Source: a bacterium
Lineage (GTDB): Bacteria; Electryoneota; RPQS01
Reading direction: 5' to 3'
Assembly (NCBI GenBank): GCA_036504735.1
Contig: DASXUQ010000015.1
Coordinates: forward strand, 1 to 52,568
Length of the DNA: 52,568 nucleotides
Below, piece after piece: positions 1-52,568 of this stretch (position 1 is its first letter; every line of letters starts with the position of its first letter). Below the pieces are notes generated by a model. The model had not been told where the DNA came from and did not search any database. It worked only from the letters and a program-made list of their open reading frames with translations. Made by a program: the position numbers and the translations under genes.

Positions 1-78
1 CCTTATCTTGTCATCTCGTTAGAGTCCGTGGACTCCACCGGAGTCTTCGACCTGCAGACCGTTACCCTTTCACTTGTC

Positions 79-108
79 ATCCTGCAGCCCGTCTGCGGGA
101 TGCAGGAT
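79..108. repeat. Palindromic intergenic-type repeat at the contig start
   Basis: Arms 79-91 (ATCCTGCAGCCCG) and 96-108 (CGGGATGCAGGAT) are complementary over 13 bp with one mismatch and enclose a loop of about 4 nt. It resembles the dispersed palindromes found between genes in many bacterial genomes. Here it lies inside a reading frame that is open from base 3, just before the region with recognisable protein homology (from about base 141). Confidence 0.6.
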
Positions 109-167
109 CTCTCGGGGACTCGCCTACACCACGCACAGTAATAGGCCACGTCCTCCGCCTGTCCTAT

Positions 168-2288
168 GTGAGCGCCAACCCCACTCCCATCCTGACCGGC
201 GAAGACAAGCTTACCAGCTACAGCAACTACTTCCTGTCCAAGGATAGCTGTAAATGGCGCAGCCGCGTCGGCCACTACCGCAGCGTCACCGCCCAAGACG
301 TTTGGCCGGGAATTGATGTCCAATACCGCATCGCACCTTCCGGTGTGGAAACCGTCTACCACCTCCGCCCCGGTGCCGATCCCTCCGCCATTCAACTGCG
401 CTACGAAGGGCAGGAAGGAACTCTGTTCCTTGCTGCCGATGGCTCGTTGCAGCTTCAGACCTCCTTGGGCACCGTCAAGGAACAGGCGCCCTTTGCCTAC
501 CAGAACATCAACCACGCCCAAATCGAAATTCCCTGCCGCTATGAACTGACGGCTGAGGGCTACCTGTTTGTGTTAGGGCCTTACGATGCGACACGGGAGG
601 TGGTGATTGATCCGCTGGTGTATTGCAGCTATTGGGGAGCCGGCGAAACCTATGTGCAGGCCATGACCCAAGACCTTCAGCACCACAAATTGCTGACAGG
701 AATTACTTGGGGCCAGTCGCGGTTTCCCATCACTCCCGGCGCCTACTGCGACTCGTCCAATTCCTATGCTGGATATGTTTCCAAGCTGACCACAGGTGGC
801 GACAGCGTGATATTCGCGACCTTTTTGGGCGTAGGGAGCGAGCAGCCGAGTTCTGTTATCAGTGATGCCCAAGGGGCTGTGTATGTCGCAGGCAGAATTT
901 CCGGCCCTTGCGGTCTGGTGCCTTTGACCCCGGATGCATTCGACACGACCTGCGAAGGGGCTGGCGAAGGATTCTTCTCGCGCTTCTCGGCCGATGGCAC
1001 GGCCCTCGAATACAGTTCCTATGTCGGCGGATCCAATACCGATTTTGTGGAAAAGCTGGGTATGGATTCGCTGGGGGACGTCTACCTCTGGGGCCAGACG
1101 CATTCGTCTGATCTGCTGGTTACCCCCGACGCCCTCTATCCGAACTATTCGGGACCTTACGGCGATGGATTTCTCATGATGTTCCACCCAGCAACGTCCA
1201 CGCTGGACTATTCCACCCATTTCCCCGGGGAATTGGTTTATCCGATGGCTATAAAGGCGGCAGGTCGCGGTGACGTGTGGATCGGCGGGGAAGTTGCATA
1301 TGGTGGGTTGCCCGTCACTACGGACGCCTTTCAAGCGAGCCTGCACGGCCGCAGTGACGCCTTCGTTGCGCATTTTGATATGTCGGCCAACCGTCTGTTG
1401 TATTGCTCTTATTTGGGAGGCACAGTCGGTACGGGTGCCGTAGAGGAGTGGACAAGCGATATCCTGCCGCTGAGTGGAGATACCGTGGTGATCAGTGGAG
1501 TGACTATGTCGCCGGATTTTCCTGTAACGCCTGATGCCTATGACACCCTCTGGACAGACTACAATTACAAACAATTTGTAACCATGCTGTGCCTGCCGCA
1601 GACGCTGGTGCATTCGACACGGTTGGGAAGTCCGGATGGTGGCGAACGCGGCTACGGGCTTGCGATGGATCTGAGGGGATCCTTCGTTGTGCCATTAATC
1701 ACAGGGTCTCCTCGTTTTCCGGTGACTGCTGATGCTTATGACCTGACATTCAACGGGGGCAATTGCGACATTGCACTCTGTCGCCTCAGCCATGACCTTC
1801 GGCACCTCGAATATGCCACGTATATTGGAGGAGCGGATACCGATGAACAATGGGCATTTCTCTTCGAGCGCAGCGACGCCGTCTGGCTGGGCGGCCGCAC
1901 CTACTCGCCAGATTTTCCGGTAACGCCAGACGCTATGGTGTCGCACTTTACCGCCACAGGTTTCCTCATCCGTTTTGCCCTACCCGAGGATACCACCGAA
2001 GCCGCCCCACCTTTCATCCCTCAGCCTTCATCCTTCAGCCTTTCTGCCTTCCCCAATCCCTTCAACCCCACCACCACGCTCACTTTCACGCTGCCGCATC
2101 CGGCAAGCGTCAGGCTTAGGCTGTACAATATTGAAGGACAGCAAGTGCTGGAGCAGGATGCGGGGCGGTTGGCGGCGGGGGAACAGCGGGTGAATGTTTA
2201 TGGGGAATCTTTGGCGTCTGGAATCTACTTTGCCCGGCTGGAGACTCCCGGCTATTCCGCCACCTGCAAACTGATGCTGTTGCGCTAA
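168..2288 (+). CDS. Secreted SBBP-repeat beta-propeller protein with T9SS type A sorting domain, 5' truncated
   Basis: A GTG at 168 would give 706 aa, but it is probably not the native start. The frame is open back to base 3, and residues encoded from about 141 (GHVLRLSYV) already match the usual N-terminal domain of this family, while no signal peptide is seen. The N-terminal ~150 aa look like the conserved module preceding SBBP repeats (VWPGIDVQYR, RPGADPSAIQLRYEG, VIDPLVYCSYWG). Then come roughly eight propeller-like repeats with the recurring element PVTPDAYD/F and Y-S-S-Y-x-GG. The C-terminal ~80 aa form a T9SS type A sorting domain (FPNPFNPTTTLTFTLP, ending KLMLLR), which predicts export through type IX secretion and cell-surface attachment or release. 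No RBS is visible before 168. The role of the propeller is unknown; such proteins are usually adhesin-like or surface proteins. Confidence 0.85.
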   Translation: MSANPTPILTGEDKLTSYSNYFLSKDSCKWRSRVGHYRSVTAQDVWPGIDVQYRIAPSGVETVYHLRPGADPSAIQLRYEGQEGTLFLAADGSLQLQTSLGTVKEQAPFAYQNINHAQIEIPCRYELTAEGYLFVLGPYDATREVVIDPLVYCSYWGAGETYVQAMTQDLQHHKLLTGITWGQSRFPITPGAYCDSSNSYAGYVSKLTTGGDSVIFATFLGVGSEQPSSVISDAQGAVYVAGRISGPCGLVPLTPDAFDTTCEGAGEGFFSRFSADGTALEYSSYVGGSNTDFVEKLGMDSLGDVYLWGQTHSSDLLVTPDALYPNYSGPYGDGFLMMFHPATSTLDYSTHFPGELVYPMAIKAAGRGDVWIGGEVAYGGLPVTTDAFQASLHGRSDAFVAHFDMSANRLLYCSYLGGTVGTGAVEEWTSDILPLSGDTVVISGVTMSPDFPVTPDAYDTLWTDYNYKQFVTMLCLPQTLVHSTRLGSPDGGERGYGLAMDLRGSFVVPLITGSPRFPVTADAYDLTFNGGNCDIALCRLSHDLRHLEYATYIGGADTDEQWAFLFERSDAVWLGGRTYSPDFPVTPDAMVSHFTATGFLIRFALPEDTTEAAPPFIPQPSSFSLSAFPNPFNPTTTLTFTLPHPASVRLRLYNIEGQQVLEQDAGRLAAGEQRVNVYGESLASGIYFARLETPGYSATCKLMLLR

Positions 2289-2320
2289 GTGGAAAGTTCG
2301 CGAAACCTGTCACAAAGCCC

Positions 2321-2349
2321 TTGAGAAAGACCGGGGTTTGTGCTATTTT
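2321..2349 (+). promoter_or_regulatory. Sigma-70-type promoter of the M49-like peptidase gene
   Basis: TTGAGA at 2321-2326, a 17-nt spacer, and TATTTT at 2344-2349. It lies in the 126-bp gap before the gene starting at 2415, with the expected orientation. The -10 and spacing are the same as in the promoter at 9454. Confidence 0.55.
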
Positions 2350-2414
2350 GTCCGCCGTATACTCGCTGCAAATTCTTCTGAAAGCTCTCGAAATATACCC
2401 GCCAAGGAGGCCCT

Positions 2415-4226
2415 GTGAGCACCCCTTCCGCCAACATTACCTATGTTCCATATCAACAGACCGATGAGCCGCCGCGCAAGGCTGCGCTGGCCCGGGTCGA
2501 ATTTCCCCTCAGCGGACTGACCGATGAGGATATTCAGGTGCTGGGACATCTGTCCGATGCCGTGGACCTGATGAACCCCATTTACCGCGACCAGTTCGAG
2601 CCCAAAACGGTCATCCTGCACCGCCTCATCAGCCGCCTGATTGAGGTTGCATCCATCGAACAGAAGCTGATTTTGCAGGATTATCTGACCGTGCTGAACA
2701 TGCAGAACAGCCCGTTCTCGCTGCTGCCGCGCAAGAATCACCTGCTGGGAATGCCGGAAGATCAGGTGCGGGAACTGGTGAAAAGAGCGGGGGATGAGAA
2801 GCTGGAAGCCGACTTTGCCGCCGTGGCGCCGTTCATGTTTGAGGACCTTGCTCTGCCGGACAAGGCCGGACTGTATCCGCCCGACATGACGGAAGATGAG
2901 TGGAATGGCCTTGGAGAGCAGGCGAACATCGTCAATGCCATGGTCGAGCGCCATAACGGCAGCGTGGTCATGCGTCTGAATGAGGACCGCTACCGCGAGA
3001 CCCTGAAGCTGGTTATTGACCATTTGGAGGCCGCCCGCCAGCACTGCCGTTTTTCCGAATTCCGCATTTACCTTGACGGCAAGATTGAGGAACTGCGCCA
3101 CGGCACCGCCGAGTCCCGCCGAATTGCGGACTTCCTCTGGATCCGTCACAAGTCACCGCTGGACCTGATTCTGAGCACGGCGCTGGAAGTCTACCTTGAC
3201 AATTGGAAGAATGCGCGCGGCGAAGCCGCTGGCGTGTTGTACATCGAAAATGCCGATGCCCAAGCCTTGCTGAAGGCCCTTGTGGCCCGTCTGCCGCACC
3301 TTGAAGCCATTGCGCCGTGGGATCATAAGAAACTTGAGATTGATCCGGCTAAGTTGCCGCATCTCCGGTTCGTAGACGTTTTGAACTGGAGCGGAGACTA
3401 CGTCAATTCGCCCATGACAATCGTCGCTCAGTCTCTGCCCAATGATGACTGGGTGATTGCCAACGTGGGCTCGGTGAACCTTGTGTACCGCAACACCGGC
3501 AAGGCCATTCACTCGGTTTCCGGCGATCTGATGGCCGAAGAGTTCATGACGGCCAAGGCCTTTGCCGACTACCGCGAGCTGATGTTCGAAGGCAGCCAGA
3601 TCCACTCCGCGCTGCACGAACTCGGCCATACCACGGGAGCTTTAGACCCGGCACATCAGGGAAAACAGGCACGAGACTACCTCGAAGCCGAGTATTCCCC
3701 ACTCGAAGAAGCCCGCGCCGAACTGTTCGGCATGTTTGCGATGTCGCACCTGGCCAAGGAAGGCACGATCACTGAACAGACCGCGGCGTCGGGACACTAT
3801 TCGATGCTGGTGAGTATGGTGCAGGGACTGAGGTTTCTCCCCGAGCAGGCACACGTTAAGGCGCGCAATATGATGTATCACTTTTTCCAGAAGAACGGCG
3901 GCATTAAGGAAGTGATGGAGGGCGGCAAACGGAAATTCGAACTGAATCTGGCGGTGCTGGACAAGCTGGTGGCCGATCTGCTGGGCCAGCTCGGCAACAT
4001 CAAAGCCGCCGGAGCCAAGGACAAGGCCGCCGCGCTGCGCGAGCAGTTGTGCTTCGTCGATCCGCTGCGGGATGAAATCCAGGAGCGCACCGGCAAATTC
4101 CCGCTGGGCCGTGGGCTGATCTTCCCCCGCCTGAAGCACTCCGGCGACCGCTACTACGCCGAATTGGAATATCCGACCACCTTCAATGATCAACCGAAGT
4201 TTATGGCGACATTAGCCCGTGATTAG
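2415..4226 (+). CDS. Dipeptidyl-peptidase III-like zinc metallopeptidase (family M49)
   Basis: 603 aa starting at GTG 2415, placed 4 nt after a strong Shine-Dalgarno AAGGAGG (2404-2410). No signal peptide is present, so it is probably cytoplasmic. The zinc signature is HELGH at residues 401-405 followed by EEARAE at 431-436, the two motifs of family M49 (dipeptidyl peptidase III), which removes dipeptides from the N-terminus of short peptides. Most M49 enzymes have the six-residue HExxxH; this one has five-residue HExxH, the variant described for Caldithrix abyssi DPP III. Length is within the range of bacterial members. The conserved block around YRELMFEGSQIHSALHELGH supports the assignment. 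It is monocistronic: its own promoter at 2321 and a terminator at 4277. Substrate is not deducible. Confidence 0.85.
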   Translation: MSTPSANITYVPYQQTDEPPRKAALARVEFPLSGLTDEDIQVLGHLSDAVDLMNPIYRDQFEPKTVILHRLISRLIEVASIEQKLILQDYLTVLNMQNSPFSLLPRKNHLLGMPEDQVRELVKRAGDEKLEADFAAVAPFMFEDLALPDKAGLYPPDMTEDEWNGLGEQANIVNAMVERHNGSVVMRLNEDRYRETLKLVIDHLEAARQHCRFSEFRIYLDGKIEELRHGTAESRRIADFLWIRHKSPLDLILSTALEVYLDNWKNARGEAAGVLYIENADAQALLKALVARLPHLEAIAPWDHKKLEIDPAKLPHLRFVDVLNWSGDYVNSPMTIVAQSLPNDDWVIANVGSVNLVYRNTGKAIHSVSGDLMAEEFMTAKAFADYRELMFEGSQIHSALHELGHTTGALDPAHQGKQARDYLEAEYSPLEEARAELFGMFAMSHLAKEGTITEQTAASGHYSMLVSMVQGLRFLPEQAHVKARNMMYHFFQKNGGIKEVMEGGKRKFELNLAVLDKLVADLLGQLGNIKAAGAKDKAAALREQLCFVDPLRDEIQERTGKFPLGRGLIFPRLKHSGDRYYAELEYPTTFNDQPKFMATLARD

Positions 4227-4276
4227 GCGATTTACAGACAGGCTTCACGCGTAAGATACTCGCCGGTTGCTTTATG

Positions 4277-4309
4277 AAGTGCCTTCCCACAAACAGGGAA
4301 GGCACTTTT
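4277..4309 (+). terminator. Rho-independent terminator after the M49-like gene
   Basis: Perfect 12-bp stem: AAGTGCCTTCCC (4277-4288) and GGGAAGGCACTT (4296-4307), loop ACAAACA, followed by TTTTC. It begins 50 nt after the stop codon. Confidence 0.85.
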
Positions 4310-4595
4310 CATTTGTGTGAATCCGCGCCTGCAACAGGTGACGGAAGCGGAGGCAAAAGAGGCAATCGGTGTGGCAAACCCGAAGCAATTCCCGGCAGGA
4401 TTCCGAACACCTTTTTAATGCTGAGTTTATATAATCATGACCCTTAGATGCAGATGGTCGTATTTAAGCGATTTGAGCAATCCTGCCTGTCAGATAGCTT
4501 CACGGTGCCAAACTATAAGAGTGAGCACGTTCTATAACATGCGCGGCACCTAAGCCACAATGTCTGAAGGGAAAGCCCAAATGAAGGAGTTGCTT
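4310..4595. other. Intergenic region before the Fn3-repeat protein
   Basis: Nothing recognisable was found apart from the leader of the next gene. A short in-frame extension from ATG 4560 exists but lacks a convincing Shine-Dalgarno, whereas 4596 has one. Confidence 0.4.
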
Positions 4596-6755
4596 ATGAA
4601 CAGGCGATGGCTGGTTTTGTGGGGTATGATCGCGTCACTGTCGGTAGTCTCTCTGCTGCTGGACGCGAGCACCTTGTACGCACAGGAGCAAGCTTTCTAC
4701 GCCGAGGATTTTGAAGATGTCAGTCTGACCGGCCTGCCTTCTGGCTGGCACCGAACGGACGACCGGGACTGCGGCGACGGCGACACGGACAATTGGGGAG
4801 TGATTGACTGCCGGGACCACACAGGCAGCAAATCGGCATGGTGCGCGGGGCACCCGCATGACCATCCGAACGATTGTGAGCACTACTACACGTGTCAAGG
4901 CTCCCGGATGGTTACCGAAGCGATCCCCATTGCCAACTACTGCAACCTGCGCTTTCAGTATTACCATTACCTGAACGTGTACAGTGGCCGCAATCACCTG
5001 AAGGTGTATCGCAGCGCCACCTATCCTGAAGCTGACTTCTCCAACTGCGAACTGGTCAGCAACTGGAATTCCGATCACGGCTGGACGCTTGATCAGCAAG
5101 GTGTTCCGGCGGGCTGGACCACTTTGTACGTGACATGGTACTTCTACAGCAGTTCGGAGGAGGGGGACTGGCAGGCTCTCGGTGCGTTTATCGACGATTT
5201 TCAGGTGATTGGAACGCCGATTCCGACGCGGGGGACGGCGACCGCCGCCGGCAACTGCAATGGAGTGATCGTGAGCTGGGGGGACGTAGCCAATGAGACC
5301 TTGTACAAGGTCTTCCGGAATGATGTCGGCCAGATCGGCGGCGATTTGCCTGCCGGGACCACCAGCTACACGGATAACAGTGCCGTGCCCGGAACCCCCT
5401 ACACCTACTCCGTTCAGGCCTGCAACGGGGCTTGCTGTGGGCTCGCGTCATCGCAGGTGCCGGGGCAACGGGCGGTAACACCGGCGCAGGTGCCCAGCGT
5501 TTATGCAAACGGCAACTGCAACGCGGTGGTCGTCACCTGGCCCGACGTCGCCAACGAGACTCTATACAGGATATTTCGCAATGGAAGTCCGCTTGGCAGC
5601 GACCTGCCGGCAGGAACCACAAGTTACTCAGATAATACTGCCGTTCCCGGAATGTCCTATCAGTATACTGTTCAGGCGTGCAACGGGGTTTGCTGCGGCT
5701 CGGTATCTTCCCAGGCGCCGGGAACGCGGCTTACGTGGCCTCCTCAGGTGAGCATCTTGCCCCCAGCCCCGCCAAATTGCGACAGTGTCCAAATTTGCTG
5801 GCACGATGCTCCCAACGAAACCGGATACCGACTCTACCGTGACGATTTTCCGGTGGGAACGACCGGTGCGAACGACACATGTCTGTCCGACGTTCCGCCC
5901 ATCGGAATAAACCACTACTGGGTGATACCCTTCAACCCGTGCGGTGACGGACAGCCGTCTCCTGTTGTACCGGCGACATTTTTCGGCCCACCGAATCAGG
6001 TTTCCGGCGTCGTGGCGTCGGATACTCTCTGTAGCGGAATCAACGTCTCATGGGAAAATGTCGCAACGGAACTTGGGTATCGTGTGTACCGAAACCTGAC
6101 GGTCGTGGCCACGGTCGGCTCCGACACTACCCATTGGACCGATACTCCGGCGGTCGGCACCTACAGCTACGCGGTGCAGGCCTTCAACGCGTGCGGAGAC
6201 GCGGTAATGTCGGCTGCGGACTTCGGGACGCGACTTTCTGCTGCGACGCCGCCGTCAAATTGCCAGGCTTCCGACACCAGTTGCGGCTTTGTTTATGTGG
6301 CGTGGCAGGACAATTCCGACAACGAAAATTTCTTCAAGATCTACCGGAATGACAGTCTCGCCGGCACCGTACAGGCCAATCGCACCTGGTTCTACGATTA
6401 TCCCGATACCGGCACGCACGTGTACCGCGTCTGCGCATGGACCAGCGCCTGCGGCTGTTCGGAGATGTCTCCACCAGATACGGGACGGCGCCGGAACTGT
6501 ACTGCCGATCCGGACAGTCTCGTGGTTCGATATGATTCCGGCACTCAGCTTTTATGGTTGTACTGGCAGCCGACGCGGGATGCCCAGGGCTATCCCCTTG
6601 CCAATGCAGCCTATTATGTATACCGGGGCAACACACCGAACTTCATCCCCTCGGCGGCAAATCTGCGCTTCACAACATATGCCACACAGGGACCGGACGT
6701 TCTGGACGAAGCTTTCGGGCGGGCATTCTACGTCGTGATCGCGCGAACGCCTTAA
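4596..6755 (+). CDS. Secreted protein with tandem Cys-containing Fn3-like repeats
   Basis: 719 aa. ATG 4596 is preferred over the in-frame ATG 4560 because AAGGAG lies 6 nt upstream (4584-4589) and because it gives a classic signal peptide (MNRRWLVLWGMIASLSVVSL, cleavage near YAQEQ). Residues ~35-215 form a jelly-roll/MAM-like ectodomain rich in Cys and His. Then follow five fibronectin III-like repeats of 75-85 aa, recognisable by the pattern NxNxVxVxW-ANETxYxxxRN and a Cys pair such as QACNGACCG that recurs in each, suggesting extracytoplasmic disulphides. The last module ends RAFYVVIARTP and resembles the ends of the giant secreted proteins at 19583-34284. There is no T9SS type A tail. Probable surface or extracellular binding protein; ligand unknown. 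Confidence 0.8.
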   Translation: MNRRWLVLWGMIASLSVVSLLLDASTLYAQEQAFYAEDFEDVSLTGLPSGWHRTDDRDCGDGDTDNWGVIDCRDHTGSKSAWCAGHPHDHPNDCEHYYTCQGSRMVTEAIPIANYCNLRFQYYHYLNVYSGRNHLKVYRSATYPEADFSNCELVSNWNSDHGWTLDQQGVPAGWTTLYVTWYFYSSSEEGDWQALGAFIDDFQVIGTPIPTRGTATAAGNCNGVIVSWGDVANETLYKVFRNDVGQIGGDLPAGTTSYTDNSAVPGTPYTYSVQACNGACCGLASSQVPGQRAVTPAQVPSVYANGNCNAVVVTWPDVANETLYRIFRNGSPLGSDLPAGTTSYSDNTAVPGMSYQYTVQACNGVCCGSVSSQAPGTRLTWPPQVSILPPAPPNCDSVQICWHDAPNETGYRLYRDDFPVGTTGANDTCLSDVPPIGINHYWVIPFNPCGDGQPSPVVPATFFGPPNQVSGVVASDTLCSGINVSWENVATELGYRVYRNLTVVATVGSDTTHWTDTPAVGTYSYAVQAFNACGDAVMSAADFGTRLSAATPPSNCQASDTSCGFVYVAWQDNSDNENFFKIYRNDSLAGTVQANRTWFYDYPDTGTHVYRVCAWTSACGCSEMSPPDTGRRRNCTADPDSLVVRYDSGTQLLWLYWQPTRDAQGYPLANAAYYVYRGNTPNFIPSAANLRFTTYATQGPDVLDEAFGRAFYVVIARTP

Positions 6756-6790
6756 TTGCTTGCCTGGCCGCGGTTCTGACCGATCTGGAT

Positions 6791-6836
6791 TCTGCAAACA
6801 GAAGGCTCGCCAAATGGAGAGCCTTCTGTTTGCAGA
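6791..6836. terminator. Bidirectional hairpin terminator between convergent genes
   Basis: Perfect 18-bp inverted repeat: arms 6791-6808 and 6819-6836 with a 10-nt loop. It lies between the convergent ends of the Fn3-repeat gene (6755) and the receiver gene (6858). There is no long T-tract on either side, but the stem is exceptionally stable. Confidence 0.75.
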
Positions 6837-6857
6837 TACGGGGGAGGAATCGAGAAC

Positions 6858-7262
6858 TCAGGTCACGAATGGCGCCTGTGTCTTATGACTCTTGCCATAT
6901 TCCACACCGGAGTGGACGACTTTCAGGAAGTCATCGAAATCGAAGGGCTTCAGCACTTCGGCGAACAGGATCGTATCTTTGGCTTTGATTGCCTCCCGCA
7001 GTTGCGGGTATCCGGTGACAACTACTACCGGAATTCCGCGCCCGGTCAACTGTACGGCGCGAACAAATTCGAGTTCGGTGTTGCCCGGCATCATCCAGTC
7101 GGTTACCAGAAGATCATAATCATATCTCGCCAACAGGTTCAACGCCTCGCTCGCATCATGCGCCCGGTCGCAGACATACCCCTCTTCTGACAACAGGACC
7201 GCCGTTGTACGCAGAACGGTTTCCTCATCATCGACAATCAGAATGCGCCCTGCGTCATCCAT
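6858..7262 (-). CDS. Single-domain response regulator (CheY-like receiver)
   Basis: 134 aa consisting only of a receiver domain. Acidic pair D11-D12, phosphoacceptor D55 (LLVTDWMMPG), T83 (VVVTGYP) and K105 (VLKPFDF) are all in place. No DNA-binding or enzymatic output domain follows; the last ~15 aa are a short polar tail. Its ATG overlaps the end of the upstream kinase gene by 8 nt (7255-7262), so the two are translationally coupled and surely a cognate pair. It probably acts by protein-protein contact or passes the phosphate to another protein, as free receivers do. Confidence 0.93.
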   Translation of the reverse strand: MDDAGRILIVDDEETVLRTTAVLLSEEGYVCDRAHDASEALNLLARYDYDLLVTDWMMPGNTELEFVRAVQLTGRGIPVVVVTGYPQLREAIKAKDTILFAEVLKPFDFDDFLKVVHSGVEYGKSHKTQAPFVT

Positions 7263-9147
7263 TGGAGGCCTCCACGGTAGAAATCCTTAAGGGCATCGAT
7301 ATGGTAAACGTGGTCCCCTGACCGGGGCAGCTTTCGAACGTCAGAGTACCACCGAGATTCTCCAGCAAGCCGCGCGTAACCGATAGTCCAAGCCCCAGGC
7401 CACCGGTCGCCAGTCCTTCCTTCGTCGTAAAGAAGGGTTCGAATATTCGTGTCCGGTATCCCTCCGGAATTCCCGGCCCCTGGTCCGCAACCGTCACTTC
7501 CAGCTTATCGTCTGAAGTTACGGTTTTGACACGAACTCTTCCCCCCGGTGGCGAGGCCTCGATGCCATTCTGAATGACCGCAAACAGTGCCTGCCGGAGA
7601 GAATCCTCGTGCAGGAGTATGGGCTGCGTGGTTCCGCCAGTCTCCACATCCACCGTCACCTGCCGCGATTGGGCATTTCCGGCAAGCAGGAGCGATACTT
7701 CACGCACGACATCGGCGGGACAGGCGATGCTGATTTTCTCCCGGTGCTGCCGGTAGAGTTCGAACATTTGACGGACGATCCGCGCAATCCGTTCCAATTC
7801 ACGCTCGACAAGACCGACAAACTCATAATGCCGATGCTCGGTTGGAATGGCCCGTTTGACCAGAGTGAACGCATTCTTGATGCCCGCCAGCGGGTTATTG
7901 ATCTCATGTGCAACTCTCGCGGCCATTCGACCAAGGGCGACCTGCCGCTCATCTTCGAGGCGGTCGCGTTCCAGCGTCCGGATTCGCGCCGAGCGCTCCT
8001 CCACGGCCTTTTCCAACTGTTCATTGTAGAGTTGCAACTGTTCTTCCGCCCGTCTGCGCTCCACGGCGATGCGCTCGAGCAAGGTTCGCTGATCCCGCTC
8101 GGCGTCATAATGCACCCTTAATACTTTGGCTTCAGATCGCTTCCACCACCAGAGCATGGACGCGCCAATCAACAGAATCAAGGATGCGGTAATGCCGGTA
8201 ATCAGCGCAGCAACCACTTTGAGCGGAGCGACGATTTCGCTCTCATCGATTTTTGTTATCAGAATCCACGGCGAGTGCGGGACGCGATAGAGAGCACTCA
8301 TCACGGCGGTATCCCGGTAGTCTCTCGCCATCACAATGCCCGTTACGCCGTTGCCGGCCATGACGGACGCGACTCTGCTGTCTTCCGTGACCGGAAAACG
8401 CAACATCAGTGGCGAGTAGTTCCGGAACCTGAGGCGGCTCAAGTATACAACTTCATCGCCGTCCCGTCGCACGAGGACGCTCTCGCCGGTTTCGGTAGGC
8501 GTGGGCCAGTTTTCTATCAAGGGATAGAGATACGTCGCCGGATCCAATTCGAGGATGAGTGTGCCGACGATGACCGAATCTCCGGTGGTGGCCCGACGGT
8601 CCCAAAGGGGAGCATAAACATTGAGGTGAAGGCTGCCCGCCACGTCTCCGCGCCGGATGTCGGCAAGATAGGCGCTGCCGGATCGAATGGCCAGAGCCAT
8701 GTCGGATTCCTCCTCATCCGACAGACTCTTTGACGCGCCATAGGTGGCAATGCGTACATTCCCGTTGGTGTCGGCCAGAACCAGATCGTGGTAAAGCACT
8801 TTTCCTTTGGCGTCGTTCAGAAAGGCGAGCAGGTCGTCACCCGAATCCTTGCCAGGCGGCGAGCCCAGAAACCGGACCATTCTTGCCGCGTTATACGGGC
8901 TGGTCGTAAATTGGGTTGCGTCACGAAGGCGTTCCGTGCGCCAGCCTTCTATCTCATGGAGTTGCCATTGCCCAATGGCGGCCAGCCTGTCCCCGGCTGC
9001 GGACCGAAAATGGTCACGCTCGAAGACATAGATGTAGACGCCGACTCCCGACACAATTACGGCGAGCGCTACAAATATGAAAATATCGACAGTTGAAGAA
9101 GCGTATCGGCGCATTGTCGAGGCATCCCCGTCTTTGGTCGAGGCCAT
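7255..9147 (-). CDS. Membrane sensor histidine kinase with extracytoplasmic sensor domain
   Basis: 630 aa. Transmembrane segments at about 20-41 and 311-335 enclose a ~270-aa extracytoplasmic region with the look of a double-Cache sensor (LVLADTNGNVRIAT, YAPLWD, PHSPWILITKID). A coiled coil (~340-400) leads to a dimerisation/phosphoacceptor domain with H414 in VAHEINNPLAGIKN, then an HATPase_c domain: N box QNGIEAS, G1 DQGPGIP, F box FEPFFTTK, G2 GLGLGLS. It should autophosphorylate on H414 and transfer to D55 of the coupled receiver. An alternative start is the internal Met 12. The ligand cannot be read from sequence; small organic acids or amino acids are usual for Cache sensors. Confidence 0.93.
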   Translation of the reverse strand: MASTKDGDASTMRRYASSTVDIFIFVALAVIVSGVGVYIYVFERDHFRSAAGDRLAAIGQWQLHEIEGWRTERLRDATQFTTSPYNAARMVRFLGSPPGKDSGDDLLAFLNDAKGKVLYHDLVLADTNGNVRIATYGASKSLSDEEESDMALAIRSGSAYLADIRRGDVAGSLHLNVYAPLWDRRATTGDSVIVGTLILELDPATYLYPLIENWPTPTETGESVLVRRDGDEVVYLSRLRFRNYSPLMLRFPVTEDSRVASVMAGNGVTGIVMARDYRDTAVMSALYRVPHSPWILITKIDESEIVAPLKVVAALITGITASLILLIGASMLWWWKRSEAKVLRVHYDAERDQRTLLERIAVERRRAEEQLQLYNEQLEKAVEERSARIRTLERDRLEDERQVALGRMAARVAHEINNPLAGIKNAFTLVKRAIPTEHRHYEFVGLVERELERIARIVRQMFELYRQHREKISIACPADVVREVSLLLAGNAQSRQVTVDVETGGTTQPILLHEDSLRQALFAVIQNGIEASPPGGRVRVKTVTSDDKLEVTVADQGPGIPEGYRTRIFEPFFTTKEGLATGGLGLGLSVTRGLLENLGGTLTFESCPGQGTTFTISMPLRISTVEASNG

Positions 9148-9453
9148 CTGAAGGTCTTCTCTGTTATCTTCTGAAGTTGCTTAGTAGACCGGGATGCAGC
9201 ACGCATTACGGAAACCACGGTCACTTATGAATATGCGATAGTAAGATGTAGTTGGAGTAAGTATCGTCAAGCTTTTGATATTCCAAGATAGTAATTGCTA
9301 CTCAGGAAGTCAACGCTCAGCGCGGCCAGCGCGCACACTATGGAAACTCTCGGGTTTTGGGCCGCTGCGGTAGGAGTAGCCGAGTCCGCTGCTGTCACGA
9401 TGGCTACCGTGCGCGGCATTTGTCTTGCGAAAATTTTAACAAATCTTTGACAG
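9148..9453. other. Divergent intergenic region
   Basis: It separates the minus-strand kinase from the plus-strand HMG-CoA synthase operon. I see no gene here; an open frame from 9357 merely extends the HMGS frame upstream through promoter sequence. A minus-strand promoter for the kinase must lie here but no convincing match was found. Confidence 0.5.
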
Positions 9454-9482
9454 TTGACAAAGTTTTGGGATTTTGCTATTTT
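9454..9482 (+). promoter_or_regulatory. Promoter of the HMG-CoA synthase operon
   Basis: TTGACA at 9454-9459, a 17-nt spacer and TATTTT at 9477-9482. A second TTGACA at 9447-9452 overlaps it 7 nt upstream. The start codon is at 9528, preceded by the Shine-Dalgarno CAGGAGG. Confidence 0.65.
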
Positions 9483-9527
9483 ATACGACTTGAAGGTAAA
9501 GATGACCAAGAAAGTTCAGGAGGTCTG

Positions 9528-10598
9528 ATGCCGCGAGGTGGTCGAATTGGTATCGTGGGATATGGCAGCTACATTCCCCGATACAGAATTAAGCTCGAAG
9601 AAATTGCCAAGATTTGGGGAGCGGATGCCGCATCTTATAAGCGCGGCCTGATGCTCTATGAAAAAAGCGTCCCGGCGCCGGACCAGGACGTCATCACGAT
9701 GTCGGTGGAAGCCGCGCGGCGAGCGGTGGTTCGGGCGGGAATCAACCCGGCGGACATCGGCGCAATCTACATCGGTTCGGAATCCCATCCCTATGCGGTG
9801 AAGCCCTCCGGAACCGTGGTCGCAGAGGCCCTCGGCTCAACCCCTCTGATTCACAGCGCGGATATGGAGTTTGCCTGTAAGGCCGGCAGCGAAGGCATGT
9901 TCGTCGCCTTCGGTCTGGTCAAAGCCGGGCTGATCAAGTACGGCATGGGCATTGGCGCGGACACCTCGCAGGGCGCTCCCGGTGATGCCCTCGAATACAG
10001 CGCCTCGGCAGGCGCGGCGGCGTTTTTGATGGGCGCGGGCGACCACGTGATTGCGACCATCGATTTCACGACGTCCTATATGACGGACACTCCCGATTTC
10101 TGGCGCCGCGAGCATGCGGACTATCCGTCTCACGGCGGCCGCTTTACGGGTGATGAAGCCTTTTTCAAGCATACCCTTGGCTGCGCCAAGGAGCTGTTTG
10201 CGATCAGCAAGACCAAGCCCTCCGATTTCCGGTACGCGGTCTTTCATCAACCCAACGGCAAATTCCCGCAGCGCGCGGCGGAGATGCTGGGCTTCAACAA
10301 GAAGCAGTATGAGACCGGCTGGCTGACTCCGTGGCTGGGCAACACCTATTCGGGGGCGTCCCCCATGGGCTTGACCGCCATTCTGGATGTGGCCAAACCC
10401 GGCGACAAGATCTTCATGGTCAGCTACGGCAGCGGTTCGGGCTCCGACGGTTTTGTTTACACCGTCACGGATGCCATCAAGGGCAAGGCCAAGATGGCCC
10501 CGCAGACCCGTCCACAGCTTGATGAGAACAAAGTCTATCTCGATTACGGCACCTACGCCAAGTTCCGCGGCAAGATCCGCATGGCTGGCGGTCATTGA
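9528..10598 (+). CDS. Hydroxymethylglutaryl-CoA synthase, archaeal type
   Basis: 356 aa from ATG 9528, 6 nt after CAGGAGG; the open frame upstream runs through the promoter and is not coding. HMGS condenses acetyl-CoA with acetoacetyl-CoA to HMG-CoA, the first committed precursor of the mevalonate pathway. The thiolase-superfamily fold is clear, with E85 (IGSESHPYAVKP), catalytic C117 (DMEFACKAG) and H240 (VFHQPNGKFP). Whole blocks such as YGLAIGADTAQGAPGDALEY-like (here residues 138-157) and TDTPDFWRRE match the archaeal enzyme family rather than the eukaryotic/Firmicute MvaS. It heads an operon with bioY, thiolase and DUF35 genes (19 nt to the next gene). In archaea thiolase, HMGS and DUF35 form one complex that channels acetoacetyl-CoA, and the neighbours here supply all three parts. 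Confidence 0.93.
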   Translation: MPRGGRIGIVGYGSYIPRYRIKLEEIAKIWGADAASYKRGLMLYEKSVPAPDQDVITMSVEAARRAVVRAGINPADIGAIYIGSESHPYAVKPSGTVVAEALGSTPLIHSADMEFACKAGSEGMFVAFGLVKAGLIKYGMGIGADTSQGAPGDALEYSASAGAAAFLMGAGDHVIATIDFTTSYMTDTPDFWRREHADYPSHGGRFTGDEAFFKHTLGCAKELFAISKTKPSDFRYAVFHQPNGKFPQRAAEMLGFNKKQYETGWLTPWLGNTYSGASPMGLTAILDVAKPGDKIFMVSYGSGSGSDGFVYTVTDAIKGKAKMAPQTRPQLDENKVYLDYGTYAKFRGKIRMAGGH

Positions 10599-10617
10599 TT
10601 TAACGGAGAATTCTTTC

Positions 10618-11181
10618 GTGACGATTGCAGAAACTTACGCGCCCTCCAAGTCCGGTTTCCGGACTCGGGCCGCCTACAACGTCGCACTGGTTGGAGTCGG
10701 CAGTGCGTTCATCGCTCTGACGGCGCAGATTTCCTTTACTCTTCCTTTCAGTCCTGTTCCGGTTACCGGGCAGACTTTCGGCGTGTTGCTGCTGGCGGCC
10801 TTGCTGGGTCGGGTGCGCGGCACCCTTGCGGTGGCAACCTACCTTGCCGAAGGGCTGTGCGGCCTTCCGGTGTTTGCCGGCGGCATGGGCAGTGCAGTGG
10901 TCTTTCTCGGACCTACCGGCGGCTATTTGCTGGGATTCCTCCCGGCGGCCTTTGTGGTGGGCGCTCTGGCCGAACGCGGCTGGGACAAGCGCGCCATCAC
11001 CTCCGGACTGGCCATGGTGCTGGGCGCAGCGGCGATTTTTGCCGTGGGACTGAGCTGGCTTAAGATTTACGTTGGCGTTGAAAATACTTTGACCATGGGC
11101 CTGTACCCGTTCCTTGCAGGGGAAGCGGTCAAGATCGCCGCGGCGATGGTGACGCTTCCGGCCCTGCGCAGATTCGTCTGA
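10618..11181 (+). CDS. bioY: BioY-family biotin transporter (ECF S component)
   Basis: 187 aa from GTG 10618, with GGAGAA 7 nt upstream; the longer open frame upstream overlaps HMGS in another frame and is not coding. Five to six hydrophobic segments and the BioY signature [21 protein letters not shown] followed by [12 protein letters not shown]-like residues and [10 protein letters not shown] identify the substrate-binding membrane subunit of the energy-coupling factor biotin transporter. No EcfA or EcfT gene is nearby, so it either uses shared ECF modules encoded elsewhere or acts alone. It is unusual that it sits between HMGS and its thiolase partner, which are normally adjacent; spacings (19 and 37 nt) indicate co-transcription. 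Confidence 0.9.
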
Positions 11182-11218
11182 CCACGGGCGGGTGGCAACC
11201 AACAATCAGGAAAGTACT

Positions 11219-12391
11219 ATGCGTGATGTTGCAGTAATTGGGGTCGGCGTCAACAAGTGGGGCGAACTCTGGGATCAGTCCCTGCGTAACATTTTTGTCG
11301 AGGCCGGACTGAAGGCGATGGACGATGCCGGCATTGACCGCATCGAGTCGCTGTACGTCGGCTGTATGGCCCCCGGACTTTTCACCGGGCAGGAGCATCT
11401 GGCAAGCCTGCTCGCGGATTACCTTGGTCAGACGCCGATTCCCGCGTGCCGTGTCGAGTCTGCCTGCGCGTCAGGCGGCCTGGCGATGCGGATGGGGTGG
11501 ATGGACGTGGCGCTCGGCCTGCACGACATCGTGATGGTCAGCGGCGTCGAAAAGATGACGGACGTGGACGGCGGCGGAGCGACCTACGCCCTTGCCACCG
11601 CGGCGGATCAGGAATATGAGTGCTACAACGGCGCTACCTTCCCCGGTCTGTACGCGATGATCGCCAACGCCTATCAGAAGAAGTACAAGATTCCTTTCGA
11701 GAAGTTTCGCGACCAGCTCGCGCATGTGGCGGTGAAGAACCATGAGAACGGTTTCCTCAATCCCAATGCGCAGTACCGCATGAAGCTGACGCTGGATGCC
11801 GTGAAGAACGCGACGATGGTCGCCGATCCGCTGCGGCTGTTCGACTGCTCGCCGATTACCGACGGCGCGGCGGCGGTCATACTCTGCCCACTGGAACTGG
11901 CACAGAAGAAGTTCAAAAAGCACGCTCCGGTGGCCGTTATCGGCACGGGCGCGGCGACGGATACTATCGCTCTGCATGACCGCGAAGACCTGACCTCGTT
12001 CCGTTCCACGGAACTGGCGGCGCAGCAGGCGTACAAGATGGCCGGCGTCGGTCCGAAGGATATCGACTTTGCCGAAGTGCACGACTGCTTCACCATCGCG
12101 GAAATTTCCGTGACCGAGGCCTTGGGATTCTTTGCGGCCGGGAAGGGTGGAGAAGCGGCGGCTGCGGGCGTTACGGCGCGCGACGGCAAGAAGCCAATTA
12201 ACACCTCCGGCGGTTTGAAGTCCAAGGGCCATCCGGTGGGCGCGACGGGCATTGCCCAGATCATCGAACTCGCCCTGCAACTGCGCGGCGATGCCGGTGA
12301 GCGGCAGCTCAAGAACCCGCGCGTGGGCATGGCGCAGAACATGGGCGGCTCAGGCGGCTCGGCGATTGTTCACATTCTCAGATCAGTCTAA
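11219..12391 (+). CDS. Acetyl-CoA C-acetyltransferase (thiolase), archaeal type
   Basis: 390 aa from ATG 11219, after AGGAAAG; the GTG at 11192 is in frame but has no Shine-Dalgarno. It should condense two acetyl-CoA to acetoacetyl-CoA for the HMGS encoded two genes upstream. Nucleophile C83 lies in VESACASGG, and the C-terminal half carries HDCFTIAE and the GHPVGATG histidine motif. The C-terminal Cys of ordinary biosynthetic thiolases is absent: the motif reads [11 protein letters not shown], as in the archaeal SCP2-like thiolases that pair with HMGS and DUF35. This supports a role in mevalonate-route HMG-CoA formation rather than beta-oxidation. 22 nt separate it from the DUF35 gene. Confidence 0.93.
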
Positions 12392-12413
12392 CCGGTAAGG
12401 AGAAGCAGATATC

Positions 12414-12809
12414 ATGGCAGGAATCACAGCGCGATACTGGCGCGAATGCCCGCAGCGTTACCGGGGAGAAGCCAACAAGTCGGCCAAGACGGGACGCGTC
12501 TTCTTTCCGCCGCGGCAGGTGGAACCGGAAAACGGAAATCGCAAGTTCAAGCCGGTGAAGCTCGAATACGGCGGCGAACTTCTGACCTTCACCGTCATCC
12601 GCGTTGCTCCGCAAGGCTTCGAAAAACAGAGCCCTTATGCTCTGGCGATCATTCAACTCGACGGCGGCGGCCGCATCACCACTCAGGTCACGGACATTCC
12701 CGTGGACAATGTGAAGATCGGCATGCGCGTTCACGTCGAGTTCCGCAAGATCAACGACGACGGCGTCGAAGGCATCCACATGTACGGCTACAAAGTGGTG
12801 CCGGAGTAG
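12414..12809 (+). CDS. DUF35 OB-fold protein of the thiolase/HMGS complex, zinc ribbon degenerate
   Basis: 131 aa from ATG 12414 with AAGGAGAAG upstream. DUF35 proteins have an N-terminal rubredoxin-like zinc ribbon and a C-terminal OB fold; in archaea one bridges thiolase and HMGS. The helix WRECPQRYRGEA, the segment GRVFFPPRQVEPENG and the OB-fold strands (LLTFTVIRVAPQGFEKQSPYAL, GMRVHVEFR) fit the family. In place of the usual CxxC...CPxCG pattern the sequence reads SAKTG and VEPENG, so all four zinc-binding cysteines are missing (S, T, E and N stand in their places). The rest is well conserved, so this looks like a metal-free but functional bridge, not a pseudogene. Last gene of the operon. 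Confidence 0.9.
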   Translation: MAGITARYWRECPQRYRGEANKSAKTGRVFFPPRQVEPENGNRKFKPVKLEYGGELLTFTVIRVAPQGFEKQSPYALAIIQLDGGGRITTQVTDIPVDNVKIGMRVHVEFRKINDDGVEGIHMYGYKVVPE

Positions 12810-12810
12810 A

Positions 12811-12860
12811 AGCGAAAAGCGAAAAGCAAAAAGCAAAAAGCAAAAATAGAAAATAGAAAA
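12811..12860. repeat. A-rich simple repeat
   Basis: Several imperfect copies of AAAAGC/AAAAAGC followed by two copies of AAATAG directly after the DUF35 stop codon. Seen in sequence; no function inferred beyond providing a T-tract for minus-strand termination. Confidence 0.6.
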
Positions 12861-12888
12861 TCCGCGCTTCAGAAATGGGGCGCGGATT
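12859..12888. terminator. Bidirectional terminator, mainly for the minus-strand operon
   Basis: Stem AATCCGCGC (12859-12867) with GCGCGGATT (12880-12888). On the minus strand it is followed by a long T-rich tract (complement of the A-rich repeat), which is ideal for ending the RelA/SpoT-ParA operon. On the plus strand it also follows the DUF35 gene. Confidence 0.7.
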
Positions 12889-13014
12889 CGTTTGTTCGTA
12901 GTTGTGTCTGTACAATTCCTCGACCGGAAAACGTTAATGTCGATATTCAAGTCTTAAACCGATAATATCGTAAAGCAAATATCCAGACATATGGCGGTCG
13001 ACAATCAGGCTGCG

Positions 13015-13731
13015 TCACGCATGTGGTGTTGATTCCTTCGACTTTTTGTGGTCCTCGTGAGACCTAATAATAGATCCTACAAGCCTTACACAGCCATTAG
13101 TCAGATGTGCAAACGCCTTTAACTGTTCACTACATGCCAAGCTGTCGGTCGGAACTGGGTAGTTTATGGAATGTTCAATCTCACCCCATTCTTCCTCAAG
13201 AAGTGTACGAGCCTGAATCTCAAACGTGTATGGCTTTTTGTGATAACTCTCCAGTACGTAGTGGACGCTGGTATACAGAGTAGTTCGTCTCTCTGTCTTC
13301 ATACCCAAGTTCTCAAAGAATCCGGCGGTTTCATCGTCAAATACCATGGCGATTGGTCCCTCGATGATCCGATAGCTCCCTTGGTCAGCCCACGCACTTA
13401 GCGCACTGTCGATATATCGTATTTGATCTCTATGAAGGTAAAGAACTCTAATTCCAATGATGTCGTTCACTCCCTTGAGCAGATCGCCTTGTGGGATAAT
13501 AAGTCTCTGTTTGTCATATTTACGCTTCAATTTATCTGCCAGATGAGTCTCATCCTTGATTCTTGATCGGATTGAGTGAACGAGGGGCTTTAGCGCCTTA
13601 TCATTAGAGATTTCGTTAATGATGTTCCCGCGCATTGTCACAAGTTGCTCGAAAGAATCACGATAGTGTGCTAAATGGCCTTCAACATAAGCGTTGAAGT
13701 CAAAGTTCTCGCCGTCAACAATTTCAGCCAT
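13015..13731 (-). CDS. RelA/SpoT-fold alarmone synthetase domain protein
   Basis: 238 aa made almost wholly of a RelA/SpoT nucleotidyltransferase domain, without the hydrolase, TGS or ACT domains of long RSH proteins. Basic ATP-contact segment SRIKDETHLADKLKRKY (57-72), catalytic D90 (VNDIIGIRV), the Y153-T-S-V-H157 motif, and E171 in FEIQART with H187 downstream all align with residues required for (p)ppGpp synthesis or related pyrophosphate transfer. The core therefore looks active. Its start overlaps the ParA-like gene by 8 nt, so it is translationally coupled. Small synthetases of this fold act as housekeeping alarmone enzymes or as toxins that modify nucleotides or tRNA. The operon context, with no partner resembling a classic antitoxin, is unusual. 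Exact product is unknown. Confidence 0.85.
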   Translation of the reverse strand: MAEIVDGENFDFNAYVEGHLAHYRDSFEQLVTMRGNIINEISNDKALKPLVHSIRSRIKDETHLADKLKRKYDKQRLIIPQGDLLKGVNDIIGIRVLYLHRDQIRYIDSALSAWADQGSYRIIEGPIAMVFDDETAGFFENLGMKTERRTTLYTSVHYVLESYHKKPYTFEIQARTLLEEEWGEIEHSINYPVPTDSLACSEQLKAFAHLTNGCVRLVGSIIRSHEDHKKSKESTPHA

Positions 13732-14695
13732 TGTAATACCGCATTATTCCGTTTGCAATTTCAACAAAAACCTGTTCGGCAGCAGCACCAGCCCCGCCCA
13801 CTTCCCACCACGGCAGACCTTCGCGTTGAGCACGCAAGGCACTTTGTCCGAAATCCCTCACTTCTCCGAGCTTGCACTCAGAAGCACCTCTTTTTGCAAG
13901 TTCAGGAAATCTCTCACGGATTCTCCCAATAACTTCGCTGCTCATTCTCACTTCGAGTTTCGTCATGAAGCCTGAGTAGTCTGATGCCGGTAGCCCGCCC
14001 CACACTTTGAACCGCTGTGGAATGTACCCAATGATTTCTGGCTTTCCGCGGAGCAAAACCGCATGGTCGGGTGGGTTGGTCGACAGCCCTTGCCATTCCA
14101 CAATCCACTTTACCAGCGTATGACCAAGAGTTGATAACGCTCGGAGTGAGAAGTCATCGCATGCCGCTGGGATGATCACGCCGTCACAGTCAAGGACTAT
14201 CGCTTTGTTCAGGGGCCCAATATTGGGTCCAGAATCATAAAAGACGAAATCTGCGTCGACCTTCTTGGCGGCATTTTCAACCATTCTGCTAATGGCAGTA
14301 ACTCTAGCGTAGCCCCGTATTCTTCTCTTGGAGCAGTCGCCAAATGCATCAGATAAATCTTCCTCGAATTCTGAAAGACTGATGTCGCCAGGAATCAAAA
14401 AGAGGTTGTCACGCCTTTCTACGGGTTCAATCTCTTTTGGCGCACTTTGGCCACTCATCACAGGATACACCGCAGACCAAATAGTACGTCCACGCTCAGT
14501 CAAGGATTCATTCAGCCATTCACCGACAGCCTGCTCGTCTGCAAGATATGTGGTCAAACTACATTGTGGATCAGAATCGACCAACAAGACCTTTTGACCG
14601 AGTTTTGCGAGAGCAAATGCGATATTTGCAGTCAGGCTTGTTTTTCCCACCCCGCCCTTGTGATTGAAAATTGCTATTCGCTTGAATGTAGTCAT
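13724..14695 (-). CDS. ParA/MinD-family ATPase
   Basis: 323 aa. Deviant Walker A KGGVGKT at residues 13-19, and VDSDPQ at 40-45, as in ParA-type ATPases; a later VFYDSGPNIGPLNKAIV segment matches the Walker B/switch region. It carries no N-terminal DNA-binding extension, and no ParB or centromere-like repeats are visible nearby. That argues against simple plasmid partition and for a regulatory or localisation role. It is the middle gene of a tightly coupled set: its ATG overlaps the stop of the 199-aa gene by one base (TAATG), and its end overlaps the alarmone-synthetase start by 8 nt. ATP-driven dimerisation could gate the synthetase; that is inference. Confidence 0.88.
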   Translation of the reverse strand: MTTFKRIAIFNHKGGVGKTSLTANIAFALAKLGQKVLLVDSDPQCSLTTYLADEQAVGEWLNESLTERGRTIWSAVYPVMSGQSAPKEIEPVERRDNLFLIPGDISLSEFEEDLSDAFGDCSKRRIRGYARVTAISRMVENAAKKVDADFVFYDSGPNIGPLNKAIVLDCDGVIIPAACDDFSLRALSTLGHTLVKWIVEWQGLSTNPPDHAVLLRGKPEIIGYIPQRFKVWGGLPASDYSGFMTKLEVRMSSEVIGRIRERFPELAKRGASECKLGEVRDFGQSALRAQREGLPWWEVGGAGAAAEQVFVEIANGIMRYYNG

Positions 14696-15294
14696 TATTT
14701 AGACCGCTTCGAAGCTTTAGAAGTCTTCGTCCCGTTCTTCGGCCTGCGTGATCTTCGTGTCGGTTTCGATTCTGCAACCGCAGCCTTTGCTGCGTCTCTG
14801 TCGGGCAGGGCTTGAACGAAAATTTCTCCGATGGCACTTAACCTCCAAAAATTCTTGGATGGAGAAATGATATATCCGGCAGCCACCGCGTTGCTCAACG
14901 ACAGCGATGGATTTGACAATTTTCTCTGTGCCGCCTCCGTATTTGCAAGGCTTATGTCGCGAGTCTGAAATTCGGTCAAGTTCTGATAGTGAGTCAAATA
15001 GTAGGCGAGACAAGCTATTTTCTCTACGTCTGCTTGAGGCTTCTTCTGAAATAGGAACTCTTTTGCGGAAATGGTTCGGTCTCGCGAGAAGTCGTCTATT
15101 GGCATCCTGCGGCTCTCAGCGTCAATTTGAGGCCGATCGGTATCTCGTCCTCGGTTCGTATCAATTTGGTAAGTCTGTTCGAAGTATTTGTTGATGAGCC
15201 CTAGAATGCGACGTTGCTCAGGCGGATCAAGTTGACGCAATTGCGTCAAAACTTGCTCGAGAATCTTTATGTCGTCAAATGTCTTTTCTGGCAT
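14695..15294 (-). CDS. Conserved hypothetical protein, first gene of the ParA/RelA-SpoT operon
   Basis: 199 aa from ATG 15294 with AGGAAC upstream. I do not recognise a named family. The N-terminal ~70 aa are polar, possibly helical (LEQVLTQLRQLDPPEQRRIL). The central part, about 75-175, reads like a compact helical, possibly winged-helix domain (VEKIACLAYYLTHYQ, ISLANTEAAQRKLSN, AAGYIISPSKNFWRLSAIGE). The C-terminal ~30 aa are very basic (Lys/Arg/Ser-rich), suggesting nucleic-acid contact. As first gene of the operon with a one-base overlap to the ParA-like gene, it could be the DNA- or RNA-sensing partner. Function unknown. Confidence 0.75.
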   Translation of the reverse strand: MPEKTFDDIKILEQVLTQLRQLDPPEQRRILGLINKYFEQTYQIDTNRGRDTDRPQIDAESRRMPIDDFSRDRTISAKEFLFQKKPQADVEKIACLAYYLTHYQNLTEFQTRDISLANTEAAQRKLSNPSLSLSNAVAAGYIISPSKNFWRLSAIGEIFVQALPDRDAAKAAVAESKPTRRSRRPKNGTKTSKASKRSK

Positions 15295-15353
15295 GTGACT
15301 GTTCCTGTTGAAAGTGTCTTGTCGTTCATGGGATGCTTGGGCATGACCTACTG

Positions 15354-15382
15354 AAAGTTAGTAAAAAAAACCAGATTGTCAA
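15354..15382 (-). promoter_or_regulatory. Possible promoter of the three-gene minus-strand operon
   Basis: On the minus strand TTGACA (15377-15382) is followed by a T-rich spacer. At 17 nt the -10 is a poor AACTTT; TACTAA occurs nearer. Only the -35 is convincing. It lies 60-90 nt upstream of the start at 15294. Confidence 0.35.
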
Positions 15383-15480
15383 TAATTCGCTTCCCCATAG
15401 ATCCAACGTGTATCTCGTGTCTCTCCGCCTAATCTGACCGCAAAGTTCAACCCCTTCATAGTAGTTGTTCTTATGTGCAA

Positions 15481-15515
15481 ATATAGTTATCGGAATTGTC
15501 CTCTTGACAAACCCA
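15481..15515 (+). repeat. 35-nt repeat, left copy (inverted relative to 19422-19456)
   Basis: Matches the minus-strand sequence of 19456-19422 at 31 of 35 positions; the last 17 nt (TCCTCTTGACAAACCCA) are identical. Similarity stops abruptly at both ends. The two copies face inward and bracket the small genes, the structured RNA, the tRNA elements and the IS1595-like transposase. Each contains a TTGACA that could serve as a -35. Confidence 0.7.
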
Positions 15516-15582
15516 TGATTTTCGGTACGGTTGTTCAACGCCAGAGTTGAATCAGAGAATAACCAGAACGGAGACTCAGACA

Positions 15583-15813
15583 ATGGAAGGCGAACAAAAA
15601 GCCCCGGCACAAGGGGCCAAGGCGCAACGCAAAAGGGGTGTGGACATAGAAAACGAGGCGGACTCGCCCGTTACCTGCTTGTACAACAAACTGTGTGAGA
15701 CGGCCCAAGCACAAGGGTTCGTGGTTCTGGCAGGAACGCGCACGATCAGGGAGGATGCCGCCATTTTTGGTGGCTCCTATGCGGACATCACCGTGCGAGT
15801 GGAATTGACCTAA
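15583..15813 (+). CDS. Small hypothetical protein
   Basis: 76 aa from ATG 15583 with GGAG 9 nt upstream; the frame is open from 15547 but the upstream Met has no Shine-Dalgarno. The N-terminal half is polar and basic (KAPAQGAKAQRKRG); the C-terminal half may form a small alpha/beta unit (VTCLYNKLCETAQAQGFVVL, ITVRVELT). Its stop overlaps the end of the convergent small gene by 4 nt. Not recognised; codon use resembles its neighbours, so it is plausibly real. Confidence 0.5.
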   Translation: MEGEQKAPAQGAKAQRKRGVDIENEADSPVTCLYNKLCETAQAQGFVVLAGTRTIREDAAIFGGSYADITVRVELT

Positions 15814-16031
15814 CGGCTCATTCCCCCGTGCGTTCCTGCGGGCGGATGGATTTTGCGGGACTGATGGTAGTCCTCATAGTTGCGATGGATCTTCTCCGAC
15901 ATGTCCTCGATCTTCTCGAAGTCAAATTCCCCGGTGGCCTGCGTAATGACAAGGCTCTCGAAGTTCTTGACGATCACGGCGGCGAGAATCGCCTGTTCGA
16001 GTCCCGGCACTTTGGTATGCTGTTTTACCAC
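15810..16031 (-). CDS. Small hypothetical protein
   Basis: 73 aa from GTG 16031, which lies 6 nt after AAAGGAG (16038-16044 on the complement); the in-frame TTG at 16037 touches the Shine-Dalgarno and is less likely. Residues ~10-30 are hydrophobic to mixed (LEQAILAAVIVKNFESLVIT), followed by an acidic helix and a basic tail. No membrane segment is certain. Family not recognised. It is convergent with the preceding small gene. Confidence 0.5.
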   Translation of the reverse strand: MVKQHTKVPGLEQAILAAVIVKNFESLVITQATGEFDFEKIEDMSEKIHRNYEDYHQSRKIHPPAGTHGGMSR

Positions 16032-16070
16032 GTTCAACTCCTTTGGTTAAGTTCTTAGACAATGTAGGAG

Positions 16071-16098
16071 TTGAGTGGGACAATAGCAAGGATATACA
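16071..16098 (+). promoter_or_regulatory. Possible promoter upstream of the structured leader
   Basis: TTGAGT (16071-16076), a 16-nt spacer and TATACA (16093-16098). A transcript starting near 16105 would run at once into the terminator hairpin at 16109-16133 and then into the structured RNA, so either the hairpin attenuates or another promoter is used. Confidence 0.4.
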
Positions 16099-16108
16099 TT
16101 CTAAGCTT

Positions 16109-16133
16109 AAACCCGTCGCGCTGACGGGTTTTT
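16109..16133 (+). terminator. Rho-independent terminator or attenuator
   Basis: AAACCCGTC (16109-16117) pairs with GACGGGTTT (16123-16131), loop GCGCT, followed by TT. Perfect 9-bp stem with a T5 run (16129-16133). Confidence 0.8.
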
Positions 16134-16171
16134 GCTTGATTTCCTGCCTCCAAAGCCTTACCTTTTCCCTA

Positions 16172-16326
16172 TCCTACCCAAGCAATGCCGGGTTTCCGGC
16201 AAAGCATACTTATGAACGTGAATGACCCGTGCCCCTTCAATTGGGACATGGGCCTCTGGTGTGGTCATGAGTATGCCTTTGCTTGGGTAGGACCAGCACA
16301 GGTCATTCGTCTGATACCCAGAGGCT
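16172..16326 (+). ncRNA. Large structured RNA element upstream of the lipoprotein gene (candidate riboregulator)
   Basis: Outer stem of 14 perfect pairs: 16172-16185 (TCCTACCCAAGCAA) with 16279-16292. Directly inside is a small hairpin TGCCGG-GTTT-CCGGCA (16186-16201). A second long stem pairs 16204-16215 with 16265-16276 (12 pairs, one G-U). An apical stem pairs 16226-16234 with 16243-16252 (9 pairs, one G-U, one bulged A, 8-nt loop). Downstream, GGTCATTC (16301-16308) can pair with GAATGACC (16220-16227), and CCAGAGGC (16319-16326, followed by TCTTTT) with GCCTCTGG (16252-16259); these cross each other and compete with the nested fold. That is the layout of a switching or pseudoknotted leader. 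It ends 30 nt before the lipoprotein start. No known RNA family was recognised. Confidence 0.5.
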
Positions 16327-16355
16327 CTTTTACGTCCAAGGAAAGGGAAACACAC

Positions 16356-17084
16356 ATGAACCGCTTAGGAACTGTCTTGGTCTTGTCCGTCATGGCGCTC
16401 GTGCTGATCGGCGGGTGCAAGCCCACGCCGGAGCAGATGGCACAAAAGCTGTTTGACGAAGGGAAGTACGAGGAACTGCTGGCCAAGTACCCAAACACGG
16501 CGCTGGGGGCAGAAGCCAAAGACAAGGTGGCGGAGAAGCTCTTCGCCGAGGGCAAATACGATTTGGTGGCGCGGGACTATGCTGATACCCGTTTCGGCCC
16601 GCAGGCCAAGGCTCACATTCCGGGAACGCCGAGCGCGGACTCCCTACTGGCGAAGGAAGCGGAGCAGGTGAACGGGATACGTCTGAACGCGGTCAAGACC
16701 GAGTGGGCTTTCGATGGGACGTATCTACGGCCTTCGATCAAGCTTGAAGCGAAGAATGTGACGGCTGACCGCCCGATAGTCGGTATCTACGTAGCGGCAA
16801 CGTTCCTGAACACCGGGACGCATGAGGTCTTTGGGTCGGGGTCGGAGAACCTGCAAGCCCGCTCGGCCTCGGCCCTGCCTCCGGGGTACTCGGTCAAGGG
16901 GGCTGTTACGTGTAACGCAGGCTTCGAGCCGCACCTCGCGCCCGACAATCTCCCGGACATCACGGCGAATTTGACCGTAGAAGTGTCCGAGGGAAAAGGC
17001 GCGAGCTACCGCGATCACTCCTTCACGATGTCCGTTCCCATCAGCAACAAAGTGATGGGAAAGGCGTGGGGCAAGAAGAAATAG
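16356..17084 (+). CDS. Lipoprotein with short TPR-like repeats
   Basis: 242 aa from ATG 16356; the frame is open from 16185 but that region is the structured RNA. A lipoprotein signal peptide ends in the lipobox LIGGC (Cys at residue 21). Two ~28-aa repeats follow (MAQKLFDEGKYEELLAKYPNT, then VAEKLFAEGKYDLVARDYADT), resembling the tetratricopeptide motifs of outer-membrane assembly lipoproteins. The C-terminal ~150 aa look like a beta-sandwich with FxxxG-like strands (TYLRPSIKLEAKNVTADRPIVG, FLNTGTHEVFG). Probably anchored in the inner leaflet of the outer membrane. Exact family unknown. It is followed by a strong terminator at 17106, and so is transcribed alone. Confidence 0.8.
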   Translation: MNRLGTVLVLSVMALVLIGGCKPTPEQMAQKLFDEGKYEELLAKYPNTALGAEAKDKVAEKLFAEGKYDLVARDYADTRFGPQAKAHIPGTPSADSLLAKEAEQVNGIRLNAVKTEWAFDGTYLRPSIKLEAKNVTADRPIVGIYVAATFLNTGTHEVFGSGSENLQARSASALPPGYSVKGAVTCNAGFEPHLAPDNLPDITANLTVEVSEGKGASYRDHSFTMSVPISNKVMGKAWGKKK

Positions 17085-17105
17085 CGCCGTGAATTTACGG
17101 AGGTT

Positions 17106-17140
17106 AAAGGGCCGTTCTTGGGAGCGGCCCTTTCTCTTTT
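17106..17140 (+). terminator. Rho-independent terminator after the lipoprotein gene
   Basis: AAAGGGCCG (17106-17114) pairs with CGGCCCTTT (17125-17133), 10-nt loop, followed by CTCTTTT. Confidence 0.85.
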
Positions 17141-17190
17141 ACCGCTTGCAAGCATAATCTTATTACAATATTAAGAATGTGGAAATAACT

Positions 17191-17304
17191 TATAAATCTA
17201 TTTCTTTAGGACAGGGTGCCCCGCTGAGGTCTATTTCGCGCATAAGATATAAATGTATTTCTCACAGATGAGAATTTTGATTTGAGAGATATAAAAGTAT
17301 ATCT
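17191..17304. repeat. Three AT-rich operator-like repeats
   Basis: Copies at 17191-17205, 17248-17262 and 17290-17304 share the 15-mer core TATAAAnnTATWTCT. The third is a perfect palindrome, AGATATA-AAAG-TATATCT. They fill most of the 423-bp AT-rich gap between the lipoprotein and the next gene, which encodes a possible DNA-binding protein; binding sites for it are a natural guess. I saw no gene in 17141-17507. Confidence 0.45.
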
Positions 17305-17411
17305 TTTGCCGATCTAATAGACAAGCAAAGAGAGGCTTATACGCCTCTCCTCTTGAGCCTACAGCATTGAGATTTGAATCTCTTTTGTGTTGCATGAGAT
17401 AATATATAACG

Positions 17412-17420
17412 TGGTATACT
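17412..17420 (+). promoter_or_regulatory. Extended -10 promoter element
   Basis: TGGTATACT gives an extended -10 (TGn-TATACT), with a weak TTGCAT about 19 nt upstream. It precedes the start at 17508 by roughly 80 nt. Confidence 0.45.
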
Positions 17421-17507
17421 GTTTCTATGATGTGACTTTTGGTGGCAAAGGGCTTGTATTGTTGCCAAAGCGGGAGTATATTTGAGCACTAACTGAAGAG
17501 GTTGATC

Positions 17508-17915
17508 ATGCCTAATACGATCTCTCTCGATGACATCGAAAAGCGGCTCCACGAGATAGACCGCAAGATCAAGAAACTCGAAGAAGAGAAAACAGAAATC
17601 CTTCGGGCCAAGACTATTCTGTTTGTTAACGATAGTGCGTCTGTCCCTGCCGACACGGGCACTAATGTGTACAAGGTGGTGTCGAAATCCCTCGATGTTA
17701 TCCTGTGGGAGGCGTTTCAGGAGGAACCGGATAAGAAGTTTACCGAGGATGATATTGCACAACTACTGGCTGGCAAGCGTCTGGAGGGAGTATTCACGGA
17801 TGCCGCACGTAACCTCCGGGGTTATGCCCGCCCCGTTCTGGGACGCATGGCCCGAACGGGGCAGATTAAGCAAGGGAAATCTGCCGACGGGCAAGTCTGG
17901 TACAAGAAGGCATGA
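17508..17915 (+). CDS. Hypothetical protein with coiled coil and winged-helix-like C-terminus
   Basis: 135 aa from ATG 17508 with AGAGG upstream. Residues ~5-40 form an acidic/basic coiled coil (DIEKRLHEIDRKIKKLEEEK). After a linker, residues ~58-135 look like a small helical domain with a terminal wing (FTEDDIAQLLAGKRLEG, NLRGYARPVLGRMARTGQIK, ending QVWYKKA), a pattern common to winged-helix regulators. The conserved-looking GQIKQGKSADGQVWYKK would be the wing. It may self-regulate through the AT-rich repeats just upstream. Family not recognised. Confidence 0.65.
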   Translation: MPNTISLDDIEKRLHEIDRKIKKLEEEKTEILRAKTILFVNDSASVPADTGTNVYKVVSKSLDVILWEAFQEEPDKKFTEDDIAQLLAGKRLEGVFTDAARNLRGYARPVLGRMARTGQIKQGKSADGQVWYKKA

Positions 17916-17986
17916 TCTGTCAAGGCCTCCAAACACACGCTATCTGAGGAGAGTTCAGCTTGTCGTAGCTATATTCTAAAACGAGA

Positions 17987-18018
17987 ACAGCCCCATGCGC
18001 GGTAACACATGAGGCTGT
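17987..18018. repeat. Hairpin just upstream of the tRNA-Gly gene
   Basis: ACAGCCCCATG (17987-17997) pairs with CATGAGGCTGT (18008-18018) in 10 of 11 positions, with a 10-nt loop. It ends 8 nt before the tRNA. No T-tract follows, so it is not a typical terminator; it could be a processing signal. Confidence 0.5.
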
Positions 18019-18026
18019 AAACATCG

Positions 18027-18100
18027 GCCCCTGTAGCTCAACTGGAAAGAGTTCTCGGCTCCCAACCGGGCTGTTACGGGTTCGAGTCCCGTCAGGGGTA
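18027..18100 (+). tRNA. tRNA-Gly (anticodon CCC)
   Basis: A full cloverleaf: acceptor GCCCCTG/CAGGGGT (first pair G-U), D-arm GCTC/GAGT with loop AACTGGAAA, anticodon stem CTCGG/CCGGG with loop CTCCCAA (anticodon 18061-18063 CCC), T-arm ACGGG-TTCGAGT-CCCGT, discriminator A. No encoded CCA. The body differs from ordinary bacterial tRNA-Gly (usually GCGGG at the 5' end, U73), so the amino-acid identity is less certain than the structure. It sits in the accessory region. Confidence 0.8.
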
Positions 18101-18116
18101 CTACACCTTCGCAATT

Positions 18117-18187
18117 GGGGCGACTGGGTAAGGGACTGTGGTTTTAGAGGCCCGCGTCCGAGGGTTCAACTCCCTCTCGCTCCACCA
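18117..18187 (+). tRNA. tRNA-like element lacking a normal D-arm (possible pseudo-tRNA, anticodon TAG)
   Basis: Acceptor stem GGGGCGA (18117-18123) with TCGCTCC (18177-18183), discriminator A and an encoded CCA (18185-18187). The T-arm GAGGG-TTCAACT-CCCTC is perfect. Only 36 nt separate acceptor and T-arm, about six fewer than normal. They fold as CTGGGTAAG followed by one long hairpin, GGAC-T-GTGGT with GCC(C)GC-GTCC, loop TTTAGAG, so no D-stem can form. The loop would place anticodon TAG (Leu). It is either a decayed tRNA or a D-armless tRNA-like structure. Confidence 0.5.
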
Positions 18188-18274
18188 AAGGTAACTCCAA
18201 TGTAGTTATAGAATATGAATTTGTCAAGGGGCAGTTGCCACAAATCCCATGTCTATAACACGTTTCTCAAGCCT

Positions 18275-18481
18275 TTATTTCTTCGGCTTTTTGATGCCTT
18301 TCTCGCGGAGCCGCTCCTCGACTTTTTGGGGGTCGGCCTTCATGAATGTGAGCAATGCCTCGTCTGCCGTCAGGGGGTATAGCGATAGCGGCCCTTCCCG
18401 TTCTTTGGGCGGAGGGGCCTTGTCCGTCGGGGTCTTGGACTTTCGTTTGGGCTTGGGTTTCGGTGGCTCCTCTGGGGTCAT
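18275..18481 (-). CDS. Small Pro/Lys-rich protein coupled to the transposase
   Basis: 68 aa. The ATG overlaps the transposase stop by 4 nt (ATGA), so translation is coupled. The first ~30 aa are Pro/Lys-rich and disordered; the second half (LSLYPLTADEALLTFMKADP, then KVEERLREKGIKKPKK) forms one or two helices. It is not recognised as a named family. The tight coupling suggests an accessory factor of the element; a general DNA-binding or regulatory role is only a guess. Confidence 0.6.
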   Translation of the reverse strand: MTPEEPPKPKPKRKSKTPTDKAPPPKEREGPLSLYPLTADEALLTFMKADPQKVEERLREKGIKKPKK

Positions 18482-19377
18482 AGTACCTCCTCGGTTAACT
18501 TCGAGTAGGTCAGCCGCTTGCCGCCCATGTTGGCGATAACCGAATCACACCGCTCGGCATCTGTTACCTTGCGGAAGCTCCAGCGGAAGGAGAACTCGTG
18601 GCAGTAACGGCCTAAGTGCTTCTTCGAGACGTGGTGGAACGTCCCGTGTACGCCCCGCTTCAACAGCGCGAAATACGCCTCAGCCGAGTTCGTATTCACG
18701 TCCCCACGGGCATACTCGCCACGGCTATGGCACACTGTCTGATGCCCACCCTCGAAATGCTTCCCGATCCCGCCGTAGGACTTCCACTCATCCGTCATGA
18801 TCCGGGAGTCCGGTAGGACGGTTTCCTTGATCGCCCGGTGGAGCGTGTCCTTGGTCGCATCCGGGATCTTCCGGGAGTAGGCTCGGCCATCGCGCTCGAT
18901 CATCGCCAAGACCGGGGTTTTCTTTTCGCTCCGGCCCTGTGACCACCGCCCCGTCTTTTTCCCGCCGACATACGTCTCGTCCACTTCGACCGTCCCTTGC
19001 AGAACGCCCATTAGCTCCATTGCCGCCCGGATACGGTGACAGAGGAACCACGCGGACTGATAGGAAGTCTTACCGAGTTCCCGCTTGATCTGGAGGGCGC
19101 TCATGCCCTTCTTCGAGGAAGTCATCAGGTGAAAGACGATCAGCCACTCCTTGCACGTGAGGTGCGAGCGGTGCATCACCGTACCCACGGTCACCGTGAA
19201 CTGCTTCCGGCAGGCCGCGCACTTATACAGGCCCTCCCGATGGGCCTTGCCCGTTAAGGTATAAATCTTATCTTTGTTGCCACAGTGGGGACAGACCGGG
19301 CCATCGGGCCAGTATAGGTTCTCGATGTGCTGGCGGGCTTCCTCTTCCGTGAGCCTGCCGATTTGCGCGAGCGTCAT
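18478..19377 (-). CDS. IS1595-family (ISXO2-like) transposase
   Basis: 299 aa, full length for the family. An N-terminal zinc ribbon (CPHCG near residue 29, CAACR near 53) precedes the DDE-type ISXO2-like catalytic domain. Asp residues lie in VEVDETYVGG and in IMTDEWKSY, and the third position is N in VNTNSAEAYFALLKRG, as in the DDN/K variants of IS1595. No frameshift is visible, so it may be active. It has a near-consensus promoter at 19405-19433 and the Shine-Dalgarno AAGGATGAAAG. The small gene after it is translationally coupled. 35-nt inverted repeats at 15481 and 19422 may mark the element's ends. Confidence 0.93.
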   Translation of the reverse strand: MTLAQIGRLTEEEARQHIENLYWPDGPVCPHCGNKDKIYTLTGKAHREGLYKCAACRKQFTVTVGTVMHRSHLTCKEWLIVFHLMTSSKKGMSALQIKRELGKTSYQSAWFLCHRIRAAMELMGVLQGTVEVDETYVGGKKTGRWSQGRSEKKTPVLAMIERDGRAYSRKIPDATKDTLHRAIKETVLPDSRIMTDEWKSYGGIGKHFEGGHQTVCHSRGEYARGDVNTNSAEAYFALLKRGVHGTFHHVSKKHLGRYCHEFSFRWSFRKVTDAERCDSVIANMGGKRLTYSKLTEEVL

Positions 19378-19404
19378 GTTCTTTCATCCTTCTTGCTTGC
19401 CCTA

Positions 19405-19433
19405 AATATACGAATTAATTCTGGGTTTGTCAA
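19405..19433 (-). promoter_or_regulatory. Promoter of the transposase gene
   Basis: On the minus strand TTGACA (19428-19433), a 17-nt spacer and TATATT (19405-19410). The start codon at 19377 follows about 28 nt downstream. The -35 lies inside the 35-nt inverted repeat. Confidence 0.75.
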
Positions 19434-19456
19434 GAGGATTATTCCGATAGTTATAT
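19422..19456 (-). repeat. 35-nt repeat, right copy (inverted relative to 15481-15515)
   Basis: Its minus-strand sequence matches 15481-15515 at 31 of 35 positions, with the 17-nt TTGACA-containing end identical. It sits directly upstream of the transposase and supplies its -35 hexamer. Confidence 0.7.
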
Positions 19457-19527
19457 GTATACCGAGCCTCCTATATAGATGCCCCGAATAGGCTCATCCG
19501 AACCCACAGGGATAATGACGGGGAACA

Positions 19528-19558
19528 AGCGACCCGGCCTTTCTGAGGCCGGGTCGCT
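19528..19558. terminator. Bidirectional terminator between transposase region and C25-like gene
   Basis: Perfect 13-bp stem AGCGACCCGGCCT (19528-19540) with AGGCCGGGTCGCT (19546-19558), loop TTCTG. On the minus strand it follows the end of the 1723-aa C25-like gene (19583) and runs into TTGTTCC. Confidence 0.8.
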
Positions 19559-19582
19559 CTGTTTCGAAGCGTGAAGAACGCC

Positions 19583-22500
19583 TTACGGCACGTCGGCGGC
19601 GAAGACGCGATAGTAGCGGCGTACGCCGAGGTTGATCGCGTTGGTGTCCGTGTAGGTTACGACCTGCCCCGTCGCCGGACCGGCAACCGAACCGATCATC
19701 GTGTCGAACGGACCGGTGGCGTTGGTCGAAGTATAGACGTGATAGAACGGCGCGCCCACGGAGGTCCAGCGCATAACCGAACTGCTCACCGTGGCGCTGT
19801 CTGCCTTGTAAATCACCACCTGAAGCGGGCCAAGGGGGAAGCCGTTGGCGCGGATCATGCGGTTGCCGGGCCGGTTGCTCAGATGCCCGCCGTCTTCGTT
19901 GTACCAGTTGTGGTCGCAGTTATCGTAAACGTACGATTGATGACTGCGCGTGCTCGTCGTATCTTCGGCAAAGGCCACCGGATTGGAGCGCGGCTCCTGA
20001 TTGCCGACCGACAAATAGAACGGACTGTTGATCTGCAGCGACTGTCCATTGGTGCGCGTTACGACATCCGCCCATGCGGCGCCCGCGGGCAAACCACCCA
20101 CGGTGTTGCCGGCGACGCCGGTGGTATCGCTGAAGAGGATCGTGCCGGGCAGGCCGCCGGGACCATCCGCCGAAATCACCTGGAAGAGGATCGGCCAGTG
20201 GCTGCCGGTTGGGTTGGTCGGGCAGATCGCAAACCGTCCCGCCGTGAGCGCGAAGGGATACGTGCCCGGATCGAACTTGACCGCCCACTTGAAGCCTTCG
20301 CCGTCGACCCAGTTGTAGCGCTCGGCCACACTGTCGTCATACGCCAGCCAGCCGCCGCCGATGGCGGCTACATTCATGCGGTAGGTGCCGCTTGCCGGCA
20401 GGTACGTGGACAGGAACTGAGCATCCGTTGCCCGGAAATAGTATTCATAACTTCCGGCGCTGAGGACAGGCGTCGTCGCCGCGTACTCTGTGGGGTAGCC
20501 CGTCGCCACCAGGGGCAGCGAGTCGTAGGAGACGGCATTGACCAGTCGATAGAACACCTTGGGTGTAAAGCCGGGCACATCATCGGTCACATGAGCCGTA
20601 AACAGCACCGGGCCCAGGTTCTGGTCCGCGTGGGGTGTGTGAGTAATGACCGGCGGAATGCCGATGGTGAAGTTCGCGTTTGAGGTATCTCCCACCGCTG
20701 GAACGCTGATACCCGTTATGCGAATCCGCGCGCTGTTGGTGGGAGGTCCGGTGACTGTCCAATCGAAGTCGGCGGAAGCAGATGCCGAGATGAGTTCCCA
20801 CGTTGCCGATGGATAGTTGCGGTTGAATTCCACCCGGACTGGACCGAGGCCCGTCGATGTCCAGGATACCGTGGCGGCTCCGCCTGTCGGGTACAGTTCC
20901 CCGCCATTTGGCGTAAGCAACGTCGCCGTCGGCATGATGATCGTAAAGTTGGCTGCGCAGGTATCGCCCACCGCGGGATTCGTCACGCTGGTCATGCGGA
21001 TGCGGGCGCTGGACGTTGCCGGTCCCGTTACTGTCCACGCCTGGCTTGAGCTGTTCGGAATATTCGAGAACAGCGTCTCCCATGTGCCCGACGGATAGTT
21101 GCGGTTGAGCGCGATATTGATGTTGCCCTGCACCGCCGTCGTTGTCCACAAAAGGTCATACACCTGTCCGACATACCACTGCTCGCTACCACGCGGCTGG
21201 ACGACCGTGACGGAGGGATTGAGCTGGCCATTGCCGTCGGTGGTGAACATGATCGAGCGACCGTTCACCAGAGAGGCGGAACAGGGAGAGTAGACGTTCC
21301 AGTAGTAGTAGTCGATACCGGTGGAGTGATCCGCATTCTCGATACCTACCGTGGCGTAGTAGTTGTCGTTGCCCGAGTTATCCTGATTGGCACTCAGGTT
21401 GACCGTGTTGTACTGCACCTTAATTTTGCCGTCGCCACGGGCGGTCGGGTAATAGCTCGGGTCATACAGGAGCACCTCAAAGATTTCATCTACGCTGGTC
21501 CAGAGAGTCTGCACCTTCCATTCCACGGCGTAGTAATGTTCGGTGCTGTTGTAGTACCAGTAGACATTATTGTCCGCGCCCCAGGCCTTCAGATCATCCC
21601 AGTAAGCCGCCACGATGTTGGGCGGGCCGATGGGCGACCCCATCCGGTAATTACGGAAGTCCACTTGCGTGGAACTGCCGAACGAAAGCCAGCCGTTGGT
21701 ACACACCGTGATCTGATTGAACGCCCGTCCATAGAAAGTGAAGTTGAACGGCAGATTCAGCACCGAACTCTGGTCGCCATCCTCGGCGGTATCGTTGAAA
21801 TTGAGCGACGTGCCGGAGCCGGGATGCAATTCCACCCACTGATAGGTTGACCCTGAGCCGGACGGTTGTGTCTCGCTGTTGTCGTACGCGTAGTAGCCGC
21901 GCTCATCCGGCCCGGTCGGACTGGTGGAGACCGCCGGCCCGGTCGTAATGTAGAAGTTAGCCGCGTTGGGGGTGAACAGCGTGGTGTCGCTCTGGAAGAA
22001 ATGCGAGCTGTCGAATACCGTGCTGTCACGGAACCCGTTGGCATCGGTCATGACCAGTTGCATGACGGTGCGGTGGCCGTTGAATGCGCCACCGTTTACC
22101 ACGATATGGAAACGGTCGGTGCTGTTGGTGCCCGTGCCATTGGAGGCAATCGTGCCGAAGGTGCCGATAGAATCGGTCACCTGCACGAACGGATCCAGCG
22201 ACCGCAGAATTCCGGTGGACGACACCATGGTCCGCGCGCCGGAATTGCGCATCGTTACCGTGAAATCGCCTTCTTCACCGGGATTCACGTTGCCGCCGGG
22301 CCCTGAGAAGGCTTGGCTGACGTAGACAATGTTCGGCGCGCGCGGTGTCAGATCTACGCGAACGGTCTGCGTTCCGATGGATGAGGCAAGATTCAGGAAG
22401 AACGTTGCCGGCTCATTGTCGAACACCGACGTAACCACGACACGGAAGGATGTGGTGGGATTGGCGTTACTGCCGGGCGCAAGGTTCGGATAAGCACTGA

Positions 22501-24754
22501 TGCCCGATGTGATCTGTACGCCCGGAGAGGCCGTCGTCAACGTGCCGGTAATACCGGTGACCGTGGTGGTCGTGCCGGTGTTGGCAAGGTTGATCACCAG
22601 ATCCACGGTTTCGCCGGGATTCAACACGTGGTTGTTGTCACCGATTGTGCCGCCGATGTTGTCGTCATCGACGGTCACCGAGTTCAATGCCAGCGTTGCC
22701 GTGCCGGAAACGACCTGAATCGAGTCGATATAGGCTTTGAGATTCTCGCGCGTAATCGTGACCTGCATGTAGCCGGTGGTGGCGGTGGAGCAGGGAAGAT
22801 TGATCTGGCCGCTGGCATTGGTGTAGCCACGGCTAAAGGTTTCCGTGCCCTTCAACAGACACACGAAGGCGTCCTTGACGGGAGCCGACGTCTCGGAATT
22901 GATTACCGTGATCGCCACGTTGTTCGCGCCGCGGTTGATCGAGGCCGGCTTCGTGACGTTGGCGATGACCGGACGGTAGCGCCAGATGGCCACGGCAGGG
23001 TCGCCCATCAAGTTGTTCCAGTTGGAGAACGATGTCGTTTCCGTCGGGTGCGAAACGTGGTAATTGCGGTACAATTCCAACTTGCCGGCTACGAGCGCGG
23101 CGCCCTGCGACTGGATATCCAGCACATAGAGGCCATACATGACGCCCGCGTCGATGATGTTGTTGTACGGGACATGCGTGCTGGTGGTCGCCACGCCGAC
23201 GCAGCCGATCGCGCCCTTGGGATTGGACGGTGTCTGTCCGGACGGCCTGAGCCAGTGTTCGCTGACGGCGTCGCCGTCGAAGTCGCCCGTGCCGCAGGTC
23301 ACGGCCATGACAAACGGCGTCATCGGGTAGGCGTTGATCGCGTCTACCGTGCCCGTCACCGTTTCACTGACCCAGCTCATGCGGTGGTTGAAAACCGAAA
23401 TACCGGACTGCAAATGGCTGTTCAAATCCGTGGTGGACATGCCGCCCGAATAGACGTTCCACGCCACCGGATTGATGCCGTGCTGCAGCATGATCTCGCG
23501 CGTGTACGCCTTGGTCGTGGCGTTGGACGGAATATGAGCCGTATGGGCCGCGCACCACCCGCTGGTAAACCAGGTGGTGTTGGTCATGTAAGGATTGGAT
23601 TCGTAGTTGATGGACTTTGCCACCACCGATGCGAGGGAGTTGTCGTCGATCGCCGTGAGGCGGCCAATTGCCACGTCCGGCACCGGATCCGGATTCTCGC
23701 CGGCGTTATTGATCAGCTTCCCGTAGTAATTGTCGTACTCTCCGCCCGACGTCGTGCCGGTCGGAATCGCGTACGTACCGGTCACGTCACCCAGCAGACA
23801 CACGCTCTCGAGCTGGCCGTTGCTGGAAGTGTACAGGTTATTGATGTAGGTACGGATTGCCGAAGCTGTGGTCCCCGTCTCCGCCGTGGTGGCGTAGACG
23901 GCATCCAGTCCGCGCCGCTTCTTCCAGGTCACAAGATTCTGCGCCTGCGTAATGGCGGCGGCAATATTCGGGCACACCACCAGATATTTTCCCGGCAGAA
24001 CAGGAAGCGCATCCAGCGCGCTGCCGTCGAAATTCTCGAATTGCCGGTAGATCTTCTTGAAATCGGGGCTGATGGACGTGGGCGTAATGTGAATTTCGCT
24101 CGCGCCGACGCCGCCGGTATTGCTCACCATGACATCAATCGAATTGTACACGCGCATCTGGTGCGTTACCGGATTGATCTGCACCGGATAAGCGGACACC
24201 ACCACGAAGCGGACGTCGCGCACCGCAGCAGGGTCGGAAACTTCGGCAATATTCGCCGGATACCACCGGTCTTCCGTATAAATGCTGGCGAGTGGAGAAG
24301 AGAAGCCGTCAATCGGCGCGCCTTCCGATCCTTCCAGCAATTGAACGGGAGAAATATCATGATCAAAGGTCTGCACCGTGAACGATTGATTGACCACGGT
24401 CAGCGCCACATCACCGGTGTTGCCGATCATGGCCATACGGTGTACGGTCGGCAGATCGGGAGCGCCCGGATCAAGCGTGGAAGCCTCACCGGACAGCCGG
24501 ACCGTGGAATAGTCCGCGCCGTTCAACGTAACGGTGCCGAATTCGAGCGGCGGATCCGTGAACCGCAACCGGACCGATTCCGGATTGGGATCCACCACGG
24601 TGACGGGCATTTCCCGTACCGCGTCCGGACCGGACAGACGGTAAAAATTAGCCGGCAGCTTTGGCGGGGTCGTCGAACCGTGCGTGGCGGCCACACTAAG
24701 CGAGGCAAACACCACCAAGAGCAGGCACGCCGTCATCCATGCCTTCGGTTTCAT
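19583..24754 (-). CDS. Giant secreted gingipain-like (peptidase C25 fold) multidomain protein
   Basis: 1723 aa from ATG 24754, chosen because it gives a clean signal peptide (MKPKAWMTACLLLVVFASLS); in-frame Mets at 24817 and 24781 only add a polar leader. Order: C25 propeptide-like region (~30-240); C25 caspase-like domain (~250-600: LPGKYLVVCPNIAAAI, WKKRRGLDAVYATT, VCLLGD, DVAIGRL); a carboxypeptidase-regulatory-like beta domain; CARDB-like modules (NPGETVDL, NPGEEGDF); a nidogen-like domain (FYGRAFNQITVCTNGWLSFG, AYWDDL); two Kre9-like repeats (PRGSEQW, PNGGELYPTG); and a C-terminal Fn3-like module ending RRYYRVFAADVP. The C25 Cys is kept (AVTCGTGDFD, near 23295) but the GHG histidine motif reads NHRMSW. 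No T9SS type A tail. Likely a surface or extracellular protein with doubtful protease activity. Confidence 0.85.
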   Translation of the reverse strand: MKPKAWMTACLLLVVFASLSVAATHGSTTPPKLPANFYRLSGPDAVREMPVTVVDPNPESVRLRFTDPPLEFGTVTLNGADYSTVRLSGEASTLDPGAPDLPTVHRMAMIGNTGDVALTVVNQSFTVQTFDHDISPVQLLEGSEGAPIDGFSSPLASIYTEDRWYPANIAEVSDPAAVRDVRFVVVSAYPVQINPVTHQMRVYNSIDVMVSNTGGVGASEIHITPTSISPDFKKIYRQFENFDGSALDALPVLPGKYLVVCPNIAAAITQAQNLVTWKKRRGLDAVYATTAETGTTASAIRTYINNLYTSSNGQLESVCLLGDVTGTYAIPTGTTSGGEYDNYYGKLINNAGENPDPVPDVAIGRLTAIDDNSLASVVAKSINYESNPYMTNTTWFTSGWCAAHTAHIPSNATTKAYTREIMLQHGINPVAWNVYSGGMSTTDLNSHLQSGISVFNHRMSWVSETVTGTVDAINAYPMTPFVMAVTCGTGDFDGDAVSEHWLRPSGQTPSNPKGAIGCVGVATTSTHVPYNNIIDAGVMYGLYVLDIQSQGAALVAGKLELYRNYHVSHPTETTSFSNWNNLMGDPAVAIWRYRPVIANVTKPASINRGANNVAITVINSETSAPVKDAFVCLLKGTETFSRGYTNASGQINLPCSTATTGYMQVTITRENLKAYIDSIQVVSGTATLALNSVTVDDDNIGGTIGDNNHVLNPGETVDLVINLANTGTTTTVTGITGTLTTASPGVQITSGISAYPNLAPGSNANPTTSFRVVVTSVFDNEPATFFLNLASSIGTQTVRVDLTPRAPNIVYVSQAFSGPGGNVNPGEEGDFTVTMRNSGARTMVSSTGILRSLDPFVQVTDSIGTFGTIASNGTGTNSTDRFHIVVNGGAFNGHRTVMQLVMTDANGFRDSTVFDSSHFFQSDTTLFTPNAANFYITTGPAVSTSPTGPDERGYYAYDNSETQPSGSGSTYQWVELHPGSGTSLNFNDTAEDGDQSSVLNLPFNFTFYGRAFNQITVCTNGWLSFGSSTQVDFRNYRMGSPIGPPNIVAAYWDDLKAWGADNNVYWYYNSTEHYYAVEWKVQTLWTSVDEIFEVLLYDPSYYPTARGDGKIKVQYNTVNLSANQDNSGNDNYYATVGIENADHSTGIDYYYWNVYSPCSASLVNGRSIMFTTDGNGQLNPSVTVVQPRGSEQWYVGQVYDLLWTTTAVQGNINIALNRNYPSGTWETLFSNIPNSSSQAWTVTGPATSSARIRMTSVTNPAVGDTCAANFTIIMPTATLLTPNGGELYPTGGAATVSWTSTGLGPVRVEFNRNYPSATWELISASASADFDWTVTGPPTNSARIRITGISVPAVGDTSNANFTIGIPPVITHTPHADQNLGPVLFTAHVTDDVPGFTPKVFYRLVNAVSYDSLPLVATGYPTEYAATTPVLSAGSYEYYFRATDAQFLSTYLPASGTYRMNVAAIGGGWLAYDDSVAERYNWVDGEGFKWAVKFDPGTYPFALTAGRFAICPTNPTGSHWPILFQVISADGPGGLPGTILFSDTTGVAGNTVGGLPAGAAWADVVTRTNGQSLQINSPFYLSVGNQEPRSNPVAFAEDTTSTRSHQSYVYDNCDHNWYNEDGGHLSNRPGNRMIRANGFPLGPLQVVIYKADSATVSSSVMRWTSVGAPFYHVYTSTNATGPFDTMIGSVAGPATGQVVTYTDTNAINLGVRRYYRVFAADVP

Positions 24755-25146
24755 CACAACAAATCCTGGGCAAGACTTCATCGGGTTCTTCTCTCGAAAA
24801 CAATGTGGGACTTTCATAGGATATCCGAATTTAGGTAATTTACCATTTATCAAACGCGAAAGCAATACGCGCCTGATAGTCAGGAAAATTCGACGACAAA
24901 TTCAACTTGAACATTACTCAGGGCTTCGTCGCTCATAGCGTGCGTAATGCGGGCGGCGCTGCACATGTCTCCGTATTGCCCGGGAATCTGCCTGATTGTG
25001 GAGAATTCTGCACAGCCTATCGCGCTGGGTCATCATGGCTGAATTCCACTTTCGCCATTCTGAATTCTCGCGGCCAGATTTCTCTGTAGTGCAAAGAAAA
25101 GGCCGCAAGAATGCATCTATGACATCGAAATATGCGAAACGCAATA
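24755..25146. other. Intergenic region between two C25-like genes
   Basis: No gene is recognisable. The stretch nearest 24755 is AT-rich and must hold the promoter and leader of the downstream giant gene; the rest has only short inverted repeats. Small open frames here lack ribosome-binding sites and protein-like composition. Confidence 0.5.
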
Positions 25147-25180
25147 GCAGAAGGCTCAGGATTTTTCCTGAGCCTTCTGC
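25147..25180. terminator. Perfect 15-bp hairpin downstream of the 1398-aa C25-like gene
   Basis: GCAGAAGGCTCAGGA (25147-25161) pairs perfectly with 25166-25180; the loop is TTTT. It begins 26 nt after the gene's stop on the minus strand. No T-tract follows. Its core CAGAAGGCTC also occurs in the hairpin at 6791-6836. Confidence 0.75.
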
Positions 25181-25205
25181 CGAAGCCGTCTCTTTCATCT
25201 CTGCG

Positions 25206-28200
25206 TTATCGTTCGCGTTTCACGGGACCCGGCCGGTCCGCAGTGGTCGCCGAGGGCGGCGAAACCATGGACTCGATGGGCGACGCCGCATTTCCGGCGG
25301 GGGATTCCGCCTGCACGATGTAGAAGTAGCGCTGGCTCCCGGGAGCAACATCGGTATAGCTTGTGTCCGACACTGTGGCAAGGTATGAGCCGGCGCCGGG
25401 AACGAAACCGGCATCGTTCCCCCGATACACACGGTACTGCACGGAAGGCAGCGGTATGCCGTGAACGTCGCTGTGCACGGCGTTCCACAACAGAACCACA
25501 TCGGGCGCCGCATTGTAAACGACTAAATTCACCGGGGACTGCGGTGTGCTGCTGGGGTACTTAGCCGTCGTAAACAGAATTGCCCGTCCGCCGGTCAAAG
25601 CGGCGGCGCCGGGAATGGCCGGGCTTACCTGATTCCAGTAACTATACTGCACGCCATCGGTATTGTTCAGATTTTCGATGCCCACCGTGCAATAATCATT
25701 GGAACTGTAAGCGTCCGTCGTGTTGTTGCAGGTCAGGTACTGGAACAGAATCTCGCCATCGCCGGTGGGAGTCGCCGGATAGCCCGCTTCATACAGAATG
25801 CACTCGAACGTCTCGTCCGGATACGGCGCGGATCCATTGTACTTCTGCACATGGCTCCATTCGAGAATGTAGCGGTGGTTCGTCGCGTCATAATAGGAAT
25901 ACACTCCGGCGGGAGATGGCGGAACAAACGCGGTGACGCTCAAAGTGTATGCGCCGGAACTGGTGCCGTAGCCATCTACAATAATGTAGTACGTCGTTCC
26001 CGCCGTCATGGCCTGAGTGATCTGAGACTGGTAGCTGCAAAAGTCATCGTTGCAGGAGACTTCGCTGCTGCCGGGACAGGAGCCGCCGGTGCGGATCATC
26101 AGTCCCGTATCGTAGGAGCTGCCACAGAGCGACACCACGTAACTTCCCGTGGCCGTGGGTGTCCATTGGTAAATGACATCCGGCGCCCCACCAACGGAGC
26201 AGGAACTTGTGGTAAAGTTGTTCGCCTGTCCTGCAGTCGTTCCGGCGTCGGTATAGGGCACGGAGGGAATAACGGTGGCCGGGCAGTTGTCGCTGCCCTG
26301 ATCCAGCGCATGAACCTCGCCGCGTCCGTCCGTTAAAGTGGTGGAGGGGGGAATGCGCAGATCATCCCAAAACGGCGCAATCATCCGCGACGGACCCAGA
26401 GCGGAGGGTATGGCATAGTTGCGGAAATCCGTGAAGGGGCTGTTGTCCGCGCCCATTGCAAGCCAGCCGTTCGAACAGACCGCAATCTGCGTGAAGGCCT
26501 GCCCGTAGTAGCGGAATGCGAACGGAAGATCGACCACCACGGTGGTATCCGCTTCATCCGCGGCATCGGTGATGGGAACAACCGTTCCCGCGCCGCCGCT
26601 GCGTGGATCGATTTCCACCCAATTATAGGTGGGGTGCTTGGCAAAATTCACGTCGGTATTATCGAATGCCCAATAGCCGTAGGCGTCCGGCGGAGTCGGC
26701 GAACTGGACGCCACCGAACCCATCACCAGACTGAAGTTCACCGTGTCGGAGAATCCATTGGCGAGGGGGAAGATGCACTGGAAGGGAATCCGCTCGCCGG
26801 GATAGGCATCGGTTGTCGCCGTCAGACTAAACGTATTCCCCGAATTGTTACATTGGCCATTAACCGTGGCCGCGGTGAAACTTCCCACGCTGTCCGTCAC
26901 CAGCACCGCGAGGCTCCCTGAACGCAGGTAGCCGACGGTATTCGCCAGTGTCGCGGCGCGTCCCGCATTGACCAGTGTCAGGTAAAGCTGTCCGCTTTCG
27001 CCCGGATCCAGAATCCCGTTGCCGACATTCTGCAAGGTACTGCTCACCAGTTGCAGCGCCCCGTTGGCCGCGCGGATTGGAATGGCATTGGTCCACGTGT
27101 GGGCGGCATCATCCGTGACCGTCAGCGTGAACTGCAGTGTGCGGCCATCCGGCACATAATTGGAAAGGCTGAACACAAACGGCGCGGCAGGGGAGACGGT
27201 TGCTCCGGGAGAAATCGTGCCGTAATTCTGTGCGCCCGGAGTCAGCGTCACATACGGATCACTGATGGAAAGCGAAGCCGAAACGCCGGTAACCGCCGCC
27301 GAGCCCCAGTTTTTGAGCGGCAGAGAAAGTTCGAGCGTCTCACCCGGATTGGCCAGACCGTCGCCATTCCCCTGACTCGGTGCGATGTTGTCGTCATTCA
27401 AGGAGAAATTCGACGTTGGAGGCGCCACATACTGAGCAGCGTTGGTGACCAGCGCGTAATTTGCCGCGGGCCGGCAGTTGTGCTTGGTGGCGGTAATGAA
27501 CAGCGTGTCCACGCTGCTCGTCGTAAAATTCAGCGTGACCTGCCCTGAAGCATTGGTCCAATCGCCGACGAATACTTCCGTACCCTTCAGCAGATTGACG
27601 TACGCCCCCGGCACCGGCTGGTTAGTCGCTTCCGTGACGGTCAGGGTCAACGTATTGGCTCCGGTCGACAGCGTGGCGGGATTGTTGACGTACAGCGTAT
27701 CCGGAGTGTCGTTGAACACGTCAATTGCCGGATCGCCCAACAGCGTGGTGATGCCCATGAAGAAGGTTACGCGGCCCACGGATGAATCCGCCGGATAGCT
27801 GCGGTAGACTTCAAGCTTGGCACGCCGCAGGGCTCCGCCGGTGCTGTGAATACCTTCGGTCATCATCCCCTGCACCGCGCCGCTCATCAGGCAATTGTTG
27901 TAGCGGGTGTTGGTGTGAATAGACGACATGCCGCAGATTGCCACGGCGCCGGTAGGGCTGGAGACCGTTCCGCCCAGCAGCAAAGCCTCGCACAGGTCAT
28001 AGCTGCTGCCGTTATAGTCATTGGTCCCGCAGGTCAGATTGAGAATATAGGGCCAGCGGCCGACGTTATTCAAAGATGACACGTTGCCGGTGCCATAACC
28101 GCTCATTCCAAGATAGCCGCGATAACACCAGAGGGAAACGCCCGAGTTGATGCTGGCGTTCATCTCGGTTGGGCCGAAGCTGACGTCTGTCCAGTATACG

Positions 28201-29402
28201 GTGTCGATGCTGGTGCTGGGGAAGCCTGCATCCATCATCCGGGCACGCACCGTGCGCATGGTCTGACACGGAGAAATACCCGAGCCGCTTCCGGCAAAAC
28301 ATCCGCCGCCCTTATACCAGTTCGGTTTGCTGCCGCCGGTAGTTGCGGTGGGTGTCTTCTCGTAGCGCAGGGTCTTGTTGACGATCTTCTGCAAGTCCGC
28401 CGTATTGTCGAAGGGCAAGCGTCCGATGTTGATGTCCGGCATCAGATCTGTGCCGTCGAGACGGGCAAAATCGTAGTCGCCGACGCCGGAGTTGCCCTCC
28501 AACGAGTAGGTGTAGCCGGGAATAATATAGGTCCCGTTGGCGTCACCCACCAGACAGACATATTCAAGCGGCGGATTCGCCGCATTGTAGCGTGCCTGAA
28601 TGTACGCCTTTACATTGGTCGTCGTGAGCGTGGCGCCGATCTGCGCAGGGCCGGCGACTTCCACCGAACGCCCCTGACGCTTGCGCCACGTGATCAGATC
28701 TTTGATTCCATTCTGTGCCAGCGTATCCTTGGAGACGATGTACAGATACGTTCCGCGTACGACGATGTCATCCAGTCCCATGTCGCCCCAGTTCGGAAGC
28801 ACGGCCCGAAGTTGCTCTGCCGTGCTCTCCGTAATAGGTCGACTATGGCCGACAACAGTACCGGTCTCCTGCACCCGCAGCGTTACGCTGCGCAGCACGC
28901 GAACCTTGTGCTGCGCGGAATTGTACTGCACGGCCTGCACGCGCAACGCCGCCAGTCCCACGCCGCCCATGATCTGGCGCGGCGTGAGAAGATAATGGGA
29001 TTCCGGCCCGTACCCGTCCCGAGCGACGCTCCCCGGGTCTTCTGCCGAAAGATTGTAGGTTCCGTCGAGATCCGTCCACTCTTCGCTCACCACTTCCAGC
29101 AGCGGATCGCCGTCATAGCGCAGCCCGATCAACCGGGAGATCGCCGGCAGTTCGGTCGCGTTCTCATCTGCCGGCTCACCGGCCAACTGAAGTTGGTCGA
29201 GAGTCGAGCCGCCGGTGTGGGCTGCGTCGGTCGTCAGACCCGACACGGTGATTCCAATTTGCCACGCATTCGAACCTTCCGCCGACATCGTCACCTCGCA
29301 CGGCTGACCGGGCAGAGTTGACGTCACCGGAATCCAGGCTCCGTAAGCGGCTCCTGCGGCAAGCAGCAGCAGGCCCAAAAGCGGGTACCATTGCAGTTTC
29401 AT
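25206..29402 (-). CDS. Giant secreted gingipain-like protein with an inserted PPC domain
   Basis: 1398 aa from ATG 29402 with GGAG 8 nt upstream. Signal peptide MKLQWYPLLGLLLLAAGAAYG. The C25-like domain spans ~210-560 (TYLYIVSKDTLAQ, WRKRQGRSVEV, VCLVGD, PDINIGRLPF). The Cys motif LTCGTNDY is present, but the position of the catalytic His (GHG) reads YRGYLG. Then come a carboxypeptidase-regulatory-like domain, CARDB-like repeats and a nidogen-like domain (YYGQAFTQIAVCSNGWLAMG, PFWDDL). A ~130-aa PPC-type domain (DVIYQWTPTATGSYVVSLCG, DTGLMIRTG, TTYYIIVDGYG; encoded at about 25930-26345) is inserted into the middle of the nidogen-like domain. The last module is Fn3-like (RYFYIVQAES) followed by a 30-aa polar tail. 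It is 76 bp downstream of the next paralogue and probably co-transcribed with it. Confidence 0.85.
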   Translation of the reverse strand: MKLQWYPLLGLLLLAAGAAYGAWIPVTSTLPGQPCEVTMSAEGSNAWQIGITVSGLTTDAAHTGGSTLDQLQLAGEPADENATELPAISRLIGLRYDGDPLLEVVSEEWTDLDGTYNLSAEDPGSVARDGYGPESHYLLTPRQIMGGVGLAALRVQAVQYNSAQHKVRVLRSVTLRVQETGTVVGHSRPITESTAEQLRAVLPNWGDMGLDDIVVRGTYLYIVSKDTLAQNGIKDLITWRKRQGRSVEVAGPAQIGATLTTTNVKAYIQARYNAANPPLEYVCLVGDANGTYIIPGYTYSLEGNSGVGDYDFARLDGTDLMPDINIGRLPFDNTADLQKIVNKTLRYEKTPTATTGGSKPNWYKGGGCFAGSGSGISPCQTMRTVRARMMDAGFPSTSIDTVYWTDVSFGPTEMNASINSGVSLWCYRGYLGMSGYGTGNVSSLNNVGRWPYILNLTCGTNDYNGSSYDLCEALLLGGTVSSPTGAVAICGMSSIHTNTRYNNCLMSGAVQGMMTEGIHSTGGALRRAKLEVYRSYPADSSVGRVTFFMGITTLLGDPAIDVFNDTPDTLYVNNPATLSTGANTLTLTVTEATNQPVPGAYVNLLKGTEVFVGDWTNASGQVTLNFTTSSVDTLFITATKHNCRPAANYALVTNAAQYVAPPTSNFSLNDDNIAPSQGNGDGLANPGETLELSLPLKNWGSAAVTGVSASLSISDPYVTLTPGAQNYGTISPGATVSPAAPFVFSLSNYVPDGRTLQFTLTVTDDAAHTWTNAIPIRAANGALQLVSSTLQNVGNGILDPGESGQLYLTLVNAGRAATLANTVGYLRSGSLAVLVTDSVGSFTAATVNGQCNNSGNTFSLTATTDAYPGERIPFQCIFPLANGFSDTVNFSLVMGSVASSSPTPPDAYGYWAFDNTDVNFAKHPTYNWVEIDPRSGGAGTVVPITDAADEADTTVVVDLPFAFRYYGQAFTQIAVCSNGWLAMGADNSPFTDFRNYAIPSALGPSRMIAPFWDDLRIPPSTTLTDGRGEVHALDQGSDNCPATVIPSVPYTDAGTTAGQANNFTTSSCSVGGAPDVIYQWTPTATGSYVVSLCGSSYDTGLMIRTGGSCPGSSEVSCNDDFCSYQSQITQAMTAGTTYYIIVDGYGTSSGAYTLSVTAFVPPSPAGVYSYYDATNHRYILEWSHVQKYNGSAPYPDETFECILYEAGYPATPTGDGEILFQYLTCNNTTDAYSSNDYCTVGIENLNNTDGVQYSYWNQVSPAIPGAAALTGGRAILFTTAKYPSSTPQSPVNLVVYNAAPDVVLLWNAVHSDVHGIPLPSVQYRVYRGNDAGFVPGAGSYLATVSDTSYTDVAPGSQRYFYIVQAESPAGNAASPIESMVSPPSATTADRPGPVKRER

Positions 29403-29478
29403 CGTAACGCTCCGTTAAGGAAGGGACATCGTCTCAGAAATTCATATCCAAAGAGCGACGGCAGAGCCGCCCGGCCAA

Positions 29479-32400
29479 TTACTGGCCGTCCCATCCAACG
29501 ACCACATAGAATCTCCTTGCGGCGGAAGCACCGTTGACAATCGTGAAGGCCGTGGCCGTCGTGCTTCCTTCCAGCGTATCGTACGGACCGGACGCGTTCA
29601 GCGAGCTGTAAATGCGGTATGCCACGTTGCCGTCCGCATCCCAGCGGAGAATAATGTCGTTTCCGGAGGGATAGCAGGTCGCGTTGATGGGGACGAGCGG
29701 CTCCGGTGGAGCGACGACAGGGGCTAAGATCGCCACATCGTCCACGTACCAGCCTTCCGAGCCGGTGGCCCGGTCGCTGCCGAAGCGCCACCGCAATTGA
29801 ATAGAATGTCCCGCATAGCCGGACAGATCCAACTGCACCTGCGTCCATGGCATGTTCGCCGTGGCCTCGGCCCAGCAGAAACGTCCGGGCATCGGTCCCG
29901 TATACGGCGTCGTCAGACCCGCCATGTAGCGGAATATCCGGGTATACCCTGCCGCAGGCGTCACGGGGTTGAAGGGGCCGCCGTTATCGGAGAGTTCCAG
30001 CACGCCACCGTCGTAAGCGGAATCCGGATACTGGCCCGAGACTTCAGACTGGATCTGATACATGAAACTCAGAGTAGCGTTCTGAGGCAGATTGGCAATT
30101 ACCGGGGACGTCAGCCTTGCATCGCAGGAATCGAGATAGTTGCCCGTGCCCGTGTCGCCGCACTTCCATGAGGTGGTACCGCTGTAAGCCCGCTCCGTCG
30201 AGAGGTTCCAGTTGTCACGCCACGGGGCCACCGTATTGTGGCTCCAACTGCCCGCGCCGTTTTCGAAGTTGTCGAAGTAGACAGACTGAATCTGCTCAAT
30301 GGTGAAGCTGTTGTCCGAGACATCCGTGTCCGTCGCGTCACCTGAAGACGTCAGCCGCACATAGCAGTTGGCCGACGTGCCCGCCGGTACGGTTACGGTA
30401 TATTGTCCGGTGTTCGGCGCGGCCGCGTTCAGCAGCAGCCACGGACCCGTGACTCCCGCGCGGGACAGCTCTACGCGAATCGTCGAGGAAGGCGAGCCGC
30501 CCTGCCATGTGATGGTCGCCGCACTGTCCACTGCCCACACTTCGCCGCCGTTGGGGCTGGTTAAGCGCAGCGAAGCGATAATGAACGCGCCATCCGAAAG
30601 ATCGGTATCGGTCGGGGTTTCTACCGACGAAATTTTCGCGAAGCAGTTGGAAGACACCGGTCCGCTCGGGGTGAAGGCAAACACGCCGTTGTTGGGAGTG
30701 GATGCGGTGACGGTCTCCCACGGGCCGGAGTTTCCGCTGCGGGAAAGTTCGATGCGCACATGGTCGGTGTGATTTCCGCCGTACCATGAAACGGTATTGG
30801 ACGTGTTCTGATACCAGACCGTGTTGGCTTCAGGCGAGAGCAAGGTCAGGGCCGCCGGTGCGGCGCCCAGGCCTTCCGTCGTAAACAGAATCGCACGGCC
30901 ATTTTGCACGGTGGCGCCGCCGCTCGAATAGACGTTCTCGTAGGCGTACTGTAGTCCCTGTGTGTTTCCCGGCTTTTGAATGCCGATGGTGCAGCCCGGC
31001 GCTTCGTCGTTGTACTGGTTCGCGACGTTCATTGTCACCTGATTGTACTGCACGAGAATCTTGCCGTCGCCCGTCGCGGTCGGAGCATACGTCGTATCGT
31101 AGAGGATCACTTCAAAGTCCAGCGGGGTCGAATAGTTCGCGCCGACGCCGGCTTTCCACTGAACGATGTAGCGATGATTGGTCGCGTCATTGCGCACCCA
31201 CACTCCTTCGCCGCTGTTGCTCGTGCGCAGATCGTCCCAATACGGGCCAATCATGGCATCGGGAGCCTGCATCGCCGGAATTGCGTAGTTGCGGAAGCCG
31301 TCGTACCAGGACTGATCGCCGAAGGCGCACCAGCCGTTGGAGCAGACCGTCAGTGAATCGTAGACCCGGCCGTAGAATTTGAAGCTGAAGGGCAGATGTA
31401 CCACGGCGGAGTAAACCGGCGTCGGCGTGGTCTTGTCGCCCGGATCGGCGATGTTCAGGTTCGTTCCGGTCGACGAGATGTCCACGTAGTTGTACGTCGG
31501 GTGCAGATCGTAGGTCAGATCCGTATTGTCATAGGCAAAATAGCCGTAGGCATCGGGTCCGGTCGGGTCCGCCGCGGTCGCCGTGCCGACACTGACAACA
31601 AAGGATGTGGTGTCCACAAAGCCGTTGGATGACGTCAGAATCAAAGTCATCGGGGCCTGATGGCCGCGGAAGGTCAATGGATTGGAATAGAGCGTCAACA
31701 CGTCCGTGGTGTTGGAATCCAGTGCTCCCGCCGCAATGTCGCCGAAATAGGCGTCGGCATCGCTGGCGGTGACCATGGAACTCCCCGACACGAGGTGCGC
31801 ATTGACTCCGGTCATGGCCACCGTCCCGCGATTCTTCACGACCACCTGCACATTGACGTTCGTGCCGGGATCAAAGTTGGTGGAAAGATGCTGGCGCTGG
31901 TACCATGCTTCGGGAGCCGCACAAGTCAACGGGATTACGCCAACCGTCTGCCCGGCAGATGACGTGGTCGTCACGGTAAGCAGAACCTGAACGTCGTTTT
32001 GTAAGTCCGAAGCGACGTGGATCCGGAACGGGGTAGCGCCGAGCGCCGAGTCGCCCGCGGCAATATTGGCATACGAAGATGTGGCACTGGTTACCGTCAC
32101 GCCGGCGTGGTCACTGGTCAAGGTCGCCGAGACGCCTGTGGCCGTGCCGCTGCTGCCGAAATTGCGAATGTAGGTCGGCAGGTCGATGGTCTCGCCCGGG
32201 TTCATCAGGTGATTGCCGTTGCCCTGCGTGCCGCCGGTGTTGTCATCATCCACCGTCCATGTGCACAGCATCGGATTAACTGCCGCCTGAGCACAGTTGA
32301 TGGTGTACAGGTACGGCTTGTGATTGCGTTTGGTCACCGTCAAATACATGCTGCCGGTCTGGCGCACATTCACCGGGAGGGTGATATGTCCCTGCAGGTC

Positions 32401-34284
32401 GGTTGTGCCGCGCACCCACGTCGAATCCGTGCCGCGTTTCCACAACACCACCAGGGCGTCCTGTACCGGCGCGTTGTCCCCTTGGCGTCGCACTGTGACA
32501 TCCACCGAGCGCGCGCCGACATTCAGCGAGGTCGGATGGGTAACCGCTAAGACCTTGGGAGCGTCCGTCCACATCGAAAGGCTCGGCTCGCCCATCAGGT
32601 TGCAATAGCGGGTAAAGTTTCCGGCCAGCGTGCCGCCATAGGGGTCGGCCTGGCTGCCGTAGGTATAATAGAGCTGCGCTTTGGCTCCGGCCAGCGCGTC
32701 ACCAATGGCCTCGACGCCCAAGTCGGTAATATTGTAGAGCAGGCCGCTGGCAAGGCAGGTATTCTCGGGATTGTGGGTATTCAGGGTGGCCGTGCCAATG
32801 CCGCAGACGCCGCCGCGCAAATCGGTCGCGGAGTTGCCCGCCACCAGCCACTCTTCAGAGATAGATGTGCCGCTGCCGAAGTCGCCTGTGCCGCAGGTCA
32901 CCGTGAACGTCACCGGAAGTCGATTGCCCGGTGTGGTGCTCGCGGCCAGACCGCTGGCCATCTGCCCGACCCAACTGCCGCGCCAGATGAAATAGCCTAC
33001 GCCGCCGTTCACCTGCGTGGTCACCGTGGTGTTATCCACGCTGCCGGAGGTGGTCAGAACCGTCGCGTTGTTGACGCGTGTGGTTTCGCGGAACTGTTGC
33101 TGACCCCAATTCATCAGAATGTAATTTCCGGCGCAACTGTTGCCGACGCCGGCGTACAGGAAAGCCTTATGATACCACGTAGTGTCCGCCATGTAGGGAT
33201 CACGCTCATACGCCATAATCTTGGCGTTGATGATGGTCATCTGCAGGCCGGTATTGCCGCTGAGACGTCCCACGCCGATGTCTTCGATATCATCGCCCGT
33301 GTTGCCGAGGCCGAAGGAGTGGTCATAATTGCTGCCGTCGGTCGGAACGCCGAATGCCGCGGATGGATCGCCCATCAACGCGACATATTCCAGCGGCGGA
33401 TCCCAGTTCTGGTAATCGCTGCGGATCTGCGTGATCATCGCGCTGGAGGTCCAGGCGGCGCGCGCATCCACGACGACCTTATAGCCCTTGCGTGTTTTCC
33501 ACAGAGCCAGACTGTCCACAAACGGAGCCACCGTGGCATTGGTGCTCGCGATGATCAGGTAGCTGCCGGGCGTGGTGGTCGCATCGTCCAGCGCGCTCTC
33601 GTCGAGATTGGCGATCAGAGCCCGGTATCGTGACGCCCAGGCGCCCGAGGGCCGGTGAGGATTCACTAATTCATTGAGTCCGGGATGGTTGTTGGCAACG
33701 ACGTTTACGCTCAGATTGCGGTAGATGCGCGCCTGATGCGTGACCGGATTGACCTGCACCGGATAAAGCGTAACGCGGACAATGCGGAAATCGCGCATAA
33801 TCATCGGATCACTCATCTCCACGACGTTCGCCGGGTACCAGCCGTCTTTGCTGTATACGGCTTCGTCGCGTACGACCGTACCGAAACCGGGTTCCTCCGG
33901 CTGCACCGGAAATGACGAGATATTATCCATCACGTCGTAGTCGGAATTCGTGATGACCACATCGGCGCCGCCCGTATTCGCGATGCGGTAGAATCGTGTG
34001 ACCTGCGGCAGCGTCGGGCTGCCTTCCACCGTCGTGGAAAGCTCTCCGCGAATGCCGAAGACCTTATAGGACTGATAGTCCACAATCTGGTCTTGTGTGA
34101 TCACGACCGGCGAACTCAAAGAAATCGCGGTGAGTTCAGGTGAAGTGCGGGAGACCGTCAGATTTGCTTCAGAGTGTTCAACGTCGAGAGTTCCGAGGGG
34201 AACCACCGGTGCTTCGCTGGCGAATGCCGTCAACGATGCGAAGGCGATCCAGATACAGAGACACAGCATGAAAAACCGACTCAT
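29479..34284 (-). CDS. Giant secreted gingipain-like (peptidase C25 fold) multidomain protein
   Basis: 1601 aa. ATG 34284 is chosen because GGAGG lies 6 nt upstream and the product begins with a signal peptide (MSRFFMLCLCIWIAFASLTA); an in-frame Met at 34308 is less likely. A propeptide-like region precedes the C25-like domain (~225-560: PGSYLIIASTNATVA, WKTRKGYKVVVD, VALMGD, DIGVGRLSG). Cys is retained (FTVTCGTGDFG, near 32890) while the GHG position reads IWRGSWVG. Next are CARDB-like repeats, a nidogen-like domain (FYGRVYDSLTVCSNGWCAFG), two Kre9-like repeats (SPEANTVW, SPNGGEVWAVDS), a MAM-like jelly roll (YFDNFENGAGSW ... GWYVDDVAIL), and a terminal Fn3-like module ending ARRFYVVVGWDGQ. 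It is the promoter-proximal gene of a likely two-gene unit with 25206-29402. Confidence 0.85.
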   Translation of the reverse strand: MSRFFMLCLCIWIAFASLTAFASEAPVVPLGTLDVEHSEANLTVSRTSPELTAISLSSPVVITQDQIVDYQSYKVFGIRGELSTTVEGSPTLPQVTRFYRIANTGGADVVITNSDYDVMDNISSFPVQPEEPGFGTVVRDEAVYSKDGWYPANVVEMSDPMIMRDFRIVRVTLYPVQVNPVTHQARIYRNLSVNVVANNHPGLNELVNPHRPSGAWASRYRALIANLDESALDDATTTPGSYLIIASTNATVAPFVDSLALWKTRKGYKVVVDARAAWTSSAMITQIRSDYQNWDPPLEYVALMGDPSAAFGVPTDGSNYDHSFGLGNTGDDIEDIGVGRLSGNTGLQMTIINAKIMAYERDPYMADTTWYHKAFLYAGVGNSCAGNYILMNWGQQQFRETTRVNNATVLTTSGSVDNTTVTTQVNGGVGYFIWRGSWVGQMASGLAASTTPGNRLPVTFTVTCGTGDFGSGTSISEEWLVAGNSATDLRGGVCGIGTATLNTHNPENTCLASGLLYNITDLGVEAIGDALAGAKAQLYYTYGSQADPYGGTLAGNFTRYCNLMGEPSLSMWTDAPKVLAVTHPTSLNVGARSVDVTVRRQGDNAPVQDALVVLWKRGTDSTWVRGTTDLQGHITLPVNVRQTGSMYLTVTKRNHKPYLYTINCAQAAVNPMLCTWTVDDDNTGGTQGNGNHLMNPGETIDLPTYIRNFGSSGTATGVSATLTSDHAGVTVTSATSSYANIAAGDSALGATPFRIHVASDLQNDVQVLLTVTTTSSAGQTVGVIPLTCAAPEAWYQRQHLSTNFDPGTNVNVQVVVKNRGTVAMTGVNAHLVSGSSMVTASDADAYFGDIAAGALDSNTTDVLTLYSNPLTFRGHQAPMTLILTSSNGFVDTTSFVVSVGTATAADPTGPDAYGYFAYDNTDLTYDLHPTYNYVDISSTGTNLNIADPGDKTTPTPVYSAVVHLPFSFKFYGRVYDSLTVCSNGWCAFGDQSWYDGFRNYAIPAMQAPDAMIGPYWDDLRTSNSGEGVWVRNDATNHRYIVQWKAGVGANYSTPLDFEVILYDTTYAPTATGDGKILVQYNQVTMNVANQYNDEAPGCTIGIQKPGNTQGLQYAYENVYSSGGATVQNGRAILFTTEGLGAAPAALTLLSPEANTVWYQNTSNTVSWYGGNHTDHVRIELSRSGNSGPWETVTASTPNNGVFAFTPSGPVSSNCFAKISSVETPTDTDLSDGAFIIASLRLTSPNGGEVWAVDSAATITWQGGSPSSTIRVELSRAGVTGPWLLLNAAAPNTGQYTVTVPAGTSANCYVRLTSSGDATDTDVSDNSFTIEQIQSVYFDNFENGAGSWSHNTVAPWRDNWNLSTERAYSGTTSWKCGDTGTGNYLDSCDARLTSPVIANLPQNATLSFMYQIQSEVSGQYPDSAYDGGVLELSDNGGPFNPVTPAAGYTRIFRYMAGLTTPYTGPMPGRFCWAEATANMPWTQVQLDLSGYAGHSIQLRWRFGSDRATGSEGWYVDDVAILAPVVAPPEPLVPINATCYPSGNDIILRWDADGNVAYRIYSSLNASGPYDTLEGSTTATAFTIVNGASAARRFYVVVGWDGQ

Positions 34285-35109
34285 GAAATCCTCCAAGTTG
34301 TCCATCACGTATCAGCTATGCGATAAAACTTCGATTCGAAGGGTTGAATGGATGTAACAGTGATGCGTAGAAAACATCCATGATGCTCTGCGCGTTGCCT
34401 CGGCACGGTCGCTCAGAGATGCATTGTGTCGTACAAAATCATCAACGACAAAACGATACGAAGAAATCTTCCGACGCGGAGAGCGGCGCGGATCGTACCG
34501 ACGCGACCATGCCTCTCGGAATCTCAGTGCGACGCCAGCGAACGGAAAACCATGCGCCACCTATGAAATTAGATCTTGATCCTGCTTATAACGAGGCTAC
34601 TAAATATACACCAAAACTCGAGGGGGAACAATCAAAAATTGCCCATGAAGAAAAAACACGTAGCATATGTCGCGCATCGTTAACCACTGCTCGCTATTCC
34701 GCATAATCAAATAGAGAGGTATGCAGCAATCATCACTCCAGAATTCCTGCGCTTGTCAATGCAGAACTTACAGCAACTCCTTAGCTTGCAATGTGGACAT
34801 GATGCTCACGCATGCGCAGGCGTTGCACAATGCCCGATCCAAACAAAAGTTGTGCGAGGAGCAGGGAGCGATTCGATATTTCGAAAGGAATCAGATTTGC
34901 ACTGGAGGGACAGTTACGACGTCCATGCGCTGCTTGCCTCTGATTTTACGCGAATTAAGATAGAGGCTCGGATGGATCGCGGCCGCTTGCGGTCATGACG
35001 CGATCTGAACGGGCCGATCTTGCCTATTGCTGCCGCTCGGCAGATACGCTCGTGATATACATGTTAATGGATGATGATGAGTCCAACCGCTTGGGCAGGA
35101 GAAGAGACG
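34285..35109. other. 825-bp divergent region without a recognisable gene
   Basis: It separates the minus-strand C25-like gene from the plus-strand PAS/GAF sensor. Small open frames (for example 34380-34706 and 34721-34963) have no ribosome-binding site, mixed codon use and low-complexity products, so I do not call them. No convincing promoter hexamer pair, repeat or RNA fold was found. Base composition is more AT-rich around 34570-34720. Confidence 0.5.
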
Positions 35110-38100
35110 ATGGCTGAAGAAGCCACGATGAGTGCGGAAATACTGGAAGAACTCGAGGCACTCCGACGAAGGCTCATGGAGCTGGAGGAGATGGAGGTGA
35201 TGCGGGTCACCGAGGAGCAGGAGCGGTTCGACTCGCTGCAGGTCCTTGATGAGTATGCCCGCCAGCTCGAGGAGTCGCGCGACAAGTTGGCTCGATTACT
35301 TCGCGCCGGCACAGATGTGCAGGCGGCGAAGACCGTCAAGGAAGCACTCCAGAGAATCGCCGCTGCCGTGGGTCAGGCTGGATGGGGCTCCGTCTCCGTC
35401 ACCCTGTTTGAAAATTGGGACATCGTGCAGTCCGCCTATTTCGGCTGCTCAGAAAGTGATATTGAATTTCTGGAGTCGCATCGCCGCCCCCCGCGGGAAC
35501 GTGCCCGTTTCTATGGGCCCGAGGTCGAACGCTTCAAGATCAGCCGCTCCTACTTTGTCTCCGCCGATAGCCTGCAGGAGGTGGTCTCGCCCGAACAGGT
35601 GGTGCCGGGACGGCGCACCGTTCAACCCGGAGACACATGGGATCCTATGGATCTCGCATACGTCCCGTTGTACGGCAGCCAGGGGCAAGTGATCGGCAGT
35701 ATCAATTGTGATGACCCCGTCGATGGCCGTCGGCCCAATGCCGAGACCTTCTTCTATCTTGAACTGTTTTCCGACCTCGCGGCTCGTAAGGTGGAGACGA
35801 CCCAGCTCATCGAGCAGCAGCGCCGCATCGAGCAGGCATTGCGGCAGAGCGAGCAGAAGTACCGCACCATTTTCAACCGCTCCGGCGACGGTTACTTTAT
35901 CCTCAATGATGATTTTCGCGATTGCAACAGCAAGGCGTGCGAACTCTGGAATTGCTCGCTCGAAGATGTGATCGGTCATAGTCCCGCCGAGTTTTCGCCC
36001 GAATATCAGCCGGGTGGACGGAGTTCGCTGGAGGCAAGCCGCGACTATGTGGAGAAGGCCAAAAGCGGTGAACCACAGTTTTTCTACTGGCAGCATCGGC
36101 GCAAAGACGGCATACTGCTGGACTGCGAAGTCTCCCTTGCGCCAATCGAAGTGGATGACGCGCCCATGGTACTGGCCATCGTGCGAGACATTACCCAGCG
36201 CAAACGGGCCGAAACCGAGCGCGAAACCATTCTGCGCGTCCTTCAGATCGCCAACTCTGCGGCGGACCGCGAGGAGATGATCAGCCGGATCTTTGCGGAG
36301 ATCGGCCGGGTCATTCCCGTTGAAAATTACTATCTGGCTCTCTATGACGATTTGACAGACACTCTGAGCTTTCCGCATTTTGTGGATGCGAAGGACTCGC
36401 CGCCGCCTCCTATGCCGCTGGGCTACGGGCTCACGGCGTGGATCGTCCGGCACCAGCAGCCGCTACGCCTCGGTGTCAAAGAATTCGGCGTCATGCTGCG
36501 GTCGGGCGAAATCGAATGCTGCGGCACTCCGCCGCTTTCCTGGCTCGGCGTCCCCTTGGTCAGCCAGTCCCGACCCATAGGTGCGCTGGTGGTACAGAGC
36601 TATGGGATGGAGGGTCTGTTTGACGCGAGCCACGAAAGCGTGCTCGCGGCTGTCGCCGCCCAAATCGCCACCATTATCGAGCGCAAGCGTGTCGAAGAGG
36701 AACGGCAGACCATGGCCTCGCTCGTCGAGAACAGCTCGGATTGCATCGCCATGTATGGCGCGGACGGACAGTTGATCTATACTAATGATGCGGGACTCAG
36801 TCTGGCCGGAATGACGTCGCATACCGATACCCAGCACCTGAACATCATGGATTTCTTCGCGGGAGAGAACCGTGGGATGGCGGACAAGGCGCTGGAGGCG
36901 ACGATTCTTGAAGGGCATTGGGAAGGTGAACTCGAATTACACCAGTGCGACAGCGGTGACAGCATTCCTGTTCAGGTTCATACTTTCCTGATTCGACAGC
37001 CCGGAACGGATGACAATCCTGCTGTGGGAGCCGTAGTGCGCGATCTGCGGGAGCACAAGCGAGCAGAGGCGGCGCTGCGTGAAAGCGAAGAACGCTATCG
37101 CCAACTGGTTGAACTCTCCACCGATGCCATCGCCATTTATCAGGATGGCCTTGTCGTCTACGCCAACCGCGGAGCAGCCAGATTGCTGGGTGCCGCCGAT
37201 CCATCAGAGCTTTGCGGCACGCGCGCACTAAGCGTCATTCATCCGGATTGCCGCGCACATGTTCTGGATCGTATTCGGAAACTGAGCCCCGAAAGCCCCG
37301 AGGATCCCCCCGCTGAAGAGAAATTCATCCGCCTCGACCGGACGGTCGTGGATGTCGATGTCGCCGCCACGTTCACACGCTATAATGGGCGCGACGCCGT
37401 GCAGGTGGTTTGCCGCGATATTACGCAGCGCAAGCAGGAGCACATGGAGTTATTGATGTTCCGCAAGGCCGTGGAGCGGTCGGGTGACGCCATGTTCATG
37501 ACGGACGTTCAGGGAGTCATCACCTTCATCAATGATGCCTTCACAAGGGTGTACGGCTATGCGCGGGAAGATGTTGTGAACAAGACGACGCCGCGCATCC
37601 TCAAAAGCGGCTATATGGATGCTGCCGCCTATGAGTACTTCTGGCATACGATTACCAACAAGCAGGTGATGAAGGGCGAATTGACGAACAGGACGAAAGA
37701 CGGGCGTCTCCTGGCTATCGAGGGGTCCGCCAATCCGATCCTCGACGATCAGGAGGCCATTCTCGGTTACCTGGCGATTCAGCGGGACATTTCCGAGCGG
37801 AAGCAGGCGGAGAAACTGCTCAAAGAGAGTGAGGAGAATCTGCGCTGGCTGGTGGAGAATGTCGACGAGCCGATAGCTGTGCTGGATCTCGACGAGACAT
37901 TTGTGTTCGCCAATCCCGCTACGGGCAGGCTCTTGGGTGTGAACGCTCCGGATCTGATCCATCGTAGCTTTGGGGACTTTCTGGATGCGGCGTCCTTCGA
38001 ATTTGTCAAGGCTCAAACCGAGCTTCGACACGAAGGAGTCCGCAACCGCTACGACCTGACCGTTCATCGGCCAGATGGGACAGCGGCGAAAGTCAAAGTC

Positions 38101-38178
38101 ACCGCAACCCCACAATTCGACAGCGATGGGCGACTGCGCAATGTGGTCACCGCCCTCAAAATCGAGTCGCGTGCATAA
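35110..38178 (+). CDS. Multi-PAS/GAF sensor protein without an output domain
   Basis: 1022 aa from ATG 35110, after AGGAGA; an in-frame ATG at 35071 lacks a Shine-Dalgarno. There is no membrane segment. Order: an acidic coiled coil (1-60), GAF-like domain (~65-235), PAS (~255-370, ending IVRDITQRKRAE), GAF (~380-535, ending ATIIERKRVEE), then four more PAS domains ending at VVRDLREHKRAE, VVCRDITQRKQE, IQRDISERKQAE and ALKIESRA. The RDITxRK ends are the usual PAC signatures that lead into the next domain. After the last PAS the protein simply stops: no HisKA, HATPase, GGDEF, EAL or HTH is present. Either it is a stand-alone sensor scaffold, or a kinase end has been lost; a terminator at 38214 follows, so no downstream partner is co-transcribed. 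Confidence 0.9.
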   Translation: MAEEATMSAEILEELEALRRRLMELEEMEVMRVTEEQERFDSLQVLDEYARQLEESRDKLARLLRAGTDVQAAKTVKEALQRIAAAVGQAGWGSVSVTLFENWDIVQSAYFGCSESDIEFLESHRRPPRERARFYGPEVERFKISRSYFVSADSLQEVVSPEQVVPGRRTVQPGDTWDPMDLAYVPLYGSQGQVIGSINCDDPVDGRRPNAETFFYLELFSDLAARKVETTQLIEQQRRIEQALRQSEQKYRTIFNRSGDGYFILNDDFRDCNSKACELWNCSLEDVIGHSPAEFSPEYQPGGRSSLEASRDYVEKAKSGEPQFFYWQHRRKDGILLDCEVSLAPIEVDDAPMVLAIVRDITQRKRAETERETILRVLQIANSAADREEMISRIFAEIGRVIPVENYYLALYDDLTDTLSFPHFVDAKDSPPPPMPLGYGLTAWIVRHQQPLRLGVKEFGVMLRSGEIECCGTPPLSWLGVPLVSQSRPIGALVVQSYGMEGLFDASHESVLAAVAAQIATIIERKRVEEERQTMASLVENSSDCIAMYGADGQLIYTNDAGLSLAGMTSHTDTQHLNIMDFFAGENRGMADKALEATILEGHWEGELELHQCDSGDSIPVQVHTFLIRQPGTDDNPAVGAVVRDLREHKRAEAALRESEERYRQLVELSTDAIAIYQDGLVVYANRGAARLLGAADPSELCGTRALSVIHPDCRAHVLDRIRKLSPESPEDPPAEEKFIRLDRTVVDVDVAATFTRYNGRDAVQVVCRDITQRKQEHMELLMFRKAVERSGDAMFMTDVQGVITFINDAFTRVYGYAREDVVNKTTPRILKSGYMDAAAYEYFWHTITNKQVMKGELTNRTKDGRLLAIEGSANPILDDQEAILGYLAIQRDISERKQAEKLLKESEENLRWLVENVDEPIAVLDLDETFVFANPATGRLLGVNAPDLIHRSFGDFLDAASFEFVKAQTELRHEGVRNRYDLTVHRPDGTAAKVKVTATPQFDSDGRLRNVVTALKIESRA

Positions 38179-38213
38179 ACGCTCCGGCCAATAAAGGTGG
38201 TAAGGCTGAACAG

Positions 38214-38240
38214 AACGGGTTCTCATGGAGCCCGTTTTCG
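38214..38240 (+). terminator. Rho-independent terminator after the PAS/GAF gene
   Basis: AACGGGTTC (38214-38222) with GAGCCCGTT (38228-38236), one G-U pair, loop TCATG, followed by TTCG and a second T-rich run. Confidence 0.75.
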
Positions 38241-38326
38241 TTGCTTTTAACATGCTGATAACATGGGATTAGTGGAAAAGTATCCGTTGGGGTAGGGGGA
38301 GAAGGCTGCTCTTCGGGGAAGGCCCA

Positions 38327-38355
38327 TTGACTTTTAGCGGTAAATTCGATAAATT
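38327..38355 (+). promoter_or_regulatory. Promoter of the COG2403 GTPase gene
   Basis: TTGACT (38327-38332), a 17-nt spacer and TAAATT (38350-38355), 48 nt upstream of the start at 38403. Confidence 0.6.
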
Positions 38356-38402
38356 ATGTGTCTAACTTTGTTTAAGAACTTCGAAATAGGCTCTGGACGA
38401 AC

Positions 38403-39767
38403 ATGCAGAAAAAAATCGTTACGATCATTCAAGGGGCTGCCGGCCGCGACTTCCATAATTTCAATATGGTCTATCGCGACAACGACGCCTATGACGTTAT
38501 CGCTTTTACCGCCGCTCAAATCCCCGACATTGATGGCCGCAAGTATCCGGCTTCCCTTGCGGGCAAGCTCTACCCCAAAGGCATTCCCATTGTCGCGGAA
38601 TCGGAACTGCTGTCCCTGATCGCCAAGCATCATGTGGATGAAGTGGTATTCAGCTACAGCGACGTGACATATGACCATGTCATGCATTGGGCTGCCCGTG
38701 TCAATGCCGCCGGGGCAAATTTCAAGCTGCTCGGGGCGGAAAAGACGATGTTGAAAAGCACGAAGCCCGTGGTGGCTGTGTGTGCCGTGCGCACCGGTGC
38801 AGGCAAGTCCCAGACCACGCGCCGCGTTGCCGAGATTTTCAAGGCTGCGGGCAAACAGGTCGTCGTCGTACGCCACCCCATGCCCTATGGCGATCTGGCC
38901 AAGCAGGCGGTGCAGCGCTTTGCCACCATTAAGGATCTGGCCACGCATAAGTGCACCATCGAAGAGATGGAAGAGTACGAACCGCACATCGAGCGCGGTT
39001 CCATCGTCTACGCCGGTGTGGACTATGAAGCGATTCTTCGCGCCTGTGAGAAGGAAGCTGATGTCGTGTTGTGGGACGGCGGCAACAACGATATGCCGTT
39101 CTTCATGCCGGATGTCTTTATCACCGTCGCCGATCCGCTGCGTGCAGGCAATGAGCTGAGCTACTATCCCAGCGAATCCAACATGCGCATGGCCGACGCC
39201 ATCGTGATCAACAAGATCGATACCGCCACGCCGGAACAGGTGGCCGAGATTCGTGCCTCCATTTCCAAGGTGAACCCCAAGGCCATGGTTATTGAAGCAG
39301 CGTCTCCCATCTCCGTTGACAAGCCCGACCTCATCCGCGGCAAGCGCGTTCTGGTCATCGAAGACGGCCCGACCTGCACCCACGGCGAAATGAAATACGG
39401 CGCCGGTGTTGTGGCGGCCAAGCGGTTCGGAGCTGCTGAACTGGTGGATCCGCGTCCCTTCGCGGTGGGTTCCATCGATACGACCTTCAAGCGTTATCCG
39501 GGCATCGGCACCTTGCTTCCCGCTATGGGCTACGGTGTCAAACAAGTCGCTGACCTCGAAGCCACCGTGCGCAAAGCCAAGGTGGATGCCGTGATTATCG
39601 CCACGCCGATTGACCTGACGCGCCTCATCAAAATCTCCCAGCCCATGCTGCGGGTTACATATGATCTGCAGGAGATCGGCCAGCCGACCATCGAAGATGC
39701 CCTGAGGCCCATTCTGGGTGGCGCTCCGAAGGCCAAACCTGCCCGTACCCCGAAGAAGGCCAAATAA
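38403..39767 (+). CDS. COG2403-type predicted GTPase, related to cyclic 2,3-diphosphoglycerate synthetase
   Basis: 454 aa from ATG 38403. Residues 1-125 form a Rossmann-like N-terminal domain (KIVTIIQGAAGRDFHNFNMVYRD-type start, EVVFSYSDVTYDHVMH). A P-loop follows (AVRTGAGKSQTTRRV, near residue 135), then VLWDGGNNDMPFF and VINKIDTA, which look like the Walker B and NKxD-type nucleotide-specificity motifs of a GTPase. The whole pattern matches the family that includes archaeal cyclic 2,3-diphosphoglycerate synthetase. Bacterial members are uncharacterised, so the reaction here is unknown. The C-terminus is a short Lys/Pro-rich tail. It has its own promoter (38327). Confidence 0.85.
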   Translation: MQKKIVTIIQGAAGRDFHNFNMVYRDNDAYDVIAFTAAQIPDIDGRKYPASLAGKLYPKGIPIVAESELLSLIAKHHVDEVVFSYSDVTYDHVMHWAARVNAAGANFKLLGAEKTMLKSTKPVVAVCAVRTGAGKSQTTRRVAEIFKAAGKQVVVVRHPMPYGDLAKQAVQRFATIKDLATHKCTIEEMEEYEPHIERGSIVYAGVDYEAILRACEKEADVVLWDGGNNDMPFFMPDVFITVADPLRAGNELSYYPSESNMRMADAIVINKIDTATPEQVAEIRASISKVNPKAMVIEAASPISVDKPDLIRGKRVLVIEDGPTCTHGEMKYGAGVVAAKRFGAAELVDPRPFAVGSIDTTFKRYPGIGTLLPAMGYGVKQVADLEATVRKAKVDAVIIATPIDLTRLIKISQPMLRVTYDLQEIGQPTIEDALRPILGGAPKAKPARTPKKAK

Positions 39768-39771
39768 CGGC

Positions 39772-39800
39772 TTGACAAACTCGCGAATTGTCCTTATAAT
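39772..39800 (+). promoter_or_regulatory. Consensus sigma-70 promoter of tRNA-His
   Basis: TTGACA (39772-39777), a 17-nt spacer and TATAAT (39795-39800): a perfect match to the canonical consensus. It begins 4 nt after the preceding stop codon and precedes the tRNA by about 106 nt. It is good evidence that this organism's main sigma factor uses the general bacterial consensus. Confidence 0.88.
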
Positions 39801-39906
39801 ACGTGCTTTCCGGTTCGTCGCGGACCGGCCAGGGTAAAGTGCGTAGGGGTGGTTGTTCCTGCTTATCTTACATGATAAGCCGCGCACTGCCCGACAACTG
39901 GACATG

Positions 39907-39980
39907 GTGGCTGTAGCTCAGTTGGTTAGAGTGCCAGATTGTGGATCTGGATGTCGCGGGTTCAAGTCCCGTCAGCCACC
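39907..39980 (+). tRNA. tRNA-His (anticodon GTG)
   Basis: Acceptor GTGGCTG/CAGCCAC, anticodon stem CCAGA/TCTGG with loop TTGTGGA (anticodon 39941-39943), T-arm CGGG-TTCAAGT-CCCG. A G at 39906 provides the extra 5' G-1 typical of tRNA-His, opposite discriminator C (39980). CCA is not encoded. Confidence 0.95.
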
Positions 39981-40052
39981 CAAGACACGGATAGGCGGTT
40001 TTTGTTCGGTTTAGGCTGAATTAGCCCCTGATCGTCGGTGCGGGAGGGTGTC

Positions 40053-40862
40053 ATGAAAGTCGGCCAATTGGTTGGACTGACGACGGCTGCTGCGCGCAAT
40101 TTGCTCTTTGGCGGGAATCTGGCCGCGTTGACGATGGTTCGACACCCCAGACAGATGATGAACTACGTCGTGTGGGCGGTGTTTCTGCAGAAGATTATGA
40201 GCAACCGTCGTGGATTGCCGCAGAAGAATGTGTTCGAAGTCCTGCCGTCCACCGGCGATGTCGAACAGGTTCAGTTCGGCAGCCTCGAATCCGGTCTCTC
40301 CTGGTTCTGGACAATTCCCTCGGATTGGGTGGACATCGTCAGCCTCTCGTTGATCTGCCGGCTGATTAAGCCCAAAGTGGTGTTCGAAATCGGCACCCTC
40401 CACGGCTATTCCGCCTTTCAGTTCGCCTTGAATACCCCCGACGAATCCCGCATCTATACCCTCGATCTGCCGCGGGACGGCTCAGTGGCTCCCAGCATGA
40501 GGCGCTCAGTGGTGGACGAGGAGCACACTCGGACTCATGCCGGAGTGACCAGGTATTGCTTCGAGAGTCATCCTGTTGCCCGGAAGATTACCTGCCTTCA
40601 GGGTGACAGCGCGACCTTTGATTATTCGCCGTATCACGGCAATGTAGATCTATTCTTTATTGACGGTGCTCATTCCTACGACTATGTACGGTCGGACACG
40701 CTGAATGCACTTGCCTGTTGCCGTCCCCAAGGTGTCATTGCCTGGCACGATTTCGGACGGAGCGGTATGAACGGCGTCTCCCGCTGGCTTTGCGAGTTGT
40801 CCAAGACTCACAAAGTGTATTCGGTGCCCGGCGGCTCCCTTGCATACATGGTCAAACCATAA
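40053..40862 (+). CDS. Class I SAM-dependent methyltransferase (Methyltransf_24-like)
   Basis: 269 aa from ATG 40053 with GGGAGG upstream; GTG 40038 is in frame but overlaps the Shine-Dalgarno. The SAM-binding core is clear: motif I VVFEIGTLHGYSAFQFA (near residue 110), the acidic residue after strand 2 (YTLDLPRDG), GDSATFDYSPY, and motif LFFIDGAHSYDYVRSD, then ALACCRPQGVIAWHDF. This arrangement is typical of Methyltransf_24 proteins, often O-methyltransferases of surface sugars or secondary metabolites. It lies between two tRNA genes and near polysaccharide genes (ligase-like, flippase), so surface-glycan modification is plausible but not shown. Confidence 0.85.
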   Translation: MKVGQLVGLTTAAARNLLFGGNLAALTMVRHPRQMMNYVVWAVFLQKIMSNRRGLPQKNVFEVLPSTGDVEQVQFGSLESGLSWFWTIPSDWVDIVSLSLICRLIKPKVVFEIGTLHGYSAFQFALNTPDESRIYTLDLPRDGSVAPSMRRSVVDEEHTRTHAGVTRYCFESHPVARKITCLQGDSATFDYSPYHGNVDLFFIDGAHSYDYVRSDTLNALACCRPQGVIAWHDFGRSGMNGVSRWLCELSKTHKVYSVPGGSLAYMVKP

Positions 40863-40910
40863 CGGATGTAGCGACGCAACGGTTTTGCCTTGCATTTCTG
40901 CGCACCAGAC

Positions 40911-40985
40911 GGCCCCATCGTCTAACGGTTAGGACTCGAGATTTTCATTCTCGCAATCGGAGTTCGATTCTCCGTGGGGTCACCA
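40911..40985 (+). tRNA. tRNA-Glu (anticodon TTC)
   Basis: Acceptor GGCCCCA/TGGGGTC, discriminator A, encoded CCA (40983-40985). Anticodon loop TTTTCAT on stem CGAGA/TCTCG, T-arm CGGAG-TTCGATT-CTCCG. A terminator follows 2 nt later. Confidence 0.95.
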
Positions 40986-40986
40986 T

Positions 40987-41015
40987 AACCCGATACATCC
41001 CTGGTATCGGGTTTT
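40987..41015 (+). terminator. Rho-independent terminator after tRNA-Glu
   Basis: AACCCGATAC (40987-40996) pairs with GTATCGGGTT (41004-41013), loop ATCCCTG, followed by TT-GCTGTTCTTT. Confidence 0.85.
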
Positions 41016-41036
41016 GCTGTTCTTTGGACTCATGAG

Positions 41037-41062
41037 AAAGCCCGCCTCTTTCGGGCGGGCTT
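41037..41062 (-). terminator. Rho-independent terminator of the minus-strand ligase-like gene
   Basis: AAGCCCGCC (41038-41046) pairs with GGCGGGCTT (41054-41062). On the minus strand the stem is followed by TCTC with one more T, about 50 nt after the stop of the gene ending at 41113. Confidence 0.75.
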
Positions 41063-41112
41063 CGTCAGATAACACGGTAATGGCGGGCCGGAACAGCGCC
41101 TTAGGTCTGCAC

Positions 41113-42591
41113 CTACGCCGTAGCGGATTGCAGAGCTGCCGTGCGGATGTCGGCCAATGCCTGCGCTCTCTGTCGGGCTTCTTCGCGGTAGCTCAGACCG
41201 ACCAGCAGCCCGGCCAGCGGCCAGAACGAAAAGCTCATGGCATCCGCCTGCCACGCGGACTCATAGAACTGCCACACTCCATAGAGCAGCGCGAGGCATT
41301 CCAGCAGGCGTCCGAGTACGCGAGTTTCGAGATCCTGTGATTTTCGCAAATAGGCGCCGCGCCGGTAGATCCAATAGATCAGAAACAGAATCATGGCCAC
41401 GCCGACGTAGCCATATTCGATGAGCAGCCAGACGATCGACAGCGCGCGCAGCGATGTCAGTCCCCACTGGGAGTAATAGGCCAACTTCGAGGAGTGATTC
41501 TCGGAGATGTACGAATCGGTGATCGACCCAGGTCCATTGCCGAAGATGACGGTCCGCCACGATGCCGCCGCCAGCCGGATGGATGATACATACTGATAGC
41601 CGCGCTCATTGTAGCCGTACTGCTCGCCCTTCTGCACTTCTTCATTGAATTTTTCTGGAAGCTTGGTGACCAGCGTCAGCGGGTTATTTCCCGAGACCCA
41701 TGCTCCCGATTTGACCACAAAGAAATTGGCGGCGAGCACAACCGACAGGCCGGCCACCACGACCAGCGCCGCTACCGCGGGACGGCGAAGCACTTCATTG
41801 CGCACCAGGAACACCAGCAGCACCGGCAGGAAGAGGAAGTAGAACTTCACCTCTCCGAAAATCGGCATGGTGCTCAGGGCGAAGATAATCACCACATAAG
41901 ATAATCGGAACTTGCTCTCCTCGATCATCTTCGATAGCAGATAGGCGTCGAGAATCAGCAGAAACAGTCCGATTCCCGGAGTCTCGCCGTAGCCGAAGGT
42001 GCCGCTCATGCGGTCCAGATCCGTCCAGCCGATGTCCTGAAACTGGCTGACGATCACCGGCAACTGCACGGCGGCGATGGCGAAGAGAAAAAGAATGTAA
42101 TTGCGCAGCCACTTTATGCTGACGTTCATGTTGGCCGCCGCCACAAACAGCAGCACATAGCGGAACCCGATCCGCATTCCGGCAAGGAACGTCACCTGCC
42201 CGTTTCGGTTGATGATGGTCGAGAGCACGGCGAATGCGATCAGGACGAACACATATTTAATGACCCCGCCGATCCGCTCCTTTTGCGCGGGCATCATCAG
42301 CAGCGCCCGGGCCACCAGCACCATAATCAAAATGTCCACCATCCAGGTCGCTTCACGGGGAAGGGCGTGGACGGTGTCATACAGCCAGCGGAAAGAATAG
42401 GCGCCGAGGGCCAGCACAATCAGCGTGGCGCGGGGGAAGATCACCAGCACCATGGCAAAGGGCATCCCCAGCAGGAACATGTAGAATTGCCGCGATTCGC
42501 CTTCGGAAGAAAAGAACGCGAACACCAACGCGGTATAGATGGCCAGTACACCGGCAATCGTCACGGCCAGAATAAAGCGCTCGTTCTTCAA
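41113..42591 (-). CDS. O-antigen ligase/polymerase-like membrane protein
   Basis: 492 aa from TTG 42591, which has GGAAGG 4 nt upstream and places a transmembrane helix at once (FILAVTIAGVLAIYTALVFAFF). The frame is open up to 42798 (another TTG), but that part has no protein-like features, so the start is uncertain. About 11-12 transmembrane segments and one large extracytoplasmic loop (~300-400, with GYQYVSSIRLAAASWRTVIFGNGPGSI) match the O-antigen ligase/Wzy polymerase fold. The loop motif GxGPG is typical of this class. It should polymerise or transfer lipid-linked glycans at the outer face of the inner membrane. The flippase gene at 44692 and the methyltransferase at 40053 fit the same pathway. 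Confidence 0.8.
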   Translation of the reverse strand: MKNERFILAVTIAGVLAIYTALVFAFFSSEGESRQFYMFLLGMPFAMVLVIFPRATLIVLALGAYSFRWLYDTVHALPREATWMVDILIMVLVARALLMMPAQKERIGGVIKYVFVLIAFAVLSTIINRNGQVTFLAGMRIGFRYVLLFVAAANMNVSIKWLRNYILFLFAIAAVQLPVIVSQFQDIGWTDLDRMSGTFGYGETPGIGLFLLILDAYLLSKMIEESKFRLSYVVIIFALSTMPIFGEVKFYFLFLPVLLVFLVRNEVLRRPAVAALVVVAGLSVVLAANFFVVKSGAWVSGNNPLTLVTKLPEKFNEEVQKGEQYGYNERGYQYVSSIRLAAASWRTVIFGNGPGSITDSYISENHSSKLAYYSQWGLTSLRALSIVWLLIEYGYVGVAMILFLIYWIYRRGAYLRKSQDLETRVLGRLLECLALLYGVWQFYESAWQADAMSFSFWPLAGLLVGLSYREEARQRAQALADIRTAALQSATA

Positions 42592-42727
42592 CAGGCCTTC
42601 CCGTTTCGTTTTTGTCCCTGACGCATCAAGACCATCCGTGCAAACCCTGTACCTTGAAACTCCGTGCCGGACTCCGCGAATGTCCGAAAAAGCGTGAATG
42701 ATAAAGTTTCGTCGCTCCCCAAGCCAT

Positions 42728-42756
42728 TTGAAACATTCGCCGAGCTTTGGTAATCT
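42728..42756 (+). promoter_or_regulatory. Promoter of sppA
   Basis: TTGAAA (42728-42733), a 17-nt spacer and TAATCT (42751-42756), about 104 nt upstream of the sppA start at 42860. Confidence 0.55.
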
Positions 42757-42859
42757 AACAATTTGAACGGGGGAATGCAAACGCGGCCCCAAGATCAAAC
42801 TGGATCAGCATCTCACCGGCAGAGGGTTCGGTTATCTGCCAGAGCGGAACGATAAAGAC

Positions 42860-44623
42860 ATGAAAAACAAAGCCTGTTGTTGGATACTCGTCGCATTCGG
42901 CGTTTTTGTGCTGCTGGGCTTCATCGGTACCGGAATCCTGGTGTCCACCGTGGCAATGTCCGGAACACACAAAGTAACGGTCAAAGACCACAGCTATCTC
43001 CTGCTCGAATGCACGGGGACCATTCCGGAATACTCCACGGCACCGCAGTTTGCCTTTCTCGGCGGCTCGAAACAGACCACCATCGCCGATGCCTTGAAGG
43101 CACTGCACAGTGCAGCCAGCGATTCAAGGATCTCCGGGGTCATTATTCGGCCAACCGCCATCGGCGGCTTTGCCGAAATTCGCGAATTACGGAACGCACT
43201 CCTCGAATTCAAAAAATCTAAGAAACCCGTTTATGCGCATTTAGAAGTTGCCACCGACCGCGATTACTATCTTGCATCCGTTGCCGATACCATCTCGCTG
43301 ACCCCCACGCGCTCGGGCGGTCTGGCTATGCTCGGGCTGGGAATCGAGAGCACCTATCTGGGCAAGACATTTGAAAAAGTCGGCATAATCTTCCATACCC
43401 TGCACATTGGGCAGTACAAAGGCGCCTACGAGAACCTGTCGCAGGACAGTATGTCCGTGCCGCTGCGCAAGAGTTTGCAGACCCTATTGGATGATCTCTA
43501 TCAGACCTACACCACGGAAATCGTGGCGGCGCGGCCATCCCTCTCGGCAGCAACCGTAAACGATGAACTGCTGAATGGCCGCAAATTGTTCCTTGTCGGT
43601 CAAGAGGCCAAGGACAAGGGATTTGTCGACCTGACCCTGGACTGGCAGGATCTGAAGGACAAACTGAGCGGCGACAAAGATCTGCATACCGTAACCCCGT
43701 CGCGTTACAACAAGGTAGCCTCCGCCAAGACAGAGGGCTCCAAAGAGATCGCCGTCTTGTTCGCCGAGGGAGAGATCAATTACAACTCATCCAATGACAA
43801 CTCCCTTAGCCTTGATGATGGCATCACCCCGGATGCGTTCATCAAGCAACTGCGGGATCTGCGCAGGGATGACGATGTGGCGGCCGTGGTGCTGCGCGTC
43901 AATTCTCCCGGTGGCTCGGCGCTGGCGTCAGACCTGATTCTGCGGGAAGTCAAACGCCTTAAAGAGAAGAAACCTGTCATCGTCTCCATGGGAAATGTGG
44001 CGGCCTCGGGCGGGTACTATATCTCATGCGCGGGCAATCGTATTATCGCCCAACCCAACACCATTACCGGTTCTATCGGTGTGGTCAGTCTGTTTCCGAC
44101 CGCCGAGGGGCTGTATAAGAAGATCGCCGCGCGCGTCGAGACCGTGGAAAAGGGCAAATGGTACTTCTACTTCCGGCCCGACAAGGGGCTGACCGAACCG
44201 CAGAAGGCCGTGCTTCTCGACTACATGAAGGGCATCTACGACGAGTTTGTAACCCATGTCGCCGAAGGACGCAATATGTCTGTGGACTCGGTCGCCGCGG
44301 TGGCGGAGGGCCGGGTTTGGACCGGCAATCAGGCGCTGGAATACAGACTGGTGGATGAACTTGGGGGGCTCGATGTCGCCATCGAGCGCGCCAAGGAGTT
44401 CGGCCATGTGCAGGGCCAGACGGTCCGGGTTCGGTACTATCCGCGCGAGAAGGATATTGTGAGTTTTATCATCGGGCAGTTTGACATGACGGTGCGCAGT
44501 ATACGTGAAGCCTGGCTGCTGACGCCGGATGCCCGTGAAATGAGCCGCGCACTGACATATCTGTCCCATTTCGTTCAGCAGCGCGAGTTCGTTCAGGCGG
44601 TTCTGCCCATTGAAATTCCGTGA
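42860..44623 (+). CDS. sppA: Signal peptide peptidase SppA, two-domain (67K) type
   Basis: 587 aa, the length of the double-domain SppA family (S49). An N-terminal membrane anchor (residues ~6-31) is followed by a degenerate N-terminal and a catalytic C-terminal protease domain. Lys187 (IGQYKGAYENL) and Ser383 (GNVAASGGYYIS) correspond to the Lys/Ser dyad, which is split between the two domains in this family. It cleaves signal peptides remaining in the membrane after export. With the many secreted proteins encoded nearby, this is a fitting housekeeping function. The flippase gene follows 68 nt downstream, probably in the same transcript. Confidence 0.93.
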   Translation: MKNKACCWILVAFGVFVLLGFIGTGILVSTVAMSGTHKVTVKDHSYLLLECTGTIPEYSTAPQFAFLGGSKQTTIADALKALHSAASDSRISGVIIRPTAIGGFAEIRELRNALLEFKKSKKPVYAHLEVATDRDYYLASVADTISLTPTRSGGLAMLGLGIESTYLGKTFEKVGIIFHTLHIGQYKGAYENLSQDSMSVPLRKSLQTLLDDLYQTYTTEIVAARPSLSAATVNDELLNGRKLFLVGQEAKDKGFVDLTLDWQDLKDKLSGDKDLHTVTPSRYNKVASAKTEGSKEIAVLFAEGEINYNSSNDNSLSLDDGITPDAFIKQLRDLRRDDDVAAVVLRVNSPGGSALASDLILREVKRLKEKKPVIVSMGNVAASGGYYISCAGNRIIAQPNTITGSIGVVSLFPTAEGLYKKIAARVETVEKGKWYFYFRPDKGLTEPQKAVLLDYMKGIYDEFVTHVAEGRNMSVDSVAAVAEGRVWTGNQALEYRLVDELGGLDVAIERAKEFGHVQGQTVRVRYYPREKDIVSFIIGQFDMTVRSIREAWLLTPDAREMSRALTYLSHFVQQREFVQAVLPIEIP

Positions 44624-44691
44624 CCATTCCGTATGACCTGTCTCTTCTGGCGGCCTTTGCGGCCCGATAGTACCTTAGTGGAGCCGGCCGT

Positions 44692-45930
44692 TTGGCGTCT
44701 TTAATTCAGCGCGCGGGCGGTTCCCTGGCGGTCAAAGCACTCCCCGCACTCTATGGTGTGGGGCTTGTGCTGCTTGTGGTCCGGGCGATCCCGACCGGAG
44801 ACTTCGGCCAGTACGGCATGGCCATCGCGTACATGAATGTCGTCGCCGGGTTGTCCCGCGGGCTGTGGACTATGCCGCTGGTGATCCACGCGGCCAAGGG
44901 TGAACGCGGTCATTTATTGGCGCCGTCCTTCTGGCTTAATTTGGCCACCGCCCTGCTTGGCGGTATCGTGGCGCTGATTCTGTTGCCGCTGTTGAATGTC
45001 AGTCATGAGTTGGCGGTCTTCACGGCTCTGATGCTGCTGGTGCTGGTGCCGCGCGATATTGCGATTGCCCTTGCGCAGGCGGCGGGCAGGGTCTGGGTGG
45101 CGTTCACGATTGAGGCCGGTTACTTTGTGGGCAGCCTCGCGGGATTCATCGCCCTCACTTACTTCAGCCAATTGCGCACCGCCGAAGCGGTGATGATCAT
45201 GAACCTCGCGTCGGCGGCTCTGTCTGCCTTGATCGGTGTGGCTTTTGAACCCTGTTTGCTGCATCCTGGACGGCACGGGGACTGGAAGGGGATCTTCCAT
45301 CTTGGAAAGTGGATCGGCATGCACGCGCTGGGCGAGATCTTCCTGCAACAGGGTGATGCGCTGCTGGTAGGCATTTTCTTTCAGCCGGCGGCCATTGCAC
45401 CCTATATCGCGGCTCGAACGCTGCTCAGAATGTACACGCTGCTGTCCCAATCGGTGAACTTTCTTGTGCTGCCCAGCGCATCGCGCCTGGGAGCCAGCAA
45501 TCAGATTAAGTTGCTCCGCAAACGGTTGCGGATGGTGCTTCAATATGTCACCGGATTCCTGACGGCAGCCAATGTGGTCATGTGGTTCGCTGCGCCGGTC
45601 ATCTTTCCGCTGGTGCTTGGAGCCAAGTATATCCCGGCGATCCCCTTTTTCCGGGTACTCATCATGGCGAGTTTCCTTGAACCTGTATACAGTATTCTGG
45701 CCAATGCCGTGGCGGGCATTGGTAAGCCGTCACGCATTCTGCCGATTCTGGCCATCGGTCTTCTATTCAACATAGCGGCCAATCTGGTCTTGCTGCCGAT
45801 GACCGGGCTTTGGGCGGCTCCCGTGGTGTTGGTGGCTACCTATGGCTGGTTGGCCTTTGGCATGGTGAAGCTTGCGCGGAAGCACCTGATTGAGGATCCC
45901 ATCTCCCTTTCTGCAGCCTTGCAGCCGTAA
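44692..45930 (+). CDS. Polysaccharide flippase (Wzx-like, MOP superfamily)
   Basis: 412 aa from TTG 44692 with GGAG 9 nt upstream; no better start exists. Ten to twelve transmembrane segments are spread over the whole length. The first segment carries the family's opening motif (GGSLAVKALPALYGVGLVLLVVRAIPTGDFGQYGMAIAY). It should flip lipid-linked oligosaccharides across the inner membrane. It lies 68 nt after sppA and about 2 kb from the ligase/polymerase-like gene on the other strand, so together they indicate surface-glycan assembly. No substrate can be assigned. Confidence 0.85.
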   Translation: MASLIQRAGGSLAVKALPALYGVGLVLLVVRAIPTGDFGQYGMAIAYMNVVAGLSRGLWTMPLVIHAAKGERGHLLAPSFWLNLATALLGGIVALILLPLLNVSHELAVFTALMLLVLVPRDIAIALAQAAGRVWVAFTIEAGYFVGSLAGFIALTYFSQLRTAEAVMIMNLASAALSALIGVAFEPCLLHPGRHGDWKGIFHLGKWIGMHALGEIFLQQGDALLVGIFFQPAAIAPYIAARTLLRMYTLLSQSVNFLVLPSASRLGASNQIKLLRKRLRMVLQYVTGFLTAANVVMWFAAPVIFPLVLGAKYIPAIPFFRVLIMASFLEPVYSILANAVAGIGKPSRILPILAIGLLFNIAANLVLLPMTGLWAAPVVLVATYGWLAFGMVKLARKHLIEDPISLSAALQP

Positions 45931-45967
45931 GGAGGGAGGACGGATTTTTTCAAGCCTCAAGAATCCC

Positions 45968-45996
45968 TTGACTTGGGTACAAATATAGTCTATATT
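45968..45996 (+). promoter_or_regulatory. Promoter upstream of the fourth C25-like gene
   Basis: TTGACT (45968-45973), a 17-nt spacer and TATATT (45991-45996). The nearest gene start is at 46317, giving an unusually long leader of about 310 nt (46004-46316). The leader has no gene, but it holds a second start codon with GGGGAGG at 46236. Confidence 0.65.
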
Positions 45997-46316
45997 AGCG
46001 GACAGAGAATAGTGGAGATTCCGGTCGCAAATCCTCCGCATAAGCTGCTGATTAACAAAATCTAATGTGAATTGCGGTGATCGGCGGCGGACTTTGCTGC
46101 TCCGGCGATTTCCGGCAATGGATGTGCGCGATTCCCGCTCTGGCGGCAACTTCCGCTGACAATATGGGGTGTAATTAAGCAGAGAGACCCTGAATAGCCC
46201 GATTGTTTGGTGATCCTTAATGGGGAGGTAACTTCATGCCCATTGTGATCGCGGACGCTGTTTTTCTCAACGAGAAGGATTCATCTGTCTGTTTGGCCGC
46301 GGAAAGGAGAACAACA

Positions 46317-48629
46317 ATGATTTGCAGCTTTAGAAGTTTCCTGTGGCTCGCACTTGTTTGCCTGGTCTGTTTTGCCCCAAGTGTGTTGGCGGTGCCTGAT
46401 TCTCCCCCGTTTGGCATGTACCCGAATACGCGGTACTCGCCGACGATCTCGGTTCTGGAGTCCGATTCGGTGATCCGGCTGGATCTGCTGATGGAACGTA
46501 TTCCCCACAGCGGATCCATCAATTTCACCGGTCGCTTTCCCGGGACGTGGGGCGAACTCAATGCCACCGGTTTGCGGCTTCCCCGGTTGACGATTTACGT
46601 CGCCCTGCCCGGATCGGGCAATCCGGTTGTCACGTTTGAAACCTGGGATGATACCACCTTTCAGGCCCAGCCCGCCAGCTTGATCAACAACAACGACCAC
46701 TCCCATGTGATGGTCGGACATGTCGGGATCATGGGCGGGGTGCGGGTGGTGCCATTGACGATCCGGCCGCTGACCTATACCAATCAGGCCAGCACCTGTG
46801 ACGTTCTGCAGCACGCGATTCTGCGCGTTGCCATGGATACCACCACCGGTGAGAATCCGGTGAGTACGCCGCGCATGGCGTTTTCCCGCCCGTGGCAGCG
46901 GATGTTTCAGACGCTTGTGACGAATTGGGAGTACATTCCCAATATCATGACCGGCGCGCAATCCCACATCTTGATGATCGTTCCGGACGCAACGGGAAGC
47001 AACTTCTTGCCGGCGGTAGCGGATTTTGTGCGCTGGAAGGAACAGCGCGGGTTCAAGGTCACCGTGGTGCCCAAGAGTTCCATGGGGTCGAATGTCTCGC
47101 AGCTCGCCGTGCGCAACCGGATCCAGTCGGAAATGGCCACGTCCGACCCCCGCATTGACTTTGTCATATTGGTCGGAGACGAAGGCAAACTGCCGGTCGA
47201 TATGCTCTACACACCGGATCCGATGACGGAGTTCAACAATGCCAGCGATCCGGGGTTGTACACCAACGAGGCCTATTTCTCGGCTGTAGAAGGCACGGAT
47301 CTGTTCCCTGATCTGTTCCTTGGACGCTGGGTAGCTAACACGTCGCAGGACGTGATGAAGATCGTCAGCCGCACGATCCAGCACGAGAAGAACAGTTTCA
47401 TCATCGACTCTCTCCGCTTTACCAAGGCTACGGTGGCCGCGGACGATCAGGATATTACCCAGTGGCAGACGGTGGCCCGCACGCGCGACATCATGGTGGC
47501 ACACGGCGCCACGGCCGTGGATTCGATCTACGGTCACAGTCATGGCGCGAACATGATATCCGATATCAATCTGGGCCGCGCCTTTGTCAACTATCGCGGT
47601 GAAGGCTGGGACTTCGGCTGGTACGGCATCGACTTCTATTTGCAGGACATCGACGTGCTCACCAACGCTGGCCGGCTGCCGATTGTGACGGGCATTGGAT
47701 GCGGTACGGGAATTTTTAATACTCCCACGGACAATGCCGGCTTCGGAGAGCGCTTCATGCTGGGCGGTACCATTACCCAGCCGTATGGCGCAGTGGGCTT
47801 CATCGGTCCCTGCTGGAACACCCACACGATCTTCAACAACTGCCTGGACTCGTCCATATACCGCGCCTGGTTCGATTATGGCAATCTGAATCTGTCGTCC
47901 GGACTTGCCGCCGGCAAGATGATGTCCTGGGCAGTCATGTCGGCCTTTTTGATTGACAACGACGTGCTGGAAATTACCAACACGCTGATGCGACAGTACC
48001 ATGTGGAAAGTGATCCGTCGCTGCAGGTGTTTACACGGACACCTGTCCGCCTTCAGGTAACGATGCCGGATACCGCGACCTTCGGAGCGCCGTCCACGAT
48101 TCTGGTAAACGTTGCGAATATGTCGGCGGTGCCTGCCGAGAGTCTGAATGTGACGATCTGGATGAATGACAGCACGGCAAACACCTTCTGGATGCCGCCG
48201 GCTCAATCCTCCATGACCTTCCCGATCAATCCGGACTCGACGGACACCATGACGGTGACCATCACGGGCGATAACGTGCTGGCTTACCAGAAAGTGATTC
48301 ACCTTGTACGCGGGACCAACGCCGCCGATCCTCGCCATGAGGCCAAACCGGCGGACCTGAACCTCGCGCAGAATTTCCCCAATCCTTTCAATCCCGAGAC
48401 TACCATCGAGTTTGCGCTGCCCAAAGCGGGCTACGTGAAGCTCGAAGTCTTCAATGTGCTGGGCCGCCGCGTGGCGACGCTGGTTCAAGGAGACTTGAAT
48501 GCGGGGGCGCACCGCGTGATGTGGAAGGGACTGATGGATGACGGCAGCGGCGCCAGCAGTGGCGTCTATTACTGCCGCCTGACAACCTCGGGCACAACGC
48601 TCGCGCGCAAAATGCTTCTGCTGCGCTAA
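46317..48629 (+). CDS. Secreted gingipain-like (C25 fold) protein with T9SS type A sorting domain
   Basis: 770 aa from ATG 46317 with AAAGGAG 6 nt upstream, giving a signal peptide (MICSFRSFLWLALVCLVCFA). An in-frame ATG at 46236 also has a strong GGGGAGG; it would add 27 aa before the signal peptide. The C25-like domain runs ~200-590 (SHILMIVPDATGSNFLPA, WKEQRGFKVTVV, VILVGDEG, LFLGRW). The Cys motif IGCGTGIF is kept, but the GHG histidine motif reads YRGEG. A beta-sandwich follows, and the last ~90 aa are a T9SS type A domain (NFPNPFNPETTIEFALP ... ARKMLLLR). It is predicted to be exported by type IX secretion. It lies far from the other three paralogues and is the only one with this tail. 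Confidence 0.88.
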   Translation: MICSFRSFLWLALVCLVCFAPSVLAVPDSPPFGMYPNTRYSPTISVLESDSVIRLDLLMERIPHSGSINFTGRFPGTWGELNATGLRLPRLTIYVALPGSGNPVVTFETWDDTTFQAQPASLINNNDHSHVMVGHVGIMGGVRVVPLTIRPLTYTNQASTCDVLQHAILRVAMDTTTGENPVSTPRMAFSRPWQRMFQTLVTNWEYIPNIMTGAQSHILMIVPDATGSNFLPAVADFVRWKEQRGFKVTVVPKSSMGSNVSQLAVRNRIQSEMATSDPRIDFVILVGDEGKLPVDMLYTPDPMTEFNNASDPGLYTNEAYFSAVEGTDLFPDLFLGRWVANTSQDVMKIVSRTIQHEKNSFIIDSLRFTKATVAADDQDITQWQTVARTRDIMVAHGATAVDSIYGHSHGANMISDINLGRAFVNYRGEGWDFGWYGIDFYLQDIDVLTNAGRLPIVTGIGCGTGIFNTPTDNAGFGERFMLGGTITQPYGAVGFIGPCWNTHTIFNNCLDSSIYRAWFDYGNLNLSSGLAAGKMMSWAVMSAFLIDNDVLEITNTLMRQYHVESDPSLQVFTRTPVRLQVTMPDTATFGAPSTILVNVANMSAVPAESLNVTIWMNDSTANTFWMPPAQSSMTFPINPDSTDTMTVTITGDNVLAYQKVIHLVRGTNAADPRHEAKPADLNLAQNFPNPFNPETTIEFALPKAGYVKLEVFNVLGRRVATLVQGDLNAGAHRVMWKGLMDDGSGASSGVYYCRLTTSGTTLARKMLLLR

Positions 48630-48686
48630 GACATGGAGCGCCGGCGGACGTGATGTTGAATCGTTCAAGAGGAGCAAGATAAACTT

Positions 48687-49082
48687 ATGGCGAAGAAGTG
48701 GACTGCGGCAGAAGAGAAGTTTCTGCTCGATAATTACGGTAAAGTGCCGATGGCCGAACTGGCCGACCGGTTTGGCGTCACCCGTAAGGCGATCAGCGCA
48801 AAGATGGACAAGCTCCGTCAGGCGCACGGCATTGATCCCGTCGGTGCGCGGGAGCGCGCGGCTCAAAAAACCGGCAAACCCGGCATGGTGCCCGGTGTCC
48901 GACCACCCCAGCCGGGTGGAGCGGTGCCGAGACCTGTCGCTCTGCTGGATCAGATCCGGCGGCCGCAAATTGAGACTCTGGACACGCCGGTACCCGAAGG
49001 CATGATTCCTTCCGGCATGGCCGTCATGACGGAGAAGGGCTGGCAGCCGATTTACGTTGAGAAGAAGCGGATCACCAGTTGA
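48687..49082 (+). CDS. SANT/Myb-like small DNA-binding protein
   Basis: 131 aa from ATG 48687. The first ~50 aa (WTAAEEKFLLDNYGKVPMAE followed by LADRFGVTRKAISAKMDKL) form a Myb/SANT-like helical domain in which a helix-turn-helix is obvious. A Pro/Gly-rich linker and a C-terminal ~40-aa segment follow (MIPSGMAVMTEKGWQPIYVE), with no recognised family. It is probably a sequence-specific regulator or nucleoid-associated protein. Its stop overlaps the start of the next gene by 4 nt (TTGA), so the two are coupled. Confidence 0.75.
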   Translation: MAKKWTAAEEKFLLDNYGKVPMAELADRFGVTRKAISAKMDKLRQAHGIDPVGARERAAQKTGKPGMVPGVRPPQPGGAVPRPVALLDQIRRPQIETLDTPVPEGMIPSGMAVMTEKGWQPIYVEKKRITS

Positions 49083-49735
49083 TTGGCGAGGATTGTGCGG
49101 AGCGCGTGATGGCGCTGGCCGCAGAACATCCCCAGCATGAGCCGCTCATCCTTCTGTCCGCGCTTTCGGTGCTGTGGCTCTCGCCGCAGGATTCGCAGGC
49201 GGTAACTTTGTTGCAGCGTTATCACGCGCGCGGCTTCCCCCGGGAGGCCCTGCGCGAGACGGCGCTGCAACTTTTTTTGCTTGCCGGCTTTCAGGCATCA
49301 CTCGAAGCCACCTTCCAGATCCGCGATGTCCTTGGTGACGGCTTGCCTGCCGAAGAGCCCGAGTTGGTGCGGCTTGATGCGCCATTTTGGCTGGAGCGCG
49401 GTAAGGAACTTCAGACCTCGGTCTACCGTGAGAATACGAGCAAGCTGCGGGAGAACCTGACCGCTGCTTCTCCGGAGTTGTCCGTTTGGACAGTGCTGGT
49501 CGGCTATGGTTTGGTACTATCCCGCCCAGGCTTGCCATCTCACTGGCGCGAACTGATCGAAGTCGCGCTCTTGGTGGTGCAGGGCTTTCCCCGCCAGCTA
49601 CACAGCCATTTGCGGGGTGCGGTGAACCTTGGCGCCACCCATGCTGAGGTGGAATTGATGCTATCTTTGGCTTCCATTTTTGCTCCTGAGAGGCAGAGTG
49701 CGTCAGCATGGCACATGTGGCGGAGGATTAAGTAG
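49079..49735 (+). CDS. Carboxymuconolactone decarboxylase-like protein
   Basis: 218 aa if TTG 49079 is used; it overlaps the previous stop by 4 nt. ATG 49109, after CGGAGCG, is an alternative (208 aa). The C-terminal ~80 aa (SHWRELIEVALLVVQGFPRQ, then LHSHLRGAVNLGATHAEVELML) carry the conserved helix and HLRGAxNxGAT motif of the carboxymuconolactone decarboxylase fold. The N-terminal part is a helical repeat of the same general type. The CxxC pair of the AhpD-type redox members is absent, so a thiol-peroxidase role is unlikely; the reaction is unknown. It is co-transcribed with the SANT-like gene. Confidence 0.75.
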   Translation: MIGEDCAERVMALAAEHPQHEPLILLSALSVLWLSPQDSQAVTLLQRYHARGFPREALRETALQLFLLAGFQASLEATFQIRDVLGDGLPAEEPELVRLDAPFWLERGKELQTSVYRENTSKLRENLTAASPELSVWTVLVGYGLVLSRPGLPSHWRELIEVALLVVQGFPRQLHSHLRGAVNLGATHAEVELMLSLASIFAPERQSASAWHMWRRIK

Positions 49736-49739
49736 AGAC

Positions 49740-49756
49740 TCTGCCATTCTGGCAGA
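49740..49756 (+). terminator. Short hairpin after the decarboxylase-like gene
   Basis: TCTGCCA-TTC-TGGCAGA is a perfect 7-bp stem with a 3-nt loop, 5 nt after the stop codon. There is no clear T-tract, so termination is uncertain. Confidence 0.45.
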
Positions 49757-49912
49757 ATTCCGCGAGATAGATATAGCGTATGTAATGCGTAAGTAGATTA
49801 TAGTATGAGTGTTACAAGAATGGATCGGCGTTTGCATGGTCCATTTTGTAATTTCTATAGGCTGATATACCCAGTGAGATCAACAAACCCTGAGAATAGA
49901 ACGGAGTTCTGA

Positions 49913-51847
49913 ATGTCTCGAATTATTGGCATTGACTTGGGAACGACCAACTCTTGTGTGGCCGTGGTGGAAAACGGAGAACCGATCGTCATTCCGAATC
50001 CGGAAGGCGCGCGGACCACACCCTCGGTCGTGGCGTTCACCAAGACGGGCGAGCGGTTGGTGGGTGCCGCTGCCAAACGGCAGGCGATTACCAATCCGAA
50101 GCGGACCGTATATTCCATCAAGCGTTTCATGGGCCGGCGCTATGAAGAAGTCTCCGAAGAGATGAAGCGCGTGCCTTACGACGTCGTCAGCGACGGCGGC
50201 CAGGCGAAGGTCAAGATTGACGACAAGAATTACAGCCCGCCGGAAATTTCGGCGATGATCCTGCAGAAAATGCGGCAGACCGCCGAAGATTACCTCGGCG
50301 AAAAGATCACCAAGGCCGTGGTCACGGTGCCCGCGTACTTCAACGACACCCAGCGTCAGGCCACCAAAGACGCCGGTGACATCGCGGGTCTCGAAGTCCT
50401 GCGCATCATCAACGAGCCCACCGCGGCCTCGCTGGCTTACGGTCTGGACAAGAAGAAGGATGAAGTCGTCGCCGTCTATGACCTTGGCGGCGGCACCTTC
50501 GATGTGTCGGTGCTCGATCTGGGGCAGGGTGTCTTCGAAGTGAAGTCCACCAACGGCGACACTCATCTTGGCGGCGACGATTGGGACTCGCGCCTGATTG
50601 ACTATCTGGCCGACGAGTTCAAGAAGAACGAAGGCATTGATCTGCGCAAGGATCCCATGGCGTTGCAGCGCCTGAAGGAAGCGGCGGAGAAAGCTAAGAT
50701 CGAGCTGTCCGGCGCCACGCAGACGCAGGTGAATCTGCCGTTCATTACGGCGACTGCCGAAGGTCCGAAGCATCTGGACATGACCATCACCCGCGCCAGG
50801 TTTCAGGAACTGACCGAAGACCTCGCGCAGCGTACGATTGAACCCTGCCGCCGGGCGTTGAATGATGCAGGTCTGAAGCCCTCCGACATCAATGAGATCA
50901 TCATGGTCGGCGGCGCGACGCGGATGCCGCGCATCGTGGACCTCGTGCGCGAGTTCTTCGGCAAAGAGCCGCATCGCGGCGTGAATCCCGATGAAGTGGT
51001 AGCCATCGGCGCGGCCATTCAGGGCGGTATTCTGGCCGGCGACGTCAAGGACGTGCTGCTGCTCGACGTCACTCCGCTATCCCTCGGCATCGAGACACTG
51101 GGCGGCGTGATGACCAAGCTGATTGACTCCAACACCACCATTCCCACGCGCCGCACGGAGGTCTTCTCCACGGCGTCGGACAATCAGCCGTCGGTGGAAA
51201 TCCACGTGCTGCAAGGGGAACGCCCCATGGCGGTGGACAACAAGACTATCGGCCGCTTTACGCTGGACGGTCTGCCGCCCGCACCGCGCGGCATTCCGCA
51301 GGTGGAAGTGACCTTTGATATTGACGCCAACGGCATTCTGCAAGTGGCAGCCAAAGATAAGGCCACCAACCGCGAGCAGTCCATCAAGATTACGGCCAGT
51401 TCCGGTCTGTCCAAGGAAGAAGTGGAGCGCATGAAGAAGGACGCCAAGTCTCACGAGGGCGAGGACGTCAAGCGGCGCGAAGAAGCCGACGTGCGCAACT
51501 CCGCCGATGCCATGGTCTTCCAGACTGAGCGCCAGATGAAGGAACTCGAAGAGAAGATCACCGGCGACGATAAGGCCCGGCTGCAGGCCGCAGTGGATCG
51601 TGTTAAGACGGCACTTCGTGCCAGCGACATGGGCGAGATCAAATCCTCCAGCGATGCTCTGACTCAAATCTGGGCGGAGATCGGACCCAAGCTCTACGCG
51701 CAGCAGGGAGCGCCGCAGCCTGAAGCCCAGCAAGGCCCAGAACCCACTCCTGGACAGGGACCTGCCGGTGATGGCAGTCCGCAAGGGGGACCGGGTCATG
51801 TTGAAGATGCCGAGTATGAAGTCGTGGACGAAAACAAAAAGAAGTAA
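49913..51847 (+). CDS. dnaK: Chaperone protein DnaK (Hsp70)
   Basis: 644 aa, full length, from ATG 49913 with CGGAG upstream. Hsp70 ATPase motifs: [15 protein letters not shown] (residues 3-17), the [22 protein letters not shown] region, [27 protein letters not shown] and [11 protein letters not shown]. The substrate-binding domain ([17 protein letters not shown]) and a Gly/Pro/Gln-rich C-terminal tail follow, with the terminal segment [13 protein letters not shown]. It is an ATP-driven folding chaperone. No CIRCE or clear sigma-32 promoter was seen in the 177-bp upstream gap. GrpE and DnaJ genes are not in the window. The RDD gene follows 27 nt later. Confidence 0.98.
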
Positions 51848-51874
51848 GCCACTCATTTACCGACAGGCACCTCT

Positions 51875-52402
51875 ATGCGCTCAAAAGCGCCGCGCACCTA
51901 TCAGCCTGTGGCCACCGAACATGTGAATTCACTCGTCGGAGTGCCGCTGGCCGGCTTTTGGAGCCGGCTGGCGGCCTTCGCGATGGATCTGGTCATCGTG
52001 ATTCCGTTCGCGGGCATTCAGGAAATCCTGAAAAATCTGGATCAACTTCTGAAACCGAACCAAGATGTGAAACTCGAGATCAACCCCTTTCACAGTTGGG
52101 GCCTGATTCCGACCGTGCTCTATTTTGCCTTGGCGCTCTACTGGGGCAATGGCCGGACGGTGGGCAAGCGCCTGATGCACATTCGTGTGGTCTCGCTTAC
52201 GCACAAGCACATCTCCTTCTGGCATGCCCTCGAACGCGCCCTTGGCTATGGCGCGTCTGTCCTCGAGGGCGGTTTCGGTTTCGTCCAGTTCTTCATTCAC
52301 CCCAACCGCCAAACCGTCCACGACCGCATTGCCGAAACCATTGTGGTGAAGGAACCACGAAAGGCCAAAACGCCTTTGCCCGAACCGACCGAACCATCGT
52401 AG
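51875..52402 (+). CDS. RDD-family membrane protein
   Basis: 175 aa from ATG 51875, 27 nt after dnaK. It has the RDD pattern: FWSRLAAFAMDLVIVIPFAG (Arg and Asp-type membrane start), a second segment WGLIPTVLYFALALYWGNG, and NGRTVGKRLMHIRVV with R-x-K-x-R residues. A third hydrophobic stretch ends in QTVHDRIAETIVV. The role of most RDD proteins is unknown; some are ion exchangers. The end of the frame carries a Pro-rich tail and the stop is followed at once by the contig-end repeats. Confidence 0.8.
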   Translation: MRSKAPRTYQPVATEHVNSLVGVPLAGFWSRLAAFAMDLVIVIPFAGIQEILKNLDQLLKPNQDVKLEINPFHSWGLIPTVLYFALALYWGNGRTVGKRLMHIRVVSLTHKHISFWHALERALGYGASVLEGGFGFVQFFIHPNRQTVHDRIAETIVVKEPRKAKTPLPEPTEPS

Positions 52403-52552
52403 GGGCCGATTGCATCGGCCCGCGTCGCCGCAACATCTTGAGGTTTGTAGGGGCGGGTTAAGCAGAGAATCTGACAACGGCGAAGCAGCGACACGCGCAA
52501 TCCGCCCGCTTCTCACGGACCGCCGAGCAACGGTAGGGGCCGGTCTAAGACC
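52399..52552. repeat. Three GTAGGGGC-headed palindromes at the contig end
   Basis: GTAGGGGC occurs at 52399, 52447 and 52533, each time heading a palindrome: GGGCCGAT-TGC-ATCGGCCC (52403-52421), GGGCGGGTT with AATCCGCCC (52452-52507, one mismatch), and GGCCGGTCT with AGACCGG (from 52538, truncated by the contig end). They look like members of a dispersed intergenic palindrome family. No gene is present from 52403 on. Confidence 0.65.
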
Positions 52553-52568
52553 GGGGGGGGGGGGGGGG
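52553..52568. other. Terminal run of 16 G, probable assembly artefact
   Basis: The sequence ends in an unbroken G run after the last palindrome. Poly-G ends are a known by-product of two-colour sequencing chemistry, and the palindrome predicts CC next, not more G. It marks the physical end of the contig and should not be read as biology. Confidence 0.85.

Follow-up and report, generated by a model that had tools for sequence, protein, structure and literature searches.

The window, meaning the whole analysed stretch of 52,568 nucleotides (contig DASXUQ010000015.1, from a bacterium of the Electryoneota lineage), carries a compact operon of three genes on its reverse strand, within a block that differs between related genomes. 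The features of the locus are listed below.

14695-15294, minus strand: gene 1, a 199-aa protein without known family (open reading frame)
13724-14695, minus strand: gene 2, a 323-aa ATPase of the ParA/MinD superfamily, AAA_31 (open reading frame and Pfam)
13015-13731, minus strand: gene 3, a 238-aa protein with the small alarmone synthetase fold, RelA_SpoT (open reading frame and Pfam)
12810-19580, strand not applicable: variable block between conserved flanks, holding the operon (GC dip and comparison with the related genome G029)
18478-19377, minus strand: IS1595/ISXO2-type transposase, part of the context and not of the system (PF12762, 1e-37; PF12760, 4.8e-16)

Adjacent genes of the operon overlap, as an earlier note on this DNA had claimed: the open reading frame coordinates give one shared nucleotide between genes 1 and 2 (14695) and eight between genes 2 and 3 (13724-13731). 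The same note had placed the operon in an accessory block near a transposase, and its surroundings agree with that description. The GC content of the operon is 0.46-0.49, against about 0.58-0.62 in the flanking DNA, and the IS1595-type transposase lies 3.2 kb away in the same block. In G029, the same left-hand genes (a thiolase and a DUF35-type OB protein) are followed by other, unrelated genes, which places the operon in a variable block, and a homologue of the window's large right-hand protein appears further along. The operon is present in two of the 11 genomes of its family, and its neighbours in the second of these (G035, locus L007) differ from those in the window. No defence gene was identified among the neighbours of the window copy. 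The arms of a 40-nt inverted repeat (85% matched; 15481-15520 and 19417-19456) lie on either side of 4 kb that contain the transposase and two tRNA-like genes; they are possibly the ends of a transposable unit, or else a shared promoter-like element immediately upstream of the operon.

The product of gene 3 matches Pfam RelA_SpoT (4.6e-13). Its active site, which the earlier note had read as intact from D90, the Y-x-S-x-H motif (here Y153-T-S-V-H157), E171 and H187, is complete: all these positions are present, and R57, K59, D90, G93, R95, Y153, H157, E171, Q173, R175 and H187 are invariant in 32 synthetase homologues. A confident AlphaFold model (pLDDT 93.8) retrieved RelP/RelQ as the best fold matches (E 1.8e-10), followed by CapRel (2.4e-6). 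Neither the model nor Pfam revealed a hydrolase domain or a fused neutralising domain, so control of the enzyme must come in trans. The domain, the catalytic residues and the missing hydrolase domain together assign the protein to the RelA/SpoT-fold small alarmone synthetases. The copy at L029 is split and looks damaged. For both housekeeping functions the window genome has other proteins, a long RSH of 749 aa and a chromosomal Soj-ParB pair, and so does not depend on the operon for either.

The 323-aa product of gene 2 belongs to Pfam AAA_31 (8.3e-28) and retains the deviant Walker A motif KGGVGKT, again in line with the earlier note, with K13, K18, D40 and D154 invariant in all 23 aligned ATPases; every aligned member has the deviant Walker A lysine and the catalytic aspartates. 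Its profile matches PDB 3pg5, an uncharacterised protein, over nearly the full length (E 2.4e-53), and this entry is a ready structural template. In PADLOC-DB, the proteins of the operon had no specific profile match, and the matches returned were weak or limited to the P-loop.

The ATPase and the synthetase form a conserved pair. When 84,980 species genomes were scanned with the synthetase as sole query, 63 loci were found, the top 24 of which come from KSB1, Poribacteria, Beta- and Gammaproteobacteria and Myxococcota and show 34-52% best-segment identity to the window synthetase. A ParA-like ATPase lies directly upstream on the same strand in every one of these 24, and is absent from all 17 remoter loci examined (identity 34% or less; Clostridium, Bacilli, Spirochaetes and others). 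In viral contigs, a synthetase-only search found the ATPase upstream in 22 of 24 loci, the two exceptions carrying a truncated (L103) or a remote (L112) synthetase. Overlap is the rule at the junction between the two genes (26/39, median -4 nt). A separate scan of 399 Burkholderiales genomes, which newly revealed the pair at L211, returned three strong synthetase matches, all accompanied by the ATPase, and two weak ones without it; the pair occurs in about 1% of Burkholderiales genomes. Such conservation across cellular and viral loci excludes chance adjacency, and the co-occurrence in unrelated genomes that the earlier note had proposed as a check holds for these two genes. Judged from gene order and junctions, the core unit is this pair, conserved and translationally coupled in unrelated genomes.

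The pair is also found on islands and on the megaplasmid of Caballeronia sp. NK8 (L003), where a break in the P-loop region (around 6860-6900) interrupts the ATPase frame and the synthetase frame is still open, which could reflect decay, phase change or a sequencing error. In seven Poribacteria loci (L017-L019, L021, L022, L027 and L030), the pair occupies largely one conserved chromosomal neighbourhood. This neighbourhood contains dioxygenase-like genes and an alcohol-dehydrogenase-like gene, unlike that of the mobile copies elsewhere.

The 199-aa protein has a much narrower distribution. Its family was detected in only three independent sources, namely the window, the KSB1 genome G035 (L007, 52% identity) and IMG/VR contig 3300031813_000821 (L089, 42%), with the gene first and the order unchanged in all three; the search gave no plasmid match. 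About 45 other ATPase-synthetase loci have a two-gene form without it, so the core consists of two genes, and a strictly three-gene system, the content on which the earlier note had built its proposal, was rejected as a conserved unit. At L008 (Burkholderiales), the gene upstream of the pair encodes an AbiTii-domain protein (2.7e-40). The 199-aa protein matches no significant family in Pfam, NCBIfam or PADLOC. Residues 6-41, in its N-terminal part, are predicted to be helical; a strongly conserved middle (about 70-170) and a Lys/Arg-rich tail follow. Its AlphaFold model was poor (pLDDT 54.6), gave no match in a fold search and was discarded. Because of this, a possible winged-helix type for the conserved middle, and a role as DNA-binding regulator or as sensor or adaptor, are guesses from sequence features.

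Homologues of the pair recur in settings associated with phage defence. In P2-like prophages, the stretch that separates replication gene A from portal gene Q has been described as an anti-phage hotspot (Rousset 2022, PMC9122126), and five distinct proviral loci show the order gpA, ParA-synthetase pair, gpQ (L094, L095 with its duplicate L097, L096, L098 and L109); at L091, the pair adjoins gpQ. In E. coli, the pair is annotated as ParA family and RelA/SpoT domain proteins in seven of 5,426 complete genomes (WP_089588522.1, WP_176599854.1), with a synthetase 37% identical to that of the window. In the two of these seven contexts that were read, a P2-like prophage carries small genes after the replication endonuclease, then the pair and, immediately after it, the portal gene. 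As far as gene order tells, homologous pairs are located in defence hotspots, although such sites also carry non-defence cargo, including a 'putative plasmid partitioning system' (PMC9122126). Cellular copies adjoin HsdR (L020), a PDC-M01A/B pair (L026), Ppl (L012, L029) and DUF262-type HEC-06 (L029), and one viral copy (L093) adjoins a PARIS AriA-like ATPase. PADLOC families numbered 81 near the pair versus 34 in a comparison set (93 neighbours each), a crude count drawn from different taxa that is at most suggestive of defence enrichment.

A search with the ATPase itself, covering the best 80 viral loci plus plasmids, connected it to a wider set of partners. Within this sample, ATPase relatives are joined, by overlap or a near-zero gap, to HEPN proteins at 12 loci (three confirmed as PF18735, HEPN_RiboL-PSP), and others are joined to SIR2 proteins at six (two confirmed as PF13289, SIR2_2), to 'IDILGF'-type cyclase-like proteins at four (recognised by eye, without Pfam match) and to a PglZ-domain protein at one. 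At L124, L125, L130 and L138, the ATPase gene overlaps or abuts an 'xDILGF' gene whose product resembles class III nucleotide cyclases without a Pfam match, and these proteins are a possible further effector class. On a Salmonella Infantis plasmid (L077, 2411-5425), a DNA methyltransferase gene is followed by a ParA-like ATPase gene and a SIR2 gene, and the ATPase and SIR2 genes share 4 nt. At L135 (1758-6296), and also at L087 and L137, an AlbA_2-like gene (by eye) precedes the ATPase gene; at L135, a PglZ-domain protein after the ATPase gives a BREX-like mixture. Lone ATPase relatives are common in prophages, as in the repressor/cro/CII region of the P22-like phage ST160 and of E. coli prophages, and one occurs in the filamentous phage Pf1. 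In most HEPN-linked ATPases, in the cyclase-linked ones and in lone E. coli prophage ATPases (L074, L076, L143), the P-loop sequence is KGGVSKT, with Ser (once Cys) in place of Gly, and in the synthetase- and SIR2-linked ones it is KGGVGKT; the substitution could alter hydrolysis.

In a tree of these ATPases, the window protein groups with L007, L089, L008, L010 and lone prophage ATPases, whereas most synthetase-linked ATPases form a separate 25-member clade. SIR2-linked and cyclase-linked ATPases each form a single clade, and the HEPN-linked ones nearly do so. A single clade of synthetase-linked ATPases, which would imply one origin of the pairing, was rejected (AU p 0.013, from a quick tree with long branches), whereas the synthetases themselves group together in a tree with weak support (78). 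The simplest reading is that partners have switched, or that the pairing was formed on more than one occasion; this is probable, with the caution that long branches demand. The family of the window ATPase is a broader one, of prophages and defence loci, whose effectors are exchangeable, a relationship absent from the earlier reading.

The closest published counterpart is the dyad of HEPN (MAE_18760 family) and ParA/Soj proteins, predicted to be a toxin-antitoxin system with the ATPase postulated as antitoxin (Anantharaman et al. 2013, PMC3710099). As in the window, the gene for a ParA-type ATPase overlaps or abuts that for a putative toxic effector, and the HEPN-linked loci of the present analysis have ATPases from the same broad family as the window's. 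The window differs in its effector, which is RelA_SpoT while HEPN appears in sister loci, and in its KGGVGKT P-loop, HEPN-linked ATPases having mostly KGGVSKT. The toxSAS and CapRel systems are established synthetase effectors (PMC11782079, PMC9712102) and share with the operon the alarmone-synthetase fold, an intact active site and an adjoining partner that may control the enzyme. The partner here is instead a ParA-like ATPase (AAA_31), the fold search ranks RelP/RelQ above CapRel and FaRel2, and the operon showed neither PanA nor an ATfaRel2-type, hydrolase or CapRel-type fused domain. RelP/RelQ themselves resemble the window synthetase in fold and catalytic residues, at about 20% identity; unlike them, the window-type synthetase is strictly ParA-linked and mobile. 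GiPD474, a lone ParA/MinD/Soj-like ATPase of a Gifsy prophage, confers resistance to T4 and Alf5, whose plating drops by about 5 logs (PMC12724215, 2025); it is likened to the window ATPase by fold class and size only (AAA_31, similar size, prophage-borne) and is a single gene without a separate effector. In strain 14028s, a ParA-like gene of Gifsy-1 belongs to a group of three genes and has no ParB with it (PMC9879122); the immunity region of this prophage holds a three-gene remAIN cluster (PMC12724215). Systems of the P2-like gpA-gpQ hotspot share their prophage slot with homologous pairs; the main text of the hotspot study does not mention the pair by name and refers only to the 'putative plasmid partitioning system' at the site (PMC9122126).

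The reading we favour, and hold to be fairly probable, is that the operon is a mobile anti-phage module of abortive-infection type with a toxin-antitoxin design. The ATPase would be the switch and the synthetase the effector, and we infer that the two, co-produced from overlapping genes, probably form a complex. In the uninfected cell, the nucleotide-bound ATPase would hold the synthetase silent. A phage-induced event would then alter the nucleotide or oligomer state of the ATPase, freeing or activating the synthetase, which would pyrophosphorylate a nucleotide (GTP/GDP or ATP/ADP) or a tRNA 3' end, so that growth halts before phage maturation. The 199-aa protein of the window subtype would probably serve as operon regulator or sensor adapter. 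In this scheme, complex formation, the sign of control (inhibition or activation), the trigger, the substrate and phage protection are all conjectural parts. It draws on the constancy of the pairing in cellular (24/24) and proviral (22/24) loci, the invariant catalytic residues, the positions of homologues in the gpA-gpQ hotspot and beside defence genes, the coupling of related ATPases to HEPN_RiboL-PSP, SIR2_2 and cyclase-like proteins, and the precedents of the predicted HEPN-ParA/Soj toxin-antitoxin dyad, the antiphage GiPD474 and the synthetase effectors toxSAS and CapRel. The non-defence cargo of P2-like hotspots, the crudeness of the neighbour enrichment (81 vs 34) and the window copy's lack of an identified defence neighbour weigh against it. 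The earlier note had suggested a defence, abortive-infection or stability module without a classic antitoxin. The first idea is supported for the conserved pair, with homologues in hotspots and no sign of partition, and is not supported for the three-gene content as the conserved unit; the second stands for classic antitoxin families and not in general, since the ATPase or the 199-aa protein may act as one.

The sign of control cuts across the readings and is judged separately. An ATPase that activates the synthetase or is its required co-factor, in a sensor-effector arrangement, is a tentative but serious possibility: GiPD474 acts without a partner and prophages often carry lone ATPases of the family, so that sensing or action may reside in the ATPase itself. 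The postulated antitoxin role of ParA in the HEPN dyad, and a fixed gene order and overlap that fit an antitoxin followed by its toxin, speak for inhibition instead.

The same order and overlap, together with the toxin-antitoxin prediction for the HEPN-ParA dyad, underlie the main rival to the anti-phage reading, namely addiction, in which the ATPase is the antitoxin and the synthetase the toxin of a unit that stabilises prophages, plasmids or islands, any phage protection being absent or incidental. Overlapping pairs on proviruses, the Caballeronia megaplasmid (L003) and islands agree with it. We nevertheless regard addiction as unlikely, given the preference for the gpA-gpQ defence hotspot, the many chromosomal copies with no obvious mobile element adjoining, and an ATPase that is larger than usual antitoxins and, unlike them, catalytic. 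Less probable again is resident stress signalling, with the ATPase positioning or gating an ordinary (p)ppGpp synthetase on a cellular cue and not on phage infection. The Poribacteria pairs, confined largely to one chromosomal neighbourhood, look more like a resident function than a roaming defence gene, and the synthetase fold is nearest to housekeeping RelP/RelQ and not to FaRel/CapRel; both points count for this reading and against the anti-phage one. Resident signalling fits poorly with a genome that already has a long RSH, with an operon in two of 11 family genomes and in low-GC variable DNA, and with the rarity of the pair in Burkholderiales.

A query with the genome's own ParB found no ParB homologue in 49 ParA-synthetase loci, a search of limited sensitivity because this single sequence missed a partial P1 ParB, and neither a parS-like site nor a centromere-like repeat array was found in the window, as the earlier note had also reported for ParB and repeats. 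Plasmid partition was rejected on these grounds: a cassette whose ParA-like protein segregates DNA with the synthetase as passenger is highly improbable, despite the ParA annotation of the family and its match to the PHROG profile for ParA-like partition proteins, since the ATPase and synthetase families are linked across phyla and the ATPase family excludes both P1 ParA and the Soj of the window genome, which sit on very long branches. The grouping with partition proteins that the earlier note had named as its refutation is not borne out.

Beyond the operon itself, the anti-phage reading can be extended, with confidence falling slightly short of even, to a family of ParA-switch immune systems. 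One prophage-borne ATPase lineage would sense infection and fire interchangeable effectors (synthetase, HEPN RNase, SIR2 or cyclase-like proteins), and the window operon would be a subtype with a DNA-binding-like third protein. No published account of a ParA-linked synthetase was found, the surveys of Jimmy et al. 2020 and Burroughs et al. 2015 lying beyond the reach of the search. The ParA-synthetase pair is probably undescribed, its HEPN version having been predicted in 2013 and a single-gene ParA-like analogue assayed in 2025.

ParA-type ATPases are generally read as DNA-segregation proteins, and prophage genes annotated 'ParA family protein' are usually passed over. On the present evidence, one branch of these ATPases is consistently paired with toxic-type enzymes and is found at sites known for anti-phage genes. 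Should the ATPase turn out to be a switch that responds to phage, bacterial immunity would gain a new sensor class, tied here to alarmone synthesis, and many orphan ParA genes of prophages would be accounted for, perhaps among them the T4-blocking one reported in 2025.
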